Of a DNA stretch of 57,416 bases, positions 1 through 57,416 are shown piece by piece. The notes beneath the pieces are model-generated. The model did not search any database, was not told where the DNA came from, and saw nothing but the letters and a program-made list of their open reading frames with translations. The DNA is from Candidatus Izemoplasma sp. (GTDB taxonomy: Bacteria; Bacillota_I; Bacilli_A; Izemoplasmatales; Izemoplasmataceae). The stretch covers positions 1 through 57,416 of the forward strand of contig SLOP01000026.1 of the NCBI GenBank assembly GCA_007132465.1. Reading direction: 5' to 3'. Numbering within the stretch: position 1 is the first letter of the stretch; each line of letters begins with the position of its first letter. The position numbers and the translations under genes are program-made.

Positions 1-557
1 AGAACCGCCGGGTGCGCAAGGTTTCCTAACGTAACCAGTGTCGCACCGTCAGCCACGACGATGCCGGCGTTCTTGAGCCCGATAAAGGTGATGAAGAAAC
101 CAATACCGGCGCCCACGGCATACTTTAAGCTGGATGGGATCGCATCGATGACCATCTTGCGCAGACCACTAAGCGTCAACAACAAGAACAAGACACCGGA
201 GATCAACACCGCAGACAAAGCCGCTTGCCAGCTTAACCCATAGCCGAGAACTACGTTAAAGGTGAAGAAGGCGTTGATGCCCATGCCTGGTGCTAGGGCA
301 ACGGGATAGTTGGCGATCATACCCATGATGATGGCGGCGATGACACTGGCGACGATGGTTGCGAAGAAAACGCCACCCACCGGCACACCGGCGTACGTCG
401 ACAGCATGTTCGTGTTGACAGGGATAATGTAAGCCATCGCCAAGAACGTGGTGACCCCTGCAAGTAACTCTGTCTTGAGCGTCGATTTACGCTCGCTAAT
501 GTGGAACCGTTTGTCCAACGCTTGCGTAATACGTGCAAACAAACTTGCATCTTGCAT
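1..557 (-). CDS. NCS2/AzgA-family purine permease, 3' end outside window
   Basis: Integral membrane transporter that probably imports hypoxanthine, guanine or adenine. The visible N-terminal ~185 residues contain hydrophobic helices and the motif LAPGMGINAFF, typical of the AzgA branch of NCS2 permeases, followed by a GAGIGFFITFIGL segment. The ATG at 557-555 is preceded by GAGGAGG; an ATG at 550 is in another frame and gives no family match. The gene runs off the left edge, so its C-terminus is unseen. A purine riboswitch with a C at the specificity position lies directly upstream, which argues for a guanine/hypoxanthine substrate. Family assignment is strong; substrate is inferred. Confidence 0.9.
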   Translation of the reverse strand, partial: MQDASLFARITQALDKRFHISERKSTLKTELLAGVTTFLAMAYIIPVNTNMLSTYAGVPVGGVFFATIVASVIAAIIMGMIANYPVALAPGMGINAFFTFNVVLGYGLSWQAALSAVLISGVLFLLLTLSGLRKMVIDAIPSSLKYAVGAGIGFFITFIGLKNAGIVVADGATLVTLGNLAHPAV

Positions 558-635
558 TAAAAAATCCTCCTCTTTTTTGGTTGGTGAGTATCATAAAAAC
601 CACAAAAAGGGAGAAATCTCTCGCATGACGGTGAC

Positions 636-706
636 GCATCATAGTCCCGATATTTACGGTTCCGGGGTAGAGACAATCAGACCCTATTTCTGATAATATA
701 TGATAC
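636..706 (-). promoter_or_regulatory. Purine riboswitch aptamer, guanine class
   Basis: On the minus strand, P1 pairs GTATCATA with TATGATGC; P2 is TCAGA/TCTGA closing the 7-nt loop AATAGGG; J2/3 contains GTCTCTAC; P3 carries loop CCGTAAA, the same as in the well-known xpt aptamer; J3/1 is AC followed by the P1 strand TATGATGC. The base equivalent to position 74 is C, as in guanine/hypoxanthine binders (adenine binders have U). It lies about 80 nt upstream of the permease start. I could not resolve a convincing terminator in the expression platform; a short GAGA/TCTC hairpin followed by CCTTTTT is the only candidate. Confidence 0.92.
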
Positions 707-717
707 TAACCGTTTTT

Positions 718-746
718 AGTTTACTAAAGATAATACCCAAAGGCAA
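718..746 (-). promoter_or_regulatory. Probable promoter of the riboswitch-permease unit
   Basis: Minus-strand TTGCCT (746-741), a 17-bp spacer and TAAACT (723-718) lie just upstream of the purine aptamer. Position fits, but both boxes are imperfect. Confidence 0.5.
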
Positions 747-773
747 CAAATAAATCCATTATTTAGCGCTTAT

Positions 774-1412
774 TCAGGATGATTTCAAACAACGCGTTCC
801 CACGTACCTTGTCAACACGATGAAAATCCCGCTGAACACCAACACAAGCACCGCACTCACCATCCAAAACTCAAGCGGAAGCAGTTGAATCAAGACATCG
901 TCGGCGCGCAAAATCCAATCGTCGTTATCGAAGGCAATCTCATGGAAGAACACAAAGAGCCAACTAAAATTGACGGCGATGAACGCGCCAAGCGTAACCA
1001 TCGCGATGAGCGGCACCCAAACAATGCCTTTGAACGTCTTGTAAAGTTCGTGTTTATCTCTGAAAAAAAGACCGATGACCGATAAAACCGTAACCAAGAG
1101 TGAAATGCCGGCAACGATTCGAAGCAGCGTATAAAGGTCGCGAACATCGACCATGTGCCGAATTTCAATGTCGCGCATTAACACGCTGTCGTCTTCGGCA
1201 TTCGCCCCAAATTCCAAAGTGTCATGCCGGTAATTTAAGTAATCAATGAGTTGCCGCGCCACGTACCGGTGGTCGTACTCAATGTCATCGTGCGACGCGT
1301 ACAACCCTTCTGAGATGCGCAGGTACGGGTTGGATGTTAAAAGCTGAGCCGACACCATAATCAAAAAAATTGGGTAGGTGATCCAGACGATGATTTTAAG
1401 TGCTTTGTTCAT
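774..1412 (-). CDS. TIGR01906/DUF1461-family integral membrane protein
   Basis: A 212-residue membrane protein with an N-terminal hydrophobic helix, an extracytoplasmic stretch containing EIRHMVDVRDLY, and three further hydrophobic segments, followed by a polar tail. The spacing of the HM.DV motif, the FFHEIAFDNDDW block and the LLPLEFW segment resembles the TIGR01906 (DUF1461) family, whose function is unknown. The ATG at 1412 overlaps the purB stop as ATGA and sits 7 nt after GGAGG; the ATG at 1418 is too close to that ribosome binding site. It is the last gene of a six-gene operon. No clear terminator was seen after it. Confidence 0.75.
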   Translation of the reverse strand: MNKALKIIVWITYPIFLIMVSAQLLTSNPYLRISEGLYASHDDIEYDHRYVARQLIDYLNYRHDTLEFGANAEDDSVLMRDIEIRHMVDVRDLYTLLRIVAGISLLVTVLSVIGLFFRDKHELYKTFKGIVWVPLIAMVTLGAFIAVNFSWLFVFFHEIAFDNDDWILRADDVLIQLLPLEFWMVSAVLVLVFSGIFIVLTRYVGTRCLKSS

Positions 1413-2713
1413 CGCCATCCCTCCGTAAAGACACGGTCATAAATGGCATCGACATGACGCAGAAACCACATCACATCAAAGCAGGCATCGATTGATTCTT
1501 TGGATAACACAGCTAAAACCATGTCGTTTTGATGCAGCGCTTCTTGTAGATGCATGCCTTGTTCGTGTGCGTCAAAGGCCGTTTTTTGCACGGTGTCATA
1601 CGCCTTGTTGCGGTCCATGCCGGCGTCAATCATCGCGTGCAGCACGCGCTGGGTGAAGATGCCGCCGCGGGTGATATCGATGTTGTCACGCATCCGTTTC
1701 TCATGCACCACGAGGGTTTCAAGCACGCCCGCAAAGCGATCTAACATGTAGTCAAGCACCATAAACGCATCCGGCAACGCCACGCGCTCAACCGATGAAT
1801 GGCTGATATCGCGCTCGTGCCACAGGGCGATGTTTTCCCTCGCCATCGACGCGTAACCACGCATCAACCGCGCGCAGCCGGTGATGTTTTCTGAAGCGAT
1901 CGGGTTTTGTTTATGCGGCATTGCTGAGGAGCCTTTTTGTCCTGTGGCGAAACGCTCACTCACCTCGTTAATTTCGGTGCGTTGCAAATGCCTGATTTCT
2001 AAGGCGACGCGTTCGAGTTCAGTGCCCATCATCGCGAGGCTATGGAGAAGATCCGCGTGACGATCTCGGTCCAAGACTTGTGAGGATGTGGTTGCAGGGG
2101 TGAGGCCGAGTTGGTTGCACACGTGCTTTTCAACATCCGGTGAGGCGTGCGCATAGGTGCCTACGGCGCCGCTCACTTTGCCCACACTCATCGCACTAAC
2201 TGTCGCGTCAAACCGCGCCAATTGACGCGTAAAGGCGTCATAAAAGCGTGCGAACTTGAGCCCAAACGACGTCACTTCAGCGTGAATGCCATGGGTGCGA
2301 CCGACGCACGGTGTCTGTCGGTGGGTAAGCGCAAGCGTTTTGAGGGTTTGCTGGTAACGGGAGGCTTTCTTCTTGATAATGTCGGACGCCTGGCGCAAAA
2401 CCATCGCCAATGCCGTGTCGACGACGTCGGTGCTCGTAAGACCATAGTGCAACCACTTGGCGTGGTCGCCAAGGTTCTCGCTCACGGCACGGGTAAAGGC
2501 GACCACGTCGTGCTTGGTCGCTTTTTCTAGCTCATGGATGCGGGCAATGTCGATGCGCGCATCGCGCGCGATGGCGGCGGCTGCATGCTTGGGGATAACG
2601 CCAAAATCACCAAGCGCCTGGGCGGCGGCCACTTCGACTTCCAAAAACGCCTGAAACCGCGCTTTATCGGTAAAAAGCGCGGTCATTTCAGGCAGGCGAT
2701 AGCGTTCAATCAT
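1409..2713 (-). CDS. purB: Adenylosuccinate lyase
   Basis: Catalyses two fumarate-releasing steps of purine synthesis: SAICAR to AICAR and adenylosuccinate to AMP. The 434-residue product begins MIERYRLPEM as in the family and has the signature loop SSAMPHKQNP, plus the helical core of the fumarase/aspartase superfamily. The ATG at 2713 is chosen over 2719 because AAGGTG is 7 nt upstream of it. It lies between folD and the DUF1461 gene, overlapping the latter by four bases. The window also holds purA, which makes its adenylosuccinate substrate. Length is normal. Confidence 0.96.
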   Translation of the reverse strand: MIERYRLPEMTALFTDKARFQAFLEVEVAAAQALGDFGVIPKHAAAAIARDARIDIARIHELEKATKHDVVAFTRAVSENLGDHAKWLHYGLTSTDVVDTALAMVLRQASDIIKKKASRYQQTLKTLALTHRQTPCVGRTHGIHAEVTSFGLKFARFYDAFTRQLARFDATVSAMSVGKVSGAVGTYAHASPDVEKHVCNQLGLTPATTSSQVLDRDRHADLLHSLAMMGTELERVALEIRHLQRTEINEVSERFATGQKGSSAMPHKQNPIASENITGCARLMRGYASMARENIALWHERDISHSSVERVALPDAFMVLDYMLDRFAGVLETLVVHEKRMRDNIDITRGGIFTQRVLHAMIDAGMDRNKAYDTVQKTAFDAHEQGMHLQEALHQNDMVLAVLSKESIDACFDVMWFLRHVDAIYDRVFTEGWR

Positions 2714-2735
2714 GCGCATTCACCTTCTTATACGG

Positions 2736-3587
2736 TTATTTTCCTTCAATCATCAAGAAGCATTCAACGGTGTTTTCCAGCAGTGAAGCGATGGTCATCG
2801 GGCCAACGCCGCCCGGTACTGGGGTGATGAAAGCGGCCTTTTCTTTGGCGGCCTCAAAGTCGACGTCGCCAACGAGTTTGTCGTCCACGCGGTTGACACC
2901 GACATCGATGACGACAGCCCCTTCTTTAATCATGTCACCGGTAACCATGTTGGCGCGGCCAACAGCGGCAACCAAGATGTCCGCTTCGCGGGCGAGGTCA
3001 CCCATGTTTTGGGTGCGCGAGTGCGCAATGGTGACGGTGGCGTGTTCTTTTAAGAGCAGCATCGCCACGGGTTTACCGACGATGTTTGAACGACCGATGA
3101 CGAGGGCGCGTTTTCCTTTAAGCTCAACACCCGTGCTTTTAAGCATCGTCATGATGCCCTTCGGCGTAGCCGGCAAGATGCCCGGGGTGCCAAGATGCAC
3201 TGCGGCGACGTTGAGCGGGTGGAACCCGTCGACGTCTTTTTCTTGTTTGATCGCATCGATGATTACGTTCTCATCGATATGGTCGGGAATCGGAAGTTGC
3301 ACGAGGATGCCATGCACATCGGGGTCGTCATTTAACTCGTGAATCAACGTAAGCAGTTCCGCTTGGGTGATCGATGCGTCTTTGCGAAGCAATGTGCTTT
3401 TCATGCCGGCGCGTTTGCAGGCGCGTTCTTTGGCGGTGACATACGATAAACTCGCCGGATCTTCACCGACCAACACGACCACGAGGTGCGGGACCTTGTT
3501 GTAGGTGGCTTGGAGTTTTTCGACGTCTTCTTTCACCTTGGCTCGAATGGTTTTTGACAGTTCTTTTCCGCTGATAACGTTGCTCAT
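2736..3587 (-). CDS. folD: Bifunctional methylene-THF dehydrogenase/methenyl-THF cyclohydrolase
   Basis: Cytosolic enzyme that interconverts 5,10-methylene-THF and 10-formyl-THF with NADP. The 283 residues match FolD length and contain YVTAKERACKRAGM with the catalytic lysine of the YxxxK type, VQLPIPDHI, DVDGFHPLN, GRSNIVGKPVAMLL (nucleotide-binding region), and the C-terminal PVPGGVGPMTIASLL. The ATG at 3587 follows AAAGGAGAG; an upstream in-frame extension to 3845 lies inside the acetyltransferase gene and is not protein-like. With fhs (6226-7899) the window encodes both routes to 10-formyl-THF, the formyl donor for purine synthesis. Confidence 0.97.
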   Translation of the reverse strand: MSNVISGKELSKTIRAKVKEDVEKLQATYNKVPHLVVVLVGEDPASLSYVTAKERACKRAGMKSTLLRKDASITQAELLTLIHELNDDPDVHGILVQLPIPDHIDENVIIDAIKQEKDVDGFHPLNVAAVHLGTPGILPATPKGIMTMLKSTGVELKGKRALVIGRSNIVGKPVAMLLLKEHATVTIAHSRTQNMGDLAREADILVAAVGRANMVTGDMIKEGAVVIDVGVNRVDDKLVGDVDFEAAKEKAAFITPVPGGVGPMTIASLLENTVECFLMIEGK

Positions 3588-3598
3588 AACTCTCTCCT

Positions 3599-4162
3599 TT
3601 ATCTGTTTATCATATTTTCGTAATCTTGTTTTAAGATGGCGTAACGTCCCATGTCGCGGTACGCCCCTTTCATGAAAACCTGCTGGCGATGCACCCCTTC
3701 TTGTTGCATGCCGGCTTTTTCCATGACCCGTCCGGAGGCGGGGTTTTTTACGAGGTAGCGCGCTTCGATGCGGTTGATGCCAACGCGTTCGAACATGAAG
3801 GCAATAAGCAGCTTGAGGGCTTCGGTTGTGATGCCTTGGTTCCAATAATCATAGGCAAGGCAATACCCGACTTCGCCCCGCCGGTGTTCGACGCTGAAAC
3901 TGACGAAGTCGATGGAGCCGACCAAGGTGCCTTCCTTGGTTTCAATGGCCCAGCGATACGTCCATGGCTCGTGATACGTTTTGACCCACGCTTTCAACAA
4001 GCTGCGTGTTTCATCACGGGTGCGATGGGGTTCCCAGGTCACCGTGTCGGTGACACGGGAATCGGTGGCCCAGTTTTGGTACATCGCCTCCGCATCATCT
4101 ACGCGAAAGCGCCTTAACGTGATGCGCTTCCCATGCAAGGTTTCCGATCCAATGTCGTGCAT
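3599..4162 (-). CDS. GNAT acetyltransferase, RimJ/RimL-like
   Basis: Predicted acetyl-CoA-dependent N-acetyltransferase of 187 residues. The start GKRITLRRFRVDDAEAMY is typical of RimJ/RimL-type GNATs; the segment around GEVGYCLAYDYWNQGI followed by TTEALKLLIAF is the acetyl-CoA loop and helix, and NPASGRVMEKAGMQQEG is the C-terminal motif. The ATG at 4162 follows AGGGGTGAAG. It lies 3 bp after the flavin reductase gene and just before folD, whose ribosome binding site overlaps its end. Substrate (ribosomal protein, tRNA-linked or small amine) cannot be told from sequence. Confidence 0.85.
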   Translation of the reverse strand: MHDIGSETLHGKRITLRRFRVDDAEAMYQNWATDSRVTDTVTWEPHRTRDETRSLLKAWVKTYHEPWTYRWAIETKEGTLVGSIDFVSFSVEHRRGEVGYCLAYDYWNQGITTEALKLLIAFMFERVGINRIEARYLVKNPASGRVMEKAGMQQEGVHRQQVFMKGAYRDMGRYAILKQDYENMINR

Positions 4163-4165
4163 GCT

Positions 4166-4660
4166 TCACCCCTGAACGTTGATGATTTCCCCAAAGAACA
4201 TGATGTGGGTGTCGTGGTTGGGGTAGTAGCGGTCTTTCACGTCGCCTGGAATCAGGGCTGGTTCCATCGTTTGACGGTAGCGAATCACGCACTCGTAGTT
4301 GAGCGGACATTCTTGAATGCGTGGGGTGTTGGTGTGGGTGGCCGGGGTAAGCGTGAGGTTGGCTTCCTTGAACTTGTCGATGTCACGTCCCGACTTCGTA
4401 CCGGCAATTTTGAGCGCTTCTTTGAGTTCACCGGGCGCGGGGACGTTGATGGTGAAGTCGGTGGCTTGTTCAAGGACGTCGTAGGTGTGGCGTGAATACC
4501 GCACGTAGGCGATAAACATCGGTTTACCCCAAATGACGCCGATGTGTCCCCAGGCGATTGTCATGGTGTTGATCTTTTCCCCGCCTTTGGCGGTGATAAA
4601 GATGCCTTTAGGCAGTTGGGCGAGCAGTTGTTCGCTGTGCTCGTGGTAGCGGTCGATCAT
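4166..4660 (-). CDS. Flavin reductase-like, FMN-binding protein
   Basis: A 164-residue protein of the flavin reductase-like split-barrel family. The N-terminal LLAQLPKGIFITAKGG and NTMTIAWGHIGVIWGKPMF resemble the FMN-contacting region; FTINVPAPGELKEAL and KSGRDIDKFKEANL follow as in small bacterial homologues that bind FMN without a known electron acceptor. It starts 12 bp after the M32 carboxypeptidase stop, with AAAGGGGAG upstream of the ATG. Its role in this operon is unclear. Confidence 0.8.
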   Translation of the reverse strand: MIDRYHEHSEQLLAQLPKGIFITAKGGEKINTMTIAWGHIGVIWGKPMFIAYVRYSRHTYDVLEQATDFTINVPAPGELKEALKIAGTKSGRDIDKFKEANLTLTPATHTNTPRIQECPLNYECVIRYRQTMEPALIPGDVKDRYYPNHDTHIMFFGEIINVQG

Positions 4661-4672
4661 CGTCTCTCCCCT

Positions 4673-6157
4673 TTAGTATAACGCAGAATATTTCTCTTTT
4701 AAATAGCGGACGTAGTAGCTTGGGTTAAAGGTTTCGCCCGTGACCATTTCAAGCAATTCAAGCGGTTTTTTTGTGGCCGCGTGGCGATGGATTTTGTCTT
4801 TGAGCCAGGCGTTGATGGTTTTGATGTCGTTGTTTTTGAGGAGGGTGTCGAGGTCAAGTTCGTTTTTCATCGTGTAATAAAGTTGTGCGGCGTACGCACT
4901 TCCAAGCGCGTAGGTCGGGAAGTACCCGAACATGCCGGCGCTCCAGTGAACGTCTTGCAAGACACCGTCGCTCGCTTTTTTGGGCGTCAGGTTAAGGTAT
5001 TGTTTCATCTTGGCGTTCCAAACGTCGGGCAAATCATCGACGTTGAGGTCGCCTTCGAAGATGTCGCGTTCGATTTCGTAGCGCAAGAGGATGTGTAGTG
5101 GGTAGGTTAACTCATCGGCTTCGACGCGAATAAAGGTTTCGTCAACGGCGTTGACGGCGCGGTAAAAAGCGTCGACGTCAACGTCTTTGAGTTGGTCGGG
5201 GAACTGTTTTTTGAGTTTGTCCAGGTTGGCTTTCCAAAACGGCTTGGAGCGGGCGACCATGTTTTCATAAAAGCGTGACTGCGATTCATGGATGCCGTGT
5301 GAGGCGCCGTGGTTGAGGTTGGTTTCGTCAAGTTCGGGATCGAAGTTGAGGTCGTAGATGGCGTGGCCGAGTTCGTGGGCGCCGGCGAAGATGCTTGAGA
5401 ACAGCTGGTCTTCTAAGTAGCGCACGGTGAAACGGACGTCTTGGGTGTGGGTGCTCCAGGTGAAAGGGTGCACGCTTTCTTTGAGCACGCCACGGTCAAA
5501 GTCGTAGTCGAATATCTTCATCATGTATTCAACGAAGCGCTTTTGGCCTTCGCGTGGGTAGGTGGCGGTGGCGAAGGCGGGTTGTGTGCGTTTCTTCTTA
5601 AGCACGTCTTTGACAAACGGCACCAAGTCTTTTTTGATGGTTTCAAAGAAAGCGTCGTATTTTTCCATGTCCATGCCTTCTTCGAAGTCATCAAGCAGGA
5701 CGTTGTATTTGTCCGGACGGGTGGTGCGGTAGCCGATGTGGCGGCGTTTGGCGGCGATGATTTTTTCCAAGTACGGTTTAAAGGCCTCATAATCGTCGTT
5801 GGCTTTGGCGTCTTCCCAGGCGCGTTGGCTCAGGTTGACGAGTTTGGTGTACTCGACGTACTCGTCTTTAGGGACGTTGACGATTTTGTCGAGGTTTTTC
5901 TTCGCTTCCATGACTTCCAAGCGGTCGCGCGGGGTGAGTTCTTCGTGTTGTTCGAGCAGTTGGCTGACGAGGTCTTGGTATTCCTCGGACGTCGATAAGC
6001 TGAAGAGTTCCCCGCTGATCATGCTTAGCATCTCAGCGCGGTAGGGGAAGCTTTTCTTCGGCGCTTCCGTGTTGGAATCCCATCCCGCCACGGTGAGGAC
6101 AAACTGATAGGCTTTTTGTTGCTTTTGCATTGCTTTAAAGCGTTTAAACAGGTCCAT
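4673..6157 (-). CDS. Metallocarboxypeptidase, family M32
   Basis: Zinc carboxypeptidase of the Taq/Pfu M32 family, 494 residues, the family's normal size. The HEXXH zinc site is present as HELGHAIYD, followed by the diagnostic HESQSRFYENMVARS, which also supplies the third ligand region; the C-terminal half has HWSAGMFGYFPTYALG, another M32 hallmark. It probably trims C-terminal residues from cytosolic peptides. AAAGGAG precedes the ATG. It heads the minus-strand operon and is separated from fhs by a terminator. Confidence 0.93.
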   Translation of the reverse strand: MDLFKRFKAMQKQQKAYQFVLTVAGWDSNTEAPKKSFPYRAEMLSMISGELFSLSTSEEYQDLVSQLLEQHEELTPRDRLEVMEAKKNLDKIVNVPKDEYVEYTKLVNLSQRAWEDAKANDDYEAFKPYLEKIIAAKRRHIGYRTTRPDKYNVLLDDFEEGMDMEKYDAFFETIKKDLVPFVKDVLKKKRTQPAFATATYPREGQKRFVEYMMKIFDYDFDRGVLKESVHPFTWSTHTQDVRFTVRYLEDQLFSSIFAGAHELGHAIYDLNFDPELDETNLNHGASHGIHESQSRFYENMVARSKPFWKANLDKLKKQFPDQLKDVDVDAFYRAVNAVDETFIRVEADELTYPLHILLRYEIERDIFEGDLNVDDLPDVWNAKMKQYLNLTPKKASDGVLQDVHWSAGMFGYFPTYALGSAYAAQLYYTMKNELDLDTLLKNNDIKTINAWLKDKIHRHAATKKPLELLEMVTGETFNPSYYVRYLKEKYSALY

Positions 6158-6188
6158 GGTATTGGCTCCTTTGTGCGAGGGTAAAAAG

Positions 6189-6219
6189 CAAAAAGGTGCG
6201 CATCATAGGATACGCACCT
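6189..6219 (-). terminator. Intrinsic terminator after fhs
   Basis: On the minus strand, AGGTGCG and CGCACCT pair around a 12-nt loop and are followed by TTTTTGC. It lies 6 bp after the fhs stop, so fhs and the downstream carboxypeptidase operon are separate units. Confidence 0.8.
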
Positions 6220-6225
6220 CGGAGG

Positions 6226-7899
6226 TTAAAACAGTCCTTTGGCGTTTCCGTCCTCGTCGATGTCCATTTGCATCGCCGCAGGCGCTTTAGGCAATCCCGG
6301 CATGGTCATCATCTCGCCACATAGGGCAACGATGAAGCCGGCGCCAATCGATGGGCGCAGTTCCCGGATGGTGATGGTGAACCCGCGGGGGCGTCCATAC
6401 ACTTTGGGGTCGTCTGTAAGCGACATTTGTGTTTTGGCCATGCAGACTTGCAGCTTGTCCCACCCTTCGCGTTTAAACTTACGCAGTTGGGTTTGGGCTT
6501 GTTTGGTGAAACTGACGCCTTCAGCGCCGTAAACCGTTTTGGCAATCTTCTCGATTTTCACTTCAAGCGCATCGTTTTCATCGTAGGTGCGGGTAAAGGG
6601 TTTGGTGTTGTCGTCGATGGCTTTGATGACTTTGTTGGCGAGGTCCATGGCGCCTTCGCCGCCTTTTTCCCATACTTGCGAAACTGAGTAGGGGTGGTTG
6701 TTGGCTTTGAGCCAAGCTTCAAGGGCTTCGACTTCGGCGTCGGTGTCGTTGACAAAGTGGTTGATAGCAACGATGTATGGCAGGTTAAAGCTTTGCACGG
6801 TTTCAATGTGTTTTTCCAAGTTCTCGATGCCTTTTTTAAGGGCGTCGACGTTTTCTTCACCGAGGTCGTTTTTCTTTACGCCACCGTGCATTTTTAGGGC
6901 ACGGATAGTGGCGACGATGACCACCGCACTCGGGTCGAATCCGGCTTGACGGGTTTTGATGTTGAGGAACTTCTCGGCGCCAAGGTCGGCACCGAAGCCG
7001 GCTTCGGTAATAACGTAGTCGGCAAGTTTGCGTCCCATGTTGGTAGCGATAATGCTGTTGCAGCCGTGGGCGATGTTCGCAAACGGACCGCCGTGCACCA
7101 ACGCCGGGGTGTTTTCAAGGGTTTGCACAAGGTTCGGTTTGATGGCGTCTTTCAAAATCAACGTGACGGCCCCTTCAGCCCCAAGGTCACCGACCGTGAC
7201 CGGCTTGCGATCGTAGGTGTTGGCGATGACGATGCGTTTGACACGCGCTTTTAAATCGTTGAGGTCGTTGGCGAGGCAAAGCACGGCCATGATTTCGCTG
7301 GCGACGGTAATGTTAAATCCGTCTTCACGAGGAATCGAGTTGCCGATGCCGCCCAGGCCGACGACGACTTGTCTTAACGCCCGGTCGTTCATGTCGAGGG
7401 CGCGTTTCCAGCTGATGCGACGCGGGTCGATGTTCAGGTCGTTCCCTTGGTGAAGATGGTTGTCGATCATGGCGCTAATTGCATTGTTCGCTGTGGTGAT
7501 GGCGTGTATGTCGCCGGTGAAGTGCAGGTTCAAGTCTTCCATCGGAACGACTTGTGCGTGTCCGCCGCCGGCGGCGCCGCCTTTCACACCCATGACCGGT
7601 CCAAACGACGGTTCACGCAGAGCGATGATGGCGTCTTTTCCGACTTTGGTGAACGCTTGACCAAGGCCGACGGTGGTGGTTGATTTTCCTTCGCCTGCCG
7701 GTGTTGGGTTGATCGCCGTGACCAAAATCACCTTGCCGTCTTTTTTGTTGCCGAGTCGCTTTTGTACGTCAAGGTTGATTTTCGCTTTGTAATCCCCGTA
7801 GAGTTCGATGTCGTCTAGCGACAGACCGAGCGAGGCGGCGATGTCGACAATTTTTTTCATTTTCGCTTGTTGCGCAATCTTTAAATCCATGTTTTCCAC
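6226..7899 (-). CDS. fhs: Formate-tetrahydrofolate ligase
   Basis: ATP-dependent formation of 10-formyl-THF from formate and THF. The 557-residue length fits the family (about 556). Seen: [16 protein letters not shown] (P-loop-like ATP site), [19 protein letters not shown], and the C-terminal [12 protein letters not shown]. The GTG at 7899 is 6 nt after GGAGGA and is preferred to an ATG at 7917 that overlaps this ribosome binding site. A good promoter lies upstream and a terminator directly downstream, so the gene is monocistronic. Together with folD it feeds the one-carbon pool. Confidence 0.97.
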
Positions 7900-7947
7900 G
7901 AAATGTCCTCCATTCATTCAATCGTTTTTTTCACTATCCAATTACTT

Positions 7948-7976
7948 ATTATGACACAATTTTAGCGCGCTTTCAA
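7948..7976 (-). promoter_or_regulatory. fhs promoter
   Basis: Minus-strand TTGAAA (7976-7971), a 17-bp spacer and CATAAT (7953-7948), about 50 bp before the fhs start. Confidence 0.7.
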
Positions 7977-7998
7977 CCTAAACCGCAAACGCTTTCAA
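7968..7998. repeat. Direct repeat CGCTTTCAA x2 between fhs and aroA
   Basis: CGCTTTCAA occurs at 7968-7976 and 7990-7998, starts 22 bp apart (about two helical turns). The first copy covers the fhs -35 box. This could be a regulator site for the divergent fhs/aroA pair; no protein is implied by sequence alone. Confidence 0.4.
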
Positions 7999-8007
7999 AA
8001 GTGGTGA

Positions 8008-8036
8008 TTGGGAAAAAAGCGCATGTATTGTATAAT
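8008..8036 (+). promoter_or_regulatory. aro operon promoter
   Basis: TTGGGA (8008-8013), 17-bp spacer, perfect TATAAT (8031-8036), about 32 bp before the aroA start. The leader is short with no obvious attenuator or T-box. Confidence 0.75.
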
Positions 8037-8067
8037 GGGACTATCCCTAAGGGAGAGGAGAAAACCG

Positions 8068-9327
8068 GTGGCTTACGACGTTGTTATTATGCCGGGAAGG
8101 GTGCGTGGAAACGTCACCCTCCCACCATCCAAAAGCCTGCTGCATCGGGCGCTTTTTTGTGCTGCGTTTGCTCCGGGTATCTCGACGGTTGGTCCACGCC
8201 ATGATTGCGGTGATATCCGGGATACCCTCAAGGTTTTAAAGGCGCTGGGGGCTTCGATTGAGACAACACACGACGCGTATCGGATCACTGGCATTAGTAA
8301 CTATAAAGATACGGTGACGCTGTCTATCGACGCATCGGCAACGACGTTGCGTTTGCTTATTCCGGTGCTCGCCGCCACCAGAACCGCCGCCACCATCTCC
8401 CTTGGTCCCTCATTGGCTAATCGGCCAATCACGAGTTATGAACACCTGTTTGGTTCGGGGGTCAAAAAACACGGTGCGTCTGTGATTATCGATGCCGCGT
8501 TGCCTCCTGGTAATCTCGTCCTTGGTCAACTCGAAAGTTCTCAGGTCTTGAGCGGGTTGTTGGTGGCGTTTGCGATTGTTCGATCAACAGCCACGATTCA
8601 TGTCGAATCTTTGCCCTCGGCAGCTTACGTTACGTTAACCGCGTCGGTTCTTGACATTGCCGGTGTTCGCGTCGTGCAAGAAGGCGGCGTCTACCGTCTT
8701 CAATCCGGCGAGCATTTACGCCCGTTTAAGGTTGATGTCGAGGGCGACGCCTCGCATGCCTCCCTTTGGCTAGCGTGCGGGGTGCTCGGTGGCCCACTTA
8801 GCGTTAAAGGCTTACGAGATACGTCCTTACAAGCCGATGCGATTTTTCCCGCTTTGCTCGCGTCTATCAAGGCCAATATCACCTACGAAAACGGCCTCAT
8901 AACGGCATTTCCCGGTCGTGTTCAGTCATTTAGACTGAGCGTTGATGCGCATCCGGACCTCGCGTTCGCGCTCGCCTTGGTGGCGCTTCATGCCGATGGC
9001 CCTTGTGTGCTATCGGATGTTCACCGGTTGCGCATCAAAGAATCAGACCGAGTAGAGGCAATTGCCGCCTCGCTTCGCGCGCTTGGCGTAGATGTGCAAC
9101 AAGGTCAAAAGACAATGACCATTCATCCCATGTCGTCGCTTCGTGGCGATGTGTGCCTAGAGGCAAACGACGATCATCGCTTGGCGATGATGCTGGCGCT
9201 TTGTGCCCCTTTGCTTAATGCCCCCATTGTGATTCGTGGTGCGGACGCGGTCGAAAAATCGTACCCTGATTTCTTCACACAATGTCGCGCGCTGGGCCTT
9301 ACCCTTACGCAACAGAAAGGACGATAA
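8068..9327 (+). CDS. aroA: 3-phosphoshikimate 1-carboxyvinyltransferase (EPSP synthase)
   Basis: Transfers the enolpyruvyl group of PEP to shikimate-3-phosphate. 419 residues. Seen: PPSKSLLHRALF (N-terminal Lys-Ser substrate site), SATTLRLLIPVLA, and the conserved LRIKESDRVEAIA near residue 330. Several core motifs are variant, for example EGDASHASLWLA and HDCGDIRDTL. The GTG at 8068 has GGAGAGGAG upstream; an ATG at 8008 in the same frame would put the promoter inside the gene. First gene of the aro operon, 3 bp before aroB. Confidence 0.94.
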   Translation: MAYDVVIMPGRVRGNVTLPPSKSLLHRALFCAAFAPGISTVGPRHDCGDIRDTLKVLKALGASIETTHDAYRITGISNYKDTVTLSIDASATTLRLLIPVLAATRTAATISLGPSLANRPITSYEHLFGSGVKKHGASVIIDAALPPGNLVLGQLESSQVLSGLLVAFAIVRSTATIHVESLPSAAYVTLTASVLDIAGVRVVQEGGVYRLQSGEHLRPFKVDVEGDASHASLWLACGVLGGPLSVKGLRDTSLQADAIFPALLASIKANITYENGLITAFPGRVQSFRLSVDAHPDLAFALALVALHADGPCVLSDVHRLRIKESDRVEAIAASLRALGVDVQQGQKTMTIHPMSSLRGDVCLEANDDHRLAMMLALCAPLLNAPIVIRGADAVEKSYPDFFTQCRALGLTLTQQKGR

Positions 9328-9330
9328 TCG

Positions 9331-10311
9331 ATGCCTTCCCTCACGATTAAAAACCCCTCAGGGGATTACCCGATTCACATTGGCGAAGATGCGCTGGCGT
9401 CCTTGGACGCCGCCGGCCTCGATGTGTTTCTCCTGGTAGACAGCCATGTTCCTGAGGTTTTCATCGACGCTGTGTCGACGCGCATTCATCCTGTTGTGAC
9501 CCTTGCCATGCCCGGTGGTGAAACCATAAAGACCCTAGCAACGTATCAAGATGTCATCGATAAAATGCTGGTTAATGGCTTATCTAAGGCTTCTTTGATG
9601 GTAGCTGTAGGCGGTGGGACCTTGCTTGATTTAGCCGGTTTTGTGGCCGCAACATACCAGCGCGGCATCCCGTTTATCGCCGTGCCGACAACCTTGCTGG
9701 CGATGGTCGATGCCTCGATTGGTGGGAAAACTGCCCTGAACATCAACGGCCACAAGAATATGATCGGTGCCTTTCACACCCCTCGTTCGGTGCACATCGT
9801 CCCCTCCGCGCTCAATTCACTTCCGTTGCGAGAGCGCCGTAGCGGATACGCTGAAATCATCAAAATGGCGCTTTTAAAAGATCGCGCGTTGTTCAATGCC
9901 TTGAAAAACCCCCTCGATATGTCCGACATCATCCGGCGAAGCATTGACATCAAACGGCGCGTTGTTGAACGCGACTACCGCGATGTTCACGAACGCCATG
10001 TGCTTAACTACGGCCACACCATCGGTCACGCGTTAGAGGCGCTGCACCCTAGTGTCTACACCCACGGTGAGTGCGTGGCCTTCGGCATGCGCCAGATGGC
10101 GAGAGGGAAACCCTTTGAAAAGCAGTTAAGTGCGCTGTTAGCTCACCACGGGCTCCTCGTGGACATCCCCTACGACAAAGACACGCTGTATCGCTTGATT
10201 CGTTCCGATAAAAAACGCCGCCAAACAACCCTTACGCTCGCCATCGTCGACGAGATTGGCACCTCACGGGTTGAAACGGTGCCTTTTGACACCATCATGA
10301 CGTTTTTATGA
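9331..10311 (+). CDS. aroB: 3-dehydroquinate synthase
   Basis: NAD- and metal-dependent cyclisation of DAHP to 3-dehydroquinate. At 326 residues it is somewhat shorter than the usual ~350-360. Seen: GGGTLLDLAGFVAATYQRG (NAD-binding), PTTLLAMVDASIGGKTALN, HKNMIGAFHTP, and the metal-ligand histidines in NYGHTIGHALE and THGECVAFGM. The gene follows aroA by 3 bp and precedes aroC by 13 bp. Confidence 0.95.
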   Translation: MPSLTIKNPSGDYPIHIGEDALASLDAAGLDVFLLVDSHVPEVFIDAVSTRIHPVVTLAMPGGETIKTLATYQDVIDKMLVNGLSKASLMVAVGGGTLLDLAGFVAATYQRGIPFIAVPTTLLAMVDASIGGKTALNINGHKNMIGAFHTPRSVHIVPSALNSLPLRERRSGYAEIIKMALLKDRALFNALKNPLDMSDIIRRSIDIKRRVVERDYRDVHERHVLNYGHTIGHALEALHPSVYTHGECVAFGMRQMARGKPFEKQLSALLAHHGLLVDIPYDKDTLYRLIRSDKKRRQTTLTLAIVDEIGTSRVETVPFDTIMTFL

Positions 10312-10324
10312 AAGGGTGACACGC

Positions 10325-11398
10325 ATGAGCACGTTCGGACGTCGCTACCCCATCAGCCTTTTTGGCGAAAGCCATCAACGCGCCGTAGGCTTCACCATCC
10401 ATCATCTCCCCGCCGGCATCCCCATTGATTGGGACGCCGTGCGTCAAGCCATGAAACGGCGCATGCCTAAAACCACCAATGCCACCTCGCGACGCGAGGT
10501 CGATGCGCCGGTTGTGCTAAGCGGGTTTCATCAAGGCACAACCACCGGAGCGCCGCTCAGTGTCATGGTTGAAAACCACGACCTCAAAAGCGAGGATTAT
10601 GACGCGCTTCCTTTTCGACCTGGCCACGCCGATTATCCGGCGCACATAAAGCACGGCGGCGCTAACGACCCTCGCGGCGGAGGCCACCATTCGGGTCGTT
10701 TGACGGCACCGCTTGTGGCGCTCGGAGAGATTGCGCGTCAAGCCCTCAATGACCCCTCCATCGTCGTTGGGTCGCACATCGTCTCCATCCATCAAACCGA
10801 CGGTGAATCGCTGGCTCATCCGCCTGACAAAGAAACCTTAAACAGCCTCTACCATAGCGATTTCCCGGTGATTAACTCTGGCGATGCCCAGCGCTTTACC
10901 GCCGTCATCGACGCGGCCAAAGCCGATCATGACAGCGTGGGCGGGGTGGTCGAAACCTGGATTAGTGGGCTGCCTGTCGGCGTTGGCTCCCCGTTTTTTC
11001 ACGGGCTTGATGGCCTTCTTGCACAGTTGATCTTCTCTATTCCTGCCGTTAAGGGCTTGACGTTTGGCGACGGGTTTAACTTAACCCGCCTACGTGGTTC
11101 TCAAGCCAACGACCCGATGACGCATGATCACCACGGCGTTCGTTTCACGAAAAACGCCATGGGTGGTGTGCTCGGTGGCTTATCAAGTGGTCAACCCGTG
11201 CGTTTTCGTACCGCCTTCAAACCGACCCCCTCAATCGGTAAACCCCAACAGACCATCACCCAAGACCATCACCCCACCACCTTAGCATTAACCGGGCGCC
11301 ATGACACCTGCGTGGTCTCGCGTGCCGTGCACGTCGTCAACGCCATGGTGTACATCGCGCTCTTAGAACTGCTTGAAAGAAATGAGGAATCCCTATGA
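10325..11398 (+). CDS. aroC: Chorismate synthase
   Basis: Reduced-FMN-dependent elimination of phosphate from EPSP to give chorismate. 357 residues; SLFGESHQRAVGF at the N-terminus, RPGHADYPAHIKHGG, DPRGGGHHSGRLTAPL, and a conserved C-terminal ITQDHHPT/GRHDTCV region. The GGGHHSGRLTAP version replaces the more familiar GGGRSSARET, as in some Firmicutes enzymes. The ATG at 10325 fits the AAAGGGTG ribosome binding site; a GTG at 10316 overlaps that site. Overlaps the chorismate mutase start as ATGA. Confidence 0.94.
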   Translation: MSTFGRRYPISLFGESHQRAVGFTIHHLPAGIPIDWDAVRQAMKRRMPKTTNATSRREVDAPVVLSGFHQGTTTGAPLSVMVENHDLKSEDYDALPFRPGHADYPAHIKHGGANDPRGGGHHSGRLTAPLVALGEIARQALNDPSIVVGSHIVSIHQTDGESLAHPPDKETLNSLYHSDFPVINSGDAQRFTAVIDAAKADHDSVGGVVETWISGLPVGVGSPFFHGLDGLLAQLIFSIPAVKGLTFGDGFNLTRLRGSQANDPMTHDHHGVRFTKNAMGGVLGGLSSGQPVRFRTAFKPTPSIGKPQQTITQDHHPTTLALTGRHDTCVVSRAVHVVNAMVYIALLELLERNEESL

Positions 11399-11646
11399 AA
11401 ACCCTGCAAACCTTGCGTTGCACCATCGACGCGCTCGACACGCAAATCATGGCCTTGTTGGAACAACGCTTCAACGCAGTCACAGACATCGGTGAGGCCA
11501 AACGCGCGTCCAACACAGCGGTGACAGATACCGCTAGAGAGGCTCGCGTTCTCAAGCGATGCGATCGCCATGCGAACGCGACGCACATTCGCGATGTGTA
11601 TCAAGCGATATTCGCTGCCAGTAAAGCGCTTCAAAAGGACGGTTGA
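11395..11646 (+). CDS. Chorismate mutase, AroQ (all-helical) class
   Basis: An 83-residue stand-alone chorismate mutase converting chorismate to prephenate. The sequence LRCTIDALDTQIMALLEQRF followed by DIGEAKRA and DTAREARVL matches helix 1 and the substrate-binding Arg/Lys positions of the AroQ fold; VYQAIFAASKALQ is the last helix. No prephenate dehydratase or dehydrogenase domain is attached. Its ATG overlaps the aroC stop, showing tight coupling; the aroE-aroK fusion starts 3 bp after its stop. Confidence 0.88.
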   Translation: MKTLQTLRCTIDALDTQIMALLEQRFNAVTDIGEAKRASNTAVTDTAREARVLKRCDRHANATHIRDVYQAIFAASKALQKDG

Positions 11647-11648
11647 TT

Positions 11649-12926
11649 GTGTACGGCTTGATTGGTAAGATGCTTAAACACAGCCTCTCAAAACCGATTC
11701 ACGAAACCGTGCGTCCCATGGATTATCGGTTGATTGAAACCGCCGATCCCGCGCGAACCCTCAGCACCCTTCGTTTCACCGGGGTGAATGTGACCTACCC
11801 CTACAAACGAAGCCTCGTCGACGCCTGTGCGATTCGTGACGACAATGTCAAAGCCACCGGCGTCTTAAACACCATCGTCAATGAGAACGGTCTATGGCAC
11901 GCGTATAACACCGACGTCGATGCCTTTCGCTCGTTGATTCAAAAAGCCTTCCCTCCCTCCAAAGACACATCGGTTGGAATACTGGGAAATGGCGCCACGG
12001 CGTTATCCATACATTATGCGCTAACGTGTGAAGGTTACCACAACATAACCGTCTATGCACGAAACCCCGCGCCTCATGAGCGCCCACTAGATGCCCTTAT
12101 CGACACCCATGCCGTGCTCATCCACACCACGCCTGTGGGCACCTATCCGAACCAGGGCGACACGTTAATTGATGATTTCACGCCGTTTACGAATGTGTGT
12201 CTGCTCGTCGATGTCGTGTATAATCCGATAAAGACACGACTTATGCAACGCGCCGAAGACGCTGGCATCCCAACCATCGGTGGCCTTTTCATGCTCGTCG
12301 CCCAAGCCATTGAAAGCAACCAGCGTTTCTTTAAGACCACCTATGATGCTTCGGTGATTGAGACCGTGTTTAAATCCGTGCTCAAAAGCACCATTAACCT
12401 CGTGCTCATTGGCTTACCGTTTTCCGGCAAATCTCACCTTGGGAGAATGCTTGGAGACCGGTTCAAGATGGCCTTCATCGATGTCGACAGACAGGTAGAA
12501 AAAAGCGTCGGATCGTCCGTCGAATCCTTCATCGAAACGCACGGCCTAGATGCCTTCCGAGCCATTGAACACACCGCGGCCAACAAAACCGCCATCGCCC
12601 GCCACGCGGTCATTGCGACAGGCGGCGGCCTCGTTGAAAACGACGACGCGATGCGCGCCTTGAAACAACACGCCTGCGTCGTCTACATCAACCTAGATGA
12701 AACGCTTATGGACACCATCCGCTTTCACAGTCGCCCTCACGTCAAAACCAAAGCGGATTTGCTGGCGCTTAAACGCGCTCGCCATAATCGGTATCTATTC
12801 CACGCCGACATCACATACGACAAATCCACGCAAGACGCCGAGCGCGCGCTTGCAACCATCGAGGTGAAGTTTCATGCGTATATTGATTATCAATGGACCA
12901 AACTTGAACGTGCTTGGGACGCGTGA
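11649..12926 (+). CDS. Shikimate dehydrogenase-shikimate kinase fusion (AroE-AroK)
   Basis: One 425-residue protein with two consecutive pathway enzymes. Residues ~1-235 are AroE-like: LIGKMLKHSLSKPIHE, NVTYPYK with the catalytic lysine, YNTDVDAF, a GNGATAL nucleotide loop near 110, and GGLFMLVAQA at the end. Residues ~245-415 are AroK-like: P-loop GLPFSGKSHLG near 254-264, DVDRQVEK, and ATGGGLVE near 325. No stop or frameshift separates them. The GTG at 11649 is 9 nt after AAGGA; TTG at 11643 is too close. The last 53 bp overlap aroQ in another frame, so the AroK tail is read through the aroQ start. It would reduce 3-dehydroshikimate and phosphorylate the product. Confidence 0.93.
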   Translation: MYGLIGKMLKHSLSKPIHETVRPMDYRLIETADPARTLSTLRFTGVNVTYPYKRSLVDACAIRDDNVKATGVLNTIVNENGLWHAYNTDVDAFRSLIQKAFPPSKDTSVGILGNGATALSIHYALTCEGYHNITVYARNPAPHERPLDALIDTHAVLIHTTPVGTYPNQGDTLIDDFTPFTNVCLLVDVVYNPIKTRLMQRAEDAGIPTIGGLFMLVAQAIESNQRFFKTTYDASVIETVFKSVLKSTINLVLIGLPFSGKSHLGRMLGDRFKMAFIDVDRQVEKSVGSSVESFIETHGLDAFRAIEHTAANKTAIARHAVIATGGGLVENDDAMRALKQHACVVYINLDETLMDTIRFHSRPHVKTKADLLALKRARHNRYLFHADITYDKSTQDAERALATIEVKFHAYIDYQWTKLERAWDA

Positions 12927-13314
12927 AGTCGACGTGTATGGCACCGCAACCTACGCCGAACTGGAAACGTATTTACACACCGAGGCGAGAAAACTCGACG
13001 TGGCGTTGGTTGTGCGACAGACCAACTATGAAGGCGCGGTCCTTGACTTGCTTCATCACGCCGCCGCTGAAGGCTTTGATGGTGTCGTGTTAAACGCCGC
13101 TGCCTACAGCCATTACAGTTACGCCATTCGCGATGGCGTCAAAGCGGTAGCGCTTCCTGTGGTGAACGTGCACCTCACCGACCCGTGCGATCGATCAGAG
13201 CCATTTCGGAAAACCGACGTGCTCAAAAGCGTCTGTGTGGCGACCATCAAAGGCAAAGGGTTTGCCGGTTACGTGGATGCAATGCGTCTGCTGATGAAGG
13301 ATGTGAAGCGATGA
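12874..13314 (+). CDS. aroQ: 3-dehydroquinate dehydratase, type II
   Basis: Dehydrates 3-dehydroquinate to 3-dehydroshikimate. 146 residues, the usual size for the dodecameric type II enzyme. The NGPNLNVLGTREVDVYG opening contains the active-site Asn, Arg and Tyr; NYEGAVLDLLHHA and NAAAYSHYSYAIRDGV follow. Two usually invariant regions are altered: NPGAYTHTS appears as NAAAYSHYS, and the HISN/HLSN element appears as HLTDPCDRSEPFR. Starts 53 bp inside the aroE-aroK gene with GAGGTGAA upstream, and its stop overlaps the aroF start (ATGA). Confidence 0.9.
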   Translation: MRILIINGPNLNVLGTREVDVYGTATYAELETYLHTEARKLDVALVVRQTNYEGAVLDLLHHAAAEGFDGVVLNAAAYSHYSYAIRDGVKAVALPVVNVHLTDPCDRSEPFRKTDVLKSVCVATIKGKGFAGYVDAMRLLMKDVKR

Positions 13315-14321
13315 TTATTAAACTTAAGAACCATGCCTCACTCGCCGAGGTAGATACCCTCAGTCAAGACCTCTTAGATCAAGGGTTCTCCTTTGAAACC
13401 GTTCAAGGCGACGCCCACACCGTCATGCATGTCCTCGGTGACACGACGACCTTTGACGAGAAAAAACTCTATGCGTACGACTGCGTCGATCGCGTCTTTA
13501 GCCTCCAAGACCCATTTGTTAGAACCCATAAAGACCGGACAAAAACCAAGACAACCATTCGCTTAGGTTCCATCACGGTGGGGCGTGATTTGTTTGTGAT
13601 TGGGGGCCCTTGTAGCGTTGAAAGCGAAAGCCAAATTCACAAGAGCGCGCGCCTTGTCAAAGAGGCTGGTGCGCACGCGCTTCGTGGAGGAGCCTATAAA
13701 CCCCGCACCAGCCCTTACGCTTTTCAGGGCCTTGGCGAGAAGGGGTTACGTTGGCTTTCCGAAGCCGCGAAGGCTCACGGCCTGATTAGCGTCAGCGAAA
13801 TCGTCGACAAAGCAGACCTTGCCCTGTTTGACAAGCACGTGGACGTCATCCAGGTCGGGGCGCGCAACATGCAAAATTTTGACCTCTTAAAAGCGCTTGG
13901 AAACTCAGCGAAACCAATCTTGCTCAAACGCGGCTTTGGCAACACCGTCGAAGAATGGTTGATGAGCGCCGAATACGTGATGAACCACGGCAACGACCAA
14001 ATCATGTTGTGCGAACGTGGCATTCGCACCTTTGAACCCCACACGCGGGCCACGCTCGACCTTTCCAGCGTGCTCGCCATTCGTGAGTTAAGTCATCTTC
14101 CCGTCATTGTCGACCCTTCACATGCCGCCGGAAAATACGCTTACGTCGACGGCCTAGCCAAAGCGGCGCTCGCCGTTGGGGCCGATGGGTTGATGATTGA
14201 AGTTCATCCTAACCCGGTGCGGGCATTTAGCGACGGGGCGCAATCGCTTAAACCCGAGAAGTTCTCCCGCTTGATGGATGCCTTGCGCGCGTTGGACGAC
14301 ACACTCAAAAAGAACGCTTAA
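13311..14321 (+). CDS. aroF: 3-deoxy-7-phosphoheptulonate (DAHP) synthase
   Basis: Condenses PEP and erythrose-4-phosphate, the entry step of the shikimate pathway. 336 residues: an N-terminal ~70-residue regulatory ferredoxin-like domain as in the Thermotoga-type enzyme, then the barrel with GGPCSVESESQI, GAYKPRTSPYAFQGLG, IQVGARNMQNF, LLKRGF, CERGIRTF, VDPSHAAGK and EVHPNP. The ATG at 13311 overlaps the aroQ stop; an in-frame upstream extension lies in aroQ. Last gene of the operon, ending in a strong terminator. The N-terminal domain suggests feedback control by an aromatic end product (inference). Confidence 0.94.
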   Translation: MIIKLKNHASLAEVDTLSQDLLDQGFSFETVQGDAHTVMHVLGDTTTFDEKKLYAYDCVDRVFSLQDPFVRTHKDRTKTKTTIRLGSITVGRDLFVIGGPCSVESESQIHKSARLVKEAGAHALRGGAYKPRTSPYAFQGLGEKGLRWLSEAAKAHGLISVSEIVDKADLALFDKHVDVIQVGARNMQNFDLLKALGNSAKPILLKRGFGNTVEEWLMSAEYVMNHGNDQIMLCERGIRTFEPHTRATLDLSSVLAIRELSHLPVIVDPSHAAGKYAYVDGLAKAALAVGADGLMIEVHPNPVRAFSDGAQSLKPEKFSRLMDALRALDDTLKKNA

Positions 14322-14339
14322 ATCAAGCGTTCTTTTTTT
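14310..14339. terminator. Bidirectional terminator between aroF and the methyltransferase remnant
   Basis: AAGAACGCTT pairs with AAGCGTTCTT over a 5-nt loop and is followed by seven T on the plus strand. On the minus strand the run AAAAAGAAC gives TTTTT after the stem, so it can stop both converging transcripts. The aroF stop is within the loop region. Confidence 0.9.
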
Positions 14340-14348
14340 GTCGGTTGA

Positions 14349-14365
14349 ATGCGTTATTAACGCAT
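14349..14365. repeat. Perfect 8-bp inverted repeat
   Basis: ATGCGTTA and TAACGCAT flank a single T. It lies beside the aroF terminator and covers the end of the methyltransferase remnant. Function unknown; with one central base it is more like a protein-binding palindrome than a hairpin. Confidence 0.5.
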
Positions 14366-14696
14366 CGGCGTAATGTGCATTATGCCCGAACAATGGCTGA
14401 CGCGTTTAAACGCACATCGATGCGTGGCGGCCAGCGCGTTGTGGAAGTGCTCAACCACCGGGTAGTGTTCTTTTTCATCCCACATTGCCTCGTAACGATC
14501 CGCCAAGGTTCTCATGTCCTGATGGGTTTGTGTCATGACATCCCCAATCAGGATAAGGCCGTGTGCGCTTAGGCGTTTGGTCATGGTGCGAATCAATGCC
14601 ATTTATGCCTCCAACGTGAGATGGTGAATGCTGTAGGTGAAGATGATGGCATCAAAATGGTTTTGGTCGTTTGTGATAGTCCCAATCCTCTTGTGG
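14357..14696 (-). pseudogene. Decayed class I SAM-dependent methyltransferase
   Basis: Reading the minus strand, residues FDAIIFTYSIHHLTLEA run into an in-frame TAA at 14605-14603, after which the same frame continues MALIRTMTKRLSAHGLILIGDV and a plausible C-terminal half ending at 14357. This is the central motif region (FDxI..T.xxHHL) and the L..GG-like strand of small-molecule methyltransferases. The N-terminal SAM-binding GxGxG part is missing: upstream the frame meets the neighbouring gene at about 14696. So the gene is both truncated and interrupted. An intact 81-residue reading frame from 14602 remains but lacks the fold's core. Confidence 0.7.
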
Positions 14697-15173
14697 TTAA
14701 TGGTCAGAATCGTCGCCGTATGGTTTCAAGCCGTCGTAAAGCGCGTTAAATCCTTTGTGTTTATTGACGCGTCCGTAAGATAAGGCCTTGTTTTCTCCAA
14801 AAGCCAAAAGATAGCATTTTGTCAGTTCTGCGACGGTTTGTTCGAGCGTCAACATAAACTGCCCATAGGCAAATCGGTGGGCGCTGCTTCCTTTCGTGTA
14901 GTGTGCGTTAATCAAGTTTTCTGTGACTTGGTCGAGCGGGTAGAGTTTTAGATGCATCAGTTCATGGACGATGACTTCTTCAAGGTTTTCGTGTGTGGGG
15001 TTGGTTGCGTTGAGCAACAACACCGCTTTTTTATCGTCGGGGTCCACCTTAAAATCCCCTGTTTTGGTGAAGGTCTCATCCTCGACAAAACGCAGCTGCA
15101 CATCCCAGTGCCCGGTTAACCTCAAGGCATCTACCCAAAACAAGAAGCGCGCTTCGAGTTGTTTGTTGTCCAC
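14697..15173 (-). CDS. SprT-like putative zinc metalloprotease
   Basis: A 158-residue protein with the zinc-peptidase motif HELMH inside NLEEVIVHELMHLKLYPLD, preceded by a short strand-rich region (WDVQLRFVEDE, AVLLLNATNPT) that resembles the minimal SprT-like metalloprotease fold. The GTG at 15173 is 6 nt after GGAGGG; GTG at 15188 overlaps purA. It lies 2 bp after purA and is probably co-transcribed. Substrate and physiological role unknown. Confidence 0.6.
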   Translation of the reverse strand: MDNKQLEARFLFWVDALRLTGHWDVQLRFVEDETFTKTGDFKVDPDDKKAVLLLNATNPTHENLEEVIVHELMHLKLYPLDQVTENLINAHYTKGSSAHRFAYGQFMLTLEQTVAELTKCYLLAFGENKALSYGRVNKHKGFNALYDGLKPYGDDSDH

Positions 15174-15175
15174 GG

Positions 15176-16462
15176 TTATCCCTCCCACAGATTATCCACA
15201 AGTCGTATGGTTTGATCGCGATCTGGACCAACCGACACAAACGCAATGGTTGTGCTGGTCAGCTCAGCGATTTTCTTCACGTAAGCTTGGGCGTTCTTCG
15301 GTAAATCATCAAAGGTTTTGACGTCGTCAAGCGGGTCGTCGAATCCGTTCATGGTGATCATCACCGGTTCACAGCGAGCCACATCGTCAACCGAGGCCGG
15401 AATCCAATCGATGATGTCGCCATCCAAGCGGTACCCGACACAAATGCTCAGCGGATGCACCCCGCGCAACACATCCAACAGCATCACCGCAAGGTGGGTG
15501 ATTCCGCTGATGCGCTTGGCGTGTTTCAACACCACCGCATCGAGCCACCCTATGCGTCGCGGGCGGCCAGTGGTGGTGCCATACTCGCGTCCGCGTTCTC
15601 GAATTGCATGCGCGATGTCCCCGTCGATTTCGGTGGGCAAGTGCCCTTCGCCTACGCGGGTGGTGTAGGCTTTGGTGATCCCAAGCACCGTCTTGATGGC
15701 CTGCGGTGGAACCCCTGCGCCAAGCGGAACCCCCGCGGCGGTCGGCGAACTTGAGGTCACGTAGGGGTAGGTGCCATGGTCCAAACAAAGCATCGTGCCT
15801 TGCGCTCCTTCAAACAACACTTTCTTCCCGGCGTCAAGCGCGCGGTTGATGTATACCGACGTGTCTTTCAGTCGCGGCGCGATAAGCCGTCGGGCTTCCG
15901 CCGTGTCACGCAGGATGCGCTCGGCAGAACACGGCGTCGCCCCATAGGCCTTCACCATCCGATTAGCGACGTTCAGGTATGCCTCAAGGGTTTGCTTAAA
16001 CCGTGTTTCATCGACAAAATCAACCATGCGCAGTCCGTGTCTCGCGGCTTTATCGGCGTACGCCGGTCCGATGCCTTTGCCCGTGGTGCCAACCCGATCT
16101 TCCCGTGCTGCCTCCATCGCCACATCGAGCGTTCGATGTGTTGATAGTATGACGTGTGCCCGGTCTGACACCACGACGCTGCTGGTGTCCACTCCGGCGG
16201 CCTCAAGCTGTTTCAGTTCATCGGCGAGGGCCACCGGATCGATGACCATGCCGGAGGCAAGCACGCACTGTGTCTGCGGTCGGAAAACCCCCGCTGGCAC
16301 GAGATGCAACGCGTGTTTTTGCCCTTTGAAGACGATGGTATGGCCGGCGTTGTTGCCACCTTGATAGCGAACCACAAGGTCCGCTTCCTCCGCCAAAATA
16401 TCGGTCAATTTTCCTTTGCCTTCATCGCCCCATTGGGTGCCGATAATCGTGATGGTTTTCAT
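15176..16462 (-). CDS. purA: Adenylosuccinate synthetase
   Basis: GTP-dependent ligation of aspartate to IMP, the first committed AMP step; purB in this window completes it. 428 residues, normal. GTQWGDEGKGKLTD puts the catalytic Asp at 13, and GGNNAGHT puts the catalytic His at 41; TTGKGIGPAYADKA, GAQGTMLCLDHGTYPYVTSS and TTGRPRRIGWLD follow. The ATG at 16462 has AAGGAGG upstream. It has its own strong promoter and a leader of about 110 nt that appears structured. Confidence 0.97.
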   Translation of the reverse strand: MKTITIIGTQWGDEGKGKLTDILAEEADLVVRYQGGNNAGHTIVFKGQKHALHLVPAGVFRPQTQCVLASGMVIDPVALADELKQLEAAGVDTSSVVVSDRAHVILSTHRTLDVAMEAAREDRVGTTGKGIGPAYADKAARHGLRMVDFVDETRFKQTLEAYLNVANRMVKAYGATPCSAERILRDTAEARRLIAPRLKDTSVYINRALDAGKKVLFEGAQGTMLCLDHGTYPYVTSSSPTAAGVPLGAGVPPQAIKTVLGITKAYTTRVGEGHLPTEIDGDIAHAIRERGREYGTTTGRPRRIGWLDAVVLKHAKRISGITHLAVMLLDVLRGVHPLSICVGYRLDGDIIDWIPASVDDVARCEPVMITMNGFDDPLDDVKTFDDLPKNAQAYVKKIAELTSTTIAFVSVGPDRDQTIRLVDNLWEG

Positions 16463-16572
16463 GGCGCGTCCTCCTTGACTCAAGGTCTTATTTAGCCCCC
16501 TGAGTTGGCTGCACATCAGCAATGCCGTGTCACATGTTCCCTGGCTTCTTGCGGTGATTCAGCCGTTTTGCC
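16463..16572 (-). promoter_or_regulatory. Structured 5' leader of purA (unidentified)
   Basis: Transcript predicted from the promoter at 16579-16607. Possible pairings: TTGAG.TGGC near the 5' end with GCCA.CTCAG ~75 nt later (one internal mismatch), enclosing GGCT/AGCC and ACAT/ATGT arms. A last hairpin CCTT-GAGTC-AAGG takes in the AAGG of the AAGGAGG ribosome binding site. I do not recognise a known riboswitch family. The first bases of the outer arm lie at or just before the estimated transcription start, so that pairing is tentative. Confidence 0.4.
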
Positions 16573-16578
16573 ACCTCA

Positions 16579-16607
16579 AGTGTATCAGAGACATGGGGCG
16601 GTGTCAA
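16579..16607 (-). promoter_or_regulatory. purA promoter
   Basis: Minus-strand TTGACA (16607-16602), 17-bp spacer, TACACT (16584-16579). Near-consensus. Confidence 0.85.
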
Positions 16608-16621
16608 CGCGAACCGGGCGT

Positions 16622-16646
16622 GAAAAAAGCGCGACAACGTCGCGCT
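16622..16646 (-). terminator. mfd terminator
   Basis: AGCGCGAC and GTCGCGCT pair over a 3-nt loop and are followed by TTTTTT on the minus strand; the stem begins at the mfd stop codon. Confidence 0.88.
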
Positions 16647-19600
16647 AAATGGCTTCAAGCACCTCGACCGATGCTTCAAGCACATGTCGGTCAAGTTTAT
16701 GCTTCTCAAAGATGACCCGAAGGCGGTCGCGCTTATACTGTAACCCGATGTGGGGGCTGATGGCGTTGATTTGCGAAAACAGCCTTTCGCCGTTGATGCG
16801 CGATGAGGCTTGAGGCGTCAAAACCCACTCGAACGTGTTCGCTTTGTCAAAGACGCGTTCAACGCCTTTATTAATCGCCAGGTTTTCATACAGCTTTTCG
16901 ACCATGTAGAGGAAAAGGCCGGACGGACAGGGTCCAAAGCGGTCTTCTAGTTCCTCTTTGAGTAAGATGAGGGTGGTGCTGGAGTCCAAATCGACAATGC
17001 GGCGATGCAACGCTAACCGCAAATCGTCGTCGGGGATGTAGGCGGGGTCGATGGTTTTATCGACGTCGACCTTGATTGATTGTTTGGCCTTCTCTCGGGC
17101 CGAGCGATCGTCGACCTCTCCGGTTTTCCGGTGCTCAATCTCTTCTTTAAGCATCTCCATGAACAGGTCGATGCCGACGCTGTCGATAAAGCCTGATTGT
17201 TCTGTCCCAAGCAAATCACCGGCGCCGCGAATCGCCAAATCACGCATCGCAATCTTGTAGCCAGATCCGAGTTCGGTGAACTCCTTAATAACTTCTAACC
17301 GCTTGGCGGCTTCCTCGGATAGACGTTTGTTTTGTTCGTACATGAGATAGCTGTAGGCGATGCGATCGCTGCGGCCGACACGGCCGCGAATCTGATAGAG
17401 TTGCGACAAGCCGAGTTTGTCGGCGTCGTGAACCACCAAGGTGTTGGCGTTGGGAATGTCGATGCCGGTTTCGATGATGGTGGTGGACACAAGCACGTCA
17501 AAGCGCTGGTCGAGGAAGTCTTCCATGACGCTTTCGAGTTTCATTCGGCTCATTTTCCCGTGGGCATAGACAATGCGTGCATCGGGAATCAGTCGTTCGA
17601 GGTGGCGTCGGATGGTGTGGATGGTCTCAACGCGGTTGTAGAGGTAAAACACTTGCCCCCCGCGAGCGAGTTCACGTTCGATGGCGTCTTTGATGACGTT
17701 TTCGTTACGGCGCATGACATACGTTTGCACAGGATGGCGGTTTTTTGGTGGCGTTTCAAGCAAACTCATCTGTTTGACACCGGTGATCGCCATCTGCAAG
17801 GTTCGTGGGATTGGGGTGGCGCTCAAACTCAAAACGTCGACTTGTTTTCGAAACGCTTTAATCTTCTCTTTGTGTTCAACCCCGAAACGCTGTTCTTCGT
17901 CGATAATCAATAATCCAAGGTCCTTGAACACGATGTCTTTTGAGAGCAAACGATGGGTGCCTAACACCACATCGATTTTGCCTTCCTTGAGGTGCGTTAA
18001 CACCTGTTTTTGTTCAGCAGGGGTGACAAAGCGGTTTAACAAGGCCGTGGTGATGCCGTGTTTTTCCAAGCGGTTTCGAAACGTGTGATAGTGTTGTCGT
18101 GAGAGCACCGTCGTCGGGGCGAGGTAGGCGGTCTGTTTGTTGTCGAGGGCCGCCTTGAAGGCTGCGCGGAGCGCGACTTCGGTTTTGCCGTAACCGACAT
18201 CACCGCAGATAAGTCGGTCCATCGGCCGCGGCGCTTCCATGTCGCGTTTAACATCGGCAATCGCTTTGCGTTGGTCCTCGGTCTCTTCAAAATGAAAATC
18301 GGCCTCAAACTGATCGACGAGGTCGTTGTCGGCGCTGAACGCAAAGCCTTCGATGCGCTCCCGCTCGGCGTACAAGGTGATTAAGTAATCAGCAATGTCT
18401 TTAACTTTTTTGCGGACGCGGGCTTTCGTCTTCGCCCAATCGGCGCTGCCGAGGCGGTTAAGTTTAGGTCGGATGCCTTCGTGGGCCACGTACTTTTGAA
18501 TCATGTGAATGTTTTCCACGGGGATGTACAAGGTATCATCGCCGCGGTATTGAATGACGATGTAGTCGTTGGTGCGTTCGCTGATCGTCATGGTGCGAAT
18601 TTCAATGAACCGGCCAATGCCGTGGTCGTAATGAACCAACAGGTCGCCTTTGATGAGTTGTTTGACATGGGTGACTTTTTTGCTTTCTTTAAAGACGCTT
18701 CGGTAACGGGGACGCGGTCTTTTCTCGACGTCACCGTAGATGGCCTCGTCGTTTAACACGACCACATTCGCATCGAACCACTCAAAGGTCAGCGGCATGT
18801 CACAATGCATGATGTTGATGCGCTTGGCGCGTAACGCGTCATCCTCGCCAAGCCTGACGATGGGAAGCGCCTCCTCAACCCGTTCAACAAAAGCTTCCAG
18901 ACGGCGTTTGTCTTTTAGCGCCACGAGCACCGTCGTGTGGCCGTCGTACTTTTTCAAGTCATGCATCAGTTGATGGAAGTTGCCGTCGTGCATCGGTGTG
19001 TGCGTGCCTCGTAGCACCAAGGCGTCTTGGTGAGGTGTCGCGCCCTCAAGCCCGGTTATTTTTACCGTTTGGGCTCGGTAGATGCGGTTGAAATCACGCA
19101 AAAAGTCAAACCCGAGTTTCGCATAGTCATCGCTGGCAACCAGCCAATCGCCGAGGTCACCGGCGATGTGGTCGATGGCGTTTTGAATCTTCGGTTCGTT
19201 AACCAACACGACCAGCGGCTCGTCGTAATAATCGCTGATGGTTTCAAGCGGTTCCTCCAGGAACGTGGCGTAGCGCGACAAGGCGTCTTGGTTTTCGTAT
19301 GATTGGAGCTGTTCAAGTTCGTTATCGACGCGCTGGCGGGCGTCTTCGCTCAGGCGGGCTTCCGCAACGGCGGTCTGCACACGATTGGCGATGGCGTTGA
19401 GCTCGTCTTGGTCATAGAAAAACTCCGTCCTCGGGCGCAGCGTGAAGGACGTCACCCTCGCCGTTGAGCGTTGGGTGTTCACATCGAATCGACGGATGCT
19501 TTCAATGTCAGTGTCGAAAAACTCGATGCGAATTGGTTGTTCAGCGTCGGCGGGAAACAGATCGAGCACGCTTCCGCGACGTGCAAAATCGCCGCTTTTT

Positions 19601-20097
19601 TCCACCGTCGGGCTCGCTTCATACCCGTATTGCACAAGCCGTTCAATCAAGGTTTCCATGTCCACCGCCTCGCCACGGTGATAGGTTTTTCTGGCGGCGA
19701 TGTGTCGTGATTGTGGGATGATGGCGCGCACGTATCCGGCAGGATGGGTGACGGTGAGGGTGGTGCGTTGGTTGATGATGGCGTCGATGGTGTAGGCCCG
19801 TTCGAACTTCAAGTCCTCACTCATGGCCAACATGTCGGTGGTCACAAACTCATCTTGCGGGAAAAAGGTCACGCTCTCATCAAGCCGAGAAAGCGCCCCG
19901 GCAAGTTTCTGGGCGTGATACACATTATGGTGGACAACGATGATCGGTCGCTTCGTCAGCGCCTGTAAGGCTAACACCACCGCGGCGTCAAGGCCTTCGA
20001 ATGCCTCGGTGATTTCAACCGTTGTCCGCTGGTCCAAGGCGTTTTTCAGCGTCGTCATAAAGGGTGTGTCTAGCAGGTGCTTTATCAGCGAATTCAT
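16645..20097 (-). CDS. mfd: Transcription-repair coupling factor
   Basis: ATP-driven translocase that removes RNA polymerase stalled at lesions and recruits UvrA. 1150 residues, full length. Domains in order: UvrB-like N-terminal region (FFPQDEFVTTDMLAMSEDLKFER), RNA polymerase-interaction domain near 490-560 (GDLLVHYDHGIGRF, RGDDTLYIPVENIH), helicase motifs GDVGYGKTE (Walker A) and IDEEQRFGV, then RGRVGRSDR and the C-terminal autoinhibitory domain. It has a promoter and a leader hairpin of its own. Confidence 0.97.
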   Translation of the reverse strand: MNSLIKHLLDTPFMTTLKNALDQRTTVEITEAFEGLDAAVVLALQALTKRPIIVVHHNVYHAQKLAGALSRLDESVTFFPQDEFVTTDMLAMSEDLKFERAYTIDAIINQRTTLTVTHPAGYVRAIIPQSRHIAARKTYHRGEAVDMETLIERLVQYGYEASPTVEKSGDFARRGSVLDLFPADAEQPIRIEFFDTDIESIRRFDVNTQRSTARVTSFTLRPRTEFFYDQDELNAIANRVQTAVAEARLSEDARQRVDNELEQLQSYENQDALSRYATFLEEPLETISDYYDEPLVVLVNEPKIQNAIDHIAGDLGDWLVASDDYAKLGFDFLRDFNRIYRAQTVKITGLEGATPHQDALVLRGTHTPMHDGNFHQLMHDLKKYDGHTTVLVALKDKRRLEAFVERVEEALPIVRLGEDDALRAKRINIMHCDMPLTFEWFDANVVVLNDEAIYGDVEKRPRPRYRSVFKESKKVTHVKQLIKGDLLVHYDHGIGRFIEIRTMTISERTNDYIVIQYRGDDTLYIPVENIHMIQKYVAHEGIRPKLNRLGSADWAKTKARVRKKVKDIADYLITLYAERERIEGFAFSADNDLVDQFEADFHFEETEDQRKAIADVKRDMEAPRPMDRLICGDVGYGKTEVALRAAFKAALDNKQTAYLAPTTVLSRQHYHTFRNRLEKHGITTALLNRFVTPAEQKQVLTHLKEGKIDVVLGTHRLLSKDIVFKDLGLLIIDEEQRFGVEHKEKIKAFRKQVDVLSLSATPIPRTLQMAITGVKQMSLLETPPKNRHPVQTYVMRRNENVIKDAIERELARGGQVFYLYNRVETIHTIRRHLERLIPDARIVYAHGKMSRMKLESVMEDFLDQRFDVLVSTTIIETGIDIPNANTLVVHDADKLGLSQLYQIRGRVGRSDRIAYSYLMYEQNKRLSEEAAKRLEVIKEFTELGSGYKIAMRDLAIRGAGDLLGTEQSGFIDSVGIDLFMEMLKEEIEHRKTGEVDDRSAREKAKQSIKVDVDKTIDPAYIPDDDLRLALHRRIVDLDSSTTLILLKEELEDRFGPCPSGLFLYMVEKLYENLAINKGVERVFDKANTFEWVLTPQASSRINGERLFSQINAISPHIGLQYKRDRLRVIFEKHKLDRHVLEASVEVLEAI

Positions 20098-20117
20098 GCC
20101 TCACCTCACGGCGTTTG

Positions 20118-20148
20118 GGCGAACCGCCACCGTGAAGGGGGGTTCGCC
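20118..20148 (-). promoter_or_regulatory. Hairpin in mfd 5' leader
   Basis: GGCGAACC and GGTTCGCC form an 8-bp perfect stem with a 15-nt loop between the mfd promoter and start codon. On the minus strand the stem is followed by CAAACG, not a U-tract, so it is not a terminator in that direction. Role unknown; on the plus strand TGATTTTATT follows it. Confidence 0.5.
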
Positions 20149-20163
20149 TGATTTTATTAATCT

Positions 20164-20193
20164 ATTGTACCACAGGGGTTTATCAAAAAGCAA
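20164..20193 (-). promoter_or_regulatory. mfd promoter
   Basis: TACAAT (20169-20164) on the minus strand with TTGCTT 18 bp upstream. The -35 box overlaps the pth terminator stem. Confidence 0.5.
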
Positions 20194-20215
20194 AAACCCT
20201 TCGAAAAGGGTTTTT
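20190..20215 (-). terminator. pth terminator
   Basis: AAAACCCTT-TTCG-AAGGGTTTT with flanking T residues on the minus strand, directly after the pth stop. This ends the rpmH-rnpA-yidC-jag-pth group. Confidence 0.9.
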
Positions 20216-20777
20216 ACTCGTTTGGTGATGCGTTATAGACGTTCATTAATTGGACAAACGCCTCCCCCTCAATAAACGCTTCCATCAGATCAACGGTGGC
20301 GCTAACGGCCTCCTTGACGTGGGGTACTTCGCGTTTGTGAAACCGCGTCAGCACCTGATGCTTGGTGTCGATGTCGGGGTGTTTGCCAATGCCGATGCGG
20401 ACGCGCTTGATATCCTCGACGGAAAGCGAACTCAACACCGATCGCATGCCCTTGTGTCCTCCGTCGCTTCCTTGGTAGCGAAGCCTCAGTTTCGCCAGCG
20501 GCAGGTCGATGTCGTCATAGATGACTAACACATCCTCACGATCGATGCCGTAATAATCGGTGGCCGCGCGGACGGCGATGCCTGAAAGGTTCATGTAGAT
20601 TTGGGGTTTGATAAGCAGCGCGTCGGTGGTTTTCACGACGTCCGCTTGTAATTTTTTGTTGAAGGTGAACGTAAGGCCGTGTTTTGTGGCGTAGGCGTCA
20701 AGACAAATAAACCCGACGTTGTGCTTGGTCTCACGGTATTTACGCCCGGGGTTCCCGAGCCCGACGATGAGTTTCAT
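20214..20777 (-). CDS. pth: Peptidyl-tRNA hydrolase
   Basis: Releases tRNA from prematurely dissociated peptidyl-tRNA. 187 residues. VGLGNPGRKYRETKHNVGF supplies Asn9 and catalytic His19; VIYDDIDLPLAKLRLR and GSDGGHKGMRSVL are the other family signatures, with the Asp in DDIDLP. Starts one base after the jag stop, with little ribosome binding site, suggesting translational coupling. Position between jag and mfd combines the usual pth-mfd pair with the rnpA-yidC-jag group. Confidence 0.96.
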   Translation of the reverse strand: MKLIVGLGNPGRKYRETKHNVGFICLDAYATKHGLTFTFNKKLQADVVKTTDALLIKPQIYMNLSGIAVRAATDYYGIDREDVLVIYDDIDLPLAKLRLRYQGSDGGHKGMRSVLSSLSVEDIKRVRIGIGKHPDIDTKHQVLTRFHKREVPHVKEAVSATVDLMEAFIEGEAFVQLMNVYNASPNE

Positions 20778-20778
20778 G

Positions 20779-21399
20779 TCAGCTGCTTTTCGGTTTGATG
20801 ACCAAGTAGCGGTTGGGTTTTTCGCCTTCCGATAGCGTCACAACATCACGCCATTCCGAAAGTTTCGTGTGAATGATGCGGCGCTCGTAAGCGTTCATCG
20901 GGTCAAGCTTCACAGGCACTTTCGTGCGGGCGACCTCCTTGGCCGTTTTGGTGGCGAGAATCTCGAGTTGTTTCTTCCGGTTCGCTTTGTATCCGCCGAT
21001 GTCGACAAGCACCATCTGATGCCCTTCGGTAAACACGTTGACGAGGTTGCGGATATAGTATTGAATCGCTTCGAGCGTTTTTCCCGCTTTACCGATCATC
21101 ACCGGGTTCTCATCGGTATCAATCCGGTATTCGATGTCGTTGTTGTCGTTGACGTTGACCGATACTTCCGCCTCGATATCGAGGTTCTTAAAGAAGGTTT
21201 CCAAGGTGGTTCGGCCGATGTCAACCGGGTCAGCGTCGACGTAGCCGGTCACTTCATAGGTCTTTTTAATGCCCAGCAAGCCTTTTTTGGTTTCCACCTC
21301 AAAGCGCATGTAGTCTGGTGCAATGCGTAGCGTTTTGGCGATTTCACGCTTTGCCTCTTCAGCGCTTTTAGCTTCGATGGTCAAGGTTTTCATTGTCAT
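20779..21399 (-). CDS. jag: Jag/KhpB RNA-binding protein
   Basis: RNA-binding protein associated with YidC in gene order and with cell elongation in Gram-positives. 206 residues: N-terminal Jag_N domain (EAKSAEEAKREIAKTLRI, KGLLGIKKTYEV), a KH domain with the GxxG-type loop as NPVMIGKAGKTLEAIQYY, and a C-terminal R3H domain (PMNAYERRIIHTKLSE). Start is ambiguous between ATG 21399 and ATG 21393; both follow AGGA. Lies 6 bp after yidC. Confidence 0.93.
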   Translation of the reverse strand: MTMKTLTIEAKSAEEAKREIAKTLRIAPDYMRFEVETKKGLLGIKKTYEVTGYVDADPVDIGRTTLETFFKNLDIEAEVSVNVNDNNDIEYRIDTDENPVMIGKAGKTLEAIQYYIRNLVNVFTEGHQMVLVDIGGYKANRKKQLEILATKTAKEVARTKVPVKLDPMNAYERRIIHTKLSEWRDVVTLSEGEKPNRYLVIKPKSS

Positions 21400-21405
21400 C
21401 ACATC

Positions 21406-22272
21406 CTATGTGAGATTCTTGCGCGCTTTGACGCGCTCAATCATTTTTTTACGGGACAGGTACGTTTGCAGGAACTGCAGCATGTTCCCAATAAGCCAGT
21501 AGAATGCGATGCCGAGGTTGGTGTAGGCAATCGCCACGAGCATAATTACCATGAAATAGGAGACGTACTTCATCGTTTTTTCTTGTTGGAGTTGTTGGGG
21601 ACTTCGATACCTTTTGTTTTGTAAGATGGCGGGTTTGGCCATGGCGTAGCGTTGATAGAAGAACATCGTCGCACCCACCAAAAGCGCCATCAGGACAAAG
21701 GGCCAACTTTCCAGCGCAAACCCGGCAGGTTCTGCCTGGAAATCAAACCACAAAAACGTGTAGTTTAAGTTCGCATAATCCTCGGTGATGGGAATGCGAC
21801 GGACCGTTTGGTACATGGCGATGAAGATCGGCATTTGTAAGAGCGGCAAGAGACACCCGAGCGGATTGATGCCGTACTCCTTGTAAACTTGCATCATTTC
21901 TTGTTGCATCGCCCGTTGGCTTGCTTGGTCGGTTTTGCCGCGGTATTTTTCTTTCAGTTTATCCATGTCCGGTTGCGCGAGGCTCATGTTGGTGGTGAGG
22001 TTGTTGGTTTTCGCATAAATCGGCCAGCCGGCAACGCGGATCAATAGCGTGATGGCAATCAAGCCGACGATGAAATGGCCGCCTGCTAGTTCACTCGTCC
22101 ACCCAACCATCATGGCGAAAAAGCCGACAATGGCTTGGAACCATCCAATGCCTCGGTCGGTGCCAATCGGTTCGTCAAAAATCGGCGTTTGATCGCCGCC
22201 ACCACATGCCGTGAGCGTTAAAACAACCCCAAGCATGAGCACGAGCAATCCAATCTTGTACCTTGTTTTCAT
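21406..22272 (-). CDS. yidC: Membrane protein insertase YidC/Oxa1, lipoprotein form
   Basis: Inserts and folds membrane proteins, alone or with SecYEG. 288 residues. The N-terminal signal ends in LTLTAC with the lipidated Cys at 23, as in Gram-positive SpoIIIJ/YidC. Hydrophobic segments follow, with the cytoplasmic hairpin DKLKEKYRGKTDQAS, the MQQEMMQVYKEYGINPLGC segment and PLLQMPIFIAMYQTVR typical of the family. The C-terminus is short and basic. The ATG at 22272 follows GAGGTGG. Confidence 0.96.
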   Translation of the reverse strand: MKTRYKIGLLVLMLGVVLTLTACGGGDQTPIFDEPIGTDRGIGWFQAIVGFFAMMVGWTSELAGGHFIVGLIAITLLIRVAGWPIYAKTNNLTTNMSLAQPDMDKLKEKYRGKTDQASQRAMQQEMMQVYKEYGINPLGCLLPLLQMPIFIAMYQTVRRIPITEDYANLNYTFLWFDFQAEPAGFALESWPFVLMALLVGATMFFYQRYAMAKPAILQNKRYRSPQQLQQEKTMKYVSYFMVIMLVAIAYTNLGIAFYWLIGNMLQFLQTYLSRKKMIERVKARKNLT

Positions 22273-22283
22273 GGGTTCCACCT

Positions 22284-22613
22284 CTAGATTAGTTTGGATT
22301 TTTTAAGCGCGCTTTCAAGCGCGTCTTTGAGTTCATCAAACGTGAGATGTTGTGCCCCTTGGCTGAGGACGATGAAAAAATCGTCGGGGCGACGGATGGT
22401 TTGTCCGGCGACAATCATGCGCACGCGGCGTTTAAGCTTATTTCGCGTCACGGCGTTGCCAAGCTTTTTCGACACACCCATGGCGAAGCGAAAATGCTTG
22501 TTGTCAGCGTTTGACTTCCAAAACAATCGCACGTGTCGATTCCGTGTCGACGCACCGGTTTTCAACACCGATTCGATCTCCGTCGTCCGCTTGATGCGAT
22601 ACGGCTTTTTCAT
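22284..22613 (-). CDS. rnpA: Ribonuclease P protein component
   Basis: Protein subunit of RNase P, which matures tRNA 5' ends. 109 residues, basic. Seen: RIKRTTEIESVLKTG, RFAMGVSKKLGNAVTRNKLKRRVR (the RNR signature is NKLKRRVR), and DFFIVLSQGAQ. The ATG at 22613 follows GAGGGAGGG at adequate spacing. It lies between rpmH and yidC as in most bacteria. Confidence 0.96.
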   Translation of the reverse strand: MKKPYRIKRTTEIESVLKTGASTRNRHVRLFWKSNADNKHFRFAMGVSKKLGNAVTRNKLKRRVRMIVAGQTIRRPDDFFIVLSQGAQHLTFDELKDALESALKKSKLI

Positions 22614-22640
22614 CGCGCCACCCTCCCTCACGTTCAAAAT

Positions 22641-22678
22641 AAAACACCTGAAAAGAAATCATCTTATTCAGGTGTTTA
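22641..22678 (-). terminator. Hairpin between rpmH and rnpA (attenuator-like)
   Basis: On the minus strand AAACACCTGAA and TTCAGGTGTTT pair with a 15-nt loop, then TATTTTG follows. It looks like a leaky terminator that would set rpmH expression above rnpA-yidC. Confidence 0.7.
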
Positions 22679-22700
22679 CAGGTTATTCAAGATGATGCGA

Positions 22701-22835
22701 TTACGCGGTCAAACGCTTGCGGCCTTTTTGTCGACGGCGAGCGAGAATACGCCGCCCTTCAGGGCTCAGCATGCGCTGACGGAAGCCGTGTTTTTTCGCT
22801 TTTTTACGTGTGTTCGGTTGAAAGGTTCGTTTCAC
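22701..22835 (-). CDS. rpmH: 50S ribosomal protein L34
   Basis: A 44-residue, highly basic protein: it begins [19 protein letters not shown] and continues [18 protein letters not shown] before KRLTA, which is L34 throughout. The GTG start at 22835 is 7 nt after GGAGGT. First gene of the minus-strand group leaving the origin, under a perfect consensus promoter. Confidence 0.97.
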
Positions 22836-22843
22836 GTGGGACA
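22828..22843. other. parS-like imperfect site over the rpmH start
   Basis: CGTTTCACGTGGGACA differs by one base in each half from forms found in known Gram-positive parS sites (TGTTTCAC and GTGGAACA). It spans the rpmH start codon, so part of the match is forced by coding sequence. Confidence 0.35.
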
Positions 22844-22878
22844 CCTCCATCGTTCAGGTCTAAGAACCATGCTTAACA

Positions 22879-22907
22879 ATTATATATAATAAAGGCTGAA
22901 CTGTCAA
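22879..22907 (-). promoter_or_regulatory. rpmH promoter
   Basis: Minus-strand TTGACA (22907-22902), 17-bp spacer, TATAAT (22884-22879): exact sigma-70/sigma-A consensus. Confidence 0.93.
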
Positions 22908-23008
22908 CCACGGCGGTCAATTTTCGCACATTGTAATAATTCTAAAGTACTTTTCCACATTCCTTGATGGCGTCGCTTTGTGATGTCGACATTGTGCACT
23001 GTGGAAAA

Positions 23009-23046
23009 GGGGAAATGTCGAGACGCGGGTGCTGGGGAAATGTCGA
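23009..23046. repeat. 13-bp direct repeat in oriC
   Basis: GGGGAAATGTCGA occurs at 23009-23021 and 23034-23046, starts 25 bp apart. Its AATGTCG part is also complementary to CGACATT at 22988-22994, upstream of the DnaA box at 23000. Confidence 0.7.
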
Positions 23047-23150
23047 AACAGGAGAATTGACCGCCATGGCGTTGTTTAGCGCTTAGGTTTTCCCCAAAAC
23101 ACATTGTGATTAGCCAAAGTTTTCCACATTTTGTGTCGACAAGTATTTGT

Positions 23151-23178
23151 TTGTTTTCGCTTTTTTCTATGCTACACT
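23151..23178 (+). promoter_or_regulatory. dnaA promoter
   Basis: TTGTTT (23151-23156), 16-bp spacer, TACACT (23173-23178). A DnaA box ends 22 bp upstream of the -35, consistent with autoregulation. Confidence 0.6.
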
Positions 23179-23202
23179 AACAATGAAAAACGGGGTGGTT
23201 TC

Positions 23203-24576
23203 ATGCAGCAGCATCTTGAGGTCTGGCAAGAAATTAAGAGTGAGCTTTCGCTTGCCTTCGAAGAAGAATCATACAAAGAAACCCTTGAGTCCATCGACTC
23301 GATTTTTAAGGTGAAAAATAACTACATTTATTTGATCGTCGACAACGACTTTGTTAAAAAGCGCGTTGAAATGCTTTATTTGAATAAGATGAACCGCCTC
23401 CTTGAGAAGTACGTCGATGAGCCGTGCCAATACCGTCTTGTGACCCGTGATCAAGCCGAACGTGAGTTGGGCGATACCAAGCGCTACGTCCCGTCTAAAC
23501 CCGAGGCCGATTTCGGTAAAAACGCGTTCAACACCAACCTCAACATTAGCTATACCTTCGACAGTTTTGTCGTCGGAAACTCCAACCGTCTCGCCTACAC
23601 CTCGGCCATCAAAGTCGCCGACCAACCGGGCGTTGTCGCCAACCCGCTTTACATTTTCGGTGATGTCGGCCTTGGTAAAACGCACTTGATGCAGGCGGTT
23701 GGCAACTACATTCTTGAAAGCGACATCAACAAACGCGTCCTTTACATTAAAGCCGATCACTTCGTCGAAGAATACGTCCGCCTCGCCAGCAAGAAGAAGT
23801 TTGACGAGTTCCACGCCCGCTTTCGCGAGATTGATGTCTTGCTTGTCGATGACATTCAATTCCTCGCGAAAAAAGAAAAATCGCAACAAGAGTTTTTTAA
23901 ACTGTTCGAGCTGTTGTTCAACCAACAAAAACAAATCGTCATCACCTCTGATCGCAGCGCCAGCGACCTAAAAGACATCATGAACCGGCTTACAAGCCGC
24001 TTCCTTTGGGGCGTCAGCGTCGACATCAACCGGCCCGATCTCGATCATCGCATCAAGATTCTTGAGAAAAAAATGATGGCGGAAACCAGCGATAAAAACC
24101 TGATTCCCCACAAAGTCATCGAATACATCGCCAGCGTGTTTGACAACAACGTCCGCGAACTCGAGGGTGCCTTAAAACGCGTGCTCTTTTACTGCACTGC
24201 CTTCGATTACGAGTTCACCGTGCGAAACGCTGAACACGCCTTAGAAAGCCTTGTGAAGCCCAAAAAAAGCCATAGAGACTTCATGAAAGGCAAGGTCAAT
24301 AACGTCTTAAGCCTTGTTAGCGATTATTACAACATCACCACGAGCGATCTCGTCAGCAAAAAGCGCACCCGCAACTTCTTGTACCCAAGGCAGGTAGCGA
24401 TGTACTTGATCAAAACGCTTTACGACCTTCCTTACAAGAAAATCGGCACGTACTTCAGCAACCGCGACCACTCCACGGTCATGCACTCCGTCGAAAAAAT
24501 TACCACGGAAATGTCGCATGACAACAATGTGAAAATCGATGTGGAGAAACTGACGATAAAATGTGGAGAAAATTGA
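23203..24576 (+). CDS. dnaA: Chromosomal replication initiator protein DnaA
   Basis: ATP-dependent initiator that binds DnaA boxes and melts oriC. 457 residues. Domain I EVWQEIKSELSLAFEE; AAA+ core with NISYTFDSFVVGNSNRLAY, Walker A GDVGLGKTHLM and Walker B LLVDDIQFL; C-terminal DNA-binding domain with RDHSTVMHSVEKI. The ATG at 23203 follows GGGGTGG; the in-frame upstream extension covers the promoter. Next to the origin and 125 bp before dnaN. Confidence 0.98.
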   Translation: MQQHLEVWQEIKSELSLAFEEESYKETLESIDSIFKVKNNYIYLIVDNDFVKKRVEMLYLNKMNRLLEKYVDEPCQYRLVTRDQAERELGDTKRYVPSKPEADFGKNAFNTNLNISYTFDSFVVGNSNRLAYTSAIKVADQPGVVANPLYIFGDVGLGKTHLMQAVGNYILESDINKRVLYIKADHFVEEYVRLASKKKFDEFHARFREIDVLLVDDIQFLAKKEKSQQEFFKLFELLFNQQKQIVITSDRSASDLKDIMNRLTSRFLWGVSVDINRPDLDHRIKILEKKMMAETSDKNLIPHKVIEYIASVFDNNVRELEGALKRVLFYCTAFDYEFTVRNAEHALESLVKPKKSHRDFMKGKVNNVLSLVSDYYNITTSDLVSKKRTRNFLYPRQVAMYLIKTLYDLPYKKIGTYFSNRDHSTVMHSVEKITTEMSHDNNVKIDVEKLTIKCGEN

Positions 24577-24607
24577 CATATCGGGCGTGTTATTCGCTTG
24601 AATATGC

Positions 24608-24613
24608 TATAAT
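24608..24613 (+). promoter_or_regulatory. dnaN -10 element
   Basis: TGC directly before TATAAT makes an extended -10; no good -35. It allows dnaN expression separate from dnaA. Confidence 0.55.
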
Positions 24614-24701
24614 TAAGTAGATAGGGTGAACCTTTCCACATTTCAACACTCGTCCTATAATAATAAGCTTTAAAAAGATTAATGAATGTAGAGGTGATTG
24701 C

Positions 24702-25826
24702 ATGCGTTTCGAAATGAATAAAGATAAATTGCTGTATCACTTGATTGTCGCCCAAAAGGCACTGTCGAACAAAACACCGAACCCGGCACTTCAAGGCATT
24801 AAACTCGAGGTGAAAAAAGATCATTTGGTGATGACGACGAGCAACTCTGACATCTCGATTAACATCACCCTCGACGATGCGAGTTTGAAGGTTGAGGAAG
24901 AAGGGTCGGTGCTCATTCCCGGCAAATACTTCATCGAAATTGTCCGCAAATTGGATGGGCAAACCGTCAACATGTCGCACATCGACGATAATTTGTTGCG
25001 CATCGAAGCGGACCACTCCGACATCACCTTGAACATGCTCGAACTCGACGATTACCCCAACCTTGTCTTCAAGGAAAAAGAGGATTTCGTCAAGATCAAT
25101 GTCCGCACCCTAAAAACCATCATCCGACAAAGCGCGTTTGCCACCTCGACGATTGAAAACCGCCCAATCCTCACCGGCGTGAATTTCAAAATCGACGGCA
25201 ACAAACTCACCAGTGTCGCCACTGATTCGTATCGCCTAGCACAAAAAACAATCGAACTCGAAGAGGAATACGACCCGATGCATGTCATCATTCCGGGGAA
25301 AAGCTTAGAAGAGTTGATGAAAATTCTCGAAAACAACCAAGACAACGTGGAAATTCATTTCGACCAATCGCGTGTGCTCTTTAAATACAACAACGTCCTC
25401 TTCTTATCTCGCTTGCTCGAAGGCAATTACCCGGAAACCAATAAGTTGATTCCGCAGGAGTTCCCCGTCAAGATTAAATTCAACAAAGAATCGCTCCTGA
25501 CGGCCATCGAACGCGCCAGCCTGCTTTCCAGTAAAGATGGCCACAACGCCATTGTCAAACTAACCCTGCGTCAAGATGACACCGTGGAAATCAGCTCGAA
25601 TTCTCCGGAAATCGGCCGGGTGCTTGAAGAAGTGTACCCCGTCGATGAAGTGGTAGGATCTCCGATAAAAATCGCCTTCAGCTCGAAATACATCTCCGAG
25701 GCGCTTAAGGTCTTCGCGTCGAGCGAAGTCACCGTCAGTTTCACCGGGGAAATTCGCCCCTTTGTCATCACCGGCGAGTACGACCCCGACATGATCCAAC
25801 TTATCCTTCCTGTTAAAACCGATTAA
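24702..25826 (+). CDS. dnaN: DNA polymerase III beta subunit (sliding clamp)
   Basis: Ring-shaped processivity clamp. 374 residues in three repeats of the clamp fold. Seen: MNKDKLLYHLIVAQKALSNK with NPALQGIKLEV, PGKYFIEIVRKL, FATSTIENRPILTGVNF and TDSYRLAQKTIEL in domain 2, and the C-terminal RPFVITGEYDPDMIQLILPV. AGAGGTG precedes the ATG. Followed by a strong terminator. Confidence 0.97.
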   Translation: MRFEMNKDKLLYHLIVAQKALSNKTPNPALQGIKLEVKKDHLVMTTSNSDISINITLDDASLKVEEEGSVLIPGKYFIEIVRKLDGQTVNMSHIDDNLLRIEADHSDITLNMLELDDYPNLVFKEKEDFVKINVRTLKTIIRQSAFATSTIENRPILTGVNFKIDGNKLTSVATDSYRLAQKTIELEEEYDPMHVIIPGKSLEELMKILENNQDNVEIHFDQSRVLFKYNNVLFLSRLLEGNYPETNKLIPQEFPVKIKFNKESLLTAIERASLLSSKDGHNAIVKLTLRQDDTVEISSNSPEIGRVLEEVYPVDEVVGSPIKIAFSSKYISEALKVFASSEVTVSFTGEIRPFVITGEYDPDMIQLILPVKTD

Positions 25827-25833
25827 TCGCATG

Positions 25834-25864
25834 AAAAGGGCCTACAAAAGGCCCTTTTTTTTCG
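25834..25864 (+). terminator. dnaN terminator
   Basis: AAAAGGGCC and GGCCCTTTT pair over a 7-nt loop, followed by a T-run to 25862. Confidence 0.93.
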
Positions 25865-25873
25865 CGCTTTCGC

Positions 25874-25902
25874 TTGTTTGTCACATACTTTTATTATATA
25901 AT
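25874..25902 (+). promoter_or_regulatory. Promoter of the S4-recF-gyrB-gyrA unit
   Basis: TTGTTT (25874-25879), 17-bp spacer, TATAAT (25897-25902) in AT-rich sequence about 40 bp before the S4-protein start. Confidence 0.7.
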
Positions 25903-25941
25903 AATACCATAGTGTATATATATAAGAAAGCAGGTGCTTCC

Positions 25942-26155
25942 ATGCGAGACGTCCCAATCCATACCGACTATATCACGCTTGGCCAGTTGTTGAAATACGT
26001 CGATCTGGCGCATTCGGGTGGGGAAGTCAAAGCCATGTTGGAAACCCACCAAATTACCGTGGATGGCGAGGCCGACAACCGCCGAGGGCGCAAACTCTAT
26101 CCCGGCATGACCATCGACATCGACGACGTGGGAACGTATTGCATCGTCGAAGACC

Positions 26156-26163
<8 letters not shown>
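25942..26163 (+). CDS. S4-domain RNA-binding protein, YaaA type
   Basis: A 73-residue protein of the S4-like family found between dnaN and recF in Firmicutes. The S4 core is ITLGQLLKYVDLAHSGGEVKAML followed by VDGEADNRRGRKLYPG. The ATG at 25942 follows CAGGTG. The in-frame extension to 25831 runs through the promoter and is rejected. Its stop overlaps recF by 8 bp. Function is not well defined; RNA binding is inferred from the domain. Confidence 0.9.
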
Positions 26164-29141
<2,978 letters not shown>

Positions 29142-29153
29142 AGGAGAGCCACG

Positions 29154-31829
29154 ATGGATAATAAACCAATTGATCCCATGCAACCGCTCGATTACGACAA
29201 AATATCCGAAATCAACATCAACGACGAAATGAAAAATTCGTTTTTGAGTTACGCCATGAGCGTCATCGTCTCCCGGGCGCTGCCCGATGTCCGAGATGGG
29301 CTGAAACCCGTCCATCGACGAATACTTTATGGCATGGACGAACTCGGCGTGCACCCCGACAAAGCCTTCAAGAAGTCGGCCCGTATCGTCGGCGACGTCA
29401 TGGGGAAATATCACCCCCACGGCGACAGCGCCATCTACGATGCGATGGTGCGTATGGCTCAACCGTTCAGCTACCGCTATCCGCTTGTCAACGGCCACGG
29501 AAACTTTGGCTCGATTGACGGCGACGGCGCCGCGGCCATGCGTTACACGGAAGCGAAAATGCACAAAATCGCCGCCGAAATGCTCGCCGACATCAAAAAA
29601 GACACGATTGATTTCGTCGAAAACTACGACGGCACAGAAACCGAACCGCGCGTGCTTCCGAGCAAGTTTCCCAACCTGCTCGTCAACGGCTCAACCGGCA
29701 TCGCCGTCGGCATGGCGACGAACATCCCCCCGCACAACTTAAACGAGGTCATCGACGGCGTGCTGCAAACCATCGATAACCCCGACATCACGATTGATGC
29801 GTTAATGCAAACCATCCAGGGACCGGATTTCCCAACAGGCGGGTCAATCATGGGGTTGAGCGGCTTACGCCAGGCCTATGAAACCGGCAACGGCGCCATC
29901 AAAGTCCGCGCCAAAGCGGACATCACCGAAGCCAAAAGTGGCAAACAAACGATCACCGTTACCGAAATACCCTACCAAGTTAACAAAACTCGGTTAATCG
30001 AGAAGATTGCCGAACTCGCTAAAGAAAAACGCATTGAGGGCATCACCGATCTGCGCGACGAATCGAACCGCAACGGCATCAAAATCGTCATCGAACTGAA
30101 AAAAGAGGTCAACGCCGAGGTCACCCTCAACAACCTCTACAAGTTCACGCCGCTGCAAACCTCGTTTGGCATCAACATGTTGGCGCTTGTCAACAACCAA
30201 CCGAAAGTTCTGAATCTCAAACAAATCATCGAGTACTACATTGAACACCAACGCGAGGTGCTGACACGCAAAAGTGCCTTCGACCTCAACAAAGCCGAAG
30301 CCCGCGCCCACATCGTCGAGGGGTTACTCAAAGCGTTGGATCGCATCGACGAGGTCATTGAAACGATCCGTTCGGCCTACGACGACGCCGAAACCAAACT
30401 GATCACCCGCTTTGACTTAAGCGAAGCGCAAGCCAAGGCCATCTTGGAAATGCGCCTCCGCCGTTTAAGCGGTCTAGAACGCGAGCGTCTCGACCAGGAA
30501 CTCACCGACTTAAACGACACCATCGCCTTTTTACGCGAGTTGCTGGCAAACGATGAGAAAAAGCACGACGTCATCCGCGACGAACTGATCGCCCTGCAAA
30601 ACGCCTTTGGCGATGCGCGGCGCACGGAGATATCGCTTGCCGAAGACCTCGACATCGAGGACGAAGACCTGATCCCTCGCGAGAATACCATCGTGACCAT
30701 TACCCAAAGCGGGTACTGCAAACGCATGAGTGTGGAAAGCTACAAAACGCAAAACCGGGGAGGCAAAGGCTTAACCGGCATCAAAACCAACGAAGATGAC
30801 GCCGTCGAACACATCATTCACACCTCGACGCATGACTTTTTACTGTTTTTCACCAACCTCGGCCGCGTCTACAAGGTCAAAGGGTATAAAATCCCTGCCT
30901 TCGGTCGACAATCCAAAGGACTTCCGCTCGTCAACGTGCTCCGTTTAGACAAAAATGAAACCGTGCAAGCGGTGGCACGCATCAGCGATTTCGACATCGA
31001 CCGGACGCTCTTTTTCGTCACCAAACACGGCATTGTCAAGCGCACCCACGTGAGCCACTACAAAAACATCCGCACCAGCGGCATTCGCGCCATCAACTTA
31101 AAAGACGGCGATGAACTGCTCGACGTCAAACTGACACGCGGCGATCAAGATGTGGTTATTGGCGCTTCCAACGGAAAAGCCATCCGCTTCCATGAAACCG
31201 ACGCCCGAGACATGGGGCGTGTGGCCACCGGTGTGCTCGGCATTCGGCTGGGTAAAAGCGACCTTGTCGTCGGCATGGCCTTGGTGTCAAACGATGATGA
31301 CGAGGTGCTTATCGTCACCGAAAATGGCTACGGAAAACGCACGAAAATCGGTGAATACCGCTGCCAAAACCGCGGCGGAAAAGGTGTGAAAACGCTGAAC
31401 GTCACGGAGAAAAACGGCTACCTTGTGAAACTAAAAAGCGTCACCGGCGACGAAGACATCATCATGATTACAACCAAAGGCATGATGATTCGCCTGCCGG
31501 TCGAACAGATTTCCACCAGCAGTCGCGCCACCCAAGGCGTGCGCTTGATGCGCCTTAACGAAGGGCATAAAGTCGCCACCGTCGCTGTCGTCCCCAAAGA
31601 CGAAGATGTCGAAGAGACCATTGAACAAGCCCTCGAACACGCAAAACACATGTCGCCGCTTGAAGGTGGGGTCAGCCTCACGCCCCAAGCGACAGAGGAT
31701 GCATCAGACACCTTAGAAGCCCCGCTTACCGCGGAGGATGAAGCGTCCGATGAAGAAGCCACCGAGGAACACGACGACACCACGACGTCTGAACGCCCGA
31801 AACTAACCCTTTTTGATGATGAAGACTGA
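29154..31829 (+). CDS. gyrA: DNA gyrase subunit A
   Basis: Breakage-reunion subunit of gyrase. 891 residues, longer than the usual ~820 because of an acidic tail after ~835 rich in Glu, Asp and Thr. Catalytic Tyr in [11 protein letters not shown]; the quinolone-resistance region reads [15 protein letters not shown] with wild-type-like Ser and Asp. A GyrA box QNRGGKG in the first C-terminal blade supports gyrase rather than topoisomerase IV; a second QNRGGKG occurs in a later blade. No terminator: the serS promoter begins one base after the stop codon. Confidence 0.97.
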
Positions 31830-31858
31830 TTGACAAAGCCCAAGGGCTTTGGTACACT
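31830..31858 (+). promoter_or_regulatory. serS T-box promoter with inverted repeat in spacer
   Basis: TTGACA (31830-31835), 17-bp spacer, TACACT (31853-31858), starting one base after gyrA. CAAAGCC-CAAG-GGCTTTG, a perfect 7-bp inverted repeat, fills the spacer. Confidence 0.88.
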
Positions 31859-31865
31859 GCAACTG

Positions 31866-32074
31866 TAAAGCGATGATGAGGACAAGTAGGCGCGAACGCA
31901 CGCAAAGCGAGCCGGTGGACGGTGCGAACCGGTCGGCGAACGCGCGCGAAATCTCCCTCGGAGCGGAGGCAAACCCTCCCGGCACATGCCGTTATCTTCT
32001 CGAGTGGGCGGGCAACCGTCAACGAGGGTGGCAACACGGGAATATCCCGTCCCTTTTTGAGGGACGGGTTTTTT
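31866..32074 (+). promoter_or_regulatory. Serine T-box leader (serS)
   Basis: tRNA-sensing leader. The T-box sequence AGGGTGGCAACACGGG is at 32025-32040; TGGC would pair with a tRNA 3' end having discriminator G, as tRNA-Ser does. The terminator CCCGTCCC/GGGACGGG plus T-run is at 32046-32074. Stem I has GAGG/CCTC at the base and GCGCG/CGCGC above, with an AGTA/GAA loop-E pair; the specifier loop GAAATCTC offers the Ser codon UCU (UCC if shifted one base). Confidence 0.9.
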
Positions 32075-32096
32075 ATCGACAAAGGAGGCAACGACC

Positions 32097-33371
32097 ATGC
32101 TTGACATTAAAACCTTGCGAGATCACCTCGAGGCCATCATCGAACGGCTCAACCGTCGCGGTGAGTCCCACGAATACTTGCGCGGCGTCATCGACGACGA
32201 CACCAAGCGCCGCGACATCATTCAGCGCGTCGAAAAGCTGAAGGCCAAACACAACGAAACAAGCCGTGCCATCGGCAAGCTGAAGCGCGAAGGAAAGCCG
32301 GTTCAAGCGGTGCTTGATCAAATGGAAGCGGACAAGGACACCATCAAAGCGCTGGATGAAGCACGGCGAGTCTTGGATGAACGGATTGAGGCGACGCTCT
32401 TAAGAACGCCGAATCTGCCGCATAAGAGCGTGCCTAAAGGCAAAGACGAAAGCGATAACCCGGTGATCAAAATTGCAGGCGATAAACCCGTGTTCGATTT
32501 TGAACCAAAAAGCCACTGGGAACTCGGCACCGCCCTCGACATTCTCGACTTTGAACGGGCCGCCAAAATTGCGGCCTCACGGTTCGTCGTCTACAAAGGC
32601 CTCGGTGCCCGATTGGAACGCGCGCTCATCAACTTCATGATGGACATGCATGTGGAAAACCACGGGTATCGCGAAACGCTCTTACCGTATATCGTCAACC
32701 GCGAATCGATGGTCGCAAGCGGCCAGTTTCCCAAATTTGAAGCCGACGCCTTTGCGCTCAAAGACGATCGCGAACTGTATTTAAACCCAACCGCCGAAGT
32801 GCCGGCCATCAACATGCACCGCGACGAGATCATCCACGAAGCCGACTTGCCGATTCAATACGCGGCGTTTACCACGGCGTTCCGTCAAGAAGCAGGCAGC
32901 GCCGGGCGGGACACCCGCGGCATCATCCGGCTGCACCAATTCAATAAAGTCGAGTTGATTAAGTTCGTTAAACCCGACCAATCATACCCCGCCTTAGAAG
33001 CGATGCTTGAAAGCAGCGAAGCAATTCTTAAAGCGCTAAAACTGCCGTATCGCGTGGTCGAATTGTGCACCGCTGATCTCGGGTTTGCGATGACAAAAAC
33101 CTTCGACATTGAAGTGTGGGTGCCCGCGTACAACAACTACCGTGAAATCGGTTCGATTTCCAACGCCGAAGCCTATCAAGCACGCCGAGCCAACATCAAA
33201 TACCGCCCTAAAGACGGGGGAAAACCGACCTTTGTCCACACCTTAAACGGGTCAGGGTTGGCGGTGGGACGCACGGTCGTGGCCATTCTCGAAAACTACC
33301 AACAAAAAGATGGTACAATAAAGATACCGGACGCGCTCATCCCGTACATGCGCGTTGATAAAATCACCTAG
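32097..33371 (+). CDS. serS: Serine-tRNA ligase
   Basis: Class II aminoacyl-tRNA synthetase charging tRNA-Ser. 424 residues. N-terminal antiparallel coiled-coil arm (residues ~25-100), then the catalytic core: motif 2 [21 protein letters not shown], and motif 3 [28 protein letters not shown] precedes the ATG. Controlled by the T-box leader upstream; pepA-like M17 aminopeptidase follows by 9 bp. Confidence 0.97.
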
Positions 33372-33380
33372 GAGGAACCT

Positions 33381-34754
33381 ATGTTTACCCATCAGAAGCA
33401 GTTTGATCCACTTACCGAACAACGCATCATCGTGCTTGGCGATGATGCCTCGCATCCACACGTTAACGCCGTCGCCGGCGCGTTAGGCGACACCATTGAA
33501 GAGCTTGTGACGGCCCCCTTTAACCGTCACCGGACGTTTGGCAAGCTGAAGGCCAAGGAAGTTGTCTTCATCCGCTTATCGGACCTCGCGAAACCCAAAC
33601 AACGCATGGAAGCGGCCAAAGGCGTGGCGGGATTGACATCGGACGCCATCATCGCCTTAGACACCTTCCCGCCTGAACGCATCGCCGAATGGATGGAAAC
33701 GCTCGTGCGAGCGTCGTATCGGTTTGATAAGTTCAAGACCGACGATGAAGAACACACGACCAATTTCTTTTACGCCGCCACCACCGAGGTAACGGAGCAG
33801 GTGCACGAAGGCATCGTCATCGGTGAAGCCGCCAACCACACGCGCGACCTTGTCAATACCCCCTACAACTACTTGAACGCCACCGACCTTGCGCAGTATG
33901 CCACCGCCCTAGAGGCGATCGACAACGTCAAGGTGAGCGTGCTCGATAAGCCCGCTTGCGAAGCGCTGAACATGGGCGCCTTCCTCGGGGTTAACCGAGG
34001 CAGCATCGACGAACCCACCCTCATCCACGTCGAGTACACCGGCGACCCGGGCAGCAAAGACATCACCGCGCTGGTGGGCAAAGGCGTCATGTACGATACC
34101 GGAGGATACTCACTTAAGACCGTTCAAGGCATGCCGAGCATGAAAATGGACATGGGTGGCGCCGCCACCGTGCTTGGCGCCATTGAAGCCATTGCTCGAC
34201 TGAAAGCCAAAGCCAACGTCAGCGTCGTCATCGCCGCCACCGACAACCGCATTGGCGATCACGCCACCGTGCCAGATGACATTTTAACCTCGGCCAAAGG
34301 CTTAACCATCGAAATCATTTCAACCGACGCTGAAGGGCGGCTAACCTTGGCCGACGCGCTGTGGTTTGCCCAAGAAAAAGGCGCCACGCGCTTGATTGAC
34401 GTCGCGACGTTAACCGGCGCCGTGGTCGGCGCCCTTGGAAAAACCTACACCGGTGCGTTTTCTAACGACGACGCGTTCACAAAAGACGTGCTTAACGCAG
34501 CGAAAAACGCGGGTGAAAACGTCTGGCGCATGCCGATTCACGAAGAGTATCACGACGCGCTGAAAAGCGAAGTCGCCGACATGAAAAACAGCGGCGGTCG
34601 GTTGGCCGGCGCCTCAGTCGCCGCGGCGTTCCTCGAGAAGTTTGTCGATGACGCACGGCCGTGGGTACACCTTGATATTGCCGGCACGGCGTATGGCGAG
34701 AAGGAAGGCGCCACCGGAACCTTGGTCAAGACGTTAACCAAACTGTTTGTGTAA
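33381..34754 (+). CDS. Leucyl aminopeptidase, family M17
   Basis: Two-metal cytosolic aminopeptidase. 457 residues. Metal and catalytic region LVGKGVMYDTGGYSLK, MDMGGAATVLGAIEA, and STDAEGRLTLADAL, where the family signature is NTDAEGRLTLADAL, so Ser replaces the usual Asn. HLDIAGTAY near the end is also typical. Ribosome binding site AGGAGG. Likely co-transcribed with serS; peptide turnover would supply free amino acids. Confidence 0.93.
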   Translation: MFTHQKQFDPLTEQRIIVLGDDASHPHVNAVAGALGDTIEELVTAPFNRHRTFGKLKAKEVVFIRLSDLAKPKQRMEAAKGVAGLTSDAIIALDTFPPERIAEWMETLVRASYRFDKFKTDDEEHTTNFFYAATTEVTEQVHEGIVIGEAANHTRDLVNTPYNYLNATDLAQYATALEAIDNVKVSVLDKPACEALNMGAFLGVNRGSIDEPTLIHVEYTGDPGSKDITALVGKGVMYDTGGYSLKTVQGMPSMKMDMGGAATVLGAIEAIARLKAKANVSVVIAATDNRIGDHATVPDDILTSAKGLTIEIISTDAEGRLTLADALWFAQEKGATRLIDVATLTGAVVGALGKTYTGAFSNDDAFTKDVLNAAKNAGENVWRMPIHEEYHDALKSEVADMKNSGGRLAGASVAAAFLEKFVDDARPWVHLDIAGTAYGEKEGATGTLVKTLTKLFV

Positions 34755-34756
34755 AA

Positions 34757-34784
34757 AAAATGCCGGGGTTTCCCGGCATTTTTT
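34757..34784. terminator. Bidirectional terminator, M17 peptidase / HIT gene
   Basis: AATGCCGGG and CCCGGCATT pair with a 4-nt loop; A-run on the left and T-run on the right serve both converging genes. Confidence 0.93.
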
Positions 34785-35194
34785 TATAGATTCTCTTTGA
34801 TTTTTTCGAGTATCGCGAGGTAATCTTCTTGCTCGTGTGACGCTTGGTTGTTGGTGAAACGGATGCCGAGATCGTCTTGTTCGTAGCGTGGCAAAAGGTG
34901 CACGTGGAAATGATCAACGCTCTGGTGGGGGCGTTCGGTGTTGTTGATGAGGTTGAGGCCGATGGGCGCGAACGCGCGTTTTAGGGCGTTGGCAATGGGC
35001 GGCACGGCTCGAAACACGTGCGTCGCCGTCTTTTCATCGAGGTCGTAGAGGTTCTTCACATGCTGCTTTGGAACAACCAGCGTATGGCCCTCGGTGACTT
35101 GGGAGATGTCTAAAAACGCATAAACGTGGTCGTCTTCGTACACTTTGTACGATGGGATATCTCCGGCGATGATTTGACAGAAAATGCAATCCAT
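34784..35194 (-). CDS. HIT-family nucleotide-binding protein
   Basis: Histidine-triad hydrolase of 136 residues. MDCIFCQIIAGDIPSYKVYED opens as in bacterial HINT proteins, and HFHVHLLPRY gives the HxHxHxx triad. Probably hydrolyses AMP-linked phosphoramidates. Four bases after the HAD gene, in a two-gene minus-strand unit that runs against replication. Confidence 0.95.
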   Translation of the reverse strand: MDCIFCQIIAGDIPSYKVYEDDHVYAFLDISQVTEGHTLVVPKQHVKNLYDLDEKTATHVFRAVPPIANALKRAFAPIGLNLINNTERPHQSVDHFHVHLLPRYEQDDLGIRFTNNQASHEQEDYLAILEKIKENL

Positions 35195-35198
35195 GAAA

Positions 35199-35855
35199 CT
35201 ACCTCCTTGGTAACCCTAACAGGGAAATGAGATCGGTCATGTCCGCTAAGATGTAATCGGGGGATACGGCTTCAAGATGAGCTCGGCCTTTGATGCTCCA
35301 GGCGACACCGGCGGTTTTGACGCCGGCGGCTTGGCCAGCGAGGATGTCGGAATCGTTGTCGCCAATCATGAGGGCGTCCTTGCCGACCCCAAGCAGCGTA
35401 AGCGCTTTGACAACAGGCTCCTTGTCCGGTTTGGGACGGGTGACGTCATTGAGCGAGACAAAGGCGTCGAACAACGAATCAAGGCCGAAACGTTTGATAC
35501 TAGGCCAGGCCGCCCCTTTGAACTTCGAGGTGACAATCGCCATCTTGATGCCGTGCTCCTTCAAGCGTTTGAGCGTCGTGATGACGTGAGGATAAAGCGC
35601 GTAATGATGGTGTTCGTTCGCCGTGTAGTAGGTTCGGTAGGTTTCCACGGCAGCGTTGATGAGGGCGTCGCTATCGGTGTAGCGCGCGAACGTATCCATC
35701 AGCGGTGGACCGATGGCGGCGATGATGGTGTCACGGTCGATTGTGATGTCGGGAAAATGGGTTTTAAACGTGTGTTGATAGCTTTCAATGATGATTTCGT
35801 TTGTGTCAATTAAGGTCCCGTCAAGGTCGAACAAGACGGCTGAGACAGTGGCCAT
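35199..35855 (-). CDS. HAD-superfamily phosphatase, Gph/PpaX-like
   Basis: A 218-residue HAD hydrolase: motif I FDLDGTLIDTNE with the nucleophilic Asp, a helical cap, motif II VTSKF, motif III lysine in KPDKEPV and motif IV MIGDNDSDILAGQAAG. Most like phosphoglycolate phosphatase or pyrophosphatase PpaX; substrate unproved. The ATG at 35855 is chosen because it fits GGGTG at 6 nt; ATG 35861 is an alternative. The -10 box is only ~17 bp upstream, so the leader is very short. Confidence 0.88.
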   Translation of the reverse strand: MATVSAVLFDLDGTLIDTNEIIIESYQHTFKTHFPDITIDRDTIIAAIGPPLMDTFARYTDSDALINAAVETYRTYYTANEHHHYALYPHVITTLKRLKEHGIKMAIVTSKFKGAAWPSIKRFGLDSLFDAFVSLNDVTRPKPDKEPVVKALTLLGVGKDALMIGDNDSDILAGQAAGVKTAGVAWSIKGRAHLEAVSPDYILADMTDLISLLGLPRR

Positions 35856-35872
35856 GCGCATCACCCACTCAT

Positions 35873-35878
35873 ATTGTA
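35873..35878 (-). promoter_or_regulatory. -10 element of HAD-HIT unit
   Basis: TACAAT on the minus strand; the -35 region is poor. Confidence 0.5.
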
Positions 35879-35907
35879 ACATAGCCGACAGAGAAATTCG
35901 ATTGCCG

Positions 35908-35936
35908 TTGCAATACGGCCGTTTTTTTAATACAAT
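35908..35936 (+). promoter_or_regulatory. pta promoter
   Basis: TTGCAA (35908-35913), 17-bp spacer, TACAAT (35931-35936), divergent from the HAD promoter. Confidence 0.75.
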
Positions 35937-35959
35937 ATAGCCGTATGGGAGTGATGCAC

Positions 35960-36916
35960 ATGGCCAACATCATTGAAGAGTTAAAGGATAAAATTCGCGG
36001 GAAAAACCTGAAAATCGTGTTTCCCGAAGGCGACGATCCGCGAATTCGTGAGGCGGCGAAGCGCCTTGCCAGCGAAGGGCTTTTGAAGCCGGTTGTGTTA
36101 GGTGAATCAGACGCCATTGGTGAAGCGCTTGAAGGGTGCGATATCATCAACCCAGAAACAAGCCACCATTATCATGATTTCGTCCAAGCAATGGTTGAGC
36201 GGCGGAACGGAAAATGTTCGTATGATGAGGCGGAAGAAGCCATCAAGCAGACCAATTATTTCGGCACCATGCTCGTGTATACTAACCACGCGCACGGGCT
36301 TGTGAGCGGCGCGGCGCATTCCACCGGTGACACCGTACGACCGGCGCTGCAACTGATTAAAACCAAACCCGGCATCACGAAAACCTTCGGGTATTTCTTG
36401 ATGATTCGAGATGATGAAAAATACATCATGGCCGATTGCGCCATCAACCCGAACCCCGACGCCAAGACGTTGGCGGAGTTTGCGGTGGAGTCAGGGAAAG
36501 CGGCGGCGCTTTTTGGTATCGAACCACGAGTGGCGTTGTTGTCGTTTTCAACGAACGGCAGCGCCAAGACCGATGAAACCAAGAAAGTTCGCCAGGCGGT
36601 AAAAATCGCCAAAAAACAAGACGTCGGCTTCCCGATTGACGGCGAGATGCAGTTTGACGCCGCGTTTGTCAAGAGCGTCGGGGAGAAGAAGTTTAAAGGG
36701 AGCGATGTGGCCGGTCGGGCCAACGTCTTTGTTTTCCCGGATTTAAACAGCGGGAACATCGGGTATAAAATCGCCCAACGCCTCGGCAACTTCGATGCCG
36801 TCGGGCCGATTCTCGCCGGACTTAATCAACCTGTCAACGACCTCTCAAGAGGATGCAGCGCAGACGATGCATACAACCTCGCCATCATCACCGCGGCGCA
36901 GGCGCTTCAAGATTAA
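35960..36916 (+). CDS. pta: Phosphate acetyltransferase
   Basis: Interconverts acetyl-CoA and acetyl phosphate. 318 residues, the single-domain bacterial form. VFPEGDDPRIREAAKRLASEG, NYFGTMLVYTNHAHGLVSGA, STGDTVRPALQLIKTKPG, SFSTNGSAKTDETKKVR and FVFPDLNSGNIGYKI are all family blocks. The ATG at 35960 is 8 nt after GGGAG; the two upstream in-frame ATGs overlap that site. No acetate kinase gene is adjacent. Confidence 0.96.
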   Translation: MANIIEELKDKIRGKNLKIVFPEGDDPRIREAAKRLASEGLLKPVVLGESDAIGEALEGCDIINPETSHHYHDFVQAMVERRNGKCSYDEAEEAIKQTNYFGTMLVYTNHAHGLVSGAAHSTGDTVRPALQLIKTKPGITKTFGYFLMIRDDEKYIMADCAINPNPDAKTLAEFAVESGKAAALFGIEPRVALLSFSTNGSAKTDETKKVRQAVKIAKKQDVGFPIDGEMQFDAAFVKSVGEKKFKGSDVAGRANVFVFPDLNSGNIGYKIAQRLGNFDAVGPILAGLNQPVNDLSRGCSADDAYNLAIITAAQALQD

Positions 36917-36936
36917 AGCTCTTGTGAGCTTTTTTC
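36915..36936 (+). terminator. pta terminator
   Basis: AAAGCTC-TTGT-GAGCTTT followed by T residues, overlapping the pta stop codon on one side and the next promoter's -35 on the other. Confidence 0.8.
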
Positions 36937-36951
36937 TTTCTGTGCTATAAT
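36922..36951 (+). promoter_or_regulatory. Promoter of the lipid kinase-rnmV-rsmA unit
   Basis: TTGTGA (36922-36927), 18-bp spacer, TGC plus TATAAT (36946-36951), an extended -10. Confidence 0.75.
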
Positions 36952-36979
36952 AAGGGCTACATAAAAGCGTGGTGATACC

Positions 36980-37888
36980 GTGAGACGATGCTGGGTCATC
37001 TATAACCCGATGAGCGGGCGAAAAAAATTCAAATCCAAAATAGGCAAGGTCAAAGCCACCGTGGAGTCGCTGGGGTACGAGGTGTCGGTTAAGCCGACCA
37101 AGCGTGCTAGGCACGCCACGGAAATTGTCAAAGAAGCATGTTATGAGAAAATCGACATGCTTTTAGTCAGCGGCGGCGATGGCACCATGAACGAATGCGT
37201 CAACGGCTTGGCCACGAGCCGACACAAACCGAAGATCGCCTACATTCCTTCTGGCACCGCGTGTGACATTGCCAAGACGCTCGGTATCCCCAAAAACGTC
37301 GACAAGGCGCTTAAAATCATCCGTGATGATCACCATGTCATGATGGATATCGTCAAAGGGTCGCACGGGCATTTTGTCTATGTGACGGCGATTGGAAACT
37401 ACGTCGACATCTCGTATGTCACGCAATCGAGGCTGAAGCGTATCTTCGGCTATGGAGCGTATTTGTTCACCGGGTTACGCGAGTTTTTCACCATCCCGAT
37501 GATTAAAACGGAAATCACCCATGATGAAGGGAACATCAAAGGCTACTTCTCACTGATTATGGCTGTCAACTCTCGTCGTGTGGCAAGCTTCAACATCATC
37601 CGGGACCCGGTGCTTGACGATGGGAAGATTGACGTGATTGTCTATCGCTACATCCCGCTTTTGAACAACCTCATTTACTTAGTTTCGTTTATCTTTGCAC
37701 CAAACAAGTTCCCGGGCATCACACGCATTAAAACCGCCCGAGCGAAAATATACACCGAGCACCACCATAAATGGAACATCGACGGGGAGGCCGCCAACGC
37801 CGGCAACCAAGAAATCTCCGTCATCCCGAAATTCCTAAACATCATCATCAACCAACGCAAAGCGGGAAGCTTTTTCCCGAACCAATAG
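36980..37888 (+). CDS. Diacylglycerol/lipid kinase family protein (DagK/YegS-like)
   Basis: A 302-residue cytosolic or membrane-associated kinase. N-terminal VIYNPMSGRKKFKSK and the nucleotide-binding SGGDGTMNECVNGLA followed by PSGTACDIAKTL are the DAG-kinase catalytic signatures; the C-terminal beta-domain has the WNIDGEAA element. GTG start at 36980 with a weak GGTGA. In Gram-positives this family recycles diacylglycerol from lipoteichoic acid synthesis or phosphorylates undecaprenol-like lipids; which applies here is unknown. Heads a three-gene unit. Confidence 0.88.
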   Translation: MRRCWVIYNPMSGRKKFKSKIGKVKATVESLGYEVSVKPTKRARHATEIVKEACYEKIDMLLVSGGDGTMNECVNGLATSRHKPKIAYIPSGTACDIAKTLGIPKNVDKALKIIRDDHHVMMDIVKGSHGHFVYVTAIGNYVDISYVTQSRLKRIFGYGAYLFTGLREFFTIPMIKTEITHDEGNIKGYFSLIMAVNSRRVASFNIIRDPVLDDGKIDVIVYRYIPLLNNLIYLVSFIFAPNKFPGITRIKTARAKIYTEHHHKWNIDGEAANAGNQEISVIPKFLNIIINQRKAGSFFPNQ

Positions 37889-37896
37889 GAGGCACC

Positions 37897-38442
37897 ATGC
37901 CTGAGACATTTAATGAAGTGATTGTGGTGGAAGGAAACCGAGACGCGGCCAAAATCAAGGCCGTTTTTCCCCGTGCCGACATCCTCACCACCCAAGGCGC
38001 CGCGATTGATGAAGACACCTTGATGAGGCTTCGCGAGTTAAATGCCTTGCGAGGATTGATCCTTATGCTTGATCCAGATTACCCGGGCGAGCGAATCCGA
38101 CGACGCATCAACGACGTGGCTGGCCCGACGAAACATGTCTTTATACCGAAACACGCGTGCATCGACACGCGCAAAAATAAAGTCGGCATCGAACACGCCA
38201 GCGACGACACCGTGCGCCAGGCGCTTCACGATTACGTGCACGATACCACACGGAGCGCAAAGCCTATAGGGCGTCGCGACATGGCGGTCCTTGGGCTTGC
38301 CGGATGCGCCCAAGCATCACGGCGTCGACAGGTGATTGCGGAGGCGTTCAAGCTCGGGATGGCCAACGCAAAGACGATGCGAAAACGCCTCAACATGTTC
38401 GCCGTCACCGTTGATCAGCTGAAGGCGGTGCTTCAGCCATGA
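37897..38442 (+). CDS. rnmV: Ribonuclease M5
   Basis: TOPRIM endonuclease that matures 5S rRNA in Firmicutes. 181 residues. EVIVVEGNRDAAKIKAVFP contains the TOPRIM Glu, and LILMLDPDYPGERIRRRI the DxD-type metal site; KHACIDTRKNKVGIEHAS is characteristic of M5. AGGAGG precedes the ATG. Its stop overlaps rsmA (ATGA), the usual rnmV-rsmA pairing. Confidence 0.94.
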   Translation: MPETFNEVIVVEGNRDAAKIKAVFPRADILTTQGAAIDEDTLMRLRELNALRGLILMLDPDYPGERIRRRINDVAGPTKHVFIPKHACIDTRKNKVGIEHASDDTVRQALHDYVHDTTRSAKPIGRRDMAVLGLAGCAQASRRRQVIAEAFKLGMANAKTMRKRLNMFAVTVDQLKAVLQP

Positions 38443-39296
38443 ACAGCCGTGCTAACCCCAAAACCGTGCAGGCGTTGTTAAAAGAGCACGGCATCGGCAT
38501 CAAGAAGAAATATGGACAAAACTTCCTCATCGACGACAACATTCTCACCAAAATCGTCGACGCCGCCGCCATCACCCCCGATGACGTGGTGGTTGAAATC
38601 GGCCCCGGGCTCGGCGGCTTAACCCAACACCTTTTACCGAGAGCGAAACGCCTCGTCGCTTATGAAATCGATAAACACTTGATTCCCACCTTAGAATCAC
38701 ACTTCGGCGGGCCTTCGTTTCATCTCATTCATGACGATGTCTTAAAACGAGACCTCGATAAAGATATCGAACGGTTTGCGCCCGGAGCAGACGATGTCAT
38801 CGTGGTGGCGAACTTACCCTATTACATCACCACACCGATTTTGATGCGGTGCCTTGAATCGTCTAAGCGCATCAAGCGAATGGTTGTCATGATGCAACAT
38901 GAAGTCGCCAAACGCATCACCGCCACCCCGGGCATTAAAGACTATAACTCGCTGTCGATCGCGGTCCAGTATCGGGCCAAGGCGACCTACTTGTTTAAGG
39001 TGTCTAAAAGCGTCTTCATTCCTGCGCCTGCCGTCGACAGCGCCGTCGTGCGGCTCGATTTTCACGATACCCACCGGGCACGAGTCGAGGATGAAGCGTT
39101 CTTCTTTGCCTTCGTCCGTGCTGCGTTTAAGCAACGACGGAAAACCCTTCTGAATAACCTGCATGAATTTCTCGCGTTGGACAAAGCGGACATCAATGCG
39201 CAATTACATGCCGAAGGCATTGAAGGTTCACGCCGCGCCGACACGGTGACGCTGAACGATTTCATACGCTTGGCTGAGGTGTTTAACGACGCGTAA
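38439..39296 (+). CDS. rsmA: 16S rRNA adenine dimethyltransferase
   Basis: KsgA enzyme that dimethylates two adjacent adenines near the 3' end of 16S rRNA. 285 residues. KKYGQNFLIDDNILTKI, VVEIGPGLGGLTQHLL (SAM-binding), NLPYYITTPILMRCL (catalytic NLPY) and FIPAPAVDSAVVRLDF are seen. Overlaps rnmV by four bases. Confidence 0.97.
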   Translation: MNSRANPKTVQALLKEHGIGIKKKYGQNFLIDDNILTKIVDAAAITPDDVVVEIGPGLGGLTQHLLPRAKRLVAYEIDKHLIPTLESHFGGPSFHLIHDDVLKRDLDKDIERFAPGADDVIVVANLPYYITTPILMRCLESSKRIKRMVVMMQHEVAKRITATPGIKDYNSLSIAVQYRAKATYLFKVSKSVFIPAPAVDSAVVRLDFHDTHRARVEDEAFFFAFVRAAFKQRRKTLLNNLHEFLALDKADINAQLHAEGIEGSRRADTVTLNDFIRLAEVFNDA

Positions 39297-39337
39297 GCGA
39301 GACGACATATTCTCTAGGGTTTCCCATCAAGCTATGG

Positions 39338-39343
39338 TAAAAT
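39338..39343 (+). promoter_or_regulatory. ispE -10 element
   Basis: TGG directly before TAAAAT gives an extended -10, 27 bp before the ispE start; the -35 is weak. Confidence 0.5.
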
Positions 39344-39369
39344 ACGATTACAAGGGGGGAGGGGAGTGC

Positions 39370-40212
39370 ATGGTTAAAGAAAAAGCCTATGCGAAACTGA
39401 ATCTCTACCTCGATGTTCTGGGAAAGCGATCGGATGGGTACCATAACATCGAAACCATCATGGCGCCCATCAACCTCTATGACGTGCTCACCTTCAAGGC
39501 GACCAACGAACCCGGCATCCAACTGAAAAGCGACGTAACAATCACGGATAAAGACGAGGATAACCTCGTGTTTCAAGCGGCTAAGCATTTGCTTGAAACC
39601 TTCGATATTGACAAAGGTGTTGAAATCACGATTGAAAAAAACATCCCGATGGCAGCTGGATTGGCCGGTGGCTCGGCCGATTGCGCCGTGACGCTGCGGG
39701 GCATCAACAAACTGTTCAAACTCAACATTGCCGATGAGCAACTCGCCACCATCGGTGAACAATTCGGCGCCGATGTGCCCTACTGCATCTTCAACAAAGC
39801 GTGCATTGGACGAGGCAAAGGTGATGAATTGGTGTTTCTTAATCGGTCGCTTAAATGGCCGGTGCTCATCGTCATTCCCGACCTGAACATCAGCACCCGC
39901 GAAATTTATCAGTCGGTGAACATGGATGAGGTGCCGCGGAAAAAAATCACCACCATGAGCAGCGCCATTTACAACCGGAACTACGAACTCATGATCACCG
40001 AACTGTATAACGCCCTTGAACCGTTCTCTTTTCACAAGCACCCTGAGGTCAAAGCGCTTAAAGACTCGCTATTAAACGAGCCGGTTGACGGCGTGCTCAT
40101 GAGCGGGAGCGGACCGGCCATCGCCGTCTATGCCAAGAGCCGGAAGGCCCTTGACACATTGGCGGACAAGTACCGCGATGACCACCGGGTCATTTTGACG
40201 AAAATTAAGTGA
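39370..40212 (+). CDS. ispE: 4-diphosphocytidyl-2-C-methyl-D-erythritol kinase
   Basis: GHMP kinase of the non-mevalonate (MEP) isoprenoid pathway. 280 residues. AYAKLNLYLDVLGKRSDGYH at the start, PMAAGLAGGSADCAVTLRGIN as ATP-binding motif, and SGSGPAIAVYA near the end. The ATG at 39370 follows a purine-rich GGGGAGTG; an ATG at 39334 would overlap the -10. Position between rsmA and spoVG matches Bacillus order. Confidence 0.96.
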   Translation: MVKEKAYAKLNLYLDVLGKRSDGYHNIETIMAPINLYDVLTFKATNEPGIQLKSDVTITDKDEDNLVFQAAKHLLETFDIDKGVEITIEKNIPMAAGLAGGSADCAVTLRGINKLFKLNIADEQLATIGEQFGADVPYCIFNKACIGRGKGDELVFLNRSLKWPVLIVIPDLNISTREIYQSVNMDEVPRKKITTMSSAIYNRNYELMITELYNALEPFSFHKHPEVKALKDSLLNEPVDGVLMSGSGPAIAVYAKSRKALDTLADKYRDDHRVILTKIK

Positions 40213-40237
40213 TAAAGCCGTCGTAAGCGAAAAAAGT

Positions 40238-40266
40238 TTGAAAATGGACTGAAGGTGTGCTATAAT
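40238..40266 (+). promoter_or_regulatory. spoVG promoter
   Basis: TTGAAA (40238-40243), 17-bp spacer, TGC plus perfect TATAAT (40261-40266). Confidence 0.88.
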
Positions 40267-40310
40267 CTTGGCATAACCGTGCTATTGAACATAAACTGTG
40301 GGGTGGAATA

Positions 40311-40574
40311 ATGGAAATTACTGACGTGCGCATCAAGAAGTTTAACGGTGAAAACCGTCTGAAAGCGATCGCCGCCATCACCATTGACGATTGTTTTGTC
40401 GTGCACGAGCTTCGTGTCATCGATGGAAAAGACGGCCTTTTTGTGGCGATGCCAAGCCGGAAGATGCCAAACGGAGAGTTCAAAGACGTGGCGCATCCAA
40501 TCAACCAAGAAACGCGGGACATGATTGAAGGCATTGTCATCGATGCGTATCATAAAATTGAAGAGGAAGCGTAA
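40311..40574 (+). CDS. spoVG: SpoVG RNA-binding regulator
   Basis: An 87-residue protein matching Spo[22 protein letters not shown], then [27 protein letters not shown] and [15 protein letters not shown]. SpoVG proteins bind nucleic acids and affect septation and virulence; they occur in many non-sporulating bacteria, so this is not evidence for sporulation. Monocistronic: own strong promoter and terminator. GGGTGG ribosome binding site. Confidence 0.96.
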
Positions 40575-40602
40575 CAGAAACCGTGAATGAATCACATACA
40601 TG

Positions 40603-40637
40603 AAATGCAACTTTTTTGGAAGTTGCATTTTCTTTTT
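40603..40637 (+). terminator. spoVG terminator
   Basis: AAATGCAACTT and AAGTTGCATTT pair over a 6-nt loop, followed by TCTTTTT. Confidence 0.92.
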
Positions 40638-40650
40638 GACGTAAGTTGCG

Positions 40651-40677
40651 TATAATGAGGAGTGTGTGGATTCCACA
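40651..40677 (+). promoter_or_regulatory. prs -10 element and palindrome
   Basis: TATAAT at 40651-40656 without a good -35. At 40665-40677 TGTGGA and TCCACA flank one T: a 13-bp palindrome just downstream of the expected start of transcription, a plausible operator position. Confidence 0.5.
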
Positions 40678-40695
40678 GAATGGATGGAGGAAATC

Positions 40696-41682
40696 ATGGC
40701 GATTATCGAAGGACACAAAATTAAGCTATTCACCTTAAATGCCAACCGTGAGTTGGCCGAAGAAATATCCGAACACGCCAACATTCCACTGAGTGAATGC
40801 ATCGTTAAGCGCTTCGCTGATGGGGAAATCGGGATCGACATTGACGAGACCGTGCGAGGACATCACGTTTTTGTCGTTCAACCGACCCAACCCCCGGTTA
40901 ACGAAAACCTCATGGAACTGTTGATTATGATTGACGCGCTGAAACGCGCCTCGGCCAAACACATCAACGTGGTGATGCCCTATTATGGGTACTCAAGGCA
41001 AGACCGTAAAGCCGCTTCGCGTCAACCGATTTCGGCGAAACTCGTGGCCGACTTACTGCAGACAGCGGGCGCAACACGCGTGCTGGCCATGGATTTACAT
41101 GCCGGTCAGATTCAAGGTTTCTTCAACATTCCCATCGACAACTTTGTGGCGATGCCAATCTTGGTCGATTACTTCAATCACCTGCTTAAAGACGAAGACA
41201 TCGTCATCGTCTCGCCCGACCACGGCGGTGCCGTGCGGGCACGGGAGATGGGCAACGTCATGAACGCGCCAATCGCCATCATCGATAAACGACGCCCCCG
41301 CACGAACGAAGTCGAGATCATGGGCATCGTCGGCGACGTCCAAAACCGAGTGGCCATCATCATCGACGACATCATCGACACCGCCGGCACCATCGGCTCG
41401 GCCGCGCTGGCGCTCAAGGCCGCCGGGGCCAAAGAAGTTTACGCGGCCTGCACACACCCGGTGTTCTCAGGACCGGCCATTGAACGCATCAAAGAAAGCG
41501 CCATCAAAGAACTTGTGTGCACCAACACCATCCATCTTCCGGAAGCGAAAATGTGCGATAAGATTGTGCAACTCAGCATCGCACCGCTCATGGCGCAAGG
41601 CATTTTGAACATCGTCAACGACAAACCGCTTAGCGGGCTGTTTAAATACACCGACGACAACCCCGTGAAAAACAGCACATAA
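40696..41682 (+). CDS. prs: Ribose-phosphate pyrophosphokinase (PRPP synthetase)
   Basis: Makes PRPP for purine, pyrimidine, NAD and amino acid synthesis. 328 residues. [33 protein letters not shown] (ATP/ribose-5-phosphate site); [18 protein letters not shown]; and the PRPP-binding [15 protein letters not shown]. The ATG at 40696 follows GGAGGAA; in-frame ATGs at 40666 and 40684 are upstream of that ribosome binding site. Monocistronic. Confidence 0.97.
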
Positions 41683-41707
41683 ACAATGCACCTTTTGGTG
41701 CATTGTT
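41682..41707 (+). terminator. prs terminator
   Basis: AACAATGCACC-TTTT-GGTGCATTGTT; short U-tract only. A second hairpin GAAAAAC/GTTTTTC follows at about 41712-41730. Confidence 0.75.
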
Positions 41708-41761
41708 TATGGAAAAACGACGGTTTTTCACGTCAAACGGGGCTTGGCGAAAAATCAGCTA

Positions 41762-41789
41762 TTGACAAGCCCGTGCGTTTTGGTATCAT
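41762..41789 (+). promoter_or_regulatory. asnS T-box promoter
   Basis: TTGACA (41762-41767), 16-bp spacer, TGG plus TATCAT (41784-41789). Confidence 0.8.
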
Positions 41790-41795
41790 TGAAGT

Positions 41796-42011
41796 GTAAA
41801 TCGATGAACGGGACCGATGCGCGTTTCCCTGGGCTAAGCGAATCCGAGACGGTGGAAGTCGGATGCCAAAGATGTGTGGTTGAACACCCGTGAGTGGCGG
41901 AAGAATAAAGTAGACCCGCCCGTGATCCGCGTTAAGGATTGGAGTGCCGGCGAAAGCCGGAACGAAGGTGGTACCGCGATGATTCGCCCTTTGACGGGGC
42001 GATTTTTTTAT
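41796..42011 (+). promoter_or_regulatory. Asparagine T-box leader (asnS)
   Basis: T-box sequence AAGGTGGTACCGCG at 41965-41978, then the terminator TCGCCC/GGGCGA with T-run at 41984-42010. Stem I base ACGGG/CCCGT and the stem above it (GCGCGT/ATGTGT) frame a specifier loop GGTTGAACA, giving the Asn codon AAC followed by A. Codon and gene agree. Confidence 0.93.
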
Positions 42012-42028
42012 ACTTAGGAGGTGTCCAT

Positions 42029-43411
42029 ATGGATATCATTACATTGCACGAACAATATAAAGTGTTAGACGGAAAGTCACTCACCATCGAAGGCTGGGTG
42101 CGCAATCACCGTGCCCAAAAGACGTTCGGATTTTTGGACGTGAGCGACGGCACGCATTTCCGCGGCGTGCAAGTTGTCTACGACGAAGGTCGCGCAGAAA
42201 ACGACAAAGAAACGCAAAAAATCCGCATTGGATCGAGCGTTCGTATCCATGGCACACTAACGCTTACCCCAACCATGAAACAACCCTACGAAATCAAAGC
42301 CGACCGCATCGAACTCGTCGGCGACTCACCCGAGGATTATCCGATTCAACCCAAGCGACACAGCCGCGAGTTTTTGCGCGAACACGCGCACTTGCGCACC
42401 CGCACGAACCTATTCACGGCTTTGAACCGTGTGCGTAACGTGCTGACCCGCGCGGTGCATGATTTCTTTCAATCGCGCAACTTCATCCACGTCGCGAGTC
42501 CCATCATCACAGGCATCGACGCCGAAGGCGCTGGAGAACTGTTCAAGGTGACAACTTTAGATTTAACGAACGTTCCCACAACAAAAGAAGGCAACGTCGA
42601 CTTCACACGGGATTTCTTCGGCAAGGCCACGAACCTTACTGTGACCGGGCAGCTTGAGGCGGAAATTTTCGCCCAAGCTTACAAAAAAGCCTATACCTTC
42701 GGCCCGACGTTCCGCGCCGAAAAGTCAAACACAACGACGCACGCTTCGGAGTTTTGGATGATTGAGCCGGAGTTCGCCTTCGCCGATCTTTCCGATAACA
42801 TGGCGTTGGCCGAAGCCATGGTCAAGCACTTGATTAGCGCCGTGCGCGAAGGCGCGCCCGAGGAAATGGCGTTTTTCGATCGGTTTGTCGAAAAAGGCCT
42901 GCTGAAGAAGCTCGATAGCGTCCTCGACAAAACCTTTCATCGCATCAGTCACCGCGAGGCGATTGAGGTGTTGATGCAAGCCGACACGGTATTTGAAAAC
43001 AAACCCACTCACGGTGGCGATTTAGCGACCGAACACGAGAAGTACCTTGTCAACCACTTCGGCGGGCCGGTGTTCGTCACCGACTGGCCAAAAGACGCCA
43101 AAGCGTTTTACATGCGTCTCAACGACGACGGCGAAACCGTCGCGGCGATGGACTTGTTGGTTCCGGGCGCCGGCGAAATCATCGGTGGCTCGCAACGTGA
43201 AGAACGCCTCGATGTGTTGCGCGAGCGGATGGCCGAGATGGGCATTGAGGAAGCCAGCATGTGGTGGTACCTCGATCTTCGCAAGTATGGCACCACACCG
43301 CATGCCGGATTTGGGCTTGGGTTTGATCGCATGCTGATGTATGTGACCGGTGTCGCCAACATTCGCGATGTGATTCCGTTTCCACGCACACCACGTCATT
43401 GCGATTTTTAA
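42029..43411 (+). CDS. asnS: Asparagine-tRNA ligase
   Basis: Class IIb synthetase. 460 residues. N-terminal OB-fold (LTIEGWVRNHRAQKTFGFLDV), motif 2 GPTFRAEKSNTTTHASEFWM whose EKS.T..H separates AsnRS from AspRS, and motif 3 GFGLGFDRMLMYVTG; ends FPRTPRHCDF. The ATG at 42029 follows TAGGAGG. No clear U-rich terminator downstream. Confidence 0.97.
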   Translation: MDIITLHEQYKVLDGKSLTIEGWVRNHRAQKTFGFLDVSDGTHFRGVQVVYDEGRAENDKETQKIRIGSSVRIHGTLTLTPTMKQPYEIKADRIELVGDSPEDYPIQPKRHSREFLREHAHLRTRTNLFTALNRVRNVLTRAVHDFFQSRNFIHVASPIITGIDAEGAGELFKVTTLDLTNVPTTKEGNVDFTRDFFGKATNLTVTGQLEAEIFAQAYKKAYTFGPTFRAEKSNTTTHASEFWMIEPEFAFADLSDNMALAEAMVKHLISAVREGAPEEMAFFDRFVEKGLLKKLDSVLDKTFHRISHREAIEVLMQADTVFENKPTHGGDLATEHEKYLVNHFGGPVFVTDWPKDAKAFYMRLNDDGETVAAMDLLVPGAGEIIGGSQREERLDVLRERMAEMGIEEASMWWYLDLRKYGTTPHAGFGLGFDRMLMYVTGVANIRDVIPFPRTPRHCDF

Positions 43412-43425
43412 TCTAAAACAAGCTT

Positions 43426-43493
43426 TTCTACGGATTCGCAGGGGTGGGGAGTGCTTAGCGCTTTCGCCGGCATTGTGTCGCTTTTTCGTAGAA
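43426..43493. repeat. Inverted repeat after asnS
   Basis: TTCTACG (43426-43432) and CGTAGAA (43487-43493) are perfect complements, extendable by two G-T pairs, enclosing a G-rich 54-nt segment with further self-complementarity (AGCGCT). No U-run follows. Could be an end-of-transcript structure or a relic of a small mobile unit. Confidence 0.4.
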
Positions 43494-43539
43494 GGCGTTG
43501 TTTGACGTATTTAGGATCAATGTGTTCATGTTTCACCGC

Positions 43540-43568
43540 TTGTGACACCTAGGCTTTATGTGTATAAT
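43540..43568 (+). promoter_or_regulatory. Promoter of the NYN gene
   Basis: TTGTGA (43540-43545), 17-bp spacer, TATAAT (43563-43568). Confidence 0.75.
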
Positions 43569-43593
43569 ACCTTCGTGAAGGGATGTGTGTACC

Positions 43594-44166
43594 ATGCCAC
43601 AGAAGACGGCAATTTTCATTGATGGGGGATACTTGGATTATGTGATAAAGGATTATGGATACAAGCGTATTGATTTTGAACGATTCATTCAATGGCTATG
43701 TGGAGACAAGCCGTTGCTTCGGGCATATTATTATCACTGCAAACCCTATGTTGGCTCGCCACCGAGTGATGCAGAAACACGGATGCAGTCGAACGCGGAT
43801 AAGTTTTACACGTACTTAGACACACTTCCCAATGTACAGACGCGGTTTGGAAAACTTAAGTACCGTGGGAAAAGGGATGATGGAAGTCCGATTTATATCC
43901 AAAAAGGTGTCGATGTGAAGATTGGCATCGACATGGTACAACTGGCACTAAAAAACAAAATAGGCCATGTTATTTTGGTTTCGGGAGACGCGGATTTGTT
44001 GCCTGCCGTCGACATCGCCATGGAAGAGGGAGTCGAAGTGACGCTCGTTGTGTCCGAATCCAACCAAACGGTGGCTTCAAGCGCGTTGTATAGAGCAGTC
44101 GATAATCGCAAGGAGTTCACAAAGGTCGTGTGCGAAAGCATGCTGGTCAATGGCAACAACGATTGA
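43594..44166 (+). CDS. NYN-domain (LabA/DUF88-like) putative nuclease
   Basis: A 190-residue NYN protein of the PIN-like nuclease fold. KTAIFIDGGYLDYVIKDYG carries the first acidic residue, GVDVKIGIDMVQLAL the second, and VILVSGDADLLPAVDIAMEEGVEV the third acidic cluster, so a metal-dependent RNase site looks complete. The ATG at 43594 follows GGGA at 10 nt; GTG 43585 is too near. Codon use is visibly more AT-rich than in its neighbours (many ATT, GAT, TTA-type codons), hinting at acquisition. Stands alone under its own promoter. Confidence 0.85.
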   Translation: MPQKTAIFIDGGYLDYVIKDYGYKRIDFERFIQWLCGDKPLLRAYYYHCKPYVGSPPSDAETRMQSNADKFYTYLDTLPNVQTRFGKLKYRGKRDDGSPIYIQKGVDVKIGIDMVQLALKNKIGHVILVSGDADLLPAVDIAMEEGVEVTLVVSESNQTVASSALYRAVDNRKEFTKVVCESMLVNGNND

Positions 44167-44193
44167 CTACGTCAAGCCGGCATGACATTGATG

Positions 44194-44222
44194 TTGACAT
44201 TCGCGATTAATTTCACTACAAT
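44194..44222 (+). promoter_or_regulatory. Promoter of a small RNA
   Basis: TTGACA (44194-44199), 17-bp spacer, TACAAT (44217-44222). Near-consensus, with no protein gene downstream on this strand. Confidence 0.85.
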
Positions 44223-44228
44223 ATCCAT

Positions 44229-44309
44229 AGATACTAACTGGTGTTCTGTTTGAGGGACGTCAGGTTGCATACGAAAGAGGCTTGCCTTTGGGCGAGTCTC
44301 TTCTTTTTT
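44229..44309 (+). ncRNA. Candidate small RNA of about 80 nt
   Basis: Defined by the promoter at 44194-44222 and an intrinsic terminator. Hairpin 1: CTGGTGTTC (44238-44246) pairs with GGACGTCAG (44255-44263), nine pairs with some G-U, loop of eight. Hairpin 2: AAGAGGCTTGCC (44275-44286) pairs with GGCGAGTCTCTT (44291-44302), 12 pairs, loop TTTG, then CTTTTTT. No usable start codon with a ribosome binding site inside. Not recognisable as 6S, SRP, tmRNA or a known riboswitch. A GTG frame (44241) exists but runs through the terminator. Confidence 0.65.
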
Positions 44310-44373
44310 GGTATGGCGTTACAGCAGAGGCAGTAAGAAAAAAGGTGTGCTTAGTTGCCTCATGACAGCACAT

Positions 44374-44402
44374 CGAAAAAAAGCCCCGCCGAGGCGGGGC
44401 TT
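44374..44402 (-). terminator. SPFH gene terminator
   Basis: AAGCCCCGCC and GGCGGGGCTT meet over a 2-nt gap (GA), followed by TTTTTT on the minus strand. Confidence 0.92.
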
Positions 44403-44408
44403 GGTGTG

Positions 44409-45374
44409 TTATTTGTCTGTTTTGGTCGGTTGTTTCTTCTCTTTGGGCATGGTGATTTTTGGTGGCTTGGTGTCGAACGCTTCGGCGAGGGTTGAGGCGA
44501 GGCCGACCATGCCTTGCATGTCCGACGGAATGATGAGTTTGGTGGCTTGGCCGTCGGCGACTTTTTCCATTGCTTTGTAGGCTTCAAGGCGCAGGAAGGC
44601 TTCGTCAGCGCCGGCTTTTTTAATCATTTCGATACCGCGGGCGGTGGCGTCTTGGACCTTGAGGATGGCGTTCGCTTGCCCTTCGGCTTCTAAGATTCGG
44701 GTTTGCTTCTCAGCGTCAGCGCGAAGGATTCTTGCTTCCCGTTCACCTTCGGCGTTCAAGATGGCTGACCGCTTGTTCCCCTCGGCAATCAAAATGGATT
44801 GACGTTTTTCGCGTTCCGCGCGCATTTGTTTTTCCATTGCTTCGCGGATGTCTTTTGGCGGGATGATGTTTTTCAGCTCGACGCGGTTGATTTTGATGCC
44901 CCAGGGGTCGGTGGCTTCATCAAGAATGGTGCGCATGCGCTCATTGATGACGTCGCGTGAGGTCAGTGATTCGTCGAGTTCGAGGTCACCGATGATGTTA
45001 CGGAGCGTCGTGGCTGTCAAGTTCTCAATGGCTTTAATGGGGAAGTTGACGCCGTAGGTGTAGAGTTTTGGGTCGGTGATTTGGAAGAAGACGACGGTGT
45101 CGATTTGCATCGTCACGTTGTCTTTGGTGATGACGGGTTGTGGGTCGAAGTCAACAACCTGTTCTTTAATCGAAACTTTCATCTTGACGCGGTCGATGAA
45201 GGGCACGAGGAAATGAATGCCGACGTCCCATGTGACGAAGTATCCACCGAGCCGCTCAACGATGAAGCGATTCGCTTGGGTGACGATGGTGAAGCGTGTG
45301 GCCAAATAAATAAGGACGATGACTGCGATGGCGATGCTGATGGCGCCGCCAATGCCGATTAGAAATGTGAACAT
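44409..45374 (-). CDS. SPFH/Band 7 (stomatin/prohibitin) membrane protein
   Basis: A 321-residue scaffold protein anchored by one N-terminal helix (residues ~4-27). The SPFH domain follows (QANRFIVERLGGYFVTWDVG, KDNVTMQIDTVVFFQITDP, LTSRDVINERMRTILDEAT), then a long charged coiled coil rich in Ala-Glu (EKRQSILIAEGNKRSAILNA) and a basic Lys/Thr tail. Such proteins form membrane microdomain assemblies with NfeD partners; an nfeD gene lies in the adjoining unit. AGGAGG precedes the ATG, and a separate -10 lies upstream. Confidence 0.93.
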   Translation of the reverse strand: MFTFLIGIGGAISIAIAVIVLIYLATRFTIVTQANRFIVERLGGYFVTWDVGIHFLVPFIDRVKMKVSIKEQVVDFDPQPVITKDNVTMQIDTVVFFQITDPKLYTYGVNFPIKAIENLTATTLRNIIGDLELDESLTSRDVINERMRTILDEATDPWGIKINRVELKNIIPPKDIREAMEKQMRAEREKRQSILIAEGNKRSAILNAEGEREARILRADAEKQTRILEAEGQANAILKVQDATARGIEMIKKAGADEAFLRLEAYKAMEKVADGQATKLIIPSDMQGMVGLASTLAEAFDTKPPKITMPKEKKQPTKTDK

Positions 45375-45425
45375 GATAAAACCTCCTATTGGTTTATGCT
45401 AATGGGTTTGGTTCTTACAGTAATC

Positions 45426-45431
45426 ATTATA
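45426..45431 (-). promoter_or_regulatory. -10 element before the SPFH gene
   Basis: TATAAT on the minus strand in the 64-bp gap after the RDD gene; -35 poor. Confidence 0.5.
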
Positions 45432-45438
45432 CACAATT

Positions 45439-46065
45439 TTAGATGTTATGTCTGTGCGGATCGACGATATCGGGGTCGCTTGTGATGTAGGTTTTGGTCA
45501 GCATGTCGCGAAGGGTCTTGTTGTTGCGGGTAAGCACGACCATGTAGATGTCGATCATGAGGCCGATACCCAGGGTGAATATCCAGTAGACGTATTTTAG
45601 GAACACTTCACGAACCACGATGTTAAGCGGGTGCGTGGAACCACCGAAATAAATGCCGGTGAAACGTCGTCCAAGCGACTGTCCTTTCATCAAGGCCATG
45701 TAAAGCCCGAAGGAGAAAAGAAAACCGATGATGTGAAATCCGGCGAAAAACATGTTAAACGCGGTCAACGCGTCGTAGGCTTCAGGATCCATGTCGTAGT
45801 AGCGATCGCGAAGCGCGCTGTTTGCTTCAGCGAACTCATCGGCGTCGAGTTCGCCTTGTTCAAATCGGTCAAGAAGCGCTTCATACTCATCCTGTCGGTC
45901 GGCGTCGAGCGCTTCCCAACGGTCCATCAACGCATCGAAATCGTCAAACGCAACACGTTGGTAAATAGGGCTGGCGATGAGATGAAAAAGGACAAGGACG
46001 GCAAAGAATACGATGACAAAATCGGCGACCGCGGAGAATGAGCGTTTAAAAACACCTGCATTCAC
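45439..46065 (-). CDS. RDD-family membrane protein
   Basis: A 208-residue membrane protein with an N-terminal hydrophobic helix (FVIVFFAVLVLFHLIA), an acidic extracytoplasmic or cytosolic segment rich in Asp/Glu (residues ~40-85), and two further helices. The segment LGRRFTGIYFGG is RDD-like. Function of RDD proteins is mostly unknown. Its start overlaps the nfeD stop by four bases. Confidence 0.75.
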   Translation of the reverse strand: MNAGVFKRSFSAVADFVIVFFAVLVLFHLIASPIYQRVAFDDFDALMDRWEALDADRQDEYEALLDRFEQGELDADEFAEANSALRDRYYDMDPEAYDALTAFNMFFAGFHIIGFLFSFGLYMALMKGQSLGRRFTGIYFGGSTHPLNIVVREVFLKYVYWIFTLGIGLMIDIYMVVLTRNNKTLRDMLTKTYITSDPDIVDPHRHNI

Positions 46066-46493
46066 GGTTTTACCACGATTAACTTCACGCCGTCAATGGC
46101 GAGAATTTCAACGCGTTCGTCGACTAACACAGTGTCATCACCAGGGGTGATGGCGGTCCAATATTGACCGTCTATTTTCACTTGGCCCCGTTCGCCAGGC
46201 TGAATCTCTTTGGTGCAGACGGCGACTTTGCCGACCAAGCGATCAGCGTTCGTGCTGACGATGTTGGTTCGGAAGTAGTTTTTCGCAATCGGTCGGACGC
46301 TTAGGAGAAGCACAACGGAAACCGCTAAAAAGACGCTTAGTTGGGTGACCCAACCAAAGCCAATGATGGCGAAAATGAATGCAAGCAGCGCACCGATGCT
46401 AAACCAGACGCTGGTCAAGTCCATCGTGTTAATCTCGATGAACGCCGAGATCAAAATCACCGCAAACCACAAGATGATTAACCAAGTATCCAT
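46062..46493 (-). CDS. NfeD-like membrane protein
   Basis: A 143-residue short-form NfeD: hydrophobic helices at ~5-20, ~28-45 and ~50-67, then a soluble OB-fold domain (LVGKVAVCTKEIQPGERGQVKIDG and YWTAITPGD). Short NfeD proteins work with SPFH proteins, and the SPFH gene is two genes downstream. The ATG at 46493 lies just after the stop of the upstream hypothetical gene. Confidence 0.9.
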   Translation of the reverse strand: MDTWLIILWFAVILISAFIEINTMDLTSVWFSIGALLAFIFAIIGFGWVTQLSVFLAVSVVLLLSVRPIAKNYFRTNIVSTNADRLVGKVAVCTKEIQPGERGQVKIDGQYWTAITPGDDTVLVDERVEILAIDGVKLIVVKP

Positions 46494-46494
46494 G

Positions 46495-46881
46495 TCACAA
46501 GACCTCCTCGTGTTTCGTCAAATCGATGATGAGCGCGTGGTCGTTTTTACTCCACAGGGTTTTGAACTTGTAGGCGGTGTTGTCCACCAAGTTCAACTGC
46601 ATGAGTTTGGCGACTTCTTGCATGAATTTCTTGTTACAGACACGCGCATAGCTTTGTCTGACCGTAATTTTGTGTCGTTTTTCTTCAGGGATCATGCCGC
46701 GTTCGAGTTCTTGCTTGGTGATTGGCTTGAGGGCGATACGCTGTTGATCGTAATCAAGCCCCAGCAAGACGCTGTGCGCGTTGTCAAAATGCGAACTGGC
46801 GCTTTTATTCAGCGTGATGTTGTTCTCGTATAGCGTGGCAAGTCCCTCGTTCGGTTTTCGTGATGCCCAGACGAACGACAT
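46495..46881 (-). CDS. Uncharacterised protein heading the NfeD/RDD group
   Basis: 128 residues, soluble, not recognised. It opens SFVWASRKPNEGLATLYENN and has ITLNKSASSHFDNAHSVLLGLDYDQQRIALKPI, which looks like a small beta-rich domain, followed by a Lys/Arg-rich middle (PEEKRHKITVRQSYARVCN) and a helical end. No membrane segment. The ATG at 46881 follows GGGAGGA at 6 nt. Its promoter (46912-46940) drives it together with nfeD (1-bp gap) and the RDD gene. The conserved spacing suggests a partner or regulator of the membrane proteins; that is inference. Confidence 0.8.
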   Translation of the reverse strand: MSFVWASRKPNEGLATLYENNITLNKSASSHFDNAHSVLLGLDYDQQRIALKPITKQELERGMIPEEKRHKITVRQSYARVCNKKFMQEVAKLMQLNLVDNTAYKFKTLWSKNDHALIIDLTKHEEVL

Positions 46882-46911
46882 AGACAGTCCTCCCAATACT
46901 AAGATACCTTA

Positions 46912-46940
46912 ATTATACCGCTGAATTATTATCTGTTCAA
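46912..46940 (-). promoter_or_regulatory. Promoter of the hypothetical-nfeD-RDD operon
   Basis: Minus-strand TTGAAC (46940-46935), 17-bp spacer, TATAAT (46917-46912). Confidence 0.85.
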
Positions 46941-47072
46941 CACATTTCATAAGAATTATTCATAATTATTGACCATTCACTCACATTATACTTTATTTAC
47001 AATGACACAAGATGACGATGATTTAGGTGAAATCACAGGTGAAACGGTGTTGTCTGGCGGGAAATCGTCGCA

Positions 47073-47088
47073 TGTTCCACGTGGAACA
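47073..47088. other. parS chromosome-partition site
   Basis: TGTTCCACGTGGAACA, a perfect 16-bp palindrome identical to a form of the Gram-positive parS consensus bound by ParB/Spo0J. It lies 7 bp after the mnmE stop, about 24 kb from oriC. No parA or parB gene is in this window. Confidence 0.95.
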
Positions 47089-47095
47089 TTGCCGG

Positions 47096-48445
47096 TTACT
47101 TGCCGAGGCAAAACTTGGAAAACAACTCATCGAGCAAATCCGTTCCGTGGGAATCTCCGGTGATCTCGCCCAACGTTTCCCACGCGTTTTTTAAATCAAT
47201 CTCGATGATGTCGACGGGCATTTTGTCGCGTGCCGATTGTTCGGCATCGCGAATCTGCGCCGCCGCTTGTTTAAGCAGACCGATTTGTCGGGCGTTGGCT
47301 AGCGTGGCGCTGGTGTCTTGTTTGAGGTCCCCGGAAAGGAACATTGATTTGATGCGTGTTTCGAGCGTCTCCATGTTGGCCTTGGTCAACGCCGACAATT
47401 GCACAGCGTCTTCAAACGAACGGCCGATGGTGCTCTTAAGATCAATTTTGTTGATGATAATGATGCGTTTTTTATGTTTGGTCAGCGACAACAAGGTGTC
47501 ATCTTCGTCCGATAAGGGCACGCTGTTATCTAGCACGAATAGCACTAACTCTGCCGATTCGAGCGCTTTTTTGGCTCGCTCAATGCCGATGCGTTCCACC
47601 GCGTCGGCGGCTTCGCGGATGCCGGCCGTGTCAATCAGGTGAAGCACCACACCGCCCATGTTTAGGGAGGCTTCGACGGTGTCACGGGTGGTGCCTTGGA
47701 TGTCGGTGACGATGGCGCGTTCTTCACCAAGCAGCGTGTTGAGCAAGCTTGATTTGCCAACGTTGGGTTTGCCGACGATGGCGGTTTTCACGCCGTCACG
47801 GATGACTTTGCCGTCTTCGGCTTTGGCCAGCAACGCCTCGATTGAATCCCGTAAATCGGCTATCATTGGTAACACGAGTTCATCGGTGAGTTGTTCGACG
47901 TCGTCGTATTCAGGGTAATCGATGTTGACTTCGATGTGGGCCACGACGTCGAGCAAGCGACGGCGATACGCACGGATTTTGTCGCGTAAGAAGCCTTTCA
48001 GTCCTTGGTTGGCGAGCGTTAGGCTCAACTCCGTACGGGCTTCGATGATGTCAAGGACGCTTTCAGCTTGGGTGAGATCGATGCGACCGTTCAAAAATGC
48101 GCGTTCGGTGAACTCGCCGCGTTCGGCAAGTCGCGCGCCTTTGCTTAACAGCAGTTCGAGAATTTTTCGAGCGACATACGTGCCGCCGTGACAGCCAATT
48201 TCAATCATGTCTTCGCGAGTGAATGAGGTTGGCGCGCGAAACAACGTCACCAGGACTTCGTCCACGGTGGTTGTGCCATCGAGGATATGGCCGTAATGGA
48301 CGGTGTGCGATGGAGCGTCGTTTAGGGTTTGGCCGTCAAACACCGAATCGACAATGGTAAAGGCGTCTTCACCACTCAGGCGAACGACGTTGATGGCGGC
48401 TTCGCCCAGCGAGGTAGCAATGGCGGCAATCGTATCTTTCTTCAT
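47096..48445 (-). CDS. mnmE: tRNA modification GTPase MnmE
   Basis: Works with MnmG to make 5-carboxymethylaminomethyl-type uridines at the tRNA wobble position. 449 residues. N-terminal THF-binding domain (DTIAAIATSLGEAAINVVRLSG), GTPase domain with GKPNVGKSSLLN and DTAGIREAADAVERIGIERA, and the C-terminal FCLGK motif with the conserved Cys. The ATG at 48445 follows AGGTGAT. It is away from rnpA-yidC-jag, where it normally sits, and no mnmG follows in the window. Confidence 0.96.
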   Translation of the reverse strand: MKKDTIAAIATSLGEAAINVVRLSGEDAFTIVDSVFDGQTLNDAPSHTVHYGHILDGTTTVDEVLVTLFRAPTSFTREDMIEIGCHGGTYVARKILELLLSKGARLAERGEFTERAFLNGRIDLTQAESVLDIIEARTELSLTLANQGLKGFLRDKIRAYRRRLLDVVAHIEVNIDYPEYDDVEQLTDELVLPMIADLRDSIEALLAKAEDGKVIRDGVKTAIVGKPNVGKSSLLNTLLGEERAIVTDIQGTTRDTVEASLNMGGVVLHLIDTAGIREAADAVERIGIERAKKALESAELVLFVLDNSVPLSDEDDTLLSLTKHKKRIIIINKIDLKSTIGRSFEDAVQLSALTKANMETLETRIKSMFLSGDLKQDTSATLANARQIGLLKQAAAQIRDAEQSARDKMPVDIIEIDLKNAWETLGEITGDSHGTDLLDELFSKFCLGK

Positions 48446-48462
48446 GGTTATCACCTGAATTA

Positions 48463-48495
48463 AGTATACCATAATTGGCCTGTTTGGTGTATAAT
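48463..48495. promoter_or_regulatory. Divergent promoter elements mnmE / membrane protein
   Basis: Minus strand: TGG plus TATACT (48468-48463) for mnmE. Plus strand: TATAAT (48490-48495) for the 48514 gene. Neither has a good -35. Confidence 0.55.
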
Positions 48496-48513
48496 AGGTA
48501 ACAGGTGATTTAG

Positions 48514-49029
48514 ATGGTTTTTGAAGATAAACACAAGAAAAGTTTGCAGTATTATGTGTACTCGTTTGTGGCAGCGATGGTTGTCGTGGTCATCTACGGG
48601 TGGGTTTTAGATTATCGTGGAGAAGCCACCTTTGAAACGTGGTTCTTTGGCGAGTATATTTTGTATCCGTTTTTGATTGTTATTTTCCTTTTCGTTTATC
48701 ATAAGCTGATTGGCAAGACCCGCTACAAAATCAACGAGGCGAACAACGAAGCGCGGTTTTTGCTTCGGGTGTCGAAAAAAGCGGTCGATGAGCTGGAACT
48801 GAGCGAAGAGGAAATTGAGGTTTTCCGCAACAGCCCACCGTTTCAAAAAGCCCTTTACATGGCTTATCAGATCGCCAGATACGGTGAAACGGATGAACAT
48901 AATTATGAGCGCTTGCGCAACCAGTTTCGACCGGGCACCTTGGAGCATAAAGCGCTTGAAGTGATTGCCGATGACGTGAGAGAAATCCGCGAAGAACGAG
49001 ATAAGTTTAGAAAGAAACGACGTAAATAG
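48514..49029 (+). CDS. Uncharacterised membrane protein with charged C-terminal domain
   Basis: 171 residues. Two hydrophobic segments near the N-terminus (VYSFVAAMVVVVIYGWVLDY and the region around YILYPFLIVIFLFVYHKLIG), then a ~100-residue soluble, strongly charged helical region ending RDKFRKKRRK. No family recognised. AGGTGAT precedes the ATG. It lies 22 bp upstream of dnaX and is probably co-transcribed with dnaX-ybaB-recR, but a functional link is not shown. Confidence 0.8.
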   Translation: MVFEDKHKKSLQYYVYSFVAAMVVVVIYGWVLDYRGEATFETWFFGEYILYPFLIVIFLFVYHKLIGKTRYKINEANNEARFLLRVSKKAVDELELSEEEIEVFRNSPPFQKALYMAYQIARYGETDEHNYERLRNQFRPGTLEHKALEVIADDVREIREERDKFRKKRRK

Positions 49030-49051
49030 TGAATAAACGGGGTGTTTGAAC

Positions 49052-50989
49052 GTGGCCTATCAAGCGTTGTATCGAACGTATCGTCCGAAAGACTTTGATG
49101 AAGTTGCCGGGCAAGAGCACATCACAAAAACCTTTAAAAACGCGTTGGCGAATGAGAAAATTGCCCACGCGTATTTGTTCAGTGGCCCGCGAGGCACAGG
49201 AAAAACCAGCGTAGCGAAAATCATCGCCAAGGCGGTGAACTGTGAAAAAGCCCCCATCGCCAACCCATGCAATGTGTGTGAAACGTGCGTTGGCATCACC
49301 AAAAACACCGTCAGCGACGTCATTGAAATTGATGCAGCCAGCAACAACGGCGTGGATGAAATTCGCGAGTTGCGGGATAAAGTGAAGTATTTGCCGGGCG
49401 TCGGACAATACAAAGTGTACATCATCGATGAGGTGCACATGTTGTCGATTTCGGCGTTTAACGCGTTGCTTAAGACGCTTGAAGAACCCCCGAAACATGT
49501 CATTTTCATTTTAGCGACGACCGAACCGCATAAAATACCGGCCACCGTCCATTCGCGTTGCCAGCGGTTTGACTTCCGGGGCATCGCGATTCAAGACATG
49601 ATGAGTAAACTTCACGAGATTGTCAATAAAGAATCGATTGACATTGATGAGGATGCGCTGTTGTTCATCGCAGAGAGCGCCGAAGGCGGTCTGCGCGATG
49701 CCATCAGTTTGCTTGATCAAGTCTACTCCTATAGCGACGACGCCATTTCCTTGGCCGACGTGCACGCCATCAAAGGCACTGTGCCACATGAGGCGATGAC
49801 CACGATGGCCACAGAAATTGAACACGATGAAATCCCTAAAGCGGTCGAGATTCTCGACACCTTAATCGCGGAAGGAAAAGAAGGCCATCGGATGGCTGAA
49901 GATATGGTGCGTTTCTATCGCGATGTGTTGATGTATCGTACCGTCGAGAAGGGCAGCAAAGACAAGCTGCTTTATCGCCATGAACCGTTTGTGGCCTTGG
50001 CGGATAAACTGACTGATGCGCGGGTGTTTCACTACATTGATATCTTGCATGATACTCAACAAAAAATCCGCTACACCGGTAACGCCAAACTGTATTTGGA
50101 ATTGGCGTTCATTAAAATGGTGGACCAAGAAGCCAAGCGTCACGTGGTGCAAACAGAAGCGTTAGCGGACGTTCGTGCCTCCCTAGAAGCGCTTGAACAA
50201 CGTTTTGAACGACTCGAACATGACGGCGTGCCGACGCCTGAGCGTTATGGGGGAACCAAGCAGACCAGACAAGAAGATGACGCCAAACGGATGTTTGATG
50301 ACGTTACCGACGATGACGCAGCATCGCCAGACGAATCCAAAGACACACCCGAGCGGTCTGAGGAGCCCAAACCGGCGGAGAAAGAACCCGACGACACCGA
50401 CGTTGATACAGGCAAAGCCGATGAGGCACCGAGCGATAAGTTCAAGGCGTTATACGCCAAGTACACCAAGCGTAATTACCGGACCTTCGACATCCGTTAC
50501 ATCGAAGACGTGCTGAATTCCGCCGACCGTGAAATTCGCATTGACATGGTGAAAAAATGGTACGACATCGAACGGTTTGCCGAGGGTGATGACGTGGAGA
50601 TTTCGAAGCTGATCACCGAAGGAAACCTCGCTGCCACCAACGGTGTCATGTTGATTGTGACCTACGACAGTTACCCGATGTGCAACCGGCTGATGAGCCC
50701 GGACCTTAAGAAGCGCATCATTGATTTGCTGGAACGCTATTTTAACCACCCGATTATGTTCATGGCATTCCCCGCCGAATTGTGGGAAGGCATCAGTCGA
50801 GAATACGTGAAAAAATTCCGACAACGGAAAAGCGATGAGGCGTTCATAAAACTTGAGCCCGTCGACCATCCGAAGCTGATTGAAATACGCGAAAATCACG
50901 ACGATTACACCGACATTGAATCAGAAAGCCTCAAAGAAGCCAAGGATTTGTTCGGTGACATTGTCAAAACCAGACAGGAGGGAGACTAA
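49052..50989 (+). CDS. dnaX: DNA polymerase III subunits gamma/tau
   Basis: Clamp-loader ATPase. 645 residues. YRTYRPKDFDEVAGQEHI, Walker A SGPRGTGKTSVAKI, four-Cys zinc module CEKAPIANPCNVCETC, IDEVHMLSISAFNALLKTLEE, and the SRC-like motif HSRCQRFDF. Then an acidic linker (~410-470) and a C-terminal domain (tau-like). The GTG at 49052 is 7 nt after GGGGTG. I saw no obvious slippery sequence for a shorter gamma form. Confidence 0.96.
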   Translation: MAYQALYRTYRPKDFDEVAGQEHITKTFKNALANEKIAHAYLFSGPRGTGKTSVAKIIAKAVNCEKAPIANPCNVCETCVGITKNTVSDVIEIDAASNNGVDEIRELRDKVKYLPGVGQYKVYIIDEVHMLSISAFNALLKTLEEPPKHVIFILATTEPHKIPATVHSRCQRFDFRGIAIQDMMSKLHEIVNKESIDIDEDALLFIAESAEGGLRDAISLLDQVYSYSDDAISLADVHAIKGTVPHEAMTTMATEIEHDEIPKAVEILDTLIAEGKEGHRMAEDMVRFYRDVLMYRTVEKGSKDKLLYRHEPFVALADKLTDARVFHYIDILHDTQQKIRYTGNAKLYLELAFIKMVDQEAKRHVVQTEALADVRASLEALEQRFERLEHDGVPTPERYGGTKQTRQEDDAKRMFDDVTDDDAASPDESKDTPERSEEPKPAEKEPDDTDVDTGKADEAPSDKFKALYAKYTKRNYRTFDIRYIEDVLNSADREIRIDMVKKWYDIERFAEGDDVEISKLITEGNLAATNGVMLIVTYDSYPMCNRLMSPDLKKRIIDLLERYFNHPIMFMAFPAELWEGISREYVKKFRQRKSDEAFIKLEPVDHPKLIEIRENHDDYTDIESESLKEAKDLFGDIVKTRQEGD

Positions 50990-50992
50990 CCG

Positions 50993-51304
50993 ATGAATCC
51001 GTCAATGATTAAGAAACTCCAGCAGATGCAAAAAGACATGATGAAAGCCCAAAAAGAACTCGAAGCCTCAACCTTCTATGGTTCGGCCGGCGGCGGCGCG
51101 GTGAACGTTGAGTTTAACGGTGCCAAAACAATGCAGCGCTTAACCATCGATTACGATGCGTTCGACCTGCCGGATGACGCTGAAATGCTTCAAGACACCG
51201 TCGTCGCTGCCATCAATGATTGCATGCGTAAAATCGACGATGAAACCCAAGCCACAATGGGGCAGTTTTCCCAAGGCCTCGGCGGTATGCCCGGGATGTT
51301 TTAA
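50993..51304 (+). CDS. YbaB/EbfC nucleoid-associated protein
   Basis: DNA-binding protein of 103 residues, typical length. MIKKLQQMQKDMMKAQKELE helix, central GGGAVNVEFNGAKTMQRLTID, and ATMGQFSQGLGGMPGMF at the end. Lies between dnaX and recR in the conserved dnaX-ybaB-recR operon. Confidence 0.94.
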   Translation: MNPSMIKKLQQMQKDMMKAQKELEASTFYGSAGGGAVNVEFNGAKTMQRLTIDYDAFDLPDDAEMLQDTVVAAINDCMRKIDDETQATMGQFSQGLGGMPGMF

Positions 51305-51307
51305 CCG

Positions 51308-51907
51308 ATGGAATACCCCGACGCTATTCGCGCGTTGATCGATCATTTTATGCGCTTTCCCGGCATCGGGAAAAAAACCGCGGAACGCTATGCGTTTTAC
51401 GTCATTGACAGGTTCGACAAAGACGACGTCATCGGATTCATGGAGGCGCTGCACCGAGTGAGCGAAGACATCGTGCCGTGTCAAACCTGTGGGAACTTGA
51501 CGGATAAACCGGTGTGTTCCATTTGTGAAGACACCAACCGTGACCGACGGAAGATCCTCGTTGTTGAAGAAAGCAAAGACGTGCTGGTGGTGGAAAAAAC
51601 CGGCACCTACGATGGGCTTTACCATGTGCTTGGTGGCGCTATCGCACCGAGTGAAGGCGTCGGTCCCGAAGATTTACGGATTCGGGCGTTGCTTGAGCGC
51701 TTGAAAGATGAGGCGCATCAAGAAGTGATTCTCGCCTTGAACCTAAGCGAAGAAGGCGAGACAACCGCGTTATACATCAACCGCCTGCTTCAGAAGACCG
51801 ATTTGTTGGTGACGCGCATTGCGTATGGCCTTCCGGCCGGTGGGAACCTCAGCTACGCCGACGACATGACCTTGTTCAAAGCGCTTGAAGGGCGAAAAAA
51901 ATATTGA
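51308..51907 (+). CDS. recR: Recombination protein RecR
   Basis: Gap-repair mediator that acts with RecF and RecO. 199 residues, the usual length. Helix-hairpin-helix FPGIGKKTAERYAFYV, zinc finger CQTCGNLTDKPVCSIC, TOPRIM VVEESKDVLVVEKTGTYDGLYHVLGG, and C-terminal Walker-B-like region. Starts 3 bp after ybaB. RecF is encoded in the same window. Confidence 0.97.
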   Translation: MEYPDAIRALIDHFMRFPGIGKKTAERYAFYVIDRFDKDDVIGFMEALHRVSEDIVPCQTCGNLTDKPVCSICEDTNRDRRKILVVEESKDVLVVEKTGTYDGLYHVLGGAIAPSEGVGPEDLRIRALLERLKDEAHQEVILALNLSEEGETTALYINRLLQKTDLLVTRIAYGLPAGGNLSYADDMTLFKALEGRKKY

Positions 51908-51922
51908 CGTATGGTAAATTTT

Positions 51923-51952
51923 TTGCAATAAATTTTGGTTTTGTGTCATAAT
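51923..51952 (+). promoter_or_regulatory. Promoter of the 51981 small membrane gene
   Basis: TTGCAA (51923-51928), 18-bp spacer, CATAAT (51947-51952). Confidence 0.65.
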
Positions 51953-51980
51953 AGCAGTATGAGATAAGAGAGGTGGTTCC

Positions 51981-52283
51981 ATGTTCAACGTCTTTTCTTT
52001 ATTTACCCCCGTGTTCGCCATGTTTGAAAACATCCCTGTCATCGGACCGTTTTTTGACTGGCTCGAACGCATCACGCCAATCATGAACTACGTCGATCGA
52101 GTGACCGGTTTCATCGATGGGCTATCGTTCGCAGAAATTTTCCTCGGTGGGATTCTTTTCCTTGTCATCATCGTCCTCGGCTTGATTGCCTTGATTAAAG
52201 CGATGGCGAAACTCATCATCGTGCTGGCCATCTTGGTTGGCCTCTGGTTTCTTTGGACCAGTGGGGTGTTCACATCAGGTTAA
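51981..52283 (+). CDS. Small hydrophobic membrane protein, unknown
   Basis: 100 residues, with an amphipathic N-terminal half (FENIPVIGPFFDWLERITPI) and two adjacent hydrophobic segments at about 53-68 and 72-91 ending WFLWTSGVFTSG. No family recognised. AGAGGTGG precedes the ATG. It has its own promoter and a strong terminator that starts at the stop codon, so it is a single-gene unit. Confidence 0.75.
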   Translation: MFNVFSLFTPVFAMFENIPVIGPFFDWLERITPIMNYVDRVTGFIDGLSFAEIFLGGILFLVIIVLGLIALIKAMAKLIIVLAILVGLWFLWTSGVFTSG

Positions 52284-52310
52284 AAAGGTGAGATTGTCTC
52301 ACCTTTTTTT
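52282..52310 (+). terminator. Terminator of the small membrane gene
   Basis: AAAAAGGTGAGA-TTG-TCTCACCTTTTT with extra T residues; 12-bp stem. Confidence 0.94.
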
Positions 52311-52384
52311 CACACGGTTTACCCTCGTTTGGCGCTCATCATTAGGTCGTGATTTTCCTTATAGCCAACGCGAGGTTTTTATTG

Positions 52385-52390
52385 TATAAT
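52385..52390 (+). promoter_or_regulatory. -10 element of ABC transporter operon
   Basis: TATAAT 48 bp before the ATPase start; -35 not clear. Confidence 0.6.
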
Positions 52391-52437
52391 GAAATGTTGT
52401 CACGAATACATTACGGAGTAAGGAGAGTTTTGATACC

Positions 52438-53649
52438 ATGGAGACTATCGAAATTAAACTAAAGAATCTTACCAAGGTCTTCCAAGCGAAAAACAAGGAG
52501 GAAACCGTTGCCGTCAAGGATTTTGACATCACCATTCCTGCCGGAAAGCTCGTCGGGTTGCTCGGTCCTTCTGGGTGCGGAAAGTCGACCACGCTGTACA
52601 TGATTTCTGGGTTGCTTAAGCCGACCCAAGGACGGATTTTCTTCGGCGACACCGACGTCACCGACGTCGCACCGGAAAAACGCGGCATCGGCCTCGTGTT
52701 CCAAAACTACGCGCTGTATCCGCATATGACGGTGAAGCAAAACATCATGTTTCCGCTTGAGAACATCAAGATGGAAAAAGAAAAAGCGCTTGAGCGGGCG
52801 TATTTTTATGCACGACTTGTCGGCATTGACCATTTAATGAACCGGAAACCCGTTCAGCTCTCAGGCGGCCAGCAACAACGCGTCGCTATTGCCCGTGCGC
52901 TTGTGAAAGAACCGCGCGTGCTCTTGCTTGATGAACCGCTATCGAACCTCGATGCGCGCCTGCGCCTACAAACCCGCGAAGAGATTAAACGGATTCAAAA
53001 AGAAACCGGCATCACGACCATCTTCGTCACCCATGACCAAGAAGAAGCGATGAGCATCAGCGATGAAATCGTCTTGATGCGCGAAGGCATCATGCAGCAA
53101 AAAGGTGCGCCGCAGCAAGTCTACGATGAACCCGGCAACTTGTTTGTCGCGAAGTTCCTTGGAAGCCCGCCAATCAACCTGTTCGAAGGCGAAATCAAGG
53201 ACGAGCGCGTGATGGTTGGCGATGCTCAACTCGGGCGTGTTGAAGGCAAAAAAGACCAAGACGTCATCATCGGTGTCCGCCCGGAAGGGTTCAAGATTGT
53301 TGAGCGTTCGAGCTTGAAAGTGAAGGTCGATTACGTTGAAACCATCGGCCGTGACACGACGCTAATCATCGAAAAACCGGTCGACCCCACCATCACCGAA
53401 CATAGCCCGTATATCGATGAGGACCACCAGCAAGAAAACGACCATGTCGAGGACGATATGGCTGTGGATGAGGATATGCAACGGCTCCAAGAAGAGGGAA
53501 GCATCGAAGAGACAGCTCCCGAGAAGAAAGGCACGTTCCGCGCGATTGTCGATGCGGATCACCGCATTCAACCGGGAGACGAGATTAAACTGGCGGTTAA
53601 ACCGCACAAGATGTTCCTGTTTGATAAGGAAACGGGAGAGCTTGTCTAA
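52438..53649 (+). CDS. CUT1-type ABC transporter ATP-binding protein (MalK/UgpC/MsmX-like)
   Basis: 403-residue ATPase energising a carbohydrate or glycerophosphate-type importer. Walker A GPSGCGKST, Q-loop FQNYALYPHMTVKQN, signature LSGGQQQR, Walker B VLLLDEPLSNLDARLR, and H-loop VTHDQEEAM. The C-terminal MalK-type regulatory/TOBE region carries an unusual acidic insertion at ~315-360 (many Asp/Glu, e.g. DEDHQQENDHVEDDMAVDED). Permease genes follow immediately. Confidence 0.93.
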   Translation: METIEIKLKNLTKVFQAKNKEETVAVKDFDITIPAGKLVGLLGPSGCGKSTTLYMISGLLKPTQGRIFFGDTDVTDVAPEKRGIGLVFQNYALYPHMTVKQNIMFPLENIKMEKEKALERAYFYARLVGIDHLMNRKPVQLSGGQQQRVAIARALVKEPRVLLLDEPLSNLDARLRLQTREEIKRIQKETGITTIFVTHDQEEAMSISDEIVLMREGIMQQKGAPQQVYDEPGNLFVAKFLGSPPINLFEGEIKDERVMVGDAQLGRVEGKKDQDVIIGVRPEGFKIVERSSLKVKVDYVETIGRDTTLIIEKPVDPTITEHSPYIDEDHQQENDHVEDDMAVDEDMQRLQEEGSIEETAPEKKGTFRAIVDADHRIQPGDEIKLAVKPHKMFLFDKETGELV

Positions 53650-53651
53650 TC

Positions 53652-54554
53652 ATGTTAGAAGATAGACATGATTTTAAAGCCTGGTTATACCTCCTTCCCG
53701 CCCTCATCCTCTTAATTGTTTTTACCTTTTATCCCATCATCAACACGTTCATGATTGTGTTCATGGTGGATTACGACTTTCTTTACGGCGATTACACAGG
53801 CTGGACACTGACGGGAAACATTCAGGCCGTCCTTGGCCACCGTCAGTTTTGGCCGGCGATTCGCAACACCGTGTTAATCGCGTTTGTGTCGGTGCCGCTC
53901 TCAGTCATCATTTCGCTGTTTATCGCGGTGTGGCTCAACTCGATTAAAAAACTTCAGGGCGCGTTCCAAACCATCTTCTTCCTGCCCTACGTCACCAACG
54001 CCATCGCCGTCGGGTTGGCCTTTGCGGTTATCTTTAACCGTGATTACGGGCTATTCAACTACATGTTGAGCCTCTTTGGCATCGACCCGATTAACTGGGT
54101 TGCCCCGGGGTCGCCTTGGCGCTTCTCGATGATTGCCTTGTTAGTGTTCATCACATGGAACGGCCTAGCCTTCAAAATCATGGTGTTCCTCAGTGGTCTT
54201 CAAAGCATCGACAAGCAATATTACGATGCCGCACGCATTGACTCGGCAAGCCGCTCACGCATCTTTAGAAAGATTACCGTGCCGCTGCTGTCGCCGATGA
54301 TCGCCTTCATCACGATTACCTCATTCATTGGCGCCTTCAAAGAATACACCGCCATCGTCGGTATGTTCGGCGAACAGATGGGGTATCGAGGACAGCTCAT
54401 CACCATTGTCGGATTGGTGTATGAAGCACTCGGTGAGCCCTACGTTGCAGGAAGCGTAAGCTTAGCTGCCTCGGCCGCGATCGTGCTGTTCTTCATGACA
54501 CTCCTACTGACTATCTTCAACATGTGGGTCAGTAAGAAACGGGTCCATTACTAG
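53652..54554 (+). CDS. ABC sugar-type permease, MalF/UgpA family
   Basis: 300 residues with about six hydrophobic helices. The cytoplasmic EAA loop reads YYDAARIDSASRSRIFRKIT then VPLLSP. It opens AWLYLLPALILLIVFTFYPI, the usual first helix of CUT1 permeases. Starts 2 bp after the ATPase stop; the second permease follows. Confidence 0.93.
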   Translation: MLEDRHDFKAWLYLLPALILLIVFTFYPIINTFMIVFMVDYDFLYGDYTGWTLTGNIQAVLGHRQFWPAIRNTVLIAFVSVPLSVIISLFIAVWLNSIKKLQGAFQTIFFLPYVTNAIAVGLAFAVIFNRDYGLFNYMLSLFGIDPINWVAPGSPWRFSMIALLVFITWNGLAFKIMVFLSGLQSIDKQYYDAARIDSASRSRIFRKITVPLLSPMIAFITITSFIGAFKEYTAIVGMFGEQMGYRGQLITIVGLVYEALGEPYVAGSVSLAASAAIVLFFMTLLLTIFNMWVSKKRVHY

Positions 54555-54566
54555 GAGGGTATGAAA

Positions 54567-55493
54567 ATGAGTACACAAAACAACGAAACCACCTACGATA
54601 CACGGAGACAGATTATTTTCAAGCGCGTCATGCGCTACACCTTCGTCTATGGCATTCTAACGTTCTTTGCGTTGCTTGTCATCATTCCGTTTTATTGGAT
54701 GATTTTGACGAGCTTGATGACACCGGACAAGATCGCATCCGACATTCCGATCATGTTCCTGCGTTTCCGTGACATGCAATTTGGCAACTACTACGAAGCG
54801 ATGTTCGCCCCAGAAGCACCGGACTTCCTGCGCTACATGGGGAACACCGTGCTTGTCGCTGCGATTTCAACCGTGGGCACCATCATCACGACGATTTTAT
54901 CAGCCTTTGCCTTCGCCCGGTTGCAGTTTAGATTTAAAGAACTCTTCTTCTTACTCCTGATTGCGACGATGATGATTCCCGGTGAAATGTTTGTCATCAC
55001 CAACTTCATCACCGTCAGCCGTTTTGGTTGGGTTGAAATGGTCGACCAGCAGTATTACCACGCTGTGCTCGCGATGACGCTGCCGTTCATGACCAGCATC
55101 TTCTACATTTTCTTCCTGCGCCAGACCTTCAAGCAAATCCCAAACGAGCTTTATTACGCCGCCAAGGTTGACGGCACAAAAGACTTCCAATACTTGTGGA
55201 AAATCATGGTGCCGATTGCCAGACCGACGATTATCACAATCCTTATCCTCAACGCCATGGGCACATGGAACGCCTACATCTGGCCGAACTTGGTCAGCAC
55301 CAGACCGGCGTACAACCTGGTTTCAAACGGGTTGCGTGAGTTCGCCACGGCGATTGAGTTCTTGCCGCAAGAAGAATACATCGGCCAACAAATGGCCGCA
55401 GCGTTTGTCATCACCTTCCCAATCCTCGTCGTCTTCTTCCTGCTTAAGAAACACATCATGCGCGGCGTCTCGAGAAGCGGCATCAAAGGGTAA
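54567..55493 (+). CDS. ABC sugar-type permease, MalG/UgpE family
   Basis: 308 residues with about six hydrophobic helices. Opening helix LTFFALLVIIPFYWMILTSL and EAA loop ELYYAAKVDGTKDFQYLWKI followed by MVPIARP are typical of the MalG partner. The ATG at 54567 is 8 nt after AGGAGG; the ATG at 54561 is too close. Confidence 0.93.
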   Translation: MSTQNNETTYDTRRQIIFKRVMRYTFVYGILTFFALLVIIPFYWMILTSLMTPDKIASDIPIMFLRFRDMQFGNYYEAMFAPEAPDFLRYMGNTVLVAAISTVGTIITTILSAFAFARLQFRFKELFFLLLIATMMIPGEMFVITNFITVSRFGWVEMVDQQYYHAVLAMTLPFMTSIFYIFFLRQTFKQIPNELYYAAKVDGTKDFQYLWKIMVPIARPTIITILILNAMGTWNAYIWPNLVSTRPAYNLVSNGLREFATAIEFLPQEEYIGQQMAAAFVITFPILVVFFLLKKHIMRGVSRSGIKG

Positions 55494-55542
55494 TTTTTAC
55501 CCCTAAGCACCTGAGAAGAAATATATGCAACTAACGTCATAT

Positions 55543-55574
55543 CGCTTTCGATGTAAGCGGTTGTACGATATAAT
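55543..55574 (+). promoter_or_regulatory. Promoter and inverted repeat before the solute-binding protein
   Basis: TATAAT at 55569-55574 with TTTCGA 17 bp upstream. The repeat CGCTT (55543-55547) / AAGCG (55555-55559), 7-bp spacer, overlaps the -35 and could be an operator. It would let the binding protein be made in excess over the transporter. Confidence 0.55.
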
Positions 55575-55612
55575 GGAATTAGAAAAAATATTACACTGGA
55601 GGAGTATGAAAC

Positions 55613-57001
55613 ATGAGAAAAGCACTGCTTTTAATCACGGTGACAATCACCGTCATCGCACTCGCCGCTTGCGGCGGCGCACGTGAGCGGCGCGCCATCG
55701 AAATCAACATTCCCGATGAGCTTCCCGTTGACATGGCCATCACCCTGAACCTCTACACCGGCTTCGGCGATGGCGCCAACGCCCAAGCGACCCAGGATAT
55801 CATCGACAGCTTTAACGAGATGTATCCGATGGTCACCATCATCCTGAACAACGAAGGCAACTACGATAACCTTCGTGACATCGTGACAAACTTTATCCGC
55901 CGCGGGACTGCGCCGGCGTTAATCATGGGTTACCCAGACCATTACGCCGAGTACGCTAGCGCCGATGCAATTATTCCACTGGATGATTATATTGCCCATC
56001 CGGATTTCGGCATTGAGGACATGAGCGACTTCGTCAGCTCGTTCTTGGCTGAGAATCAGCAGTTCGAATACACCTACTCGCTGCCGATTATGAAATCGAC
56101 CCAGCTCGTCGCCTACAACAAGACCCTTTTCGACGCGCACGGCATCACCTTTGATTACGACGAAGTCGTGACATGGGACCGCCTGCACAACGACATCGCA
56201 CCGATCGTCGTTGGCACCGGTGACAATCAATGTGAAAACCTGCTTCTGATTGGCTCAAGCGCCAATGCCTTCATTAACTTCACCCACCAATGGGGCATCG
56301 GCTACACAAACCAAGAAGGACACATTCACTACATTGACAACCGCGACGACACCCTTGATATGTTTGCGGATTTGATCGACATGTTCGATGCACGCACCAT
56401 CGTCTCAACCCGTGCCGAATGGAATGACCAATACGGCTCGGCCCGTTTCACCCGTGGCGAATCGTGCATGATCGATTCCTCAAGCGCAGGGGTTCAATAC
56501 AACATTCCATCTGGTGCGAACGCCTTTGAAGTTGGCTTTATCCCCGCCATCCAACAGCATGCGTCGCTTGATGACGGACCGATGAGCGTCGTCCAACAAG
56601 GACCGAATATTGCCATCGGCGCCGACACGAACGATTATGAACGGTTGGCTGCATGGCTGTTTATCCGCCACGCGACCAACGCGGAAAACTCGGCTCACAT
56701 TGCCGTGGCGGCTCAGTACCTACCGGTTCGTTACTCTTCATACGACACCACCATCTGGACCGACTTCATCAACAGCACCGATCCTGATGAACAATACTTT
56801 ATCCAAGCGACCAACACAGCCATGGCCCAAGAAGCATGGTATAACTACGACGACGCGTTCATCGCCCATCCGCGCGATGACGACCGTGGTAACCATTCAT
56901 CAAGTCGTGTTCGCCGTATCAGCGGCCTTGGATTTGAGGACCTTTGGTTAACCAGAGATCCTGAAGACACCTACGATTGGCTGCTTTCTGAACTTGACTA
57001 A
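55613..57001 (+). CDS. ABC transporter solute-binding lipoprotein
   Basis: 462-residue extracytoplasmic binding protein. Signal peptide with lipobox LAAC, lipidated Cys at 20, then LNLYTGFGDGANAQATQDII, a family-1 (CUT1) binding-protein fold. The internal LPIMKSTQLVAYNKTLFDAHG is a hallmark segment. Ligand cannot be predicted; sugars or glycerophosphodiesters are typical. The third promoter-distal gene of the importer set but with its own promoter. Confidence 0.92.
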   Translation: MRKALLLITVTITVIALAACGGARERRAIEINIPDELPVDMAITLNLYTGFGDGANAQATQDIIDSFNEMYPMVTIILNNEGNYDNLRDIVTNFIRRGTAPALIMGYPDHYAEYASADAIIPLDDYIAHPDFGIEDMSDFVSSFLAENQQFEYTYSLPIMKSTQLVAYNKTLFDAHGITFDYDEVVTWDRLHNDIAPIVVGTGDNQCENLLLIGSSANAFINFTHQWGIGYTNQEGHIHYIDNRDDTLDMFADLIDMFDARTIVSTRAEWNDQYGSARFTRGESCMIDSSSAGVQYNIPSGANAFEVGFIPAIQQHASLDDGPMSVVQQGPNIAIGADTNDYERLAAWLFIRHATNAENSAHIAVAAQYLPVRYSSYDTTIWTDFINSTDPDEQYFIQATNTAMAQEAWYNYDDAFIAHPRDDDRGNHSSSRVRRISGLGFEDLWLTRDPEDTYDWLLSELD

Positions 57002-57416
57002 TGCGTAAAAAAACCGTTTTAACAACACTTGCGGTGCTCATTGCCTTTGCCCTCGCCGCGTGCGGGGGCGAGGCAGAACGCCCGCTCGTGCTTGACACAA
57101 GGCTCACCGACGCGCTTGCGATGGATTTTGATTACGAAGGCAAAACGTTCTTTGAGGACGGCGTCGAAGCCGTCGAGATGGTCAGTTGTGAAGATGGCGA
57201 CACCGCGGTGTTCATGATTGATGGCGTGCCTGAACGCGTTCGTTTCTTAGGCATCGATACGCCCGAGGCGAGCGCCGAGTGGGAACCGTGGGGGCATCAG
57301 GCCACGGAGTTCGCCTGCGATAAACTCAACAACGCCGACACCATCGTCATCGAACGTGACGACGTCGCCGGCTCACGTGACACCTACTACCGCGTGCTGG
57401 CGTGGATTTGGTATGA
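57001..57416 (+). CDS. Thermonuclease-like (SNase) lipoprotein, 3' end outside window
   Basis: The visible 138 residues start with a signal peptide and lipobox LAAC (Cys 21). CEDGDTAVFMIDG, then VRFLGIDTPEASAEWEPWG and GHQATEFACDKL match the staphylococcal nuclease fold, including the R-LGIDTPE catalytic and metal region. The start codon overlaps the binding-protein stop (TAATG), with no ribosome binding site, so translation is coupled. A surface-anchored Ca-dependent nuclease is inferred. Confidence 0.88.
   Translation, partial: MRKKTVLTTLAVLIAFALAACGGEAERPLVLDTRLTDALAMDFDYEGKTFFEDGVEAVEMVSCEDGDTAVFMIDGVPERVRFLGIDTPEASAEWEPWGHQATEFACDKLNNADTIVIERDDVAGSRDTYYRVLAWIWY

Follow-up and report, generated by a model that had tools for sequence, protein, structure and literature searches.

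We analysed a 57,416-nt stretch of contig SLOP01000026.1 from Candidatus Izemoplasma sp., referred to here as the window. Between its convergent asnS and SPFH genes lie a gene for a predicted nuclease with an NYN domain and, downstream on the same strand, a predicted small RNA (sRNA) unit. The locus comprises the following features:

43412 to 44375, no strand assigned: approximate extent of the apparent insertion carrying NYN and RNA at the asnS/SPFH junction (GC 46%, compared with 52% for the window)
43540 to 43568, plus strand: TTGTGA-17-TATAAT, a putative promoter for NYN, distinct from that of the sRNA
43594 to 44166, plus strand: NYN-domain (PIN-like) predicted nuclease gene, 190 aa (Pfam PF01936, E = 1.6e-18)
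44194 to 44222, plus strand: sRNA promoter, TTGACA-17-TACAAT, similarly placed with respect to the RNA in most homologous loci
44224 to 44277, plus strand: conserved core of the RNA family, as matched by the covariance model
44229 to 44309, plus strand: predicted sRNA transcript of ~80 nt, its start placed from the -10 box and a conserved AGAAUA-like 5′ end
44238 to 44263, plus strand: hairpin 1, CUGGUGUUCU-GUUUGA-GGGACGUCAG, whose upper stem holds U-A, U.G and C-G pairs that are nearly invariant across the family
44275 to 44309, plus strand: intrinsic terminator of the sRNA, a stem followed by a U-tract

An initial annotation of the locus had described a promoter followed by two stem-loops and a U-tract without coding sequence, and our analysis recovered each of these parts. 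The promoter scan placed TTGACA at 44194–44199 and TACAAT at 44217–44222, separated by a 17-nt spacer, with 11 of 12 positions matching. The RNA (44229–44310) folds into two hairpins at −29.5 kcal/mol (z = −3.45), and none of 200 shuffles folded as well. Hairpin 1 is formed by 10 bp between 44238–44247 and 44254–44263 and contains several G-U pairs, as the annotation had stated. The terminator, with a 12-pair stem (44275–44302) followed by CTTTTTT, supplies most of the z value of the whole RNA (z = −4.1 by itself). Hairpin 1 taken alone is no more stable than its shuffles (z = −0.6), and folding energy alone is therefore no proof of an RNA. No credible open reading frame was found in the unit: those on the same strand either encode 31 aa (44241–44336) or start at or past the end of the terminator, and a protein-coding reading was dropped because none was plausible. 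The predicted unit thus combines its own promoter and an intrinsic terminator with the lack of a conserved reading frame, as expected of an independent sRNA. By itself, the raw sequence of the window is suggestive and no more.

NYN-domain RNases are widespread; to our knowledge, most of those in bacteria have no known partner or substrate. The protein encoded next to the sRNA matches PF01936 with 68.1 bits (cut-off 24.2) and no other Pfam family. Its AlphaFold2 model has a pLDDT of 93.5, and the only significant fold match is 2QIP, itself an NYN protein. In an alignment of 66 NYN homologues, D10 and D107 are invariant and D113, D132 and D134 nearly so. The protein thus shares PF01936, the PIN-like fold and the acidic residues with NYN ribonucleases such as the CRISPR-associated NYN of B. 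fragilis, VPA0982 (2QIP) and MARF1; it differs from these in having a candidate small RNA partner, as the available portions of their descriptions mention no dedicated one. The profile of the PADLOC candidate system HEC-09 also matches the protein weakly (30 bits, E = 7.7e-8), and no paper describing HEC-09 was found in the open-access literature searched.

A DNA-level homologue search among 60 relatives matched only the window itself, because the RNA diverges too fast, and the single NYN protein used as a query against genome contigs gave no matches. An alignment of five NYN members used as the query returned 80 bacterial and archaeal loci and 5 viral loci; organism names were taken from record titles, and many are metagenome-assembled genomes (MAGs). 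A loose hairpin pattern matched beside many of these NYN genes, with no matches in reversed sequence at two substitutions. The family consensus of this hairpin is AUA...CUG..GUUC-loop-GGA.G.CAG. In an alignment of 29 copies, 93.8% of cells are paired, double changes occur in 6 of the 10 pairs and one position shows six pair types, while slid structures are only 31–58% paired. Extending the alignment to 49 copies gave 94.8% paired cells and double changes in 7 of 10 pairs; the U-A pair and the U.G wobble of the upper stem are almost constant. Since a regular expression had pre-selected the outer stem letters of the aligned copies, the unconstrained middle pairs provide the cleanest evidence of covariation. 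The conserved letters lie in the stem and in short AAU-type flanks; the loop varies in both sequence and length, from 4 to ~35 nt. That the hairpin recurs next to homologous NYN genes and shows compensatory changes bears out the earlier suggestion of selection at the RNA level. Compensation had been anticipated in both stems and is seen in hairpin 1, whereas the terminator stem keeps its structure while its sequence changes freely. Seven copies (L102, L100, L070, L087, L107, L090 and L160) have an extended apical stem, with ~70 instead of 50 nt and the core pairs kept.

A first covariance model detected 17 extra loci beyond its training set, all 17 of which adjoin an NYN gene. Model R1 scored the window copy at 32.6 bits, and model R3, trained without the window's order, located it at 44224–44277 (24.9 bits, E = 1.1e-6) as the best match in its genome. 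Across 90 genomes of the order, the three top matches of this leave-out model were the three copies neighbouring NYN genes, and the covariance search over the order added just one weak match beyond them. The arrangement could in principle have arisen by chance, or be a functionless 3′UTR of the NYN gene, since promoter- and terminator-like sites arise randomly and hairpin 1 is of ordinary stability; the covariation of the stem and the leading rank of the window copy under the leave-out model refute this reading, which we consider exceedingly improbable.

The initial annotation had recognised no known family in this RNA, in agreement with Rfam 15, which gave no match to it at the gathering score. 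Relaxed thresholds yielded sub-gathering matches only, none of them specific to hairpin 1, and the abiF RNA family (RF03085) did not match at either the gathering or the relaxed threshold. Elsewhere in the window, Rfam identified only a T-box leader (31864–32057, plus strand, 106 bits) and a purine riboswitch (622–723, minus strand, 74.7 bits). We also found no description of an NYN-linked small RNA in the literature searched, which was limited to open-access papers. The RNA family therefore belongs to no Rfam 15 family and appears in none of these papers; an earlier description elsewhere is possible.

The RNA lies beside 60 of 86 NYN homologue loci, within 251 nt, in more than 10 bacterial phyla and in archaeal MAGs. 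Of these 60 loci, 48 score at least 28 bits, and a few of the weakest dozen, which fall below this value, may be false. In 48 of the 60 loci, RNA and NYN share a strand and the RNA comes first, with a gap of 4–91 nt; it is downstream in 8 (including the window) and on the opposite strand in 4. A promoter score of at least 9 out of 12 was reached in 80% of loci compared with 10% in shuffles, and a terminator was found in 75% compared with 17%, which predicts a discrete RNA of ~75–80 nt in most loci.

Within the window's order, NYN occurs in 5 of 90 genomes, and the RNA in 3 of these 5 and in none of the other 85. In the three genomes, NYN is closely followed by a hairpin of this form, again with a promoter and a terminator, and this pattern is absent from the other 87. 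Searches that started from the RNA gave a concordant picture. Among 395 genomes of the class, strong matches occurred only in the three NYN genomes, beside NYN; the weaker ones had no adjoining NYN and were judged spurious. Among 301 genomes of another phylum, all four credible matches were in NYN genomes and included two new adjacent RNA–NYN pairs and one extra orphan copy. Orphan extra copies with a promoter were found at L155 (Anoxybacillus tepidamans), L160 (an Aminicenantes MAG that also has an NYN locus) and L204, those at L155 and L204 also having a terminator. The weak RNA matches L157, L158, L159, L161 and L162, as well as L207, were judged spurious. For the remaining 26 of the 86 NYN homologues, neither the surroundings of the gene nor the rest of the genome yielded a credible RNA copy; some of them are outgroups or viral, and NYN thus appears to be tolerated without the RNA in some lineages. 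In the NYN tree, a single broad RNA-bearing clade extends over many phyla with layouts clustering within it, and the most distant outgroup rows are without RNA. No third gene is common to the RNA–NYN loci, and the lack of a shared gene neighbour sets the NYN loci apart from the CRISPR-associated and other NYN ribonucleases named above.

On this comparative sequence evidence, the window RNA is a predicted non-coding unit under structural selection, linked to an NYN subfamily over great evolutionary distances. The link to the adjoining nuclease that had been proposed from the window is therefore supported across homologues, and the label "orphan" no longer applies to the window RNA, which is one member of a widespread family travelling with this subfamily.

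The predominance of copies that precede NYN on its own strand, usually flanked by a promoter and a terminator, would also be compatible with a cis-acting leader of the NYN gene, either an attenuator or an autoregulatory site. We consider such a role very unlikely: most of the 8 downstream and 4 opposite-strand copies have their own promoter, and orphan copies exist. For the window layout it is ruled out by position, as an RNA downstream of NYN cannot be its leader. The 12 downstream and opposite-strand loci, together with the orphan copies, instead suggest action in trans.

With stem and flanks conserved and the loop free, the RNA seems more likely to be recognised by a protein than to act by base pairing. 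Cognate RNAs were predicted to pair with the NYN start region no better than swapped ones, and an antisense role at the NYN start was dropped for lack of a cognate signal. The same result weighs against an sRNA that regulates other genes, with NYN as the nuclease dedicated to processing it or turning it over. RNase activity is established for NYN/PIN enzymes (PMC11346440), and the proximity of one to the RNA would suit this arrangement; the loop and flank sequences, however, are too variable for conserved antisense targeting, and a CU-rich linker is present in just 7 of the 60 loci. We therefore regard it as improbable.

We favour, as roughly an even call, a two-part RNA–nuclease module in which NYN is restrained by the RNA. 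The short flanks and the stem, topped by the U-A, U.G and C-G pairs, would form a site to which the NYN protein binds directly, and the bound RNA would hold the nuclease in check, as in type III toxin–antitoxin and AbiF–ncRNA systems. Where the RNA precedes NYN, as in most loci, a terminator separating the two would hold NYN mRNA below the RNA in amount; in the window, where NYN comes first and the RNA has its own strong promoter, that promoter would provide the excess. The nuclease would be set free once the RNA is released or lost, for example during phage infection.

Type III loci follow the order promoter, RNA, terminator, nuclease gene (PMC8860590), and most of the 48 upstream loci among the 60 share this order. 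Like ToxIN, CptIN and TenpIN, the module pairs a small structured RNA with a small nuclease gene, and the RNA unit of ~35 nt is another shared feature. It differs in its protein, which is NYN/PIN-like and not of the ToxN, CptN or TenpN families, and in its single hairpin, which replaces tandem repeats in the window and nearly all homologues. Further differences are the sizeable minority of NYN homologues without the RNA, the position of the window RNA downstream of NYN with its own promoter, and inhibition, which here is inferred only. As the toxin family and the tandem repeats both differ, we liken the module to type III systems and do not class it among them. In a Dehalococcoidia genome (L093:2868–2961), two tandem hairpin copies lie 5′ of NYN, resembling a minimal type III array.

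The AbiF (Abi_2) system with its abiF-motif ncRNA (RF03085; RCd22 of C. difficile) offers a second parallel. There, 33–35-nt hairpin motifs bind the toxin directly and neutralise it both in cis and in trans (PMC12373285), and the layout of our 48 upstream loci resembles the one published for this system. Both systems have a dedicated ncRNA with a conserved ~35-nt hairpin and a terminator, and the ncRNA gene adjoins that of the protein, which is toxic in the case of AbiF. The protein superfamily and the RNA are different, NYN in place of Abi_2 and an RNA that gives no match to RF03085.

In bacteria, a gene for a small structured Y RNA also adjoins that of the RNA-binding protein Ro60/Rsr. The likeness to our loci is in organisation only, as protein and RNA are both unrelated. 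It illustrates the main rival to restraint, in which NYN and the RNA form a ribonucleoprotein that depends on the RNA, as positive cofactor, scaffold or guide, for its activity or choice of target, with no antitoxin role. Linkage, trans layouts and protein-recognition-style conservation are equally expected of such a cofactor, and the absence of a third conserved gene is in keeping with it. The 26 NYN genes without the RNA also speak for a cofactor, being unexpected under a strict antitoxin model, and, like the presence of one hairpin rather than a tandem array in most loci, they count against restraint. Conversely, the terminator-separated order of RNA then nuclease, the viral RNA copies without NYN and the decay of NYN beside intact RNA fit inhibition better than a cofactor role, which we judge unlikely.

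Several observations on gene content bear on whether the RNA restrains NYN. The distance between the 3′ ends of asnS and SPFH is 40–115 nt in 15 relatives and 1004 nt in the window, where NYN and the RNA lie in between. In the same genus, the region after the SPFH gene contains no RNA and represents an empty site. As far as these genomes indicate, NYN and the RNA are an insertion into an otherwise conserved junction, which may be an insertion hotspot and whose occupation would count towards toxin-like behaviour of the module. Another species of the genus (L010, genome G003) carries a different insert of ~1 kb at this junction, which includes a promoter-like sequence and a small ORF for a basic product.

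NYN genes are broken beside intact RNA in further loci, through in-frame stops (L052, L074 and L090), frameshifts (L110, L111 and L112) and deletions or truncation (L104, L114, L116 and L156); several come from metagenome assemblies and could partly be errors. We take these broken genes as possible signs of a costly, toxin-like nuclease.

In four viral contigs, the RNA is present with no NYN detectable on the stretch examined:

L180, 4024 to 4074: RNA copy inside a tRNA-rich phage region
L169, 7064 to 7114, minus strand: RNA copy accompanied by a suitably spaced TATAAT box
L185, 2712 to 2762, minus strand: RNA copy
L202, 4841 to 4892, minus strand: RNA copy

The reversed RNA pattern had no matches on the viral contigs. 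Plasmids and annotated phages yielded distant NYNs only, and blastn of the RNA against annotated phages gave no match. The viral copies without NYN are possible decoy RNAs and recall the RNA mimics of phage escape from ToxIN, for which phage mimicry of the RNA antitoxin is reported (PMC3475682). Together with the orphan copies and the broken NYN genes beside intact RNA, they would fit a model of restraint. We put forward as a tentative possibility that the module represents an RNA-guarded nuclease system which is widespread in bacteria and archaea and spreads horizontally, of a type III-like toxin–antitoxin or antiphage class that the sources searched do not describe, and that some phages carry the RNA alone as a decoy antitoxin.

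A covarying small RNA kept with one NYN subfamily over many phyla provides this subfamily with a partner that can be tested. Should the RNA indeed restrain the nuclease, one more protein superfamily would join the few RNA-antitoxin systems, and the viral copies without NYN would point to an arms race. Cultured carriers, among them Anoxybacillus, Geobacillus, Aneurinibacillus and Fictibacillus, make the module open to testing. In Anoxybacillus pushchinoensis (L156:2461–3300), a second RNA copy is followed by an NYN remnant and a HicB-like antitoxin gene.
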